In this document: one piece after another, positions 1 through 33,120 of the stretch | Numbering within the stretch: position 1 is the first letter of the stretch | How the letters are laid out: each line of letters starts with the position of its first letter | NCBI GenBank assembly: GCA_947178445.1 | Contig: CAMWYJ010000031.1 | Location: 1 to 33,120, forward strand | Origin: an uncultured Clostridium sp. | Lineage (GTDB): Bacteria; Bacillota; Clostridia; Lachnospirales; Lachnospiraceae | Length of the DNA: 33,120 nucleotides | Direction of reading: 5' to 3' | Made by a program: the position numbers and the translations under genes | Notes under the pieces: model-generated | The model's database searches: none | Told to the model about the DNA's origin: nothing | The model's input: the letters and a program-made list of their open reading frames with translations, nothing else

Positions 1-314
1 ATCTTACACTCAAAATACTGTTCTTGATATTGTACTTGTTCCATATTCTCCTCTGCTCTTAAATCCATATTATCAGGTGCCACAACCCATTTTTCTTCAA
101 TATCATCGTCCCTATGAATAATAGCAATTACTTTTCCCGTAAATTCCTGCACTGCGGTATGAACACCTAAAATATAAGCATCTTGTTCTTCTCCATCTGG
201 AGCCATTACACCCTCAATATAACCATAATTTACCGGATAATAGAGATTTTGATATTGGGGATGACAACTGCCCAAGGGTCTATCGACAATCACTTTAACA
301 ATTTCTCCAATCAA
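1..314 (-). CDS. Inorganic pyrophosphatase-like protein, 3' end outside window
   Basis: The reading frame is open from a TTG at 314-312 to the left edge, giving 104 codons; the C-terminus lies outside the window. The start is chosen because AGGAG sits at 330-326, 11 nt upstream, and no ATG exists there. The protein starts IGEIVKVIVDRPLGS and contains YYPVNYGYIEG and DGEEQDAYILG, which match the small Firmicute proteins usually annotated as inorganic pyrophosphatase. The acidic segment recalls the Asp-rich metal site of soluble pyrophosphatases but is not the classical signature. A role in PPi hydrolysis is therefore family inference. It is the last gene seen of a same-strand series of small genes and is separated from 369-917 by about 50 bp. 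Confidence 0.72.
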   Translation of the reverse strand, partial: MIGEIVKVIVDRPLGSCHPQYQNLYYPVNYGYIEGVMAPDGEEQDAYILGVHTAVQEFTGKVIAIIHRDDDIEEKWVVAPDNMDLRAEENMEQVQYQEQYFECK

Positions 315-368
315 TATAATAATAGCTCCTTCCTTTCATACTTTAATTTAAGCCTTGGAATATGTATT

Positions 369-917
369 TTACATATCTTGTGCCAACGCTATTTTATGTC
401 CTGTCTTTTCTGCCTCCATAACAAGCTTTTCAAAAGCATTTCTGGTCGTAATAAATACACAATAGCTATCACTATCTATATCCATTCCTGCTATGATATA
501 TCCAGATTTCATCCACTCATCAGATAATATCTTCAGCCATTTTGTGATATCTGAATCTTCGTCAAGACAATCCTCATCAAAAACAAGTTTATTATTGTTT
601 ATTTCTTGTATTCCATAAATAAAATCTTCCAATTCAACGCTATAATCAAACTCAAACATTTTTTCCTGTTCAATCAAAATATCAACTATGCCAAGCCAGA
701 TCATTGTATCATCGTCTGTATTCGAAGCTACACCTCTCTCATTATAAGTTTCCACATTCTCTTCATAATACGAATGTGGATCATTGATACAGCTGTTTAA
801 TTTATCAGCAGTATCGGCATCCATATCGAGCAACTCTATTATTTTTTTGTAAGCAGTCATGTGCTCATTTAGCTTCGGTTCTTTAGAGTTACCCTTAAAC
901 TTATCAAAAAATCCCAT
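369..917 (-). CDS. Hypothetical protein, possibly DUF6630 family
   Basis: This 182-residue acidic protein starts MGFFDKFKG, a short basic N-terminus followed by a soluble alpha/beta-looking body, and ends GHKIALAQDM. AGGAG lies about 10 nt upstream of the ATG, which supports the start. No signal peptide, membrane segment or catalytic motif is visible. The general layout resembles DUF6630 proteins, but this assignment is from memory and uncertain; the molecular role is unknown. Its last codons have a near-copy at 3657-3695, so a paralogue once stood about 2.7 kb away. It follows the carbamoyltransferase-like gene by 27 bp and may be co-transcribed with it. Confidence 0.7.
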   Translation of the reverse strand: MGFFDKFKGNSKEPKLNEHMTAYKKIIELLDMDADTADKLNSCINDPHSYYEENVETYNERGVASNTDDDTMIWLGIVDILIEQEKMFEFDYSVELEDFIYGIQEINNNKLVFDEDCLDEDSDITKWLKILSDEWMKSGYIIAGMDIDSDSYCVFITTRNAFEKLVMEAEKTGHKIALAQDM

Positions 918-944
918 AATGTATTTCTCCTTTTTTGCAACATA

Positions 945-1772
945 TTATGTTAAGCAATAAACCATAATGGCTTGTTGTACAGCAAGTAAATACTTCTTGA
1001 ACTCATATCCAACAAAATAATTGGATCCTATTACATCATCTGAAACTTCTTCTCCCCGATAAAAAGGCGGACAAGGATTTAATATTGCGCCTTGATTTGC
1101 CTTTTGCATAATTTCCACAGTAACCTGACAATCTCTGAAATCATCAAGAACACTTGCCGGTAAAGAATCCGTACATACAATATCTTTTCCTATGATGGCT
1201 TCATTGATATCGTGATAAGACTTTATATTCTCCATTTCATAACCATTTCCACAGCACTGCTCTAATTCAAATCCCATAACATCTGAAGCTTCTTTCCATG
1301 CTAATCCGATATTTCCCCTCCTGCCACAAAAAAGAAATTTGTCCTCAACAAAATTTGTTCTGATCTTGGAAAGTGCATACATATCTGATAGTATTTCACA
1401 TGGATGATTCCTATCGGTCATTGCATTAATAACTGGTGCATCTGCATATTTCGCCATTTTTTCTATCACAGAAATATCTTTGTGTCTGACGATTATCAAG
1501 TCTACCCAATTATTCAAATAACCACACACATCTTTTAAATCTTCTTTTTTATCCAGTGTTTCGGTTGGAAACAAAATAGGTAGTCCCCCCAGTAAATAGA
1601 TTCCCTTTTCAAATGTAACTCTTGTGCGAATACTAGAATTGGGAAAAAACAAAACGACACTTTTACCCTTTAAAATATCATTATGTTTTTCCTGTTGCAT
1701 TTCATCGGCAAGCTTGAAAATATCATCAATATCACTTGGAGTGTAATCGGTCAATCTTATAAAATCTTTCAT
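945..1772 (-). CDS. Ornithine/aspartate carbamoyltransferase-like protein, short and divergent
   Basis: The 275-residue protein has the carbamoyltransferase layout: a carbamoyl-phosphate loop SIRTR near residues 47-51 (family STRTR), a DRNHPCEILSD segment near 119-129 (family HPCQxLAD), a Rossmann-like second half and a C-terminal NPCPPFYRGEEVS where ornithine enzymes have HCLPxxRGxEV. Ornithine carbamoyltransferases are usually about 300-335 residues, so this is short. The STRTR Thr is Ile, HPCQ is HPCE, and HCLP is NPCP; its amino-acid substrate cannot be inferred and it may use another amine or be inactive. The ATG is preceded by AGAGG about 8 nt upstream. No arginine-pathway genes adjoin it, which argues against a normal role in arginine synthesis. 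Confidence 0.8.
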   Translation of the reverse strand: MKDFIRLTDYTPSDIDDIFKLADEMQQEKHNDILKGKSVVLFFPNSSIRTRVTFEKGIYLLGGLPILFPTETLDKKEDLKDVCGYLNNWVDLIIVRHKDISVIEKMAKYADAPVINAMTDRNHPCEILSDMYALSKIRTNFVEDKFLFCGRRGNIGLAWKEASDVMGFELEQCCGNGYEMENIKSYHDINEAIIGKDIVCTDSLPASVLDDFRDCQVTVEIMQKANQGAILNPCPPFYRGEEVSDDVIGSNYFVGYEFKKYLLAVQQAIMVYCLT

Positions 1773-1793
1773 ATGTATTACCTCTTTAATATC

Positions 1794-2486
1794 TCACGAT
1801 TTCCAAGGGCGTTTATTCTCCGTCCAACCTTTATCCTTCCAGTAGCTTACATCTGCTTCATTCCACCCACTTTTCATCATTTGACGCACAATAGAAAAGA
1901 AGGCCTTCGTCTTAACAGATGGTTTCACATGTCCCTGCTTTTTTGCTATTTTTTTCGCCAGCGAATCAAGTTTCTTATCTATCCTTTGTTTCTTTTTGGA
2001 GCTAACTCTTTCCCATGAAGTTTCCATAACAGCAATACCGAATTTATAAGTTCTTGCAACTCCCCAAAAGAATGTGCTGTGAGCCATATCCTGATTCGTG
2101 CTTTTCATTCCTGCACCAGCAGCTGTGGATATGCAAACAGCCTGTTTAGAAAACATCTTTTCTTCAGGGCGATGTACCATCCAACGCCAACCATAATGGT
2201 CAAGGAAGGCTTTCATGGCACCTGTTGCATGATATACATAGACAGGACTTGCCAGTATAATGACATCTGCATTGTCTATTGCTTTTGTAATTGGAGATAA
2301 TTTTTCAGAATGTGGACAGTTTGTTTCAGATACTGCAAAACAAGCAGTACATCCAACACAAAGCTCCCCAAAATCCTTCGGCAAAAAGAATTCCTCTGCT
2401 TCACCATTTAATTTTTTTGCCAGCAGTCTTGCAATATTGCAGGTAGAACCTTCGTGGCTCTGCCCATGTATGATTGTTATTTTCAA
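1794..2486 (-). CDS. NAD(P)H-dependent FMN reductase / flavodoxin-fold oxidoreductase
   Basis: The 230-residue protein opens with the flavodoxin-fold strand and FMN-phosphate loop KITIIHGQSHEGSTCNIA, followed by a CVGCTACF cysteine pair and ASPVYVYHATGAMKAFLDH, typical of iron-sulfur-flavoprotein-like NADPH-dependent FMN reductases. The CxxCxxC-like segment (residues about 43-48, with another Cys near 57) could bind metal or be redox-active. The start is a TTG at 2486-2484 with AAGGAG about 8 nt upstream; no ATG fits. The C-terminal 60 residues are basic and Trp-rich. Substrate is unknown. It lies 21 bp upstream of the carbamoyltransferase-like gene and just after a possible 36-residue ORF. 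Confidence 0.85.
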   Translation of the reverse strand: MKITIIHGQSHEGSTCNIARLLAKKLNGEAEEFFLPKDFGELCVGCTACFAVSETNCPHSEKLSPITKAIDNADVIILASPVYVYHATGAMKAFLDHYGWRWMVHRPEEKMFSKQAVCISTAAGAGMKSTNQDMAHSTFFWGVARTYKFGIAVMETSWERVSSKKKQRIDKKLDSLAKKIAKKQGHVKPSVKTKAFFSIVRQMMKSGWNEADVSYWKDKGWTENKRPWKS

Positions 2487-2501
2487 TGCAGGAACTCCTT
2501 T

Positions 2502-2612
2502 CTATTGTTCATCTTTTCTATTTTTTAATAATCTTAGTAAAAGACAACTAATGAATCCTATACAACACCCCATTGAAACAGTTCCAAGGAACAACAAGAT
2601 AAGCTCTAACAT
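2502..2612 (-). CDS. Possible 36-residue single-pass membrane protein
   Basis: An ATG at 2612-2610 opens 36 codons: MLELILLFLGTVSMGCCIGF, then a few more hydrophobic residues, then a basic and polar tail ending RKDEQ. It looks like one transmembrane helix (residues about 3-27) with a positive C-terminus. Its stop lies just before the ribosome binding site of the FMN-reductase gene, so translation could be coupled. No clear ribosome binding site precedes its own ATG, so it may be chance. It is the only sizeable open frame in the 2487-2635 gap. Confidence 0.3.
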   Translation of the reverse strand: MLELILLFLGTVSMGCCIGFISCLLLRLLKNRKDEQ

Positions 2613-2635
2613 AAAATTAGTATGTATATTAGACA

Positions 2636-2954
2636 CTAATTCACAAATAGCAAAGGTTTTTTATTGACCTTATCTGAATTATTTTGATACCAGACAAACG
2701 CCTCGCCTAAACCATCACGCAGCGGCTTTACCTCCTGCATCAATTCATATTGTTTTGAAACATCAAGGCAATACTCATAGTCATAAAAACTAAAATATTC
2801 TCTTTGTTCAATGTCATCATAAATATTTACAAATTCAGCCTGCCTACCTGTAACAGAATAACCAAGCTCAACCCAGTCACGAATCGATACCGTCTCTTTA
2901 TTCCCGACATTAAAAATATGCCAGGACGGCTTCGCTGCCAAAAGAATGTCTATA
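2636..2954 (-). pseudogene. 5'-truncated NAD-dependent epimerase/dehydratase remnant
   Basis: The frame encodes the C-terminal part of an extended SDR protein: WHIFNVGNKETVSIRDWVEL followed by a segment ending in an acidic, aromatic C-terminus, and stops at 2636. The whole N-terminal half with the GxxGxxG nucleotide-binding loop is missing. The homology stops at or just upstream of one copy of the 42-bp repeat (2913-2954). Codons upstream of that point, up to 3001, do not look like SDR sequence. It cannot fold as an enzyme and is read as a relic of recombination. Confidence 0.75.
2913..2954. repeat. 42-bp direct repeat, copy 1
   Basis: This copy is identical to 3724-3765 over 42 bp, in the same orientation; the flanking bases differ on both sides. 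Here it is read as residues ILLAAKPSWHIF of the truncated epimerase, so it probably started as coding sequence of that gene. The repeat includes the short inverted repeat GGC-TTCGCT-GCC. Confidence 0.95.
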
Positions 2955-3044
2955 CTGATAAGTCGAAAAATAATGACCTGCAGCACTTGCTCGCTCTGCA
3001 CCTCTGAAACAAAAACTATTCGCCTCCGATATAGGGATATCTTA

Positions 3045-3632
3045 TTATTTAATTTTATGCTTTATTGATAAAGCACTTAGGATTTTATAACACATATATC
3101 CCAAAAATACACCAATACAATTTAATATCGTATCATCAATATCTGAACTTCTTTCTATAAAAAATTGCATAATTTCTATAAAAACTGATAACAGTATACC
3201 AAACGACAATGTTATTTGAACTTTTGAAAATTTATCAAATACCATTGGAAACAAAAATCCAAAAGGAACAAATAAGCAAATGTTTCCTAATAAATTAACA
3301 ATTCGTATAGTCATATTGGCATCGCCATAAAAATCATTTGCCCCAGTTAAATAATTTAAAATTGTTTTAAATGGAATGATGTTTAAACCTCTAGCATTAT
3401 ATGTAGATACTTCAATCAAAAACTTACCATCAACAAAAAATATGTTACATATGGGAATAATAGTTTGTGATAACAATGCAACTATATATGCTCCAAAAAT
3501 AATATATAATATTTCTGATTTGAGAACGAATTTTTTACCATTATGCCTTAGGTATATCTTTTTCACAATTATATATATAACGCAAAATACAATAGCGTAT
3601 TTCAATGCACTAACAATATATCCTGTAATCAT
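3045..3632 (-). CDS. VanZ-family membrane protein
   Basis: The 195-residue protein has four or five hydrophobic segments (about 5-24, 39-63, 106-131, 138-158 and 166-185). It carries the VanZ-family signatures LNIIPFKTI, NLLGNICLFVPFGFLFP, IEIMQFFIERSSDIDD and ILNCIGVFLGY. VanZ itself gives low-level teicoplanin resistance; most family members have no known function, and resistance should not be inferred here. The ATG is preceded by AAGGAG about 11 nt upstream. The gene sits exactly between the two copies of the 42-bp repeat, so recombination between them would delete it. It is strongly AT-rich. Confidence 0.88.
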   Translation of the reverse strand: MITGYIVSALKYAIVFCVIYIIVKKIYLRHNGKKFVLKSEILYIIFGAYIVALLSQTIIPICNIFFVDGKFLIEVSTYNARGLNIIPFKTILNYLTGANDFYGDANMTIRIVNLLGNICLFVPFGFLFPMVFDKFSKVQITLSFGILLSVFIEIMQFFIERSSDIDDTILNCIGVFLGYMCYKILSALSIKHKIK

Positions 3633-3656
3633 ATTTATTTACTCTCCTTTTATACT

Positions 3657-3695
3657 TCAAGCAGCATCTTGTGCCAGTGCTATTTTATGCCCTAT
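3657..3695 (-). pseudogene. 3' remnant of a paralogue of the 369-917 gene
   Basis: The minus strand encodes IGHKIALAQDAA followed by TGA. The 369-917 protein ends GHKIALAQDM. The match extends over about 27 bp at the DNA level with only third-position-type changes, and both ends are followed by GTATAAAAGGAG or GTATGAAAGGAAGGAG. The upstream frame is closed, so only the tail of the paralogue remains. Confidence 0.7.
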
Positions 3696-3723
3696 TCAAA
3701 TCCAAATTATTATCAATGTATTC

Positions 3724-3765
3724 AAAATATGCCAGGACGGCTTCGCTGCCAAAAGAATGTCTATA
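3724..3765. repeat. 42-bp direct repeat, copy 2
   Basis: This copy is identical to 2913-2954. It begins right at the stop codon of the DUF1349 gene, which lies inside the repeat (TAG at 3763-3761). On its other side is the DUF6630-like tail remnant. The distance between copies is 811 bp. Confidence 0.95.
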
Positions 3766-4366
3766 AACCATCTGGTTGTTGTCCGTCGTGGGCTTTCCAC
3801 TGGCATTCCAGCATCTGCATATCCGTAAATACCGCCTTGAAAGAAGACTCCTCCGGTGAGCAGGCATAGATACCAAATTGAATTTTTCCATCACCTTTGT
3901 GCATATGGCAAATTCTCATCTGATTAAAATTTATTCCATCTGCAGAGCATTCGATACAATAATCATCTTCCCGACGGCTAAAGCGATACCACATGGATTT
4001 TACGGAAGCATCAATCACTGTGGTAGCCCAATCAGAGTATCCTCCATTTGTCACAACGCTGCCCAAATGCTGATATTCTTCATTCTCATATTCAACTGAT
4101 GCTTTTAACCAGTTTTCACTGTCAAGATACATCACAATACCACATTGGTCAAAGCGGTGACAGCTCTCTGTAAATTCCGTTTTCACAACAAAGCTGAAAT
4201 ATTTTTCTTCTGTCTCCATTTGAAATACAGGGGCATTATCATTTTGAAAATGATAATAGGTTCTTTGCCATAAATCAGTATGCTGTTTTGTAACAATTTC
4301 AACTCTGTTGTCTACGATTTTGTAATCCTGCGGTTCTCTTGTCCATTTAAACTCTGTTATATTCAT
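3761..4366 (-). CDS. DUF1349 domain protein (concanavalin A-like fold)
   Basis: The protein starts MNITEFKWTREPQDYKI at an ATG (4366-4364) preceded by AGGAGG about 8 nt upstream; an upstream in-frame ATG at 4414 has no such site. The 201 residues contain the DUF1349 pattern: YYHFQNDNAPVFQMETEEK, CGIVMYLDSENWLKASVEYE, SVVTNGGYSDWAT and the C-terminal FGIYACSPEESSFKAVFTD. This is a beta-sandwich, LamG-like family (related to yeast Ree1) that may bind carbohydrate; its biochemical role is not established. There is no signal peptide, so it is cytoplasmic. It ends within the 42-bp repeat. Confidence 0.88.
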   Translation of the reverse strand: MNITEFKWTREPQDYKIVDNRVEIVTKQHTDLWQRTYYHFQNDNAPVFQMETEEKYFSFVVKTEFTESCHRFDQCGIVMYLDSENWLKASVEYENEEYQHLGSVVTNGGYSDWATTVIDASVKSMWYRFSRREDDYCIECSADGINFNQMRICHMHKGDGKIQFGIYACSPEESSFKAVFTDMQMLECQWKAHDGQQPDGL

Positions 4367-4429
4367 AAATAAAATCCTCCTATATGTAAGCAACTCAAGT
4401 TTTTCATGTGACACGCTACAAATGAGAAA

Positions 4430-4846
4430 TCATCTGACTTCATACATTAACTTTAATCTTTGTGCTTCATTTGCAGAAAATCCAAACTTTTCGTAAAAGG
4501 GTATTTTATCCGGCATTGCACATAATTCAACAAAGATGCCTGTACCCTTAATACCATTTTGATTAATATAACTCATCAGTTCATGAATCAGCATTTTCCC
4601 GATTCCTTTGCCTTGATATTCCGGTCTGACAACAACATCTTTAATATAATAATTGAGACCCATATCGCCAATCATTCTTGCCATTGCCACAATTTCCTTC
4701 CCGTCATAAATAGAGACTCTGAATAGGGTATGTTTCATTGCCAGCTCTGTCTGCACGAAAGACGGGGCATCTCCCCATACCGATTCCCACAGAGCAATAA
4801 ATTCCTCTGCACTTAATTTATTGTGTTCTACTGTTAATTCTCCCAT
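4430..4846 (-). CDS. GNAT-family N-acetyltransferase
   Basis: The protein has 138 residues. The acetyl-CoA loop is visible in VVVRPEYQGKGIGKMLIHEL, and the C-terminal IPFYEKFGFSA is the usual GNAT end strand and Tyr helix. The ATG at 4846 is chosen because GGAGG lies at 4855-4851; an ATG five codons upstream has no ribosome binding site. The substrate cannot be told; small acetyltransferases of this kind modify amines, including antibiotics, amino acids or polyamines. It is the first gene after the 4862-5087 gap. Confidence 0.88.
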   Translation of the reverse strand: MGELTVEHNKLSAEEFIALWESVWGDAPSFVQTELAMKHTLFRVSIYDGKEIVAMARMIGDMGLNYYIKDVVVRPEYQGKGIGKMLIHELMSYINQNGIKGTGIFVELCAMPDKIPFYEKFGFSANEAQRLKLMYEVR

Positions 4847-5087
4847 AACGCCTCCAAACATTATTTACAAAAATCAGATATAATGAACCTATAATTATTA
4901 GCATATCCAAAAAATGCTATGACATATGTCACCAATTTTCGAAGAAACTTCGTTTGTTGCAATAGTTGCCAAATGTATATACAAGTATCTACGCTTGGCT
5001 CGTTATCTGCACAAATTGATGACCTGCCCCCTCATCAGCGCAATTTATTATAACCTGATTGCGATATTTCATATATCTAAAATTTGT
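4847..5087. other. Intergenic region with several inverted repeats
   Basis: This gap between two GNAT genes holds a 12-bp palindrome TGACATATGTCA (4920-4931), an inverted repeat TAGCAT/ATGCTA around 4899-4919, a small hairpin CGAAG-AAA-CTTCG (about 4939-4951) and a CGCAAT/ATTGCG pair near 5039-5063. No coding frame or convincing sigma-A promoter was seen. The palindrome upstream of the 4430-4846 gene could be an operator. Confidence 0.4.
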
Positions 5088-5528
5088 TTATATATTAATC
5101 CACTGGATAAAAGCTGTTTTATCCGTACTGTTATATCCTGCATTTTGGTAAAATTCTAATGTCTTCTGTTCTTTAGAACCTGTAAGCAACATCATTTTAT
5201 AGCAATTTTCTTTTACCGCTATGTCTTTTGCATAATTTAAACATTCCGTTGCATAACCCTTTCCCCGGTAATCTTTATTTGTAACAACATTTTCTATAAA
5301 TGCATACGGTCTCACATTTCTTGTTAAATTAGGAATTATCACGCATACACAGGAAGAAACAATTTTATTGTTTACTATGTTCACTAAAAGGTGGTGGTTT
5401 TCATCCTCCACGATTTGATTCCAGGTAGATATCAAATGTTCTGATTGTTCGGGAATTGATTTTTCATGTAAATACAAATACAATTCCAGCACTTCTGCCA
5501 AGTCTTCTTTTTTCGCTTCTCTAACCAT
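5088..5528 (-). CDS. GNAT-family N-acetyltransferase
   Basis: The 146-residue protein begins MVREAKKEDLAEVLELYLYL and has the acetyl-CoA loop in VVTNKDYRGKGYATECLNYA (about 82-101) and the terminal LEFYQNAGYNS. This is a complete single GNAT domain. GAGGAGG lies 6 nt upstream of the ATG. The nearby GNAT genes (4430-4846 and 5557-6075) are not close copies of it, so they arrived separately rather than by tandem duplication. Substrate is unknown. Confidence 0.9.
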   Translation of the reverse strand: MVREAKKEDLAEVLELYLYLHEKSIPEQSEHLISTWNQIVEDENHHLLVNIVNNKIVSSCVCVIIPNLTRNVRPYAFIENVVTNKDYRGKGYATECLNYAKDIAVKENCYKMMLLTGSKEQKTLEFYQNAGYNSTDKTAFIQWINI

Positions 5529-5556
5529 TCTATAACCTCCTCAAGTTCCCAATTTA

Positions 5557-6075
5557 TTACCTAAGTAATTCCCATTCTGTACGAGTTATGGCATATGCAT
5601 ATGAAATACCATTCTTTTCATCGGAGTATTCTTTTATTTTTTTCATACCATTTGCAATAGCAGTAGAATATGAACCGACATTCGTATATTTCATATAAGA
5701 ATACAGACAATCGTATTCCGTATTCCTAAATGCCCAGTCTCTAACCGCGTTTGCTGCCTCACTTCCAAATCCTTTTCTCCAATACTTCTTATGAATATGA
5801 TAGCCTATTTCCGGAAGATATTCCCCATCAATATTTTGTATTGTAATTCCACAGTCACCTATAAGTTTCCCTGTTTCTTTCAAAACAACAGCCCACAATC
5901 CAAATCCATATTCTTTATAATTTTGAAGATTCCATTCAATCCAGTTCCTCGTACGTTCTTCATCAAAGGGCTTAGGATAGTGTTGCATAGTTTCTGAATC
6001 TGATAGTATCTCATATATGGCTTCAAAATCCTGTAATGTATATTCTCTCAAAATCAATCGCTCTGTTTCAATCAT
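5557..6075 (-). CDS. RimJ/RimL-type GNAT acetyltransferase
   Basis: The 172-residue protein starts MIETERLILREYTLQDFEAI, the standard opening of the RimJ/RimL subgroup, and has YHIHKKYWRKGFGSEAANAV as the acetyl-CoA loop. This subgroup acetylates N-terminal amines of ribosomal proteins or small molecules; the substrate here is unknown. The start is ATG 6075 or the adjoining GTG 6078, with GGAG 8-11 nt upstream; an earlier ATG at 6102 is less supported. It directly follows ribBA (49 bp, no terminator seen), so it is probably transcribed from the riboflavin promoter, in the place where ribH often lies. Confidence 0.88.
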   Translation of the reverse strand: MIETERLILREYTLQDFEAIYEILSDSETMQHYPKPFDEERTRNWIEWNLQNYKEYGFGLWAVVLKETGKLIGDCGITIQNIDGEYLPEIGYHIHKKYWRKGFGSEAANAVRDWAFRNTEYDCLYSYMKYTNVGSYSTAIANGMKKIKEYSDEKNGISYAYAITRTEWELLR

Positions 6076-6124
6076 CACTTTATATTCTCCACAAACCTCC
6101 ATTTGTCTCTAAGTCTGCCCGCAA

Positions 6125-7327
6125 TCATTTATAATTCAGGATATGTCCCATTTTTTCCTGCTTAGTTTTCAGATAAAATGCATCATACTCACCTGGCTCC
6201 ATAACAATGGGAACCCGCTCCACGATATCCAGTCCATAGCCCTTTAACCCATATACCTTAAGTGGATTATTGGTCATTAAACGAAGCTCTTTGATTCCAA
6301 GGTCTACCAAAATCTGCGTTCCAATCGTATAGTCCCTTGCATCCTCCGGAAATCCCAGTTCCAGATTCGCCTCTACGGTATCACGCCCTTTATCCTGAAG
6401 CTCATAGGCGCGGATTTTGTTAATCAGTCCGATTCCCCTTCCCTCCTGGCGCATATAAAGAAGGACACCTCTTCCTTCCTTCGCAATCATTTTCATCGCT
6501 GCATCATACTGCTGTCCACAGTCACACCGGGCAGAGCCTAATGCATCTCCGGTAAGGCATTCGGAATGGACACGGCAAAGAACCGGTTTTCCATCTGTAA
6601 TATCCCCTTTTACAAGGGCAACATGATGCTCTCCGTTTAACTTATTCACATAGCCATGTATCGTAAATTCACCATAGCGGGTAGGCATTTTTGCTTTTGC
6701 CACACACTCTACAAATACCTCATGCTCCTTCCGGTACTGAATCAGATCCTGAATTGTGCCGATTTTCAAGCTATGCTTCTTAGCAAAAGCAATCAAATCT
6801 TCCTTTCTCGCCATCATGCCGTCTTCCTTCATGATTTCACAGCAAAGCCCCACCGGCTTTAACCCCGCAAGCTTCATAAAATCCACTGTTGCTTCGGTAT
6901 GTCCGTCTCTTTCAATGACTCCTCCGGGTCTTGCCTCTAACGGAAACATATGCCCCGGTCTCCTGAAATCCTCCGGCTTTGCGCCGTCTTCCACAAATTT
7001 TCTCGCGGTGATTCCACGCTCATAAGCCGAAATTCCTGTCGTGGTATCCACATGGTCTACTGACACTGAGAATGCAGTACAGTGGTTATCGGTATTAGTA
7101 ATGCACATCTGCGGAAGATTTAAACGGTCCGTATAAGAGGCATCCATTGGCATACAGATTAACCCCCTTGCGTAGCTCGCCATAAAATTCACATTTTCTG
7201 TGGTGGCAAACTGAGCCGCACAGATAACATCTCCCTCATTTTCCCTGTTTTCATCGTCTAAAACGACGATACATTTTCCGGCCTTTAAGTCCTCGACCAG
7301 CTCCAATGTCGTATTAAATTCAGACAT
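6125..7327 (-). CDS. ribBA: Bifunctional DHBP synthase / GTP cyclohydrolase II
   Basis: This 400-residue enzyme carries both entry reactions of riboflavin synthesis. Residues 1-205 are 3,4-dihydroxy-2-butanone 4-phosphate synthase, with [10 protein letters not shown] and the HTEATVD segment. Residues 206-400 are GTP cyclohydrolase II, with the zinc cysteines in [17 protein letters not shown] and the catalytic RQEGRGIGL loop. The usual length is about 400. AGGAGG lies 7 nt upstream of the ATG. It is the last recognised riboflavin gene of the operon, separated from ribE by a 393-bp motif array instead of the usual short gap. Confidence 0.97.
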
Positions 7328-7720
7328 TTTTCTACCTCCTGTATCTTAATGGTATAGTCTATTTTGACTTATCATATTTTTATTATGTTTACATAATCTC
7401 ATTACATATTGTATTTACATAAAATGTCTACATAATAATTTTACATAATATATGAACATAACAACTATACATAATTCATTTACATAATATCGCTTTTGTA
7501 TTATAAGAACAAACACTCTTCGGCAATAAAATCTTTAAACATCTGTATAATTAGTTTTCAATCATAGTTTATACAATCTTCATATTGTTTACATAATTCA
7601 TCCATTTAATTTACATAACATTACACCATTAGTTTACATAACTCATATTTCTTTTACGTAATATCACACTGACAACTTACATAATTTCTCTATCTTATTT
7701 GTATAATATCATGTTTTAGT
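7328..7720. other. Non-coding ribE-ribBA spacer filled by TTTACATAA repeats
   Basis: The 393-bp gap inside the riboflavin operon is very AT-rich and has no usable open frame. It consists largely of copies of the nonamer TTTACATAA (plus-strand sense; TTATGTAAA in the rib transcript). Eight copies are exact (starting at 7388, 7414, 7440, 7479, 7588, 7610, 7633, 7720) and at least four differ by one base (7427, 7466, 7653, 7676). The last copy overlaps the ribE stop codon. No good internal promoter for ribBA was recognised. The ribBA ribosome binding site lies at the left end (about 7335-7340). Confidence 0.9.
7388..7491. repeat. Tandem array of eight 13-bp units
   Basis: Units start at 7388, 7401, 7414, 7427, 7440, 7453, 7466 and 7479, exactly 13 bp apart with no slips. 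Each begins with TTTACATAA or a variant (ATTACATAT, TCTACATAA, TGAACATAA, TATACATAA), followed by four AT-rich bases that vary. The core is kept while the 4-bp linkers drift, which suggests selection on the core or repeated unequal duplication. Confidence 0.9.
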
Positions 7721-7728
7721 TTACATAA
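7542..7728. repeat. Second TTTACATAA block with about 20-26 bp spacing
   Basis: Motif starts are 7542 (TCTGTATAA), 7568 (TTTATACAA), 7588, 7610, 7633, 7653 (TTTACGTAA), 7676 (CTTACATAA), 7698 (TTTGTATAA) and 7720. Distances are 26, 20, 22, 23, 20, 23, 22 and 22 bp, about two DNA turns. The sequence between motifs is unrelated from unit to unit. Confidence 0.75.
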
Positions 7729-8380
7729 AACCATTTTTTGCAAGTAACTCCATTGTTATTTCTCCGGACTCTCCTTCCTCAAGCTTGGAATCGTCAAAAT
7801 GCATCAGCTTATCAATATATTTTCCCACAATATCATTTTCCAGATTTACAATATCTCCTGCTTTTTTCGTAAGCAATGTCGTATGCCCGGCAGTATGCGG
7901 AATCAAAGATACTTTAAAGCATCGGTTCTCCACATAAGCGACAGTCAGAGAAATCCCATCAATGGTAATGGAACCCTTTTCAATAATATATTTTAAAATC
8001 TTTTCCGTTGTCTGAATCGTTACCCATACGGCGGTGTCTTCCTTTACAAAGCTTTCTATCTCACCGGTTCCATCAATATGCCCGCTGACAATGTGTCCAC
8101 CAAATCTCCCATTTGCCGCCATGGCACGCTCCATATTCACCTTACTCCCTTTTGTAAGACTGCCAAGGGAGGAACGCCTGATGGTTTCTGCCATCACATC
8201 TGCCGTAAAAGTTTTTGTATTCATTTCTGTGACCGTCAGACAGACACCGTTGACTGCGATGGAATCCCCAATATGCATATCTTCAAAAATCACATCCCCC
8301 TGCAGGGTGAGACTGGAAGACTTTGCTCCTTTGCTAATAGACACTACCGTTCCGATTTCTTCTATAATTCCTGTAAACAT
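7721..8380 (-). CDS. ribE: Riboflavin synthase alpha subunit
   Basis: The 219-residue enzyme dismutates two 6,7-dimethyl-8-ribityllumazine molecules to riboflavin. It starts MFTGIIEEIGTV, the standard start of the family, at an ATG (8380) with AAGGG 10 nt upstream. It contains two lumazine-binding repeats, each with a GDSIAVNGVCLTV-type or SITIDGISLTVA segment (near residues 33-45 and 130-141), and SGHIDGTGEI between. Length is normal (about 215). An in-frame ATG at 8422 has no family support. The TAA stop lies within the last TTTACATAA motif. Confidence 0.97.
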   Translation of the reverse strand: MFTGIIEEIGTVVSISKGAKSSSLTLQGDVIFEDMHIGDSIAVNGVCLTVTEMNTKTFTADVMAETIRRSSLGSLTKGSKVNMERAMAANGRFGGHIVSGHIDGTGEIESFVKEDTAVWVTIQTTEKILKYIIEKGSITIDGISLTVAYVENRCFKVSLIPHTAGHTTLLTKKAGDIVNLENDIVGKYIDKLMHFDDSKLEEGESGEITMELLAKNGFM

Positions 8381-8466
8381 GTTATCACTTCCCTTCCTCC
8401 ATATCTTCCGATAAAACCTCATGCTGTTTCTGTTTGTTCCTCATCCTCCTGTCTCACATCCCCATT

Positions 8467-8613
8467 TCAAAGTATCTTTTCCAACTCCCTGACAATCTCA
8501 CCGATATCCTCTTTCACACGATCCATGTTACAAAATAAGTCCGCAAACAGCCTGTTTATATTCTCTTCAAACCGGTTTGGCAGGCACTCGCATTGCTGTT
8601 TACATAACTGCAC
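8467..8613 (-). pseudogene. Orphan 48-codon frame after the GNAT gene, probable remnant
   Basis: The frame from GTG 8613 to TGA 8467 encodes VQLCKQQCECLPNRFEENIN and a helical tail NRLFADLFCNMDRVKEDIGE... ending in LEKIL. It is in frame with the upstream GNAT stop (8629): after that TGA the frame continues WDKRLVQLC. It has a coding-like amino-acid mix (amphipathic, charged) but no good start or ribosome binding site. It may be the tail of a gene broken when the GNAT gene arrived, or an extension lost by a nonsense change. It contains one TTTACATAA copy at 8599-8607. Confidence 0.35.
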
Positions 8614-8628
8614 CAGCCTTTTGTCCCA

Positions 8629-9156
8629 TCATAAGAATCTTATCATATCTATACACCAGTCCTCATATTTCCCCTTATTTCCCTGTTCGTCAGTATATTC
8701 ATATACACCATCTAAATGTATTTCTCCAACGGTATGATAACCCATTTTTTCGTATAACCGCTTCGCTTTTGGATTATCCCCTGGATTCACATCAAGTCCC
8801 AGGCATAAAATACCTTTTTCCTTACAAATCTCTTCACATGCCAATATTAATTGTGAACCAATCCCATAATTCCTTAAAGGTTCTATAATAAGCAAATCAA
8901 TCATATCTGCACATTTAGCATTATTGGTGTAAGGCATGACATCCTCCTTATTGTCTAAGGACAACAATACATAGCCAACCGCACAGTTATTTATAAATGC
9001 TCCTATATAAACTGCATGTCCATCTCTTTGCTGTTTAAGCCTTTCTGTATGTACAGATACCTCATTTTTCACCAATAATAGATTGTTTAAGTCGTTCTCT
9101 TCGATCTCTCTTATTTGATATGTTATACAATCTATTTTATTTAACTTTGCGGTCAT
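8629..9156 (-). CDS. GNAT acetyltransferase inserted in the riboflavin operon
   Basis: The 175-residue protein has the acetyl-CoA loop in LLIIEPLRNYGIGSQLILAC and the GNAT end NPKAKRLYEKMGYHTVGE. AGGAGG lies 9 nt upstream of the ATG. It sits between ribD (ends 9242) and ribE on the same strand, so it is most likely transcribed with them under the FMN riboswitch. No riboflavin step needs an acetyltransferase of this kind, so either it is a passenger or it uses a flavin-linked substrate. It is not a close copy of the three GNAT proteins at 4430-6075. Confidence 0.9.
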   Translation of the reverse strand: MTAKLNKIDCITYQIREIEENDLNNLLLVKNEVSVHTERLKQQRDGHAVYIGAFINNCAVGYVLLSLDNKEDVMPYTNNAKCADMIDLLIIEPLRNYGIGSQLILACEEICKEKGILCLGLDVNPGDNPKAKRLYEKMGYHTVGEIHLDGVYEYTDEQGNKGKYEDWCIDMIRFL

Positions 9157-9241
9157 ATAATAAATCCTCCTGCTAATTTACCATTTCATAATCCATTAAT
9201 TTCCCTGCATATCCATGATTCTTTTCACTTATGCGTTCCTT

Positions 9242-10372
9242 CTAACTATTGTTTCCTGCACCAGTCACATAACTCAACAGTACGTCCTCTCCAATCTGCT
9301 CTACAGATACCAGCTTACATCCCAAAGCCTCTGTAGCAAGCTCTACCCCCTCACCGCCAACCGGGGTATAAAATCCTGCACCGCCAAAAAACTTTGGTGC
9401 CACATACGCTTCAATACGGTTCACAATCCCTGCCTTAAGTGCTGCATAATTGAGAGTAGAACCACCTTCCAGCAAAATTCCGTCTATCTGCTTTTCTCCA
9501 AGCCTCACCATCAAATCCTGTAAGTCCAGTTGTCCGTTTATTTCTTTTACCGATAAAACCTCCACACCCTCTTTTTCCAGCTCCACCTTCTGCTCATGCC
9601 AGAAACGGTTATACTCTGGGTGTGGCTCTATTGTTGCCAAAATGGTTGGTACTTCCTTTGCCGTTGCCACTACGTTACTGGATAGAGGAATCCGAAGTTT
9701 GGAATCGCAGATTATCCGGATTGGATTTCTGCCTCCTTCTATCCGGCAGGTCAGTCTCGGATCATCATTTAATACTGTCCCGATTCCCACCATAATACCC
9801 TTTAATGCATTTCTCGTCTGCTGGACACGGTTTCTGGATTCTTCGCCGGACACCCACTGCGAATGTCCCGTTCTCGTTGCAATCTTGCCGTCCAAGGTCA
9901 TGGCATATTTCATCACCACATAAGGAGTCTTTGTTGTAATATAGTGGAAAAAGACCGGATTTAGTGCATCACATTCCTCCTTTAAAAATTCTGTCACCAC
10001 TTCAATTCCTGCATTCCGAAGCATCTGAATTCCTTTGCCTGCCACCAGCTCATTGGGATCATTCGAGCCTACATATACCTTAGAAATGCCATGCTCTATA
10101 ATTGCCCCCGTACATGGCGGCTGTTTTCCCTGATGACAGCAGGGTTCCAAGGTTACATACATTTCCGCTCCTATCGCATCCTCTTTCCGCTTTAAATTCT
10201 GAAAAGCATTCCGCTCTGCATGCAAATCACCATATCTCGCATGATAGCCTTCACTGATAATCTGTCCATCCTTTACAATCACCGCACCAACTAATGGGTT
10301 CGGGTTAACCTTTCCAATTCCAAGCCTCGCAAGCTCTATCGCCCGACGCATATATTGTTCACTTTCTGCCAT
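9242..10372 (-). CDS. ribD: Bifunctional pyrimidine deaminase/reductase RibD
   Basis: The 376-residue enzyme carries out the second and third steps of riboflavin synthesis. Residues 1-145 form the deaminase: HAERNAF with the zinc His and catalytic Glu, and EPCCHQGKQPPC with the two zinc Cys. Residues 146-365 form the NADPH-dependent reductase: VVMKYAMTLDGKIATRTGHS, an RNALKGIMVGIGTVLNDDPRL segment and the LLEGGSTLNYA loop. Length is normal. The ATG follows GGTGG by 4 nt. It is the first gene of the operon, downstream of the FMN riboswitch and its terminator. Confidence 0.97.
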   Translation of the reverse strand: MAESEQYMRRAIELARLGIGKVNPNPLVGAVIVKDGQIISEGYHARYGDLHAERNAFQNLKRKEDAIGAEMYVTLEPCCHQGKQPPCTGAIIEHGISKVYVGSNDPNELVAGKGIQMLRNAGIEVVTEFLKEECDALNPVFFHYITTKTPYVVMKYAMTLDGKIATRTGHSQWVSGEESRNRVQQTRNALKGIMVGIGTVLNDDPRLTCRIEGGRNPIRIICDSKLRIPLSSNVVATAKEVPTILATIEPHPEYNRFWHEQKVELEKEGVEVLSVKEINGQLDLQDLMVRLGEKQIDGILLEGGSTLNYAALKAGIVNRIEAYVAPKFFGGAGFYTPVGGEGVELATEALGCKLVSVEQIGEDVLLSYVTGAGNNS

Positions 10373-10467
10373 AGTTCCACCTCTGATTTCTTAATCCTTA
10401 CGCATGACATATTGTTACATGAAACAGCTGATTCAATGAAAAACTCTTATCATGTAAACGTCACCTG

Positions 10468-10505
10468 AAAAATAAAAGTCCCAAAGTATATACATACTTC
10501 AGGAC
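10468..10505 (-). terminator. Intrinsic terminator of the FMN riboswitch
   Basis: On the minus strand GTCCTGAAGTAT pairs with ATACTTTGGGAC (12 pairs with two wobbles) around a GTAT loop, and TTTTATTTTT follows. It lies 46 nt downstream of the aptamer and 95 nt before the ribD start, which fits transcription attenuation when FMN is bound. An alternative antiterminator pairing was not worked out. Confidence 0.85.
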
Positions 10506-10551
10506 ACTACATTTAAACTCACGGATATCACAATTCAATATCCCTTATCAC

Positions 10552-10699
10552 TCTTCTTCCATCCAGACTATACTGTCGGCACCGGAATCTCACCGGTTCC
10601 TGCCTTACGGCTCGCGGGCTGATGAAGCTTAGAAAATCTCTTGTCATTTCCAGGTCTTCAAATACCGCCGGTGGGGACTTACACCCCGCCCTGAAGATT
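10552..10699 (-). ncRNA. FMN riboswitch (RFN element)
   Basis: The minus strand shows the conserved RFN blocks in order: ATCTTCAGGGCGGGGTG at the 5' end, CCCCACCGGCGGTA, a variable arm, AGCCCGCGAGC, the AACCGGTGAGATTCCGGTGCC stem (longer than typical text allows, see 10575-10597) and GACAGTATAGTCTGGATG at the 3' end. It binds flavin mononucleotide and lowers expression of downstream riboflavin genes. It is placed between a sigma-A promoter and the intrinsic terminator at 10468-10505. Confidence 0.97.
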
Positions 10700-10715
10700 C
10701 ACTTTTCCGTAGGTT

Positions 10716-10744
10716 ATTATAACTCGTTATAGGCTGCTATGCAA
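10716..10744 (-). promoter_or_regulatory. Sigma-A promoter of the riboflavin operon
   Basis: On the minus strand TTGCAT (10744-10739) and TATAAT (10721-10716) are separated by 17 bp. Transcription would begin about 10 nt upstream of the riboswitch. Confidence 0.8.
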
Positions 10745-10797
10745 CCTTATTTTTGCCAATCAGAACATCACCGCATGTGCAGAACGTGCGCTAAATA

Positions 10798-10826
10798 TTG
10801 ACAAAAAATAAACAAAACTTTATAAT
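10798..10826 (+). promoter_or_regulatory. Perfect consensus sigma-A promoter for the EAL operon
   Basis: TTGACA (10798-10803) and TATAAT (10821-10826) are both exact consensus, with a 17-bp spacer. The expected start site is near 10833, leaving a leader of about 60 nt before the ATG at 10893. It is divergent from the riboflavin promoter, with about 54 bp between the two -35 boxes. Confidence 0.9.
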
Positions 10827-10892
10827 TACTGCATGATTTAAGTTCTTTTTACGTCTGGGTACCTTTAAGAATTTCGGGGAAGGATTATATAA

Positions 10893-12824
10893 ATGTATTA
10901 TAATGTAAATTATGAAATATGTACGAGTATTTTTTTGCTGCTTTTGATCATTATCTCAACAACAACAAAAAAATTAGAAAATTTTCAGTCAAAAATATTC
11001 AAGATTTATCTGGCCGGAGTCTTTACCAACAACTGTCTGGATGTAATCACCTGTTATACAGTTACATATTACAAGACCGTTCCAGTATGGTTGAATTATT
11101 TACTGAACTCTGTTTTTCTGGCAATACAGTTCCTGATTCCAACCATTTTTATGATGTACATATATTTAAAGACAGAAAAAAGCAAACAAATAAAAGGACC
11201 ATTTTTAAATCTGGTATATATACCGGCTGCTTTGGGTGTTTTTTTGATCATTACAAATATATGGACGAATCATATTTTCTATTTTGATGAAACTGGTTAT
11301 CACCATGGCATATTCCATATTTATTTGTACATAAATGCTTCTCTTTATGCTGTTGGAACAATCATCTATATGATTGTTTGCAGAAAGATTTTGAAAAAGA
11401 AACAGTGTCTGCTTGTATGCGTTATGATCATGATAACCTTGCTGCCAACACTGATACAGTTTTTTGTTCCCAATTATATGCTTTCCAGCGTAGGGACAAC
11501 TCTCTCCGTTTATATGATGTATCTAACGAATGAGAATCTGATTGTCTATATTGATTCTACAACCGGAGCCTTAAACAGAGATGCATTTATGTTCCATATG
11601 AATGCATGCTATCAAAAGGGAATGCCGGAACAGATTTTTATTTTAGCGCTGGATAATTTTAAAATCATCAATGAAATATATGGCATAAAGGGAGGCAACC
11701 AGCTCATGCAGATGCTGGTTACCTCCCTTCAGAAAGAGTATTCTGATTCCCAGGTTTTTCGTTTTGGAGGAGATACCTTTGCAATAACAATTGAGGAAAA
11801 AACAGAGGGAGCTAAGGAACTTGACCGTATCCAGAGGATTTTACGAAAGCCATGGAGAATCCATGAGACAGAAATTGAGTTAAGTGCCTGTATTTGCCTG
11901 ATACATTCCATTCATCACAATGAAGAGGATTTGATTCATGCGATGGAATATGCAGTTACACAGACGAAATCCATCGGCAAAGGACAATTTTTCGAGGTGG
12001 ATGAACAGGCTGTTAATAATATCGCGAGAAGAACGGCGATTGAACAGGCAATGATGGCAGCAATTGAATCGGAACAATTTGAAGTTCACTATCAGCCTAT
12101 TTTTGATACCCATACCAGACATTTCCATTCCTTAGAGGCATTGGCCAGACTGAATGTACCGGGCTATGGTTATGTTTCGCCGGAAGAATTTATCAGGATT
12201 GCAGAACAGAATGGAACGATTATTCAGATTGGCATGCTGGTATTAAATGAAGTATGCCGATTTATAAAACAGTATAATTTAAAAAGCAAGGGAATTGAAT
12301 TTGTTGAAGTTAATCTGTCTGTAGTACAATGTATGCAGGATAAGATTTATCGGGATATCCAGTCTGTATTAGAACGATACAATATACCACCTGCTATGAT
12401 CAATTTGGAAATTACCGAAAGCGCTGCGGCTTATTCAGAAGAACGTTTGATTCGCAACATGGCAAGGCTTTCACTTACAGATATTACATTTTCACTGGAT
12501 GATTATGGTTCGGGATATTCCAATGTAAATTATCTAGTGGATCTGCCTTTTTCCATTGTAAAGCTGGATAAATATATCGTATGGGCTGCCGTGAAAAAGG
12601 TTACTTCCCGAAAGATTTTGGAACATACAATATCAATGTTTAAAGATATAAATTTAAAGGTAGTTGCAGAAGGAATTGAGGATTTGGAGATGGCTGAAAT
12701 GATTACTGCTATGGGAGCAGATTACTTACAGGGATATTATTTCTCCAAGCCTGTCCCAAAAGAAAAGCTAATAGAGTGTTTGGAGGAGGGATATCTTGAA
12801 AAGTTATATGCAAAGAAAGGGTAA
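10893..12824 (+). CDS. Membrane-bound c-di-GMP phosphodiesterase, degenerate GGDEF plus EAL
   Basis: The 643-residue protein has about seven hydrophobic segments in residues 8-212, a GGDEF-like domain (about 215-370) and an EAL domain (about 380-635). The cyclase site reads GGDTF at 292-296 in place of GG(D/E)EF, so synthesis is unlikely and the domain may be regulatory. The EAL domain keeps its key motifs: EALARL (415-420), LEITESAA, LDDYGSGYSNVNYL, KLDK, VVAEGIED and QGYYFSKP, so it should hydrolyse c-di-GMP. The ATG follows GGGGAAGGA by 8 nt. It is the first gene of a three-gene operon whose second gene overlaps its end by 29 bp. Confidence 0.94.
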   Translation: MYYNVNYEICTSIFLLLLIIISTTTKKLENFQSKIFKIYLAGVFTNNCLDVITCYTVTYYKTVPVWLNYLLNSVFLAIQFLIPTIFMMYIYLKTEKSKQIKGPFLNLVYIPAALGVFLIITNIWTNHIFYFDETGYHHGIFHIYLYINASLYAVGTIIYMIVCRKILKKKQCLLVCVMIMITLLPTLIQFFVPNYMLSSVGTTLSVYMMYLTNENLIVYIDSTTGALNRDAFMFHMNACYQKGMPEQIFILALDNFKIINEIYGIKGGNQLMQMLVTSLQKEYSDSQVFRFGGDTFAITIEEKTEGAKELDRIQRILRKPWRIHETEIELSACICLIHSIHHNEEDLIHAMEYAVTQTKSIGKGQFFEVDEQAVNNIARRTAIEQAMMAAIESEQFEVHYQPIFDTHTRHFHSLEALARLNVPGYGYVSPEEFIRIAEQNGTIIQIGMLVLNEVCRFIKQYNLKSKGIEFVEVNLSVVQCMQDKIYRDIQSVLERYNIPPAMINLEITESAAAYSEERLIRNMARLSLTDITFSLDDYGSGYSNVNYLVDLPFSIVKLDKYIVWAAVKKVTSRKILEHTISMFKDINLKVVAEGIEDLEMAEMITAMGADYLQGYYFSKPVPKEKLIECLEEGYLEKLYAKKG

Positions 12825-13809
12825 AGGATTACATCAATTATTACTTCTCACTATTCTTGTTTTTACAATGAATGTGATAACCGGCTGTGGAAAGCAGGAC
12901 GGAGACGTTACAGAACAGAAAAGATATATTGCCGTCATCTGTAAAGGCTCCCAACATGAATTTTGGAAAACCGTAGAGCAGGGGGCAAAAGATGCAGGAG
13001 AGGAATTAGGAATCCAAATAACATTTGAGGCGCCAGAGGACGAGTCCCAGATTGATGTACAGATAGAAATGGTAGAAAATGCAATCCAAAATGATGCAGA
13101 TGCGATAGTATTAGCGCCACTAGACACAGATTTATTAAATGATGTGATTGAAAAAGCGGTCGCAAGCGGTATCCCGGTGCTGACATTCGATTCTGATGTT
13201 ACAACAGATGCAAGGATTGCAACAATTGGAACGGATAACGAAAGTGCAGGAGCTATTGCAGCCAGAAATGCGGCGAATCTGATGGGTGGAAAAGGCAAGG
13301 TGGCTATCATCTCATATGTGGAGGGTGCCCAGACTGCGATTGAAAGAAATAATGGATTTATTCAGGTGATGCAGGAAAAATACAGCGGGGATATCGAGAT
13401 TGTTGGAATCGAATACTGTAATGGGGATCCGGAGATAGCAAAGGAACAGGCCAAGCAGTTCATAAAGGAAAATCCTGATTTAAAATGTATCTATGGTGCG
13501 AATGAAGGATGTGCAGTCGGCACTGCATCCGCAATTGATGAGCTTGGGTTAAAGGATAAAATTACCGTAATCGGATTTGATTCTTCAGATAATGAAATCG
13601 CTTTTCTTGCAGATGGTGTTATTGATGGAATGATGGTTCAAAATCCATATAATATGGGATATTTAGGTGTACGCAATATCAACAAAGTTTTAAATGGCAA
13701 CGATATCGAAGAAAGGATTGATACCGGGGCTACCTATGTCAACAGTGAAAATTTGTATGATGAAGATACACAGTGGCTGCTTTATCCTTTAGGCAAGGAT
13801 GAAGAATAG
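12796..13809 (+). CDS. Sugar-binding-type ABC substrate-binding lipoprotein (Peripla_BP_4)
   Basis: The 337-residue protein has a lipoprotein signal peptide (hydrophobic 14-28, lipobox VITGC, Cys near residue 31) and a mature type I periplasmic-binding fold: YIAVICKGSQHEFWKTVEQG, ADAIVLAPLDTDLLNDVI, GIPVLTFDSDV and IGFDSSDNEI. It resembles RbsB/Peripla_BP_4 proteins that bind sugars or autoinducer-2. The start is a TTG at 12796 with GGAGGAGGG 5 nt upstream, inside the preceding gene; the ATG at 12808 is too far from it. No permease or ATPase gene follows, so it probably presents a ligand to a sensor rather than to a transporter. Confidence 0.92.
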   Translation: MKSYMQRKGKGLHQLLLLTILVFTMNVITGCGKQDGDVTEQKRYIAVICKGSQHEFWKTVEQGAKDAGEELGIQITFEAPEDESQIDVQIEMVENAIQNDADAIVLAPLDTDLLNDVIEKAVASGIPVLTFDSDVTTDARIATIGTDNESAGAIAARNAANLMGGKGKVAIISYVEGAQTAIERNNGFIQVMQEKYSGDIEIVGIEYCNGDPEIAKEQAKQFIKENPDLKCIYGANEGCAVGTASAIDELGLKDKITVIGFDSSDNEIAFLADGVIDGMMVQNPYNMGYLGVRNINKVLNGNDIEERIDTGATYVNSENLYDEDTQWLLYPLGKDEE

Positions 13810-13824
13810 AGTGGAGGCATGGAT

Positions 13825-14982
13825 ATGACAGAGAAAAAAACGGGAACAAGCATACGGAAAAAGCTTCTGTTAAGCTATTTTGCCATTGTGGCATTGATTC
13901 TGATTGTTGGTATCATCGGTATTTATAATATCAGAGAGGTCTATTCGAATGGCAACGAAATTCTTGTCAACAATTTAAGGTCTGTGGAATATTTAAAGTC
14001 CATTAACCAGAATGTGAAGGAAATAGACCAGAGTGTGATCAGCATGATGAGTGATTTGGATATCGCTTACCATCAAAGCTACGTGGATAAGATTACGAAT
14101 CTGCAGCAGGAAAATGAACAGTTGATGAAAGAGTATTCCGAGCTTAAGGTGACACAACTGGAAAAACGCAGGTATAACCAGTGCCGACTCAGTATTTTAA
14201 CCTTTAACAAACAGATTCGCAGTATTGTGGAAGCCATTGATGCGGGAGACATGGAGGGTGCAATCGGCTCCTATGAACAAGAGCTGATGCCTGCAAAAGC
14301 ATGTACATATGAACTGATTGAAGCAATTGTAGAGCTGTCTACCGCAAATGCAAATAGCAAAAACGAAGAAAACCATCAGATTTATCAAAATATTATATGG
14401 ATGATCTGTTTTACTATGTTATTTTCCATTATCGTGGCAATCGAAATTACAATGCGGATGAGTAACTATTTTACCAGTAAGCTGGGATCAATCCAGCAGC
14501 TTGCAAAACGTATTTCTGAATATAATATATCAGATGATATTCAGGGAATGGAAAATGATGAATTTGGAAAAACCATGGAAGCCCTGAATGATTCCCAATT
14601 CATGATGCGTGATCTGCTGGAAAAAATCATTGATGAATCTGCAACCATCAGTGATACTGGAGAAGAAGTATCACTTGCAGTCAGAAAATCTAACCAACGG
14701 ATAGAGGCAGTTAACGTAAAGGTATATGATGCAGGGGTCAAATCAAAAGAGATGACAGAAATTGTGAATCATGTCCTGGAAAACCGGTCATTAGATACAG
14801 ATACCGTAAAGCTATTAAAGCAAATCATAACAAACTCAGAGGTGACAAAGAATGATTTGGAGACAGTACAGGCAGAATTGACAGGTATTGCTATGTACTT
14901 AGAGCAAATTGGAATAACCTCAGATTATCAGAATGAAATTGCCAACAGCCATAAGGAACAAGTTAAGAAATTTAAAGTTTAG
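13825..14982 (+). CDS. Chemoreceptor-like sensor with HAMP but no signalling tip
   Basis: The 385-residue protein has a first membrane helix (about 13-33), an extracellular four-helix-bundle-type sensor region (about 34-185), a second membrane helix (about 187-210), a HAMP region (about 211-265) and a C-terminal coiled coil. Standard chemoreceptors continue into a long hairpin with a highly conserved glutamate-rich tip for CheA/CheW; no such tip is present, and the coiled coil is only about 115 residues. It therefore cannot signal to CheA in the usual way. ATG 13825 is chosen because GGAGG is 7 nt upstream; ATG 13819 is too near. It lies 15 bp after the lipoprotein gene. Confidence 0.85.
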   Translation: MTEKKTGTSIRKKLLLSYFAIVALILIVGIIGIYNIREVYSNGNEILVNNLRSVEYLKSINQNVKEIDQSVISMMSDLDIAYHQSYVDKITNLQQENEQLMKEYSELKVTQLEKRRYNQCRLSILTFNKQIRSIVEAIDAGDMEGAIGSYEQELMPAKACTYELIEAIVELSTANANSKNEENHQIYQNIIWMICFTMLFSIIVAIEITMRMSNYFTSKLGSIQQLAKRISEYNISDDIQGMENDEFGKTMEALNDSQFMMRDLLEKIIDESATISDTGEEVSLAVRKSNQRIEAVNVKVYDAGVKSKEMTEIVNHVLENRSLDTDTVKLLKQIITNSEVTKNDLETVQAELTGIAMYLEQIGITSDYQNEIANSHKEQVKKFKV

Positions 14983-15032
14983 CCCTCAATCGACATACAC
15001 ACATACCCTTCTTTTCTCGTCATTTGCAAAAG

Positions 15033-15068
15033 CAGGGGCAGAACCGATAAAAATCGGCTCTGCCCCTT
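15033..15068. terminator. Bidirectional terminator hairpin between convergent genes
   Basis: AGGGGCAGAACCGAT (15034-15048) pairs with ATCGGCTCTGCCCCT around a short A-rich loop, with one mismatch, and TTTG follows on the plus strand. It lies between the chemoreceptor-like gene (plus) and the LRR gene (minus). The T-runs on both sides are short, so efficiency is uncertain. Confidence 0.75.
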
Positions 15069-15086
15069 TGAAACTATTCACATATC

Positions 15087-16880
15087 TTATTTCTTAATCT
15101 TCATTGTCTTTTTATAACCAGTTTTGCTTTTAAACAACTTCTTATATTTCTTAAGCTTACTCTTTGGCACTTTAATCGTTGCATTTTTCTTAACACCTTT
15201 CAGGGCATTCTTACCAACTGATTTCAGCTTTGTCGATTTGATCGTAATCTTGCTTAACTTCTTATCACCATAAAATGCATTCGAATCAATCTTCGTTACA
15301 TTCTTTCCAATCGTTACATTTTTTAGCTTTGTACATTTTTTGAATGCATTCTTATTGATTGCTGTTACCTTGAAGGTATATCCACCCATTTGCACCGTAT
15401 CCTTGACAACGGCTTTGGTGAGCTTTTTAGATTTTACCCCTACCACTGCAACTGTACCATTTTTCTTAGCTGATTTTGTTACTTTATATTTTACATTCTC
15501 TACAATAAATGTCTTGCCCTTCTTTGGAAGACCTCCCAACTTACTCTGTGCATATTCATTCTTCGATGTATCAATCTCATCCTGTTTTGCACCTGTAAAG
15601 CTTGAATTAGAAATATATGTAACATTTTTCGGAATTACCATCTCATGGATATTCTGGCAATCCTTAAACGCATTATCCCCAATATTTTCCAAACTGTCTG
15701 GCAGGATGATTTTATTCAGATTCTGACAGCCGTCAAAGGTATCATTTTCAATACTCTTAACCCCTTCTGGCACCTCAATCTCGTGAAGGTTATTGCACCC
15801 TTTAAAAGCACCTGTTCCAATCTTGTCCAAAGTTTCTCCTAAAAAGTAAATATTATTCAGGTTGGTACATCCATAAAATGCATATGCTTCCAAATATTTC
15901 AGAGACTTTGGCATTGTCACAGAATGGATATTCTGACAGCCATCAAAGATATACTGTGGAATCGACTCAATATTGGTTTCAGAAAGGTCAATCTGCATAT
16001 TTACACAGTCCTTAAAACAGGATTCTCCAATTGTCGTAACACTCTTTGGCAATTTAAACCAACCAGAATTGTTGCTGATATTTGAATTCTTTGCGAAGGT
16101 GAATGCTCCAATCGTTGTAAGTTTCCCTTCTTCTGCGAACTGGATTCCATTCAAATTACCACATCCATAGAATGCATAATCTCCGATGCTTACTACAGAT
16201 GCAGGAATCACAAAACTCCGGTTGCCACCCATATTAGACTCTAAAGAATAGGCAAGAATCTCTACGATTCCTTCCGGAAGATAATATATATCATTCACAC
16301 CATAGGATGGTGCCATGCGATAAAGCTTTGTTCCATCCTTGCTCAGCAATAATTCACCCATTTCCGTCTGTTCTGCATTGGCAGATGCAGTTTTAAACAC
16401 TGTATTTTCTTCCGGAATAAAAAAATTACGAATCGACTTTGCCATTGAAAATGTGGTAACGTCTATTGTGTTAAGGCTCTTTGGCAGAACAATGACACCC
16501 TGCTTAAAGTCCTCAATTTTGACAGTGCCATCCTCTGCATACGCTGAATATACAGCCATCGTGGAAACTCCACAGTCTGTGAAAGTATTCTTTCCAAAAG
16601 ATGTCACAGTATCCGGCATTACAATCGTTTCAAGCTTTCCACACTCCCTGAACACACCGTCACCAATCGCTGTAACACCCACTGGGATTACAACCTCTTT
16701 CGTTTGCTCCTTGTCACCGGTAAAAGCCGTCACTACATTGTTTACAATGGTTAAATTGCTCCCTGTCACCGAAAACGTCTTCTCCTGTGCTTGTGCCACT
16801 TTACCGCAGCAGACAACCGATAACATACATAAAACGATTGCCATCAGTTCCGGCAGTTTCTTACTTTTTACCTTCCCCAT
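15087..16880 (-). CDS. BspA-type leucine-rich-repeat surface protein
   Basis: The 597-residue protein begins MGKVKSKKLPELMAIVLCML with a signal peptide cut after about AQA (near residue 31). It then has many LRR_5 units of the type IGDGVFRECGKLETIVMPDT and IENDTFDGCQNLNKIILPDS (about residues 65-450), a lysine-rich linker, and a last pair of LRR units with a strongly basic C-terminus ending MKIKK. BspA-like proteins are secreted or cell-wall-associated and can bind host or matrix ligands; no LPXTG motif is present, so charge may hold it on the wall. The start at 16880 has GGAGG 8 nt upstream; an earlier in-frame start at 16976 would place 32 residues before the signal peptide. Confidence 0.92.
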   Translation of the reverse strand: MGKVKSKKLPELMAIVLCMLSVVCCGKVAQAQEKTFSVTGSNLTIVNNVVTAFTGDKEQTKEVVIPVGVTAIGDGVFRECGKLETIVMPDTVTSFGKNTFTDCGVSTMAVYSAYAEDGTVKIEDFKQGVIVLPKSLNTIDVTTFSMAKSIRNFFIPEENTVFKTASANAEQTEMGELLLSKDGTKLYRMAPSYGVNDIYYLPEGIVEILAYSLESNMGGNRSFVIPASVVSIGDYAFYGCGNLNGIQFAEEGKLTTIGAFTFAKNSNISNNSGWFKLPKSVTTIGESCFKDCVNMQIDLSETNIESIPQYIFDGCQNIHSVTMPKSLKYLEAYAFYGCTNLNNIYFLGETLDKIGTGAFKGCNNLHEIEVPEGVKSIENDTFDGCQNLNKIILPDSLENIGDNAFKDCQNIHEMVIPKNVTYISNSSFTGAKQDEIDTSKNEYAQSKLGGLPKKGKTFIVENVKYKVTKSAKKNGTVAVVGVKSKKLTKAVVKDTVQMGGYTFKVTAINKNAFKKCTKLKNVTIGKNVTKIDSNAFYGDKKLSKITIKSTKLKSVGKNALKGVKKNATIKVPKSKLKKYKKLFKSKTGYKKTMKIKK

Positions 16881-16994
16881 ACTTTTTACCTCCATAAATC
16901 CATATTTTCGAGTTAAGCTATTCTCTTTATAACATAAAATATGGGATTTATAAAGGGGTTTCTTATTTTTTTCCAAAACAAATAGCTCTCACAC

Positions 16995-17028
16995 TAAAAA
17001 AGCATCCGGATATTCTCCAAATGCTTTT
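16995..17028 (-). terminator. Intrinsic terminator of the 17094-18017 gene
   Basis: On the minus strand AAAAGCAT pairs with ATGCTTTT, with an inner GGA/TCC pairing and a short loop, followed by a run of T. It lies about 65 nt after the stop codon at 17094. Confidence 0.7.
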
Positions 17029-17093
17029 CGAGCATTATCTATTATCTATGCACCAGTATCATTAAAAATAAATCTTTCATCCACTACATCATA

Positions 17094-18017
17094 TTATTTC
17101 ATAAGTGTATTCCAATAATAATTCGCATTTTGATTTGACAATGTAACATTTCCTAACACGACCGCACCGAGCTGGTAATTTCCAGAAGCATCTTTTACAA
17201 ATGCAAGCTGCGTTGCAACCGTTTTGTTCATGTAATCAATAAATCCATCTTTATCGGCTCCATATTGCCCATTTCCCTGAACAACTACTATCATTTGATT
17301 CCCCTGTGTTGCCAGATCTACATTCTGAATCAGGAAATTTTTCTTAAGCATAGAGCCAAAAATTTCTCCACCATCCGCAACCGGATGCTCCATAAATGTG
17401 ACTATTTCAGTACGGACTGTCTCATCTTCATTCATGACAGCTTTCCCATAAGCTGTAAATGCTGTCATAATATTCGCAACCAATGCCACATATGCTATGA
17501 GCATCCCAACACAGACCAGACCACCCCACGAGCTTCCGCCATTTACATGCTTATCCCGCTTCATCGGATAAACAATCATAAGCATCCATGCCCACAAAAT
17601 CAAAGAAATTTTTCTCTCATATAGCACATTTACTAAAATTGAATCTGCGACCAGCAAAAATCCGCATAAAGAAAAAAATGGAGAAATTTTCCTCAAATTC
17701 ATATAAATATCTATCTTAGGCTGCGTTACAATCCATATGATAGATAACATCATGAGCAGCATACATACATAGATTGTAATCTGTCCAATCTTTACCACAA
17801 TATGCACATCACCTGTAAAACTGCCATGCAAACTACTGTCTGCGGTTACGCTACTACGAATGGAACGAGTAACAATCGGCTCCTCTGGCTTATCAAAATC
17901 CCATGGATTTTCCTGTTCCTTAAGATTCCCTGTTCCTTTTCCTTCCTCTGCACCTGACAGGTGCAAACCTCCCGTTTGCTTATCATTTTGCTCATCATTT
18001 GCCAGTTTTAGTTCCAC
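17094..18017 (-). CDS. Hypothetical four-pass membrane protein
   Basis: The family was not recognised. The 307-residue protein has a hydrophilic N-terminal region (1-70) with an acidic PWDFDKPEEP segment, four membrane helices (about 78-98, 112-132, 136-152 and 164-187) and a C-terminal domain of about 120 residues rich in beta-type sequence (QMIVVVQGNGQYG, QLGAVVLGNVTL). With an even number of helices both termini share a side, probably the cytoplasm if the N-terminus is inside. The start is GTG 18017 with GGAGG 9 nt upstream. It is monocistronic, with its own terminator. Confidence 0.8.
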   Translation of the reverse strand: MELKLANDEQNDKQTGGLHLSGAEEGKGTGNLKEQENPWDFDKPEEPIVTRSIRSSVTADSSLHGSFTGDVHIVVKIGQITIYVCMLLMMLSIIWIVTQPKIDIYMNLRKISPFFSLCGFLLVADSILVNVLYERKISLILWAWMLMIVYPMKRDKHVNGGSSWGGLVCVGMLIAYVALVANIMTAFTAYGKAVMNEDETVRTEIVTFMEHPVADGGEIFGSMLKKNFLIQNVDLATQGNQMIVVVQGNGQYGADKDGFIDYMNKTVATQLAFVKDASGNYQLGAVVLGNVTLSNQNANYYWNTLMK

Positions 18018-18197
18018 TTTTTATTTCCTCCTCGTGTTTTTCAATTCTGCAACGCTCAGTGCCGTATGAAACCGACTGTATTTACTCTTCTGCCCCTGAA
18101 CGTTGGCATTCTCATCACATAATCCAAATCAATTTGTTATACTGTAAACAAAACAAACCGCTCATCGACTTACAAAAAACAGTTATCCAAAACAGTC

Positions 18198-20777
18198 TTA
18201 CGACCTTGCTGTCAGCCTTCCATCCTCCACATCAATCGTGATGACATCCTGTGTCCCCACATTTCCTGCAAGAATAAGCTTTGCAACCAATGTATCTACA
18301 TTCTTTTGCAAATACCTCTTTAGCGGTCTTGCACCATATACCGGATCATAGCCGTGATCCATAATATACTGCTTTGCACGATCAGAAATAACAAGAGATA
18401 ATTCTTTTTCTGCAAGGCGGCTATTTAAATCTGTTACCAGTAAATCAATGATACTGCCAATATTATCCTTGGTAAGCGGCTTAAACAGAATCGTCTCATC
18501 CAAACGGTTCAAAAATTCCGGACGAAAATGAAGCCTTAATTCCTCCATCACTTCATTTTTGGCAGTCTCTGTAATCTCTCCCTTTTCATCAATTCCTTCT
18601 AACAGATAAGAAGAACCAATATTAGAAGTCATAATCAAAATTGTATTTTTAAAGTCCACCGTTTTTCCCTTTGAATCTGTGATTCTGCCATCATCTAATA
18701 CCTGCAGCAGAACATTAAACACATCCGGATGCGCCTTTTCAATCTCATCAAAAAGCACAACCGAATATGGTTTTCTGCGGACTGCCTCGGTAAGCTGTCC
18801 GCCCTCGTCATAGCCTACATATCCCGGAGGCGCTCCTATCAGACGTGCAACGGAATGTTTTTCCATATACTCACTCATATCAATCCGCACCATATTTGCT
18901 TCATTGTCAAACAGCGCCTGAGCCAGTGTCTTTGCAAGCTCGGTCTTACCGACACCGGTAGGTCCCAAAAACAGGAATGAACCAATCGGCTTTGTTGGGT
19001 CTTTAACGCCTGCCTTTGACCGGATAATGGAATCTGATACCAGCTCCACTGCTTCATCCTGTCCCACAACACGTTCATGCAGTGAATCTGCTAAATGCAA
19101 AGTCTTCGTGCGTTCTGTCTCAGTAAGCTTTGCCACTGGAATTCCTGTCCATTTCGACACAATACCCGCAATCTCTTCCTCCGAAACATTTTCATGTACA
19201 AGATTTTTCTCTTTTGTTCCCTCTTTATCCTCTAATTCCTGCAACTGCTTTGTAAGCTGTGGAAGCTTACCATATTGCAGCTCCGCTGCCCTGTTCAAAT
19301 CATAGTCACGCTGGGCAATCTGAATCTCATCATTTATCTGCTCAATCTCTTCCTTCAGGGTACGAATTTTATCCACGCCCATTTTCTCATTGTCCCAGTC
19401 CGCCTTCATCGATGTAAAGGTGTCCCGAAGCTCAAGAAGCTCCTCCTGCAGCCTTGCAAGACGTTCCTTACTTAACCGGTCCTCCTCATTTTTAAGGGCT
19501 GCCTCCTCAATCTCTAACTGCATCATACGCCGCCTGATTTCATCAAGCTCCACTGGCATAGAGTCAAGCTCCGTCTTAATAAGAGCACAGGCTTCATCCA
19601 CTAAGTCAATCGCCTTATCCGGTAAAAAGCGGTCGGAAATATAGCGGTTTGATAATGTCGCCGCCGCTACAATGGCACTGTCACTAATCTTTACGCCATG
19701 ATATACCTCATAGCGGCTCTTCAATCCCCTCAATATGGAAATGGTATCCTCCACCGTCGGTTCATTGACCATGACTGGCTGGAATCTCCGCTCCAACGCC
19801 GCATCCGTTTCAATATATTTGCGGTATTCATCTAAGGTCGTCGCGCCGATACAGTGAAGCTCTCCACGGGCTAACATTGGCTTTAGCATGTTACCGGCAT
19901 CCAAAGCACCATCCGTTTTCCCCGCACCCACAATGGTATGCAGCTCGTCAATAAAGAGAATAATCTCTCCATCGGAATTTTTCACCTCATCAAGCACTGC
20001 CTTTAGCCGTTCCTCAAACTCACCACGGTACTTCGCCCCTGCAATCAATGCTCCCATATCTAATGCAAATATCTGCTTATCTTTCAGTCCTTCCGGCACA
20101 TCACCTCTGACAATCCGCTGTGCCAGTCCTTCAATCGCTGCCGTTTTGCCGACACCTGGTTCGCCGATTAACACCGGATTATTTTTTGTCTTTCTGGAAA
20201 GAATCCGGATAATATTTCGAATCTCTGCATCCCTGCCGATAACAGGATCCAGTTTCTGTTCTCTGGCTCTTGCCACAAGATCATAGCCATATTTTTCCAG
20301 ACTGTCATAAACAGCCTCTGGATTATCACTTTCTACTCTCTGATTTCCCCTTACCTCTGCAAGTGCCTTCAAAAAACGCTCCGAGGTAATCCCATAGCCC
20401 ATAAGCAAACCCTTTAAGGCTTTGTTTGGATACTTTAAGAGCGCCAGGAAAATATGCTCAACCGAAATATAAGCATCTCCCATCCGCTTTGCTTCCTTTT
20501 CCGCATTTACAAAGGTTTTCTGAAAATCAGAGCTGGTAAAGAGATTACCTCCTGATACTTTCGGGCGGTAAGCTACCAGTTTTTCTGCCTCTCTTGTAAA
20601 CTGCTCTAAATCAATATCCATTTTCTCAACCAGCTTTGCAATCAAGCTCTCCTCCACTGTAAGAAGGCTTAGCAATATATGCTCCTGGTCAATCTCCTGA
20701 TTGTTATATTCATAGGCAAGCTTTTCGCAATTCTCTACTACCTCTAATGATTTCTTCGTGAATTTTTCTGCGTTCAT
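18198..20777 (-). CDS. clpB: ATP-dependent disaggregase ClpB
   Basis: The 859-residue chaperone unfolds and rescues aggregated proteins with DnaK. It has an N-domain (about 1-145), AAA1 with Walker [10 protein letters not shown] and Walker B ILFIDELH, a middle coiled coil (about 400-520), AAA2 with [12 protein letters not shown] and [14 protein letters not shown], and a C-terminal small domain. ATG 20777 is chosen because AAAGGTGGG precedes it and the protein then starts [20 protein letters not shown] as in the family; an upstream ATG at 20897 lies in the -35/CIRCE region and cannot be in the mRNA. Regulation is by HrcA at the CIRCE element. Confidence 0.97.
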
Positions 20778-20868
20778 ATAAGTCCCACCTTTCTTGGTAT
20801 CCATCCTGAGATTCGTCTGTATCTTTTCAATATAACCAATCCCTGCATTCTTATTCCCGTCTACCTGT

Positions 20869-20897
20869 AGAATACCACTCATTGTTAGCACTGTCAA
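20869..20897 (-). promoter_or_regulatory. Sigma-A promoter of clpB
   Basis: On the minus strand TTGACA (20897-20892) and TATTCT (20874-20869) are separated by 17 bp. The -35 box lies inside the CIRCE element. The leader to the ATG would be about 85 nt. Confidence 0.82.
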
Positions 20898-20911
20898 GTG
20901 GCGAGTGCTAA
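20885..20911. promoter_or_regulatory. CIRCE operator (HrcA-binding site)
   Basis: TTAGCACTG (20885-20893), 9 bp, GAGTGCTAA (20903-20911). The consensus is TTAGCACTC-N9-GAGTGCTAA, so one base of the left arm differs. It overlaps the clpB -35 box, which fits repression by HrcA and release on heat shock. Confidence 0.93.
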
Positions 20912-20941
20912 AATTGTCAGACTTTTTACCGTTTCATTATG

Positions 20942-21685
20942 TTATACCTCTAACACCCGGTTAATCTCTAACGCATCCTCCGAAACTTTACAGCCTAAAC
21001 ACAGCACCTTTACTCCCGCTGCCTTCGCCTCCTCAAGTGCCACTCCGAACTCTGCATGGGTTGCCACATTGGCACATACCTCATTTACTCCCTCCATCTG
21101 GATCACAAATGCTACATAGCAATGATATCCCATCAATGCCGCATTCGCAAGCTCGCGCAAATGTTTCACTCCCCGGGTTGTTGGTGCATCTGGAAAATAC
21201 CCGATTCCATTTATTTCCAAAGTACAGCCCTTTACCTCCATCAAATACTTCTCCACGACCATTTTTCCATTATTATTTTCATCACCAGATTTTTCTCTGC
21301 CCTGTCTGCCTTTGCCACCACTTTCTTTGTCCACCGTTTTTTCCATATAAAAATCAATACGGGAATCCCCATAGGTATACTCCGGTTTGATGCAGGAATA
21401 ATCCTGCTCCAAAAGCCACTCTGCCACCACCTTATTTGGTGCCTGGCTGTCGATATTCACCCAGCCAAGCCCTTCTTTATAGACACAGATCAGATCGTAC
21501 TTTGTCTTACGATTCGGATTATCCGATTTCTCCAAAACAACATCTGCATTCGGTAAAAGCAATTCCCTGCACCGTCCCGTATTCTTTACATGCACAGTCT
21601 CAAGTACATCCTCCACCCACACCTGCGCAATAAAGCGGTTTGGACGGCTATGAAATCTTCCATGAACAATATTTTGATACTTCAT
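20942..21685 (-). CDS. sfsA: SfsA-family protein (DNA-binding / nuclease-like)
   Basis: The 247-residue protein matches SfsA: VWVEDVLETVHVKNTGRCRE near residues 22-41, WLLEQDYSCIKPEYTYGDSR, KYLMEVKGCTLE and FPDAPTTRGVKHLRELANA. In E. coli SfsA was described as a sugar-fermentation stimulator and carries a nuclease-like fold. A Gly/Lys/Glu-rich insertion (about residues 118-141) sits in the middle and is probably a surface loop. The gene ends only 31 bp before the CIRCE/clpB promoter, and about 35 bp separate it from nth. Confidence 0.93.
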   Translation of the reverse strand: MKYQNIVHGRFHSRPNRFIAQVWVEDVLETVHVKNTGRCRELLLPNADVVLEKSDNPNRKTKYDLICVYKEGLGWVNIDSQAPNKVVAEWLLEQDYSCIKPEYTYGDSRIDFYMEKTVDKESGGKGRQGREKSGDENNNGKMVVEKYLMEVKGCTLEINGIGYFPDAPTTRGVKHLRELANAALMGYHCYVAFVIQMEGVNEVCANVATHAEFGVALEEAKAAGVKVLCLGCKVSEDALEINRVLEV

Positions 21686-21720
21686 TACATTCTACACTCA
21701 TTTCTACAAAAAAGCACCGG

Positions 21721-22365
21721 CTATTTCTCTAATTTTTTCTTACAAATATCATTCAGACAGCAGTTCTCACAATCCGGTTTGGTTCTTGCTGTACAGACTG
21801 CCCTTCCATGATACACAAGCCTGTGGCAAAAATCACTGCCCTCCTCTGGCGGGATTATCTTCCAAAGTGCCATCTCCACCTTTTTCGGCTCTTTGATCCC
21901 ATCCACTAAACCCATACGGTTTACCAGACGGATGCAATGGGTATCCGTAACAATAGCAGGCTTGCCAAACACATCACCCATAATCAGATTTGCACTCTTT
22001 CTTCCGACTCCCGGAAGAGAAAGAAGCTTTTCAAAATCATCCGGCACCTTGCCGTCAAACTCATCCCGCAGCTTCTTCATGCAGGCACTGATATCCTTTG
22101 CTTTACTGTGCCCCAAACCGCATGGCTTCACAATTGCTTCAATTTCAGAAACCTCCGCCTTGGCCAGTGCATCCACACTCGGAAACCTTGCATATAAATC
22201 CTCCACCACAATATTCACTCTTGCATCTGTACACTGTGCTGCCAGCCTTACACTTACCAACAGTTTCCACGCATCATCATAATCCAGCGTACATCCTGCA
22301 TCCGGATATTCCTTCTTTAACCGTTCCATAATATCTAACGCTCTTTGCTTCTTTGTATATCCCAT
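21721..22365 (-). CDS. nth: Endonuclease III
   Basis: The 214-residue enzyme removes oxidised pyrimidines and nicks abasic sites. It has the helix-hairpin-helix LPGVGRKSANLIMGD with the catalytic Lys, the TDTHCIRLVNR segment with the catalytic Asp, and a C-terminal [4Fe-4S] motif starting VCTARTKPDCENCCLNDIC. The spacing of the first two cluster cysteines is 7 residues; E. coli has 6. Length is normal (about 211). It is followed by sfsA and probably shares a transcript. Confidence 0.96.
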   Translation of the reverse strand: MGYTKKQRALDIMERLKKEYPDAGCTLDYDDAWKLLVSVRLAAQCTDARVNIVVEDLYARFPSVDALAKAEVSEIEAIVKPCGLGHSKAKDISACMKKLRDEFDGKVPDDFEKLLSLPGVGRKSANLIMGDVFGKPAIVTDTHCIRLVNRMGLVDGIKEPKKVEMALWKIIPPEEGSDFCHRLVYHGRAVCTARTKPDCENCCLNDICKKKLEK

Positions 22366-22425
22366 CCTGCTCGCCTTCCTTTGTTCCTCATATTATATAT
22401 GCATAACTTACCTTTCCAAAAACTT

Positions 22426-23457
22426 CTATTTCACAAACGTGAGAATAAACCACGTATATTTTCCTTCCTCGCTGCGAACTGTAATACTGCCTCCCATCCC
22501 TTCTACAATGGACTTTGTAAGTGCCAGTCCGATTCCAACACTATTTGGATTCACCTCCTGGTGTACCCTGTAAAACCGGGTAAAAATGTTCGGAAGTTCT
22601 TCTTCTGGAATCCCCATGCCTTCATCTTTTACATAAATCCGGATATAGAGGGCATTCTCCTCCACTTCCAGCCAGATTCTCTTATCAGTCCCGGAATAAT
22701 CCGATGCATTTTTCAACAGGTTGATAACCGCCTCTGTCAGCCAGTCTCCATCACAGACAAGCTCTGTTTCCTCTCCACATTCTATAGTCAGGTTCTGGTT
22801 TCGCTCCTTTGTCAGATATTGAACCCCCTCTGCAGCCATTGTGAGTATTGTCAAAAGATTGGTCTTTTTTTTGTCAAACTGAATGGCTCCAGCCTCAATC
22901 CTTGCAAGCTTTAACATAGAAAGTACCATCCATTCCATACGGAGCAGTTGATTTTTTGATTCAACAAGCATCTCCTTTTGCTTTTGTGAATCCGGAACCT
23001 TATCCTCCACCAGCAAATCAATAAATACATTAAGAGATGCAAGAGGAGTCTTTAACTGGTGGGAAATATCTGAAATAACATCTCTCAAAAATACCTTTTC
23101 CTCCTGCTCTTTTAATTTGCTCTCCTTTAAAGAACTCACCATCTTATAAAAATTCGTATATAAAATACCAATCGTTCCCTGCTTGTACTGCTCCTCTGCC
23201 GCCTTATTGTCTCCCTCCACTACATCAACCATCAGTCTGGATATATTTTCCATTTCACAATAGGACTTATCTAATACATAATACGACACACCATACATAC
23301 TCAAAGAAAACACGATACAGATAGCCAATATTTCAGCCATATGATACCAGTCTCCATCAAACACGACATAGCCCCATATAAAAACAACTGCTAAAAATAC
23401 AATGAAAACCAATATATACCTTAATCGAAATGCCTTGCGCTCATAATTACTTTTCAT
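22426..23457 (-). CDS. Sensor histidine kinase
   Basis: The 343-residue kinase has two membrane helices (about 12-33 and 40-62) with only a few residues between them, so almost no extracellular sensor. The HisKA box is SDISHQLKTPLASL, followed by the N box LLKNASDYS, the G1 box DEGMGIPEEELPNIFTRF and the G2 loop VGIGLALTKSIVEGMGG. Kinases with this short-loop layout often detect envelope stress or antimicrobial peptides through a partner transporter; no transporter gene is adjacent. It follows the response regulator by 61 bp. Confidence 0.93.
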   Translation of the reverse strand: MKSNYERKAFRLRYILVFIVFLAVVFIWGYVVFDGDWYHMAEILAICIVFSLSMYGVSYYVLDKSYCEMENISRLMVDVVEGDNKAAEEQYKQGTIGILYTNFYKMVSSLKESKLKEQEEKVFLRDVISDISHQLKTPLASLNVFIDLLVEDKVPDSQKQKEMLVESKNQLLRMEWMVLSMLKLARIEAGAIQFDKKKTNLLTILTMAAEGVQYLTKERNQNLTIECGEETELVCDGDWLTEAVINLLKNASDYSGTDKRIWLEVEENALYIRIYVKDEGMGIPEEELPNIFTRFYRVHQEVNPNSVGIGLALTKSIVEGMGGSITVRSEEGKYTWFILTFVK

Positions 23458-23518
23458 CTATCCTCACCCGTTTCTTACGTTCGACAATCCCTAAAATACC
23501 TGCTAATCAAAGGACTTC

Positions 23519-24211
23519 TCAATTTTGCCGTTTGCGGAACCGGTATCCAATTCCCCGTACAGTCTCAATCCAATCCGCATCCTCTGAAAGTTTATTCCGA
23601 AGCCGCTTCATATATACTGATAAAGTATTATCATCCACAAAAGCATCTTCTGCATCATACAATCGCTCTAACAGCTGGTTTCTTGTAAGCACCTGCCCTT
23701 CATGCTGCACCATTTCCTTAAGAAGCCTTAGTTCATTTGGGGTACATTCAATCAACTGGTCATCACGCAAGAGCCGAAATTCCTTTATCAAAAATTTATG
23801 TCGCCCAAAAAGGTAAACATCTTCCGGCTGCCCTGATTCCTTTGCATACTGAAACCGGCGGATATTAGCGGCAATTCTGGACAACAGCTCCTTTACCCTA
23901 TATGGCTTTGCCACATAATCATCTGCTCCAAGCTCCAAGCCCTGCACAATGTTAACCTCCTCAGCCACAGCAGTCAAAAATATAATCGGAGTTACAATTC
24001 CTCTGCTCCGCACCTCTTTGCAAAACTCATACCCCGTTCCATCCGGCAGCATGACATCTAACAATATCAAATCTGGATTTTTATCTACAAATTTTCTGGC
24101 TTCAACAAGATTCGGCGCATGCATCACTTCATATCCTTCTGTCTCAAGTGCATATTCCGTTCCCATTGCCAAAGCAAAGTCATCCTCGACCAGTAAGATT
24201 GTTGCCTCCAT
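23519..24211 (-). CDS. OmpR/PhoB-family response regulator
   Basis: The 230-residue protein has a receiver domain (1-115) with the acidic pair ED, phospho-acceptor Asp in LILLDVMLPDGTGYEF and the Lys of ADDYVAKPY, then a winged helix-turn-helix (about 130-228) ending IETVRGIGYRFRKRQN. It is the partner of the kinase at 22426-23457. The ATG follows AGGAAAGGAAAG. A promoter lies about 35 nt upstream. Confidence 0.95.
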   Translation of the reverse strand: MEATILLVEDDFALAMGTEYALETEGYEVMHAPNLVEARKFVDKNPDLILLDVMLPDGTGYEFCKEVRSRGIVTPIIFLTAVAEEVNIVQGLELGADDYVAKPYRVKELLSRIAANIRRFQYAKESGQPEDVYLFGRHKFLIKEFRLLRDDQLIECTPNELRLLKEMVQHEGQVLTRNQLLERLYDAEDAFVDDNTLSVYMKRLRNKLSEDADWIETVRGIGYRFRKRQN

Positions 24212-24243
24212 CTTTCTTTCCTTTCCTACTCATTGATTTAAAT

Positions 24244-24272
24244 ATTATATGTTTTTTTATTTTAAATGTAAA
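24244..24272 (-). promoter_or_regulatory. Sigma-A promoter of the two-component genes
   Basis: On the minus strand TTTACA (24272-24267) and TATAAT (24249-24244) are separated by 17 bp. The start site would be close to 24237, giving a leader of about 25 nt. Confidence 0.8.
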
Positions 24273-24332
24273 GTAAGCGGAAACTTTCCATAGTAAAAAT
24301 GATAATCATCCGTCAGTCCATTCATAAGTCAC

Positions 24333-24390
24333 CAAAAAAGAGTATCCCAGTCGTAAAAGCATTTTAACATTTACCATCTGCAATACTCTC
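24333..24390 (-). terminator. Intrinsic terminator of the trigger-factor-like gene
   Basis: On the minus strand AGAGTAT pairs with ATACTCT, with inner CAG/CTG and GTAAA/TTTAC pairings, followed by TTTTTT. It lies about 55 nt beyond the stop codon at 24444. Confidence 0.75.
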
Positions 24391-24443
24391 TTTCTTATAT
24401 TCTTTTCAATTTCTTCAGAAGCTTCCGCTTCTTCTGCCTCATT

Positions 24444-25616
24444 TTACTCTGCCCCTTCAGCCTCTGTTTCATCTGAAATTTCTTCCTCGTCACCTTCGAA
24501 TTCGATTTCCTCTTCTTCTTCACCATATTCTTCGGCCATCTCTTCTTCCTGCTGCTTTAAATACGTTTCCTCATCGATCTCAACATACTTTGCATTATCA
24601 TAGAGGAAATCCATCACCTTCTCATAAACAAGCTGATATCCCACATCTTCTTCTGTATAATCTTTTAAAAATTCTTCGGAGCTTTCATATCCAAAATCCT
24701 CAAAATTGTCTTCGACAAATTTCTTAATCTCATCTGTTGTACAATCAATTCCCTCTTGATTGGCTACTGCACCGATTACTAATTCATAGTTGACATTTTC
24801 AAGGATGCTCTCCTTCCTTGACTCCTCATCGTATCCGAGAAGATCAAGAAACTCCTCAACCTCCATACCATACATTGCAGCACTATTTTCCATTTCAGAG
24901 TCAAAGTACTCCTCACACTGCGTGTAAAGTTCTTCCGGATAACTGTCAAAGGTTGAATTACTCACCAAATATTCCATAATGTTCGAAACCGCATAGCTTT
25001 TATATTCTTCTTCCTTTGATTCCATAAGCTCTTTCCTGATAGCTTCATTATATTCATCAACAGAAGCATATTCTGTGTTCTCTTTTACAAATTCATCATT
25101 ATATTCCGGCATATTTTCCTCTGAAACTTCGTCTACCGTGACATCCAAAGATAATGTTTTTCCCTCGTCACCTTCCTCTGAAAAATCTTCTGTCAATGTA
25201 AGCTCTACTTTTTTCTTCTCTCCAGCCTTCATTCCAATGATTGCCTCTTCCACCTCCGGATAAAAAAAGCCTTCACCGACAATAATCTCTTCCTGCTCCC
25301 CGGAATAATCCTCAGAATCTATTCCCTCCAGTTTTGCCTTATAGTCCAGCACAACACTATCACCAGACTCTATTCCCCTGTCTGTAACCTCATCATATGT
25401 GACATACTCATACATCTGCATTTCAATCTCTTCAGAAATCTCATCATCCGAAACATCAAATACCACTTTATCCACTTCGATATTTTTGTATTCACATAAT
25501 TTTACATAGTTGGAATAGTCCACATCCAGTAAATACTTTGATTGTGTCTTCCCACAGCCAGTCAAAGCACAAACCACCATAATACCTGCCAATACAACCG
25601 CAACTTTCTTTTTCAT
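24444..25616 (-). CDS. Surface lipoprotein of the FKBP / trigger-factor type
   Basis: The 390-residue protein has a lipoprotein signal (KKKVAVVLAGIMVVCALTGC, lipobox LTGC). After a short linker there is an FKBP-like prolyl-isomerase domain (about 85-165: RGIESGDSVVLDYKAKLEG, EVEEAIIGMKAGEKKKVELT) and a helical region similar to the trigger-factor C-domain (about 170-350). The tail (about 355-390) is almost wholly Glu and Asp. It is predicted to sit outside the membrane and help fold secreted proteins. The lipoprotein anchor shows this is not the ribosomal trigger factor. It has its own promoter and terminator. Confidence 0.88.
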   Translation of the reverse strand: MKKKVAVVLAGIMVVCALTGCGKTQSKYLLDVDYSNYVKLCEYKNIEVDKVVFDVSDDEISEEIEMQMYEYVTYDEVTDRGIESGDSVVLDYKAKLEGIDSEDYSGEQEEIIVGEGFFYPEVEEAIIGMKAGEKKKVELTLTEDFSEEGDEGKTLSLDVTVDEVSEENMPEYNDEFVKENTEYASVDEYNEAIRKELMESKEEEYKSYAVSNIMEYLVSNSTFDSYPEELYTQCEEYFDSEMENSAAMYGMEVEEFLDLLGYDEESRKESILENVNYELVIGAVANQEGIDCTTDEIKKFVEDNFEDFGYESSEEFLKDYTEEDVGYQLVYEKVMDFLYDNAKYVEIDEETYLKQQEEEMAEEYGEEEEEIEFEGDEEEISDETEAEGAE

Positions 25617-25683
25617 CCTGTTCTCCTTTTTGTGTTCTTTTCTATTCTTTTAAATAAATCCTTTATCAAACAAATACCACTAA

Positions 25684-25712
25684 AATTTATCATGGATTTG
25701 TGAAAATGTAAA
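25684..25712 (-). promoter_or_regulatory. Sigma-A promoter of the trigger-factor-like gene
   Basis: On the minus strand TTTACA (25712-25707) and TAAATT (25689-25684) are separated by 17 bp, with an extended -10 TG element just before TAAATT. Confidence 0.7.
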
Positions 25713-25749
25713 GAATTCTGATTACAATTCATGCTTTTTTCAATCTTTC

Positions 25750-27897
25750 CTACGGCAACTCATATCCTGCTGCTTTATAAAGCTCATACCACTCCTGTCT
25801 GCTGAGCCGTATTTCACTTGCCCTGCAAACCTCTTTTAAATGTTCTTGTGCCATTGTTCCAACAATCACCTGAATATTTGCCGGATGTCGCAAAATCCAT
25901 GCGACTGCTATAGCAGCCTTTGTCACATTATACCGTTTTGTCAGCTTTTCCAGGCATATATTAAGTTCCGGAAACTTCTCGTTATCAATAAAAGTGCCTT
26001 CAAAAAAACCATATTGCAGCGGTGACCATGCCTGAATCGTTATCCCATTCAATCTGCAATAATCCATTACCTCCAGCTCTCTTCCTGAAGCTTTGCCAGA
26101 CTGTGCTGCGATTCCCTGACTCACCATTCCTGCATGCATAAGACCAAACTGTACCTGGTTTACCAAAAATGGTTCTTTACAGGCTGATTGTAGCAACTCC
26201 AACTGGGTTTTATTAAAGTTGCTGACACCAAACTGTCGCACCAATCCCCAGTGCTCTAACCGGTGTAATGCCTCTGCCACCTCATCAACCTCCATCAATG
26301 CATCCGGCCGGTGCAGCAGCAGCAAATCAATACAATCAATCTGAAGTCTTTTAAGGCTTTCCTCCACTGCTGATACTATATGCGCTGCGGAAGAATCATA
26401 ATATCCATCCCGTATGCCACATTTCGTCTGAATTCTCATACGGTCACGCATACCTTTATTTTCGGAAAGTACCCTGCCAAATATCTCCTCACTACGACCA
26501 GCTCCATAAATATCTGCATGATCAAACAGTGTAATCCCCTGTTCCAGGGCAATATTAACAAGCTTCCCTGCTTCCTGCACAGAAAGTTTTTCCATCCGCA
26601 TGCACCCAAGTGCGATCCGGCTTGCATCCATATCAGAATTTCCAAGATTCATTGCCATCGGCCCTTCAAGTGGTTTCACACCAGTGCGCACATATCCGAT
26701 TTTATCGGCAACCCGTCCTGCCATTCTCATCAAAATATTTTTATGCGTTTTTGTCACATGATAATAAATATTTTCGACACTGGCGGCAAACTTCTCTGTG
26801 GAAAACTTCTCCACGCTGTTTTCTGCGTTTGTCCGATAATCTATCCCTTCATTTCTCCACAGCACGGTATCTAATCCATCAAAAAATGTCCGTTTATCCT
26901 CATAACCGAAACCATTTTGACCATTTATCAGAACTCCGTCTAAGCAAGGATCCATTCTTGCCACAACAGGAACTCCGGATGCCAATGCCTCAATATAGGT
27001 AAGACCTTGTGTTTCGCTGGTTGAAGCAGACACAAATACATCTGCAATCTGATAATAATGTGTAATTTCATCCCAAGGTCTTGCTCCTGCAAAAATAATC
27101 TGTTTCCGGTTCTTTTGCATCTTAGCTTTTTTCTCTAATGCAGACTTATATGGTCCGTCCCCCACCAGCAAAAAGGTTATGTTTGGCTTTTGTTCCATGT
27201 ATCCATCCAGATAGTTCATGATTTCATCAATGTTTTTCTCTTCAGAAATCCTACCCAGATACAGTACAACTTTATTATCCTTTGGAATGCCAAGCGAAGC
27301 CTTCAACTTTATCTTCGCCCTGTCATCATCCCTTGCACGAAAACGGCTTAAATCAATCCCGGTTGGTATCACATTGATATCTGGCTTCACACTATAACTT
27401 TGCATAAGCTCTGCAACTTTTTTTGTTGGCACAATCAATTCCTCTGCACCATGTACACTAAATTTGCTAAACATTTTAACAAGCTTCTTTGCCCTCTCTT
27501 CATTGGAGATATATTTCTTTATATAGTGTGTATAATCCTCATAAATGGTATGGTATGTATGCACTACAGGAATAAACAGCTCATGCGCCATGATCCAGCC
27601 AAACATACCGATTGAAAATTCTGTATTTGTATGAATAATGTCTAATTTCATCTTATGGATTTTACGTGCGATTTTAGGATAATATACATGTCCGACCCGC
27701 CGTTCAGGCACAAATGAACACTCTTTGGAAGGTACTCTGTACACACCCTTTTCATTCGTTGGAGCACCCGGTGTTTTTGTTGTAATAACATACACATTGT
27801 GCCCCTTCTTTTCCAGTTCTTTTTTTAACAGATAAACAGAATTTGCCACGCCGTTCAATTCCGGATAATAAGTATCTGTAAACAATCCTATATTCAT
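25750..27897 (-). CDS. Fusion of GT4 glycosyltransferase and aldo/keto reductase
   Basis: The 715-residue frame has two full enzyme domains. Residues 1-395 form a GT-B, GT4-type glycosyltransferase: MNIGLFTDTYYPELNGVANS, VVLYLGRISEEKNIDEI and SETQGLTYIEALASG with the ExxxxxxxE pair; such enzymes often glucosylate diacylglycerol. Residues 416-715 form an aldo/keto reductase with the tetrad Asp459 and Tyr464 (FDHADIYG), Lys492 (QTKCGI) and His529 (LLLHRPD). A linker of about 20 residues joins them. ATG 27897 overlaps the upstream stop codon (ATGA) with GGAGG 10 nt before it. An internal ATG at 26652 has GAAGGG 9 nt upstream and could yield the reductase alone. Confidence 0.9.
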   Translation of the reverse strand: MNIGLFTDTYYPELNGVANSVYLLKKELEKKGHNVYVITTKTPGAPTNEKGVYRVPSKECSFVPERRVGHVYYPKIARKIHKMKLDIIHTNTEFSIGMFGWIMAHELFIPVVHTYHTIYEDYTHYIKKYISNEERAKKLVKMFSKFSVHGAEELIVPTKKVAELMQSYSVKPDINVIPTGIDLSRFRARDDDRAKIKLKASLGIPKDNKVVLYLGRISEEKNIDEIMNYLDGYMEQKPNITFLLVGDGPYKSALEKKAKMQKNRKQIIFAGARPWDEITHYYQIADVFVSASTSETQGLTYIEALASGVPVVARMDPCLDGVLINGQNGFGYEDKRTFFDGLDTVLWRNEGIDYRTNAENSVEKFSTEKFAASVENIYYHVTKTHKNILMRMAGRVADKIGYVRTGVKPLEGPMAMNLGNSDMDASRIALGCMRMEKLSVQEAGKLVNIALEQGITLFDHADIYGAGRSEEIFGRVLSENKGMRDRMRIQTKCGIRDGYYDSSAAHIVSAVEESLKRLQIDCIDLLLLHRPDALMEVDEVAEALHRLEHWGLVRQFGVSNFNKTQLELLQSACKEPFLVNQVQFGLMHAGMVSQGIAAQSGKASGRELEVMDYCRLNGITIQAWSPLQYGFFEGTFIDNEKFPELNICLEKLTKRYNVTKAAIAVAWILRHPANIQVIVGTMAQEHLKEVCRASEIRLSRQEWYELYKAAGYELP

Positions 27898-28973
27898 AAT
27901 ACAAATTCCTCCAATTCCTGCTTTGCTGCCAGCAGACATTCCTTCATCCGGGGTGCCAGTCCACCGCAGGTTCCCTCTAACAGCATACGCACGGCCCTGT
28001 CAGCTGGATATCTTTCTTTGTTAACTGCTACATTCACTAAAGCGTCATACATATCTGCCAAAGACACAATTTGTGCCTCAATTGGTATTTTATCCCCTGA
28101 CAGCCCATCCGGATATCCTGTTCCATCATACCGTTCATGATGATACCGGCATACGTTATAACTGATTCGGTAAAACAATCCTTCCTCAAGCTCCAGCATT
28201 ACTTTAATCATTTCACTTCCTCTTACAGTATGTTCTTTCAAATACTCTATTTCCTCAGGCAAAAGCTGCCCCTGCTGGCTAATCAGTAAATCCGGCATAG
28301 TAATCTTGCCTAAATCATGCATTCCCGCTGCCTGAACAATATATTCAATTTTCTGGTTTGTCATTTTTGATCGTGGATAAAGTGCTGCATACTGTTTTGC
28401 TAAAATCCTTGTATATCCCTCTATATAACGAATATGCAAATCAGATTCTGTATTGCGGAATGTAATAATATCTCTTAAGATTTTCACCATACTTTCATTA
28501 TGGCGCTGTAATTTATCATTTTGCCGGTTTAACTCCGCTGTTTGTACCTGATTTACTTCTTCTAAATAGTTCTTATGTTGATAAAGTTTAATAATATTAT
28601 GTACACGCTGTATAATAATATTCGCCTGAAAGGGTGGCTTAATCACATCCGTTGCACCGAATGCATACCCCCGCTCTATCGCTTCGTCATCATCACGCAT
28701 TATCAGTATGACCGGTATCTTTTGCATATATCCGTTCCGCTGCATATATTCCATTATCTGGCAGCTATCCATTAAAGACATCCCAATATTCAACAGCACC
28801 AGGATAATGTCATCCGCATGCTCTTTTATGTATTGAATTCCCTCCTGGTCATTTTTCCCCTCAACAATTCGATATTCTTTTTCTAACATCTGCCTGAATA
28901 ATCCACAATCTATTTCGGCATCCTCAATAATAAGTACCGTATCTCTTTTCTGTTTCTTTGTTGTTTTATGCAT
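27894..28973 (-). CDS. HD-GYP phosphodiesterase with a receiver domain lacking its Asp
   Basis: The 359-residue protein has a receiver-like domain (about 10-130), a coiled-coil linker (about 135-175) and an HD-GYP domain (about 180-355). The HD pair is in AAGMHDLGKITMPD (219-220) and the GYP motif in YHHERYDGTGYPDGLSGDKI, so c-di-GMP hydrolysis is expected. In the receiver the acidic pair ED and the Lys of IKPPF remain, but the phospho-acceptor Asp is Asn62 (VLLNIGMSLMDS). The start is ATG 28973, one base after the upstream stop; an earlier frame start overlaps the coiled-coil gene. Its stop overlaps the next gene by ATGA. Confidence 0.92.
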   Translation of the reverse strand: MHKTTKKQKRDTVLIIEDAEIDCGLFRQMLEKEYRIVEGKNDQEGIQYIKEHADDIILVLLNIGMSLMDSCQIMEYMQRNGYMQKIPVILIMRDDDEAIERGYAFGATDVIKPPFQANIIIQRVHNIIKLYQHKNYLEEVNQVQTAELNRQNDKLQRHNESMVKILRDIITFRNTESDLHIRYIEGYTRILAKQYAALYPRSKMTNQKIEYIVQAAGMHDLGKITMPDLLISQQGQLLPEEIEYLKEHTVRGSEMIKVMLELEEGLFYRISYNVCRYHHERYDGTGYPDGLSGDKIPIEAQIVSLADMYDALVNVAVNKERYPADRAVRMLLEGTCGGLAPRMKECLLAAKQELEEFVL

Positions 28974-28974
28974 T

Positions 28975-29601
28975 TTACTGCTGATTAAACTCCTTTGCCG
29001 CTTTCGCTTTCGCTTCTTCAATTTCTGCAGCCTTTTTTGCTTCATCCTCTAACGCTTCCCGGTTCAAACGGTCAATAATTTCCTGGGCTTTTTGCAAATC
29101 TTCCTTCCTTTTTCCCTCCTCGATAAATTCACCCACATCTACCTTGTTCGCATCCAAGATTGAATTAATTCTCTCCTGCTCCTGTGCCTTCCGCCGAGTT
29201 TCTTCAATTTCTTTCTGCTTTTGGATAATAGCCTCCTGCTTTTCCCTCTCTAACCGGTTAAGTATTTCTAACGCATCCTTATTATCTGTCCCTGCCGTAT
29301 ATTTCTTCGTGGAAAACAGCTCATCCTTATCACCTTCTGTCTGGTTTTGCATTGCTTCCCCCCACCATGTATCACTATTATCCTTTGCGGTATTTTTATG
29401 CACCGCTTTCTTTTCCGTATTTCCTTCCTTCTTTACTGTATCAGCAACAGCATCTTCCTGCCTGATCTGCGTATTTTCTTTTACCTGTTGCGAAAACATT
29501 TGCGGATTATTATTATCTAAATGAAATACCGGCAAAACCACTAAACGCCACCATTTCACAATATTACTCCGGATATTACCAAAAAAATTCCATACAGCCA
29601 T
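28975..29601 (-). CDS. Hypothetical charged coiled-coil protein
   Basis: The family was not recognised. The 208-residue protein has an aromatic N-terminal stretch (NFFGNIRSNIVKWWRLVVLP, about 5-24) that could be amphipathic and membrane-attached, a polar middle with a second Trp pair (DTWWGEA, about 77-83), and a long Glu/Lys/Ala-rich coiled coil (about 108-205). Two internal units are alike: LEILNRLEREKQEA and QEIIDRLNREALED. It is read on one transcript with the EcsC-family gene (65 bp upstream) and the HD-GYP gene (1 bp downstream). Confidence 0.82.
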   Translation of the reverse strand: MAVWNFFGNIRSNIVKWWRLVVLPVFHLDNNNPQMFSQQVKENTQIRQEDAVADTVKKEGNTEKKAVHKNTAKDNSDTWWGEAMQNQTEGDKDELFSTKKYTAGTDNKDALEILNRLEREKQEAIIQKQKEIEETRRKAQEQERINSILDANKVDVGEFIEEGKRKEDLQKAQEIIDRLNREALEDEAKKAAEIEEAKAKAAKEFNQQ

Positions 29602-29666
29602 ATTCTATCTCCTTTACTAATTTTTAATATTCTTGATTGAAACCCCAAAATTTATTTACGTCTTTC

Positions 29667-30491
29667 TTAACAAGGTTCATTTCTCAGCAAAAACCGTCTT
29701 TTATATTTCAGCTTTGCATAATCCGTCACCCGCTTTAGGCATGTGACATCGGCAGTTCCACCGACCACACCCACAACTGACATACCCTGAACAAATTTTC
29801 CATACAAAAGCTCACGGGAAAGTGCCTTCGCAGAATCATCAATCTGTCGCACAATCTGAAGTTCTGTCACAAATTCTGCCATATCATCTGCTTCTCTGGG
29901 TTCCCTTTCTTCTACATTATACTGTTCAATCAGATTATTGAGTTCTGTATCCTTCTGCCGCAATGTATTACCACTTTTAAGGCTTGTGTCAATCATTTTT
30001 AAAATAAACAGCTTTTCTCTGTCTGTCGTGTATTCAAATCCATAACTGATAGAAATCTCATAAATACTCTTTAAAAGAACCGAAACAAAAACAGGAATAT
30101 CCGGCAAACCCACACCAAACAATCCCATTCCAACACCTTCTATAGAAGTGATTGCCAGATTCTTTGCCACTGTACATTTCGCCTGCCGTTCAAACTTTTT
30201 CACCAGCTTTGCATCAAATATCTCTTTATCTAACAGCTTTTCATTTTCTTTATAGATATTCTGCTGCTTTTCCTTATTATATGTTTTTTCAATTAGAGTT
30301 GCTCCCCTATCAAATACTGCAATAAATGCTTTGTTAAAAGCAGCCTCCAATGTGTTCTGCAAGGTCTCCGGCACTTTCTTTTCCACAAATTTTACCCACT
30401 TTGCGGTCTTATCCATAACATGTTTCACAACATAGGACTCTTCCTTTAATTCCTGTAATCTCCACTCATTTTCCCATGAAAACCGGCTCAT
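29667..30491 (-). CDS. EcsC-family protein
   Basis: The 274-residue protein matches EcsC-family proteins: a helical N-terminus, the glycine-rich SIEGVGMGLFGVGLPDIPVF (about 116-135), then LLKSIYEISISYGFEYTTDR and a second glycine-rich part GMSVVGVVGGTADVT near 242-256. The glycine-rich parts look like short membrane-inserted helices. The function of the family is not settled; it is named after a gene next to a B. subtilis ABC transporter, but many members, like this one, have no transporter beside them. AAGGAG precedes the ATG, which overlaps the stop of the small upstream ORF. Confidence 0.88.
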   Translation of the reverse strand: MSRFSWENEWRLQELKEESYVVKHVMDKTAKWVKFVEKKVPETLQNTLEAAFNKAFIAVFDRGATLIEKTYNKEKQQNIYKENEKLLDKEIFDAKLVKKFERQAKCTVAKNLAITSIEGVGMGLFGVGLPDIPVFVSVLLKSIYEISISYGFEYTTDREKLFILKMIDTSLKSGNTLRQKDTELNNLIEQYNVEEREPREADDMAEFVTELQIVRQIDDSAKALSRELLYGKFVQGMSVVGVVGGTADVTCLKRVTDYAKLKYKRRFLLRNEPC

Positions 30492-30652
30492 ATGTGCTCC
30501 TTAATGTCATCCCATTTTTCATTACAATCCACCCCTGACCTTCCACATATTATAAGCCGTTTGTACAAAATATTCAATATAAAACCTAATTTTTCAAGAA
30601 CCGTCACATAAGCAAGAGCAGCCCTTCCTTCCAAAGTTCTATTTTGAATCAT
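30488..30652 (-). CDS. Small hypothetical ORF coupled to the EcsC gene
   Basis: The 54-residue frame starts MIQNRTLEGRAALAYVTVLE and ends in EKWDDIKEHI. Its stop overlaps the EcsC ATG (ATGA). ATG 30652 has AAAGG 6 nt upstream; a TTG seven codons earlier is less supported. It has one mildly hydrophobic stretch (LGFILNILYKRLIIC) but no sure membrane helix. The overlap and ribosome binding site favour a real gene; a homolog search would settle it. Confidence 0.45.
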   Translation of the reverse strand: MIQNRTLEGRAALAYVTVLEKLGFILNILYKRLIICGRSGVDCNEKWDDIKEHI

Positions 30653-30948
30653 TTGCAGCCTTTCTATAGTCAATCACATTTTTCTTTCTTTTTTTCACTT
30701 TTCAATATATATGCATTTTCAAACATTTTTCCCTTTTTTTATCCGTTTTTCGTTATATATTTCACATTTTTTAAATTTCTTCTATGATTTTTCACTACTT
30801 TTCATCATAATATATAATGATACATTTGCTTCTACCCATTCCGTCACACATTTTATATCTCTGCTTTCACATTTATTTTTCTTTATATCATCACATTTTT
30901 CTATCCAAATGCAGCAAATACATTTTTCTTCTTTCTTTTTTCATTTTC

Positions 30949-30979
30949 ACTATATAAGAAATGACATTTCTTATATAGT
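30949..30979. repeat. 31-bp perfect palindrome
   Basis: ACTATATAAGAAATG (30949-30963), one base A, and CATTTCTTATATAGT (30965-30979) are exact reverse complements. Such a symmetric site could bind a dimeric regulator or form a cruciform or hairpin. It overlaps the next inverted repeat by two bases. Confidence 0.9.
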
Positions 30980-31014
30980 CAACAACCCCGCTGCAGAGCA
31001 ACGGGGTTGTTGAC
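30978..31014 (-). terminator. Probable trpBA transcript terminator hairpin
   Basis: GTCAACAACCCCG (30978-30990) and CGGGGTTGTTGAC (31002-31014) are perfect complements around an 11-base loop. It lies about 50 nt after the trpA stop codon. There is no clean T-run on either strand, so termination may be weak or need a factor. Confidence 0.6.
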
Positions 31015-31064
31015 CAGCTTAACAGCCTTTTTTCATGCGTTTTCCCCGGCACTTTGGACCACTT

Positions 31065-31841
31065 CTACCCCTCCATCACACCGGCTTTCATATCTCTCAC
31101 ATATTGTGCAACATGAGAAACCGCATCTTTTCCGTATTGTGCAACAATCTTTACTATAGCACTGCCAACGATCGCGCCATCCGAAAGCCCCGCCATCTTC
31201 TTTGCCTGTTCTGGTGTAGAAATACCAAATCCAACAGCAACCGGTGTATCGGTAACACTCTTTACATGTGCAACCATCGTTCCAATATCCGTATTAATTT
31301 CAGAACGCACACCCGTAACACCCAGTGAAGACACACAATAGATAAAGCCTTCTGCCTCCCTTGCAATGGTTTCTATGCGCATCTTGGAGGTTGGGGCAAT
31401 CATGGAAATCAAGTCAATCCCATTTTCCCTGCACACAGAAGAAAGTTCTGCCTTTTCTTCAAACGGAATATCAGGAACAATCACACCATCTATTCCAACC
31501 TCTGCACAACGTTTCATAAACTGTTCTTTGCCGTATACATAAATCGGATTTGCATAAGTCATGAAAATAAGTGGAATATCGATTTCTTTGCGAAGCCTTA
31601 CCACCAAATCAAACAAAGCATCCGTTGTCGTTCCGGAAGAAAGAGCTCTTAAATCCGCCTCCTGAATGACTGGACCCTCTGCAATCGGATCTGAAAACGG
31701 AATCCCAATCTCAATGATATCTGCACCATTTTCCGCCATGGCCTTAACCAGTTGAAAGGTAGTCTCCATATCCGGATCACCACCGGTAATAAATGGAATA
31801 AATACTTTTCCCTTTTTAAATACATCACTAATTCTACTCAT
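31065..31841 (-). CDS. trpA: Tryptophan synthase alpha chain
   Basis: The 258-residue subunit cleaves indole-3-glycerol phosphate to indole and glyceraldehyde 3-phosphate. The family motifs are visible: [15 protein letters not shown] near the start, the catalytic Glu in [20 protein letters not shown], the catalytic Asp in [12 protein letters not shown], and [17 protein letters not shown] 31841 is chosen from GAGGAG about 9 nt upstream and family starts; it overlaps the trpB stop by 8 bp, which indicates coupled translation. Confidence 0.97.
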
Positions 31842-33018
31842 AAATCTCCACTCCTCTGTATCTTGCAATTGCGGCTACATCCTTATCACCACGTCCTGAA
31901 ATCGTTACAATAATAATTTGATCCTTGCGCATCTGTCCCGCAATCTTCATCACATGGGCAACTGCGTGCGAACTCTCAATCGCAGGAATAATCCCTTCAA
32001 CCCTTGAAAGGTATTCAAACGCTTTTACAGCTTCCTCATCCGTAATCGGTACATAAGAAGCCCTTCCGGTTTCATTCAACCATGCATGCTCCGGTCCGAT
32101 TCCCGGATAATCAAGTCCTGCAGAAATAGAGTAGACCGGCGCTATCTGACCATATTCATTCTGGCAGAACAACGATTTCATTCCATGAAAAATCCCCATT
32201 GAACCATTGGCAATGGTTGCGGCATTTTTCGGATGATCCACTCCAAGCCCTGCGGCCTCACAGCCAATCAGTTGAACACTTTCATCCTTAATATATTCAT
32301 AGAATGAACCCATTGCATTACTTCCACCGCCCACACAGGCTACCACTGCATCCGGGAGTTTTCCCTCTGCCTCAAGAATTTGGGCACGGCTTTCTTTGCT
32401 GATGACACTCTGGAAATCCCTTACGATCATCGGAAATGGATGCGGTCCCATTACTGAACCTAATACATATAATGTATCATCTACACGGCTGGTCCACTCA
32501 CGCATCGCTTCATTTACTGCATCCTTTAACGTCTGCGTTCCAGTCGTCACTGCATGCACCTTCGCTCCGAGCAGTTCCATCCGAAATACATTAAGTGCCT
32601 GGCGCTCGGTATCCTCTTTTCCCATAAAAATCTCACATTCCATCCCCATAAGCGCCGCTGCTGTTGCGGTTGCCACGCCGTGCTGTCCGGCACCAGTCTC
32701 GGCAATCACTCTTGTCTTTCCCATTTTCTTTGCAAGCAGTACCTGACCTAACACGTTATTTATCTTGTGGGAGCCGGTATGGTTCAAATCCTCCCGTTTT
32801 AAATAAATCTTTGCCCCATTCAGATCCTTTGTCATCTTCTCCGCATAATAGAGAAGTGATGGTCTTCCAGCATAATTTTTCATCAAATCATCCAGTTCTT
32901 TTACAAACTCCGGATCATTTTTGTAGTGTTCATAAGCTTTCTCGAGCTCATGCACTGCATTCATTAATGTTTCTGGTACGTATTGCCCACCGTACTCTCC
33001 ATATCTTCCTGTTTCCAT
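31834..33018 (-). CDS. trpB: Tryptophan synthase beta chain
   Basis: The 394-residue PLP enzyme condenses indole with serine. It starts [20 protein letters not shown] at ATG 33018 with AAAGGAG about 5 nt upstream. The PLP Lys is in [15 protein letters not shown], the phosphate-binding glycine loop is [12 protein letters not shown], and [13 protein letters not shown] follows. Length is normal (about 395). A frame start at 33096 would add an unrelated 26 residues. It overlaps trpA by 8 bp; upstream trp genes would lie beyond the right edge. Confidence 0.97.
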
Positions 33019-33120
33019 AATTACTCCTTTCCACAATAGGTGATTGCAAAATTCTTTTAACTTTCCATTACAGTTGTGCAACATATACAATTCCATAAGC
33101 AGGTACTTTGGAGCCGTTGG
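33019..33120. other. Sequence upstream of trpB, unresolved
   Basis: One minus-strand frame reads [16 protein letters not shown] then TAA (stop near 33068), which could be the C-terminus of an upstream gene, but too little is present to identify it. The rest is a short spacer with the trpB ribosome binding site. Confidence 0.3.

Follow-up and report, generated by a model that had tools for sequence, protein, structure and literature searches.

A 13-bp tandem array in the riboflavin operon of an uncultured Clostridium species and its possible reading as a row of XerD half-sites

The ribE-ribBA gap and its two arrays

The window, a stretch of 33,120 nucleotides, carries a riboflavin operon on its minus strand. 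It includes ribD (9242-10372), the riboflavin synthase gene ribE (7721-8422; TIGR00187, 238 bits, cut-off 156.6) and ribBA (6125-7327; NF006803, 601 bits, cut-off 569). An FMN riboswitch, a known means of riboflavin control, lies upstream of the operon on the same strand (10547-10702; RF00050, 102.5 bits). Neither ribH nor a recombinase gene was found among the window genes scanned. Three GNAT acetyltransferase genes lie within or adjoining the operon (5088-6102 and 8629-9156). The 393-bp gap between ribE, upstream, and ribBA, downstream, holds two arrays that share one core and are separate from the riboswitch.

The first array (7388-7487, minus strand) consists of eight cores of consensus TTATGTNNA, each followed by four variable bases when read along the minus strand, which is the one that codes for the operon. 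The plus-strand core starts are 7388, 7401, 7414, 7427, 7440, 7453, 7466 and 7479. On the minus strand, units 1 to 4 read TTATGTAAA with linker TGAA, TTATGTATA with GTTG, TTATGTTCA with TATA and TTATGTAAA with ATTA; units 5 to 8 read TTATGTAGA with CATT, TTATGTAAA with TACA, ATATGTAAT, the unit at 7401, with GAGA, and TTATGTAAA with CATA. Compared with TTTACATAA, four cores are exact, two carry one change and two (7401 and 7453) carry two. The original prediction was right that the cores are kept and miscounted them, since six and not five are exact or one base off. It had also described kept cores with varying linkers, and indeed TATGT is present in all eight units and no two of the eight linkers are alike.

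The strict 13-bp step was examined by counting in-phase runs of units that agree with the core at 7 or more of its 9 bases, for periods 9 to 40 on both strands. The longest run, eight units, occurs at period 13 on the minus strand; other periods give at most four (at 26, a multiple of 13) and the plus strand at most two. In 1000 dinucleotide shuffles of the gap the longest run was three, or five when 6 of 9 matches sufficed for a unit. Over both strands the window has 10 copies of TTATGTAAA, against a mean of 0.9 and a maximum of 5 for 200 anagrams, and the core with at most one mismatch gives 36 matches where 19.6 are expected. The array is therefore confirmed as a real feature, and the predicted strict tandem arrangement of eight cores stands. 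With cores kept, linkers free and phase strict, it would, to judge from its letters, behave as the array of binding sites that had been proposed.

A second array, missing from the original prediction, repeats the same core on the minus strand at steps of about 22 bp (7544-7728). Its plus-strand starts are about 7544, 7566, 7588, 7610, 7633, 7653, 7676, 7698 and 7720, those at 7544, 7566 and 7698 being degenerate and placed by eye. The six better copies, which were measured, follow one another at spacings of 44, 23, 20, 23 and 22 bp, counted from the ribE end, and a similar row with spacings of 22, 20, 24, 22 and 21 is present in a related genome, G014. The copy next to ribE covers the ribE stop codon, where it forms part of a full 11-bp XerD-arm sequence, TTATGTAAACT (7718-7728, minus strand). 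Six of 24 genomes carry this sequence unchanged at the ribE stop, and one of them is G024, whose gap is without an array. Among rib-gap sites, C[CT] at positions 10-11 is found in 11 of 45 sites out of 13-bp phase and in 3 of 50 in phase (p = 0.018), a comparison that took in degenerate sites and ribE-stop sites.

Recurrence and constraint in related genomes

A check across related genomes had been suggested, and the array proved to be present in related species and not in one strain only. In 26 genomes of the genus, TTTACATAA-N{2,6}-TTTACATAA gave 17 matches in 11 genomes, with N = 4 in all 17, and pairs with N{0,30} numbered 66 in 19 genomes; since neighbouring pairs of one array share units, the counts of the two scans are not of independent events. 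Spacings, transcribed by hand, were 13, 26 or 39 for 36 of the 66 pairs. The family sample without the window's own genome yielded 117 pairs, 15 of them at 13 bp, of which 5 belong to one minisatellite, and another 24 at 21-23 bp, again by hand transcription. Equal frequency of the motif elsewhere had been named as an objection; reversed patterns and anagrams are in fact rare (2 against 17, 3 against 66, and 0.9 against 10).

The gene ribBA was located in 24 of the 26 genomes, and the 24 rib gaps were compared. Seven hold at least three clear 13-bp units: G023 (11), the window's own genome G000 (8), G014 and G009 (6 each), G003 (4), G012 (3) and G025 (one run of 3 and one of 2). Two clear units are seen in G020 and G007 and weak traces alone in G004, G019 and G022; 12 of the 24 gaps have no 13-bp units. 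This spacer comparison gave a divided answer: the array is not restricted to a strain, and its unit number, from 0 to 11 between species, is what had been put forward as the mark of a minisatellite, yet the linkers differ and the cores do not.

Outside the rib gap, arrays of at least three units were found at G000:C20, G002:C3, G003:C11, G005:C45, G007:C67, G009:C223, G011:C65, G024:C2, G024:C18 and G025:C71, that is in 9 of the 26 genomes, G000 included, and two more records (L091 and L092) carry an array. Rib gaps and other loci taken together, an array is present in at least 12 of the 26. The non-rib arrays compared for position (14 rows, eight independent loci) lie between genes, although one runs 13 bases into the end of a gene, and at three of the eight independent loci the array starts at most 10 bases from a stop codon. 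Across nine independent loci, the rib locus among them, six arrays are oriented with both flanking genes and three against both. In three species a short inverted repeat with a GAATGATTC centre stands directly behind the array (L036, L161 and L083).

The genes beside these other arrays encode a MurJ-like flippase and a beta-CASP nuclease, a DNA-alkylation repair protein, an oxidoreductase and a sigma factor, an S1-domain protein, folB-folK and pheA, and a PAP2 protein and a GlgB-like enzyme. Because 9 of the 26 genomes have arrays by unrelated genes, the array is not riboflavin-specific, and the idea of an element belonging to riboflavin operons is not supported. Riboflavin-specific control was rejected on two grounds: flanking genes elsewhere share no common function, and the operon already has its FMN riboswitch. 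The occurrence of the same arrays by unrelated genes therefore points probably to a landing strip for a chromosome-handling protein rather than to a riboflavin switch.

A degenerate four-unit pattern search of a collection of genome contigs returned 23 stretches. Eleven have unlike linkers and kept cores (nine Lachnospiraceae, one uncultured Clostridium and one uncultured Clostridiales); the other 12, from Shewanella, Colwellia, Glaciecola, Methanosarcina and others, have mostly identical or near-identical linkers, those of L081 (Acetatifactor) being intermediate between the two groups. A search of open-licence papers found no report of such an array. Orthologous arrays of three species pairs, with units aligned by hand, differ at 2 of 105 sites in the core, taken as TTATGT with base 9, and at 17 of 90 other sites (positions 7-8 and linkers; Fisher p = 5e-5).

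Clusters of TTATGTNAA, some in 13-bp phase and with unlike linkers, are also seen in viral contigs: at 300-496 and 4160-4252 of L313, an IMG/VR contig of 182 kb, and in L314-L316. Four viral stretches, representing two distinct arrays, hold four-unit arrays with unlike linkers. Nothing is drawn from them, because full-arm pairs in viral contigs have no 13-bp peak among the matches listed; Pfam and PHROGs searches of ten viral-contig genes named no function beyond one GP88 match.

The XerD arm of dif and the main rival

Taken over 118 units of 21 arrays, a number in which the same locus from several species and loci split in two are counted, the consensus reads TTATGT A A A Y A T A and leaves positions 7 and 8 free. 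TTATGT is kept at 96-100%, A at position 9 at 96% and a pyrimidine at position 10 at.76; position 7 is A.69, T.15, C.08 and G.08, position 8 is A.69, and the commonest linker end is A-T-A. Thirteen loci had been removed by hand as minisatellites or members of other groups, among which L081 (Acetatifactor, linkers not identical), L085 and L062, the latter two on one contig, belong to the family.

This unit resembles half of a recombination site. In published dif sites (PMC3025954), the XerD ends are ...TATATATTATGTAAACT in B. subtilis, ...TGTATATTATGTTAAAT in E. coli and ...TGCACATTATGTCAAGT in F. alni. Divided into arms and centre as in PMC5357621, the XerD arms with their flanks are TATATA-TTATGTAAACT, TGTATA-TTATGTTAAAT and TGCACA-TTATGTCAAGT, respectively (PMC3025954). 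The array unit matches the Bacillus arm TTATGTAAACT, preceded by ATA, in its nine core bases and in the flanking ATA.

XerD itself scores above the curated cut-off in 22 of the 26 genus genomes. A TRQxFW stretch, which we take to be the DNA-recognition helix of XerD, is conserved in 21 of these 22. E. coli XerD shares it (alignment with PDB 1a0p). The exception, G008 (G008:C17, L144), has TRK for TRQ and is without a TTATGTAAA pair and without a rib array, a single case. Exact 13-bp pairs occur in 10 of the 22 genomes with XerD above the cut-off and in 1 of the 4 without, and the two do not correlate. None of the 26 genus genomes yielded a canonical dif when up to 3 mismatches were allowed, and the search of 297 family genomes gave 3 weak matches. 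A looser pattern has one match in the 26 genomes, in G013, so that a divergent dif may exist. Of 30 sites read with their flanks in this connection, most fall in open reading frames. Within the window a dif profile scores at best 18.2 of 37, at places outside the array.

Isolated arms (TTATGTWAACY) outnumber the reversed control in four genus genomes (44/19, 38/20, 32/22 and 29/2); in three single-contig genomes of other genera they do so hardly or not at all (2/15, 38/35 and 5/32), which speaks against the reading favoured below. Many of the isolated copies fall in open reading frames, and arm-rich contigs were partly chosen for holding pairs. Pairs of TTATGTTAACC 60 bp apart lie in long open frames (G002:C15 38804/38864; G011:C55 30004/30064) and are probably coding repeats that inflate the isolated-arm counts.

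Direct TTATGTAAA pairs are found in another setting as well. Two elements with three tyrosine recombinase genes, presumably RIT-like, are bounded by inverted pairs of the form TTATGTAAA-N8-TTATGTAAA, with a 17-bp step (G017:C54:2231-5719 and G004:C80:413-4018; loci L027, L040, L021 and L033). A similar inverted TTATGTAAA pair is present in G136:C17. TTATGTAAAC[CT] recurs with a step of 36 or 37 bp at G011:C55:63288-63370, G002:C15:27126-27208 (L024 and L032) and G066:C31:16963-17119; in G011 and G002 the sequence between copies is unlike by eye.

The best explanation, which we favour tentatively, is that the array may offer tandem half-sites to a tyrosine recombinase of the XerD type, in the simplest case the XerD of the bacterium itself, acting on the chromosome. 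XerD-type subunits would bind singly and head to tail, not as a XerC/XerD pair, in two packing modes side by side, one loose, with a step of about 22 bp or two helical turns, and one tight, with a step of 13 bp. Once bound, such a row would have its effect on the chromosome, where it might for instance stop or unload a translocating SMC complex or hold DNA, and the arrays would occupy intergenic gaps without controlling their neighbours as a regulon. Both the binding of XerD and any effect on SMC or DNA are what we infer from these comparisons. This reading is favoured because the core, the free position 7 and the ATA match dif, XerD is conserved and the flanking genes are unrelated, and also because no canonical dif was found and direct TTATGTAAA pairs end the three-recombinase elements. 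It is weakened because C[CT] is not kept, position 8 is free, the arrays do not track XerD and the terminus contigs described below are without an array.

Its main rival, a serious possibility to which we give somewhat less credence, is that another DNA-binding protein recognizes TTATGTNNA tandemly at 13 bp, as in an operator or nucleoid-protein array, and that the likeness to the XerD arm arose by chance. The constraint on core sites fits any binding protein, and six loci oriented with their genes and three against are what DNA sites can display; positions 8 and 10-11 are unlike the XerD arm, and array presence is independent of XerD presence. Against chance, the match to dif takes in all nine bases of the core, the ATA beside it and the freedom of position 7, and we know of no other protein with this site.

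Terminus, remaining readings and known systems

A second recombinase, closest to XerS, scores 219 and 223 bits in two species, below the cut-off of 267. Near its gene lies a conserved imperfect inverted repeat resembling difSL, TTCGCAAAACCC[AG][AG]GTTTAACGAAA. Gene and repeat are found at G000:C8:12752 (L443), G024:C1:170621, G025:C16:21482 and G007:C54:74325. In G024, G007 and G025 the repeat immediately precedes the gene; in G000, where the gene is inverted, the repeat stands 96 bases past the 3' end of the gene. GC skew turns from plus to minus nearby, at about 170 kb of G024:C1 and at 10-15 kb of G000:C8. We take the skew flip with the XerS-like gene and the difSL-like site as the terminus and the site of dimer resolution, and XerD may accordingly be free of dimer resolution in these bacteria.

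No 13-bp pair was found in 228 of the 235 kb of the G024 terminus contig, nor in all 90 kb of that of G000, which extends only 12.7 kb on one side of the flip. Each contig has one full arm, 57 kb (G024) and 42 kb (G000) from the flip. Shorter stretches by the XerS-like gene in G001, G002, G007 and G025 hold no 13-bp pair, and one full arm was found, in G007. The arm-rich contigs were considered as the terminus and rejected, because the skew does not flip on any of them and does so on other contigs, which are without arrays.

These contigs bear on the reading of the arrays as XerD sites that would unload SMC at the replication terminus, by analogy with B. subtilis. Citing statements in three papers (PMC12322038, PMC10945525 and PMC8357415) present XerD as a sequence-specific SMC unloader near the B. 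subtilis terminus, with XDS sites. Since the skew-flip contigs of G024 and G000 are without a 13-bp pair, such a terminus role is very unlikely here, and the arrays are not filed as XDS.

An element acting in transcription or as RNA, whether through promoter boxes on the antisense strand or through AUG-UAA repeated along the operon mRNA, is comparably improbable. TTTACA and CATAAT on one strand and AUGUAA on the other do lie within the cores, and six of nine loci are co-oriented with their genes. However, matches to a sigma-70 promoter (-35/-10, 16-18 bp apart) number 4 against a mean of 5.3 in shuffles, not above chance, and the antisense boxes of the original prediction find no backing there. 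The opposition of the array to both neighbours at three of nine loci is unexpected for a sense-RNA signal and makes a DNA-level role likelier than an RNA-level one.

Least probable of all is a neutral minisatellite generated by slippage, which would suit the unit number of 0 to 11 and has parallels in the 13-bp minisatellites of TTATGTNNA in Shewanella, Colwellia and others, but whose copies should be alike including the linker, as they are or nearly are in most of those, when the eight linkers here are unlike and changes spare the core (2 of 105) relative to other sites (17 of 90).

The XerD reading can be taken further, in a form that we regard as rather doubtful. XerD is known as a recombinase. 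A XerS-like recombinase acting at a difSL-like site might have taken over dimer resolution, XerD being kept as a pure DNA-binding factor with landing strips of its own. These would be dense 13-bp and 22-bp arrays of half-sites, scattered over the arms of the chromosome and distant from the terminus, at which XerD would stop or unload SMC or otherwise shape the chromosome. XerD with half-site arrays, where no canonical dif or terminus arrays were found, would then be a separation by nature of the two roles of XerD. If true, this lineage would give a direct test of XerD action without recombination, and it would offer binding-site arrays with fast turnover in number and a fixed core and 13-bp step.

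Among known systems, the XerD half of dif shares with the array the TTATGTnAA core, the free seventh base and ATA or ACA in front; unlike dif, a single 28-bp site, the array at 7388-7487 consists of many direct repeats only, without the XerC arm, 6-bp centre and inverted XerD arm of the dif architecture. The last two arm bases, C[CT], are kept in 3 of 50 13-bp units. At position 8 the three published dif sites do not vary, and the array does (A.69). The ends of the three-recombinase elements (G004:C80 and G017:C54) are similar in their direct TTATGTAAA pairs beside tyrosine recombinase genes and differ by a 17-bp spacing, one or two pairs per end and inverted orientation. The 13-bp minisatellites of unrelated bacteria have the same period and a similar unit, but their linkers are mostly identical and those of the array divergent. 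LytTR proteins recognize 9-bp repeats of the type [TA][AC][CA]GTTN[AG][TG] placed 21-22 bp apart; the spacing of the second array, about 22 bp, fits such direct repeats, 13 bp does not, and a comparison by eye shows two or more mismatches between the core and this consensus. The single-recombinase difSL/XerS system seemingly exists in the same genomes, but its site shares no arm with the array. XDS sites, finally, are XerD half-sites, and the array unit agrees with them in nine core bases and ATA, minus the last two arm bases. Like XDS, which are proposed to act without recombination, the array would consist of XerD sites; it differs from XDS in its tight 13-bp and 22-bp tandem arrangement and in its absence from the terminus contigs of two genomes.
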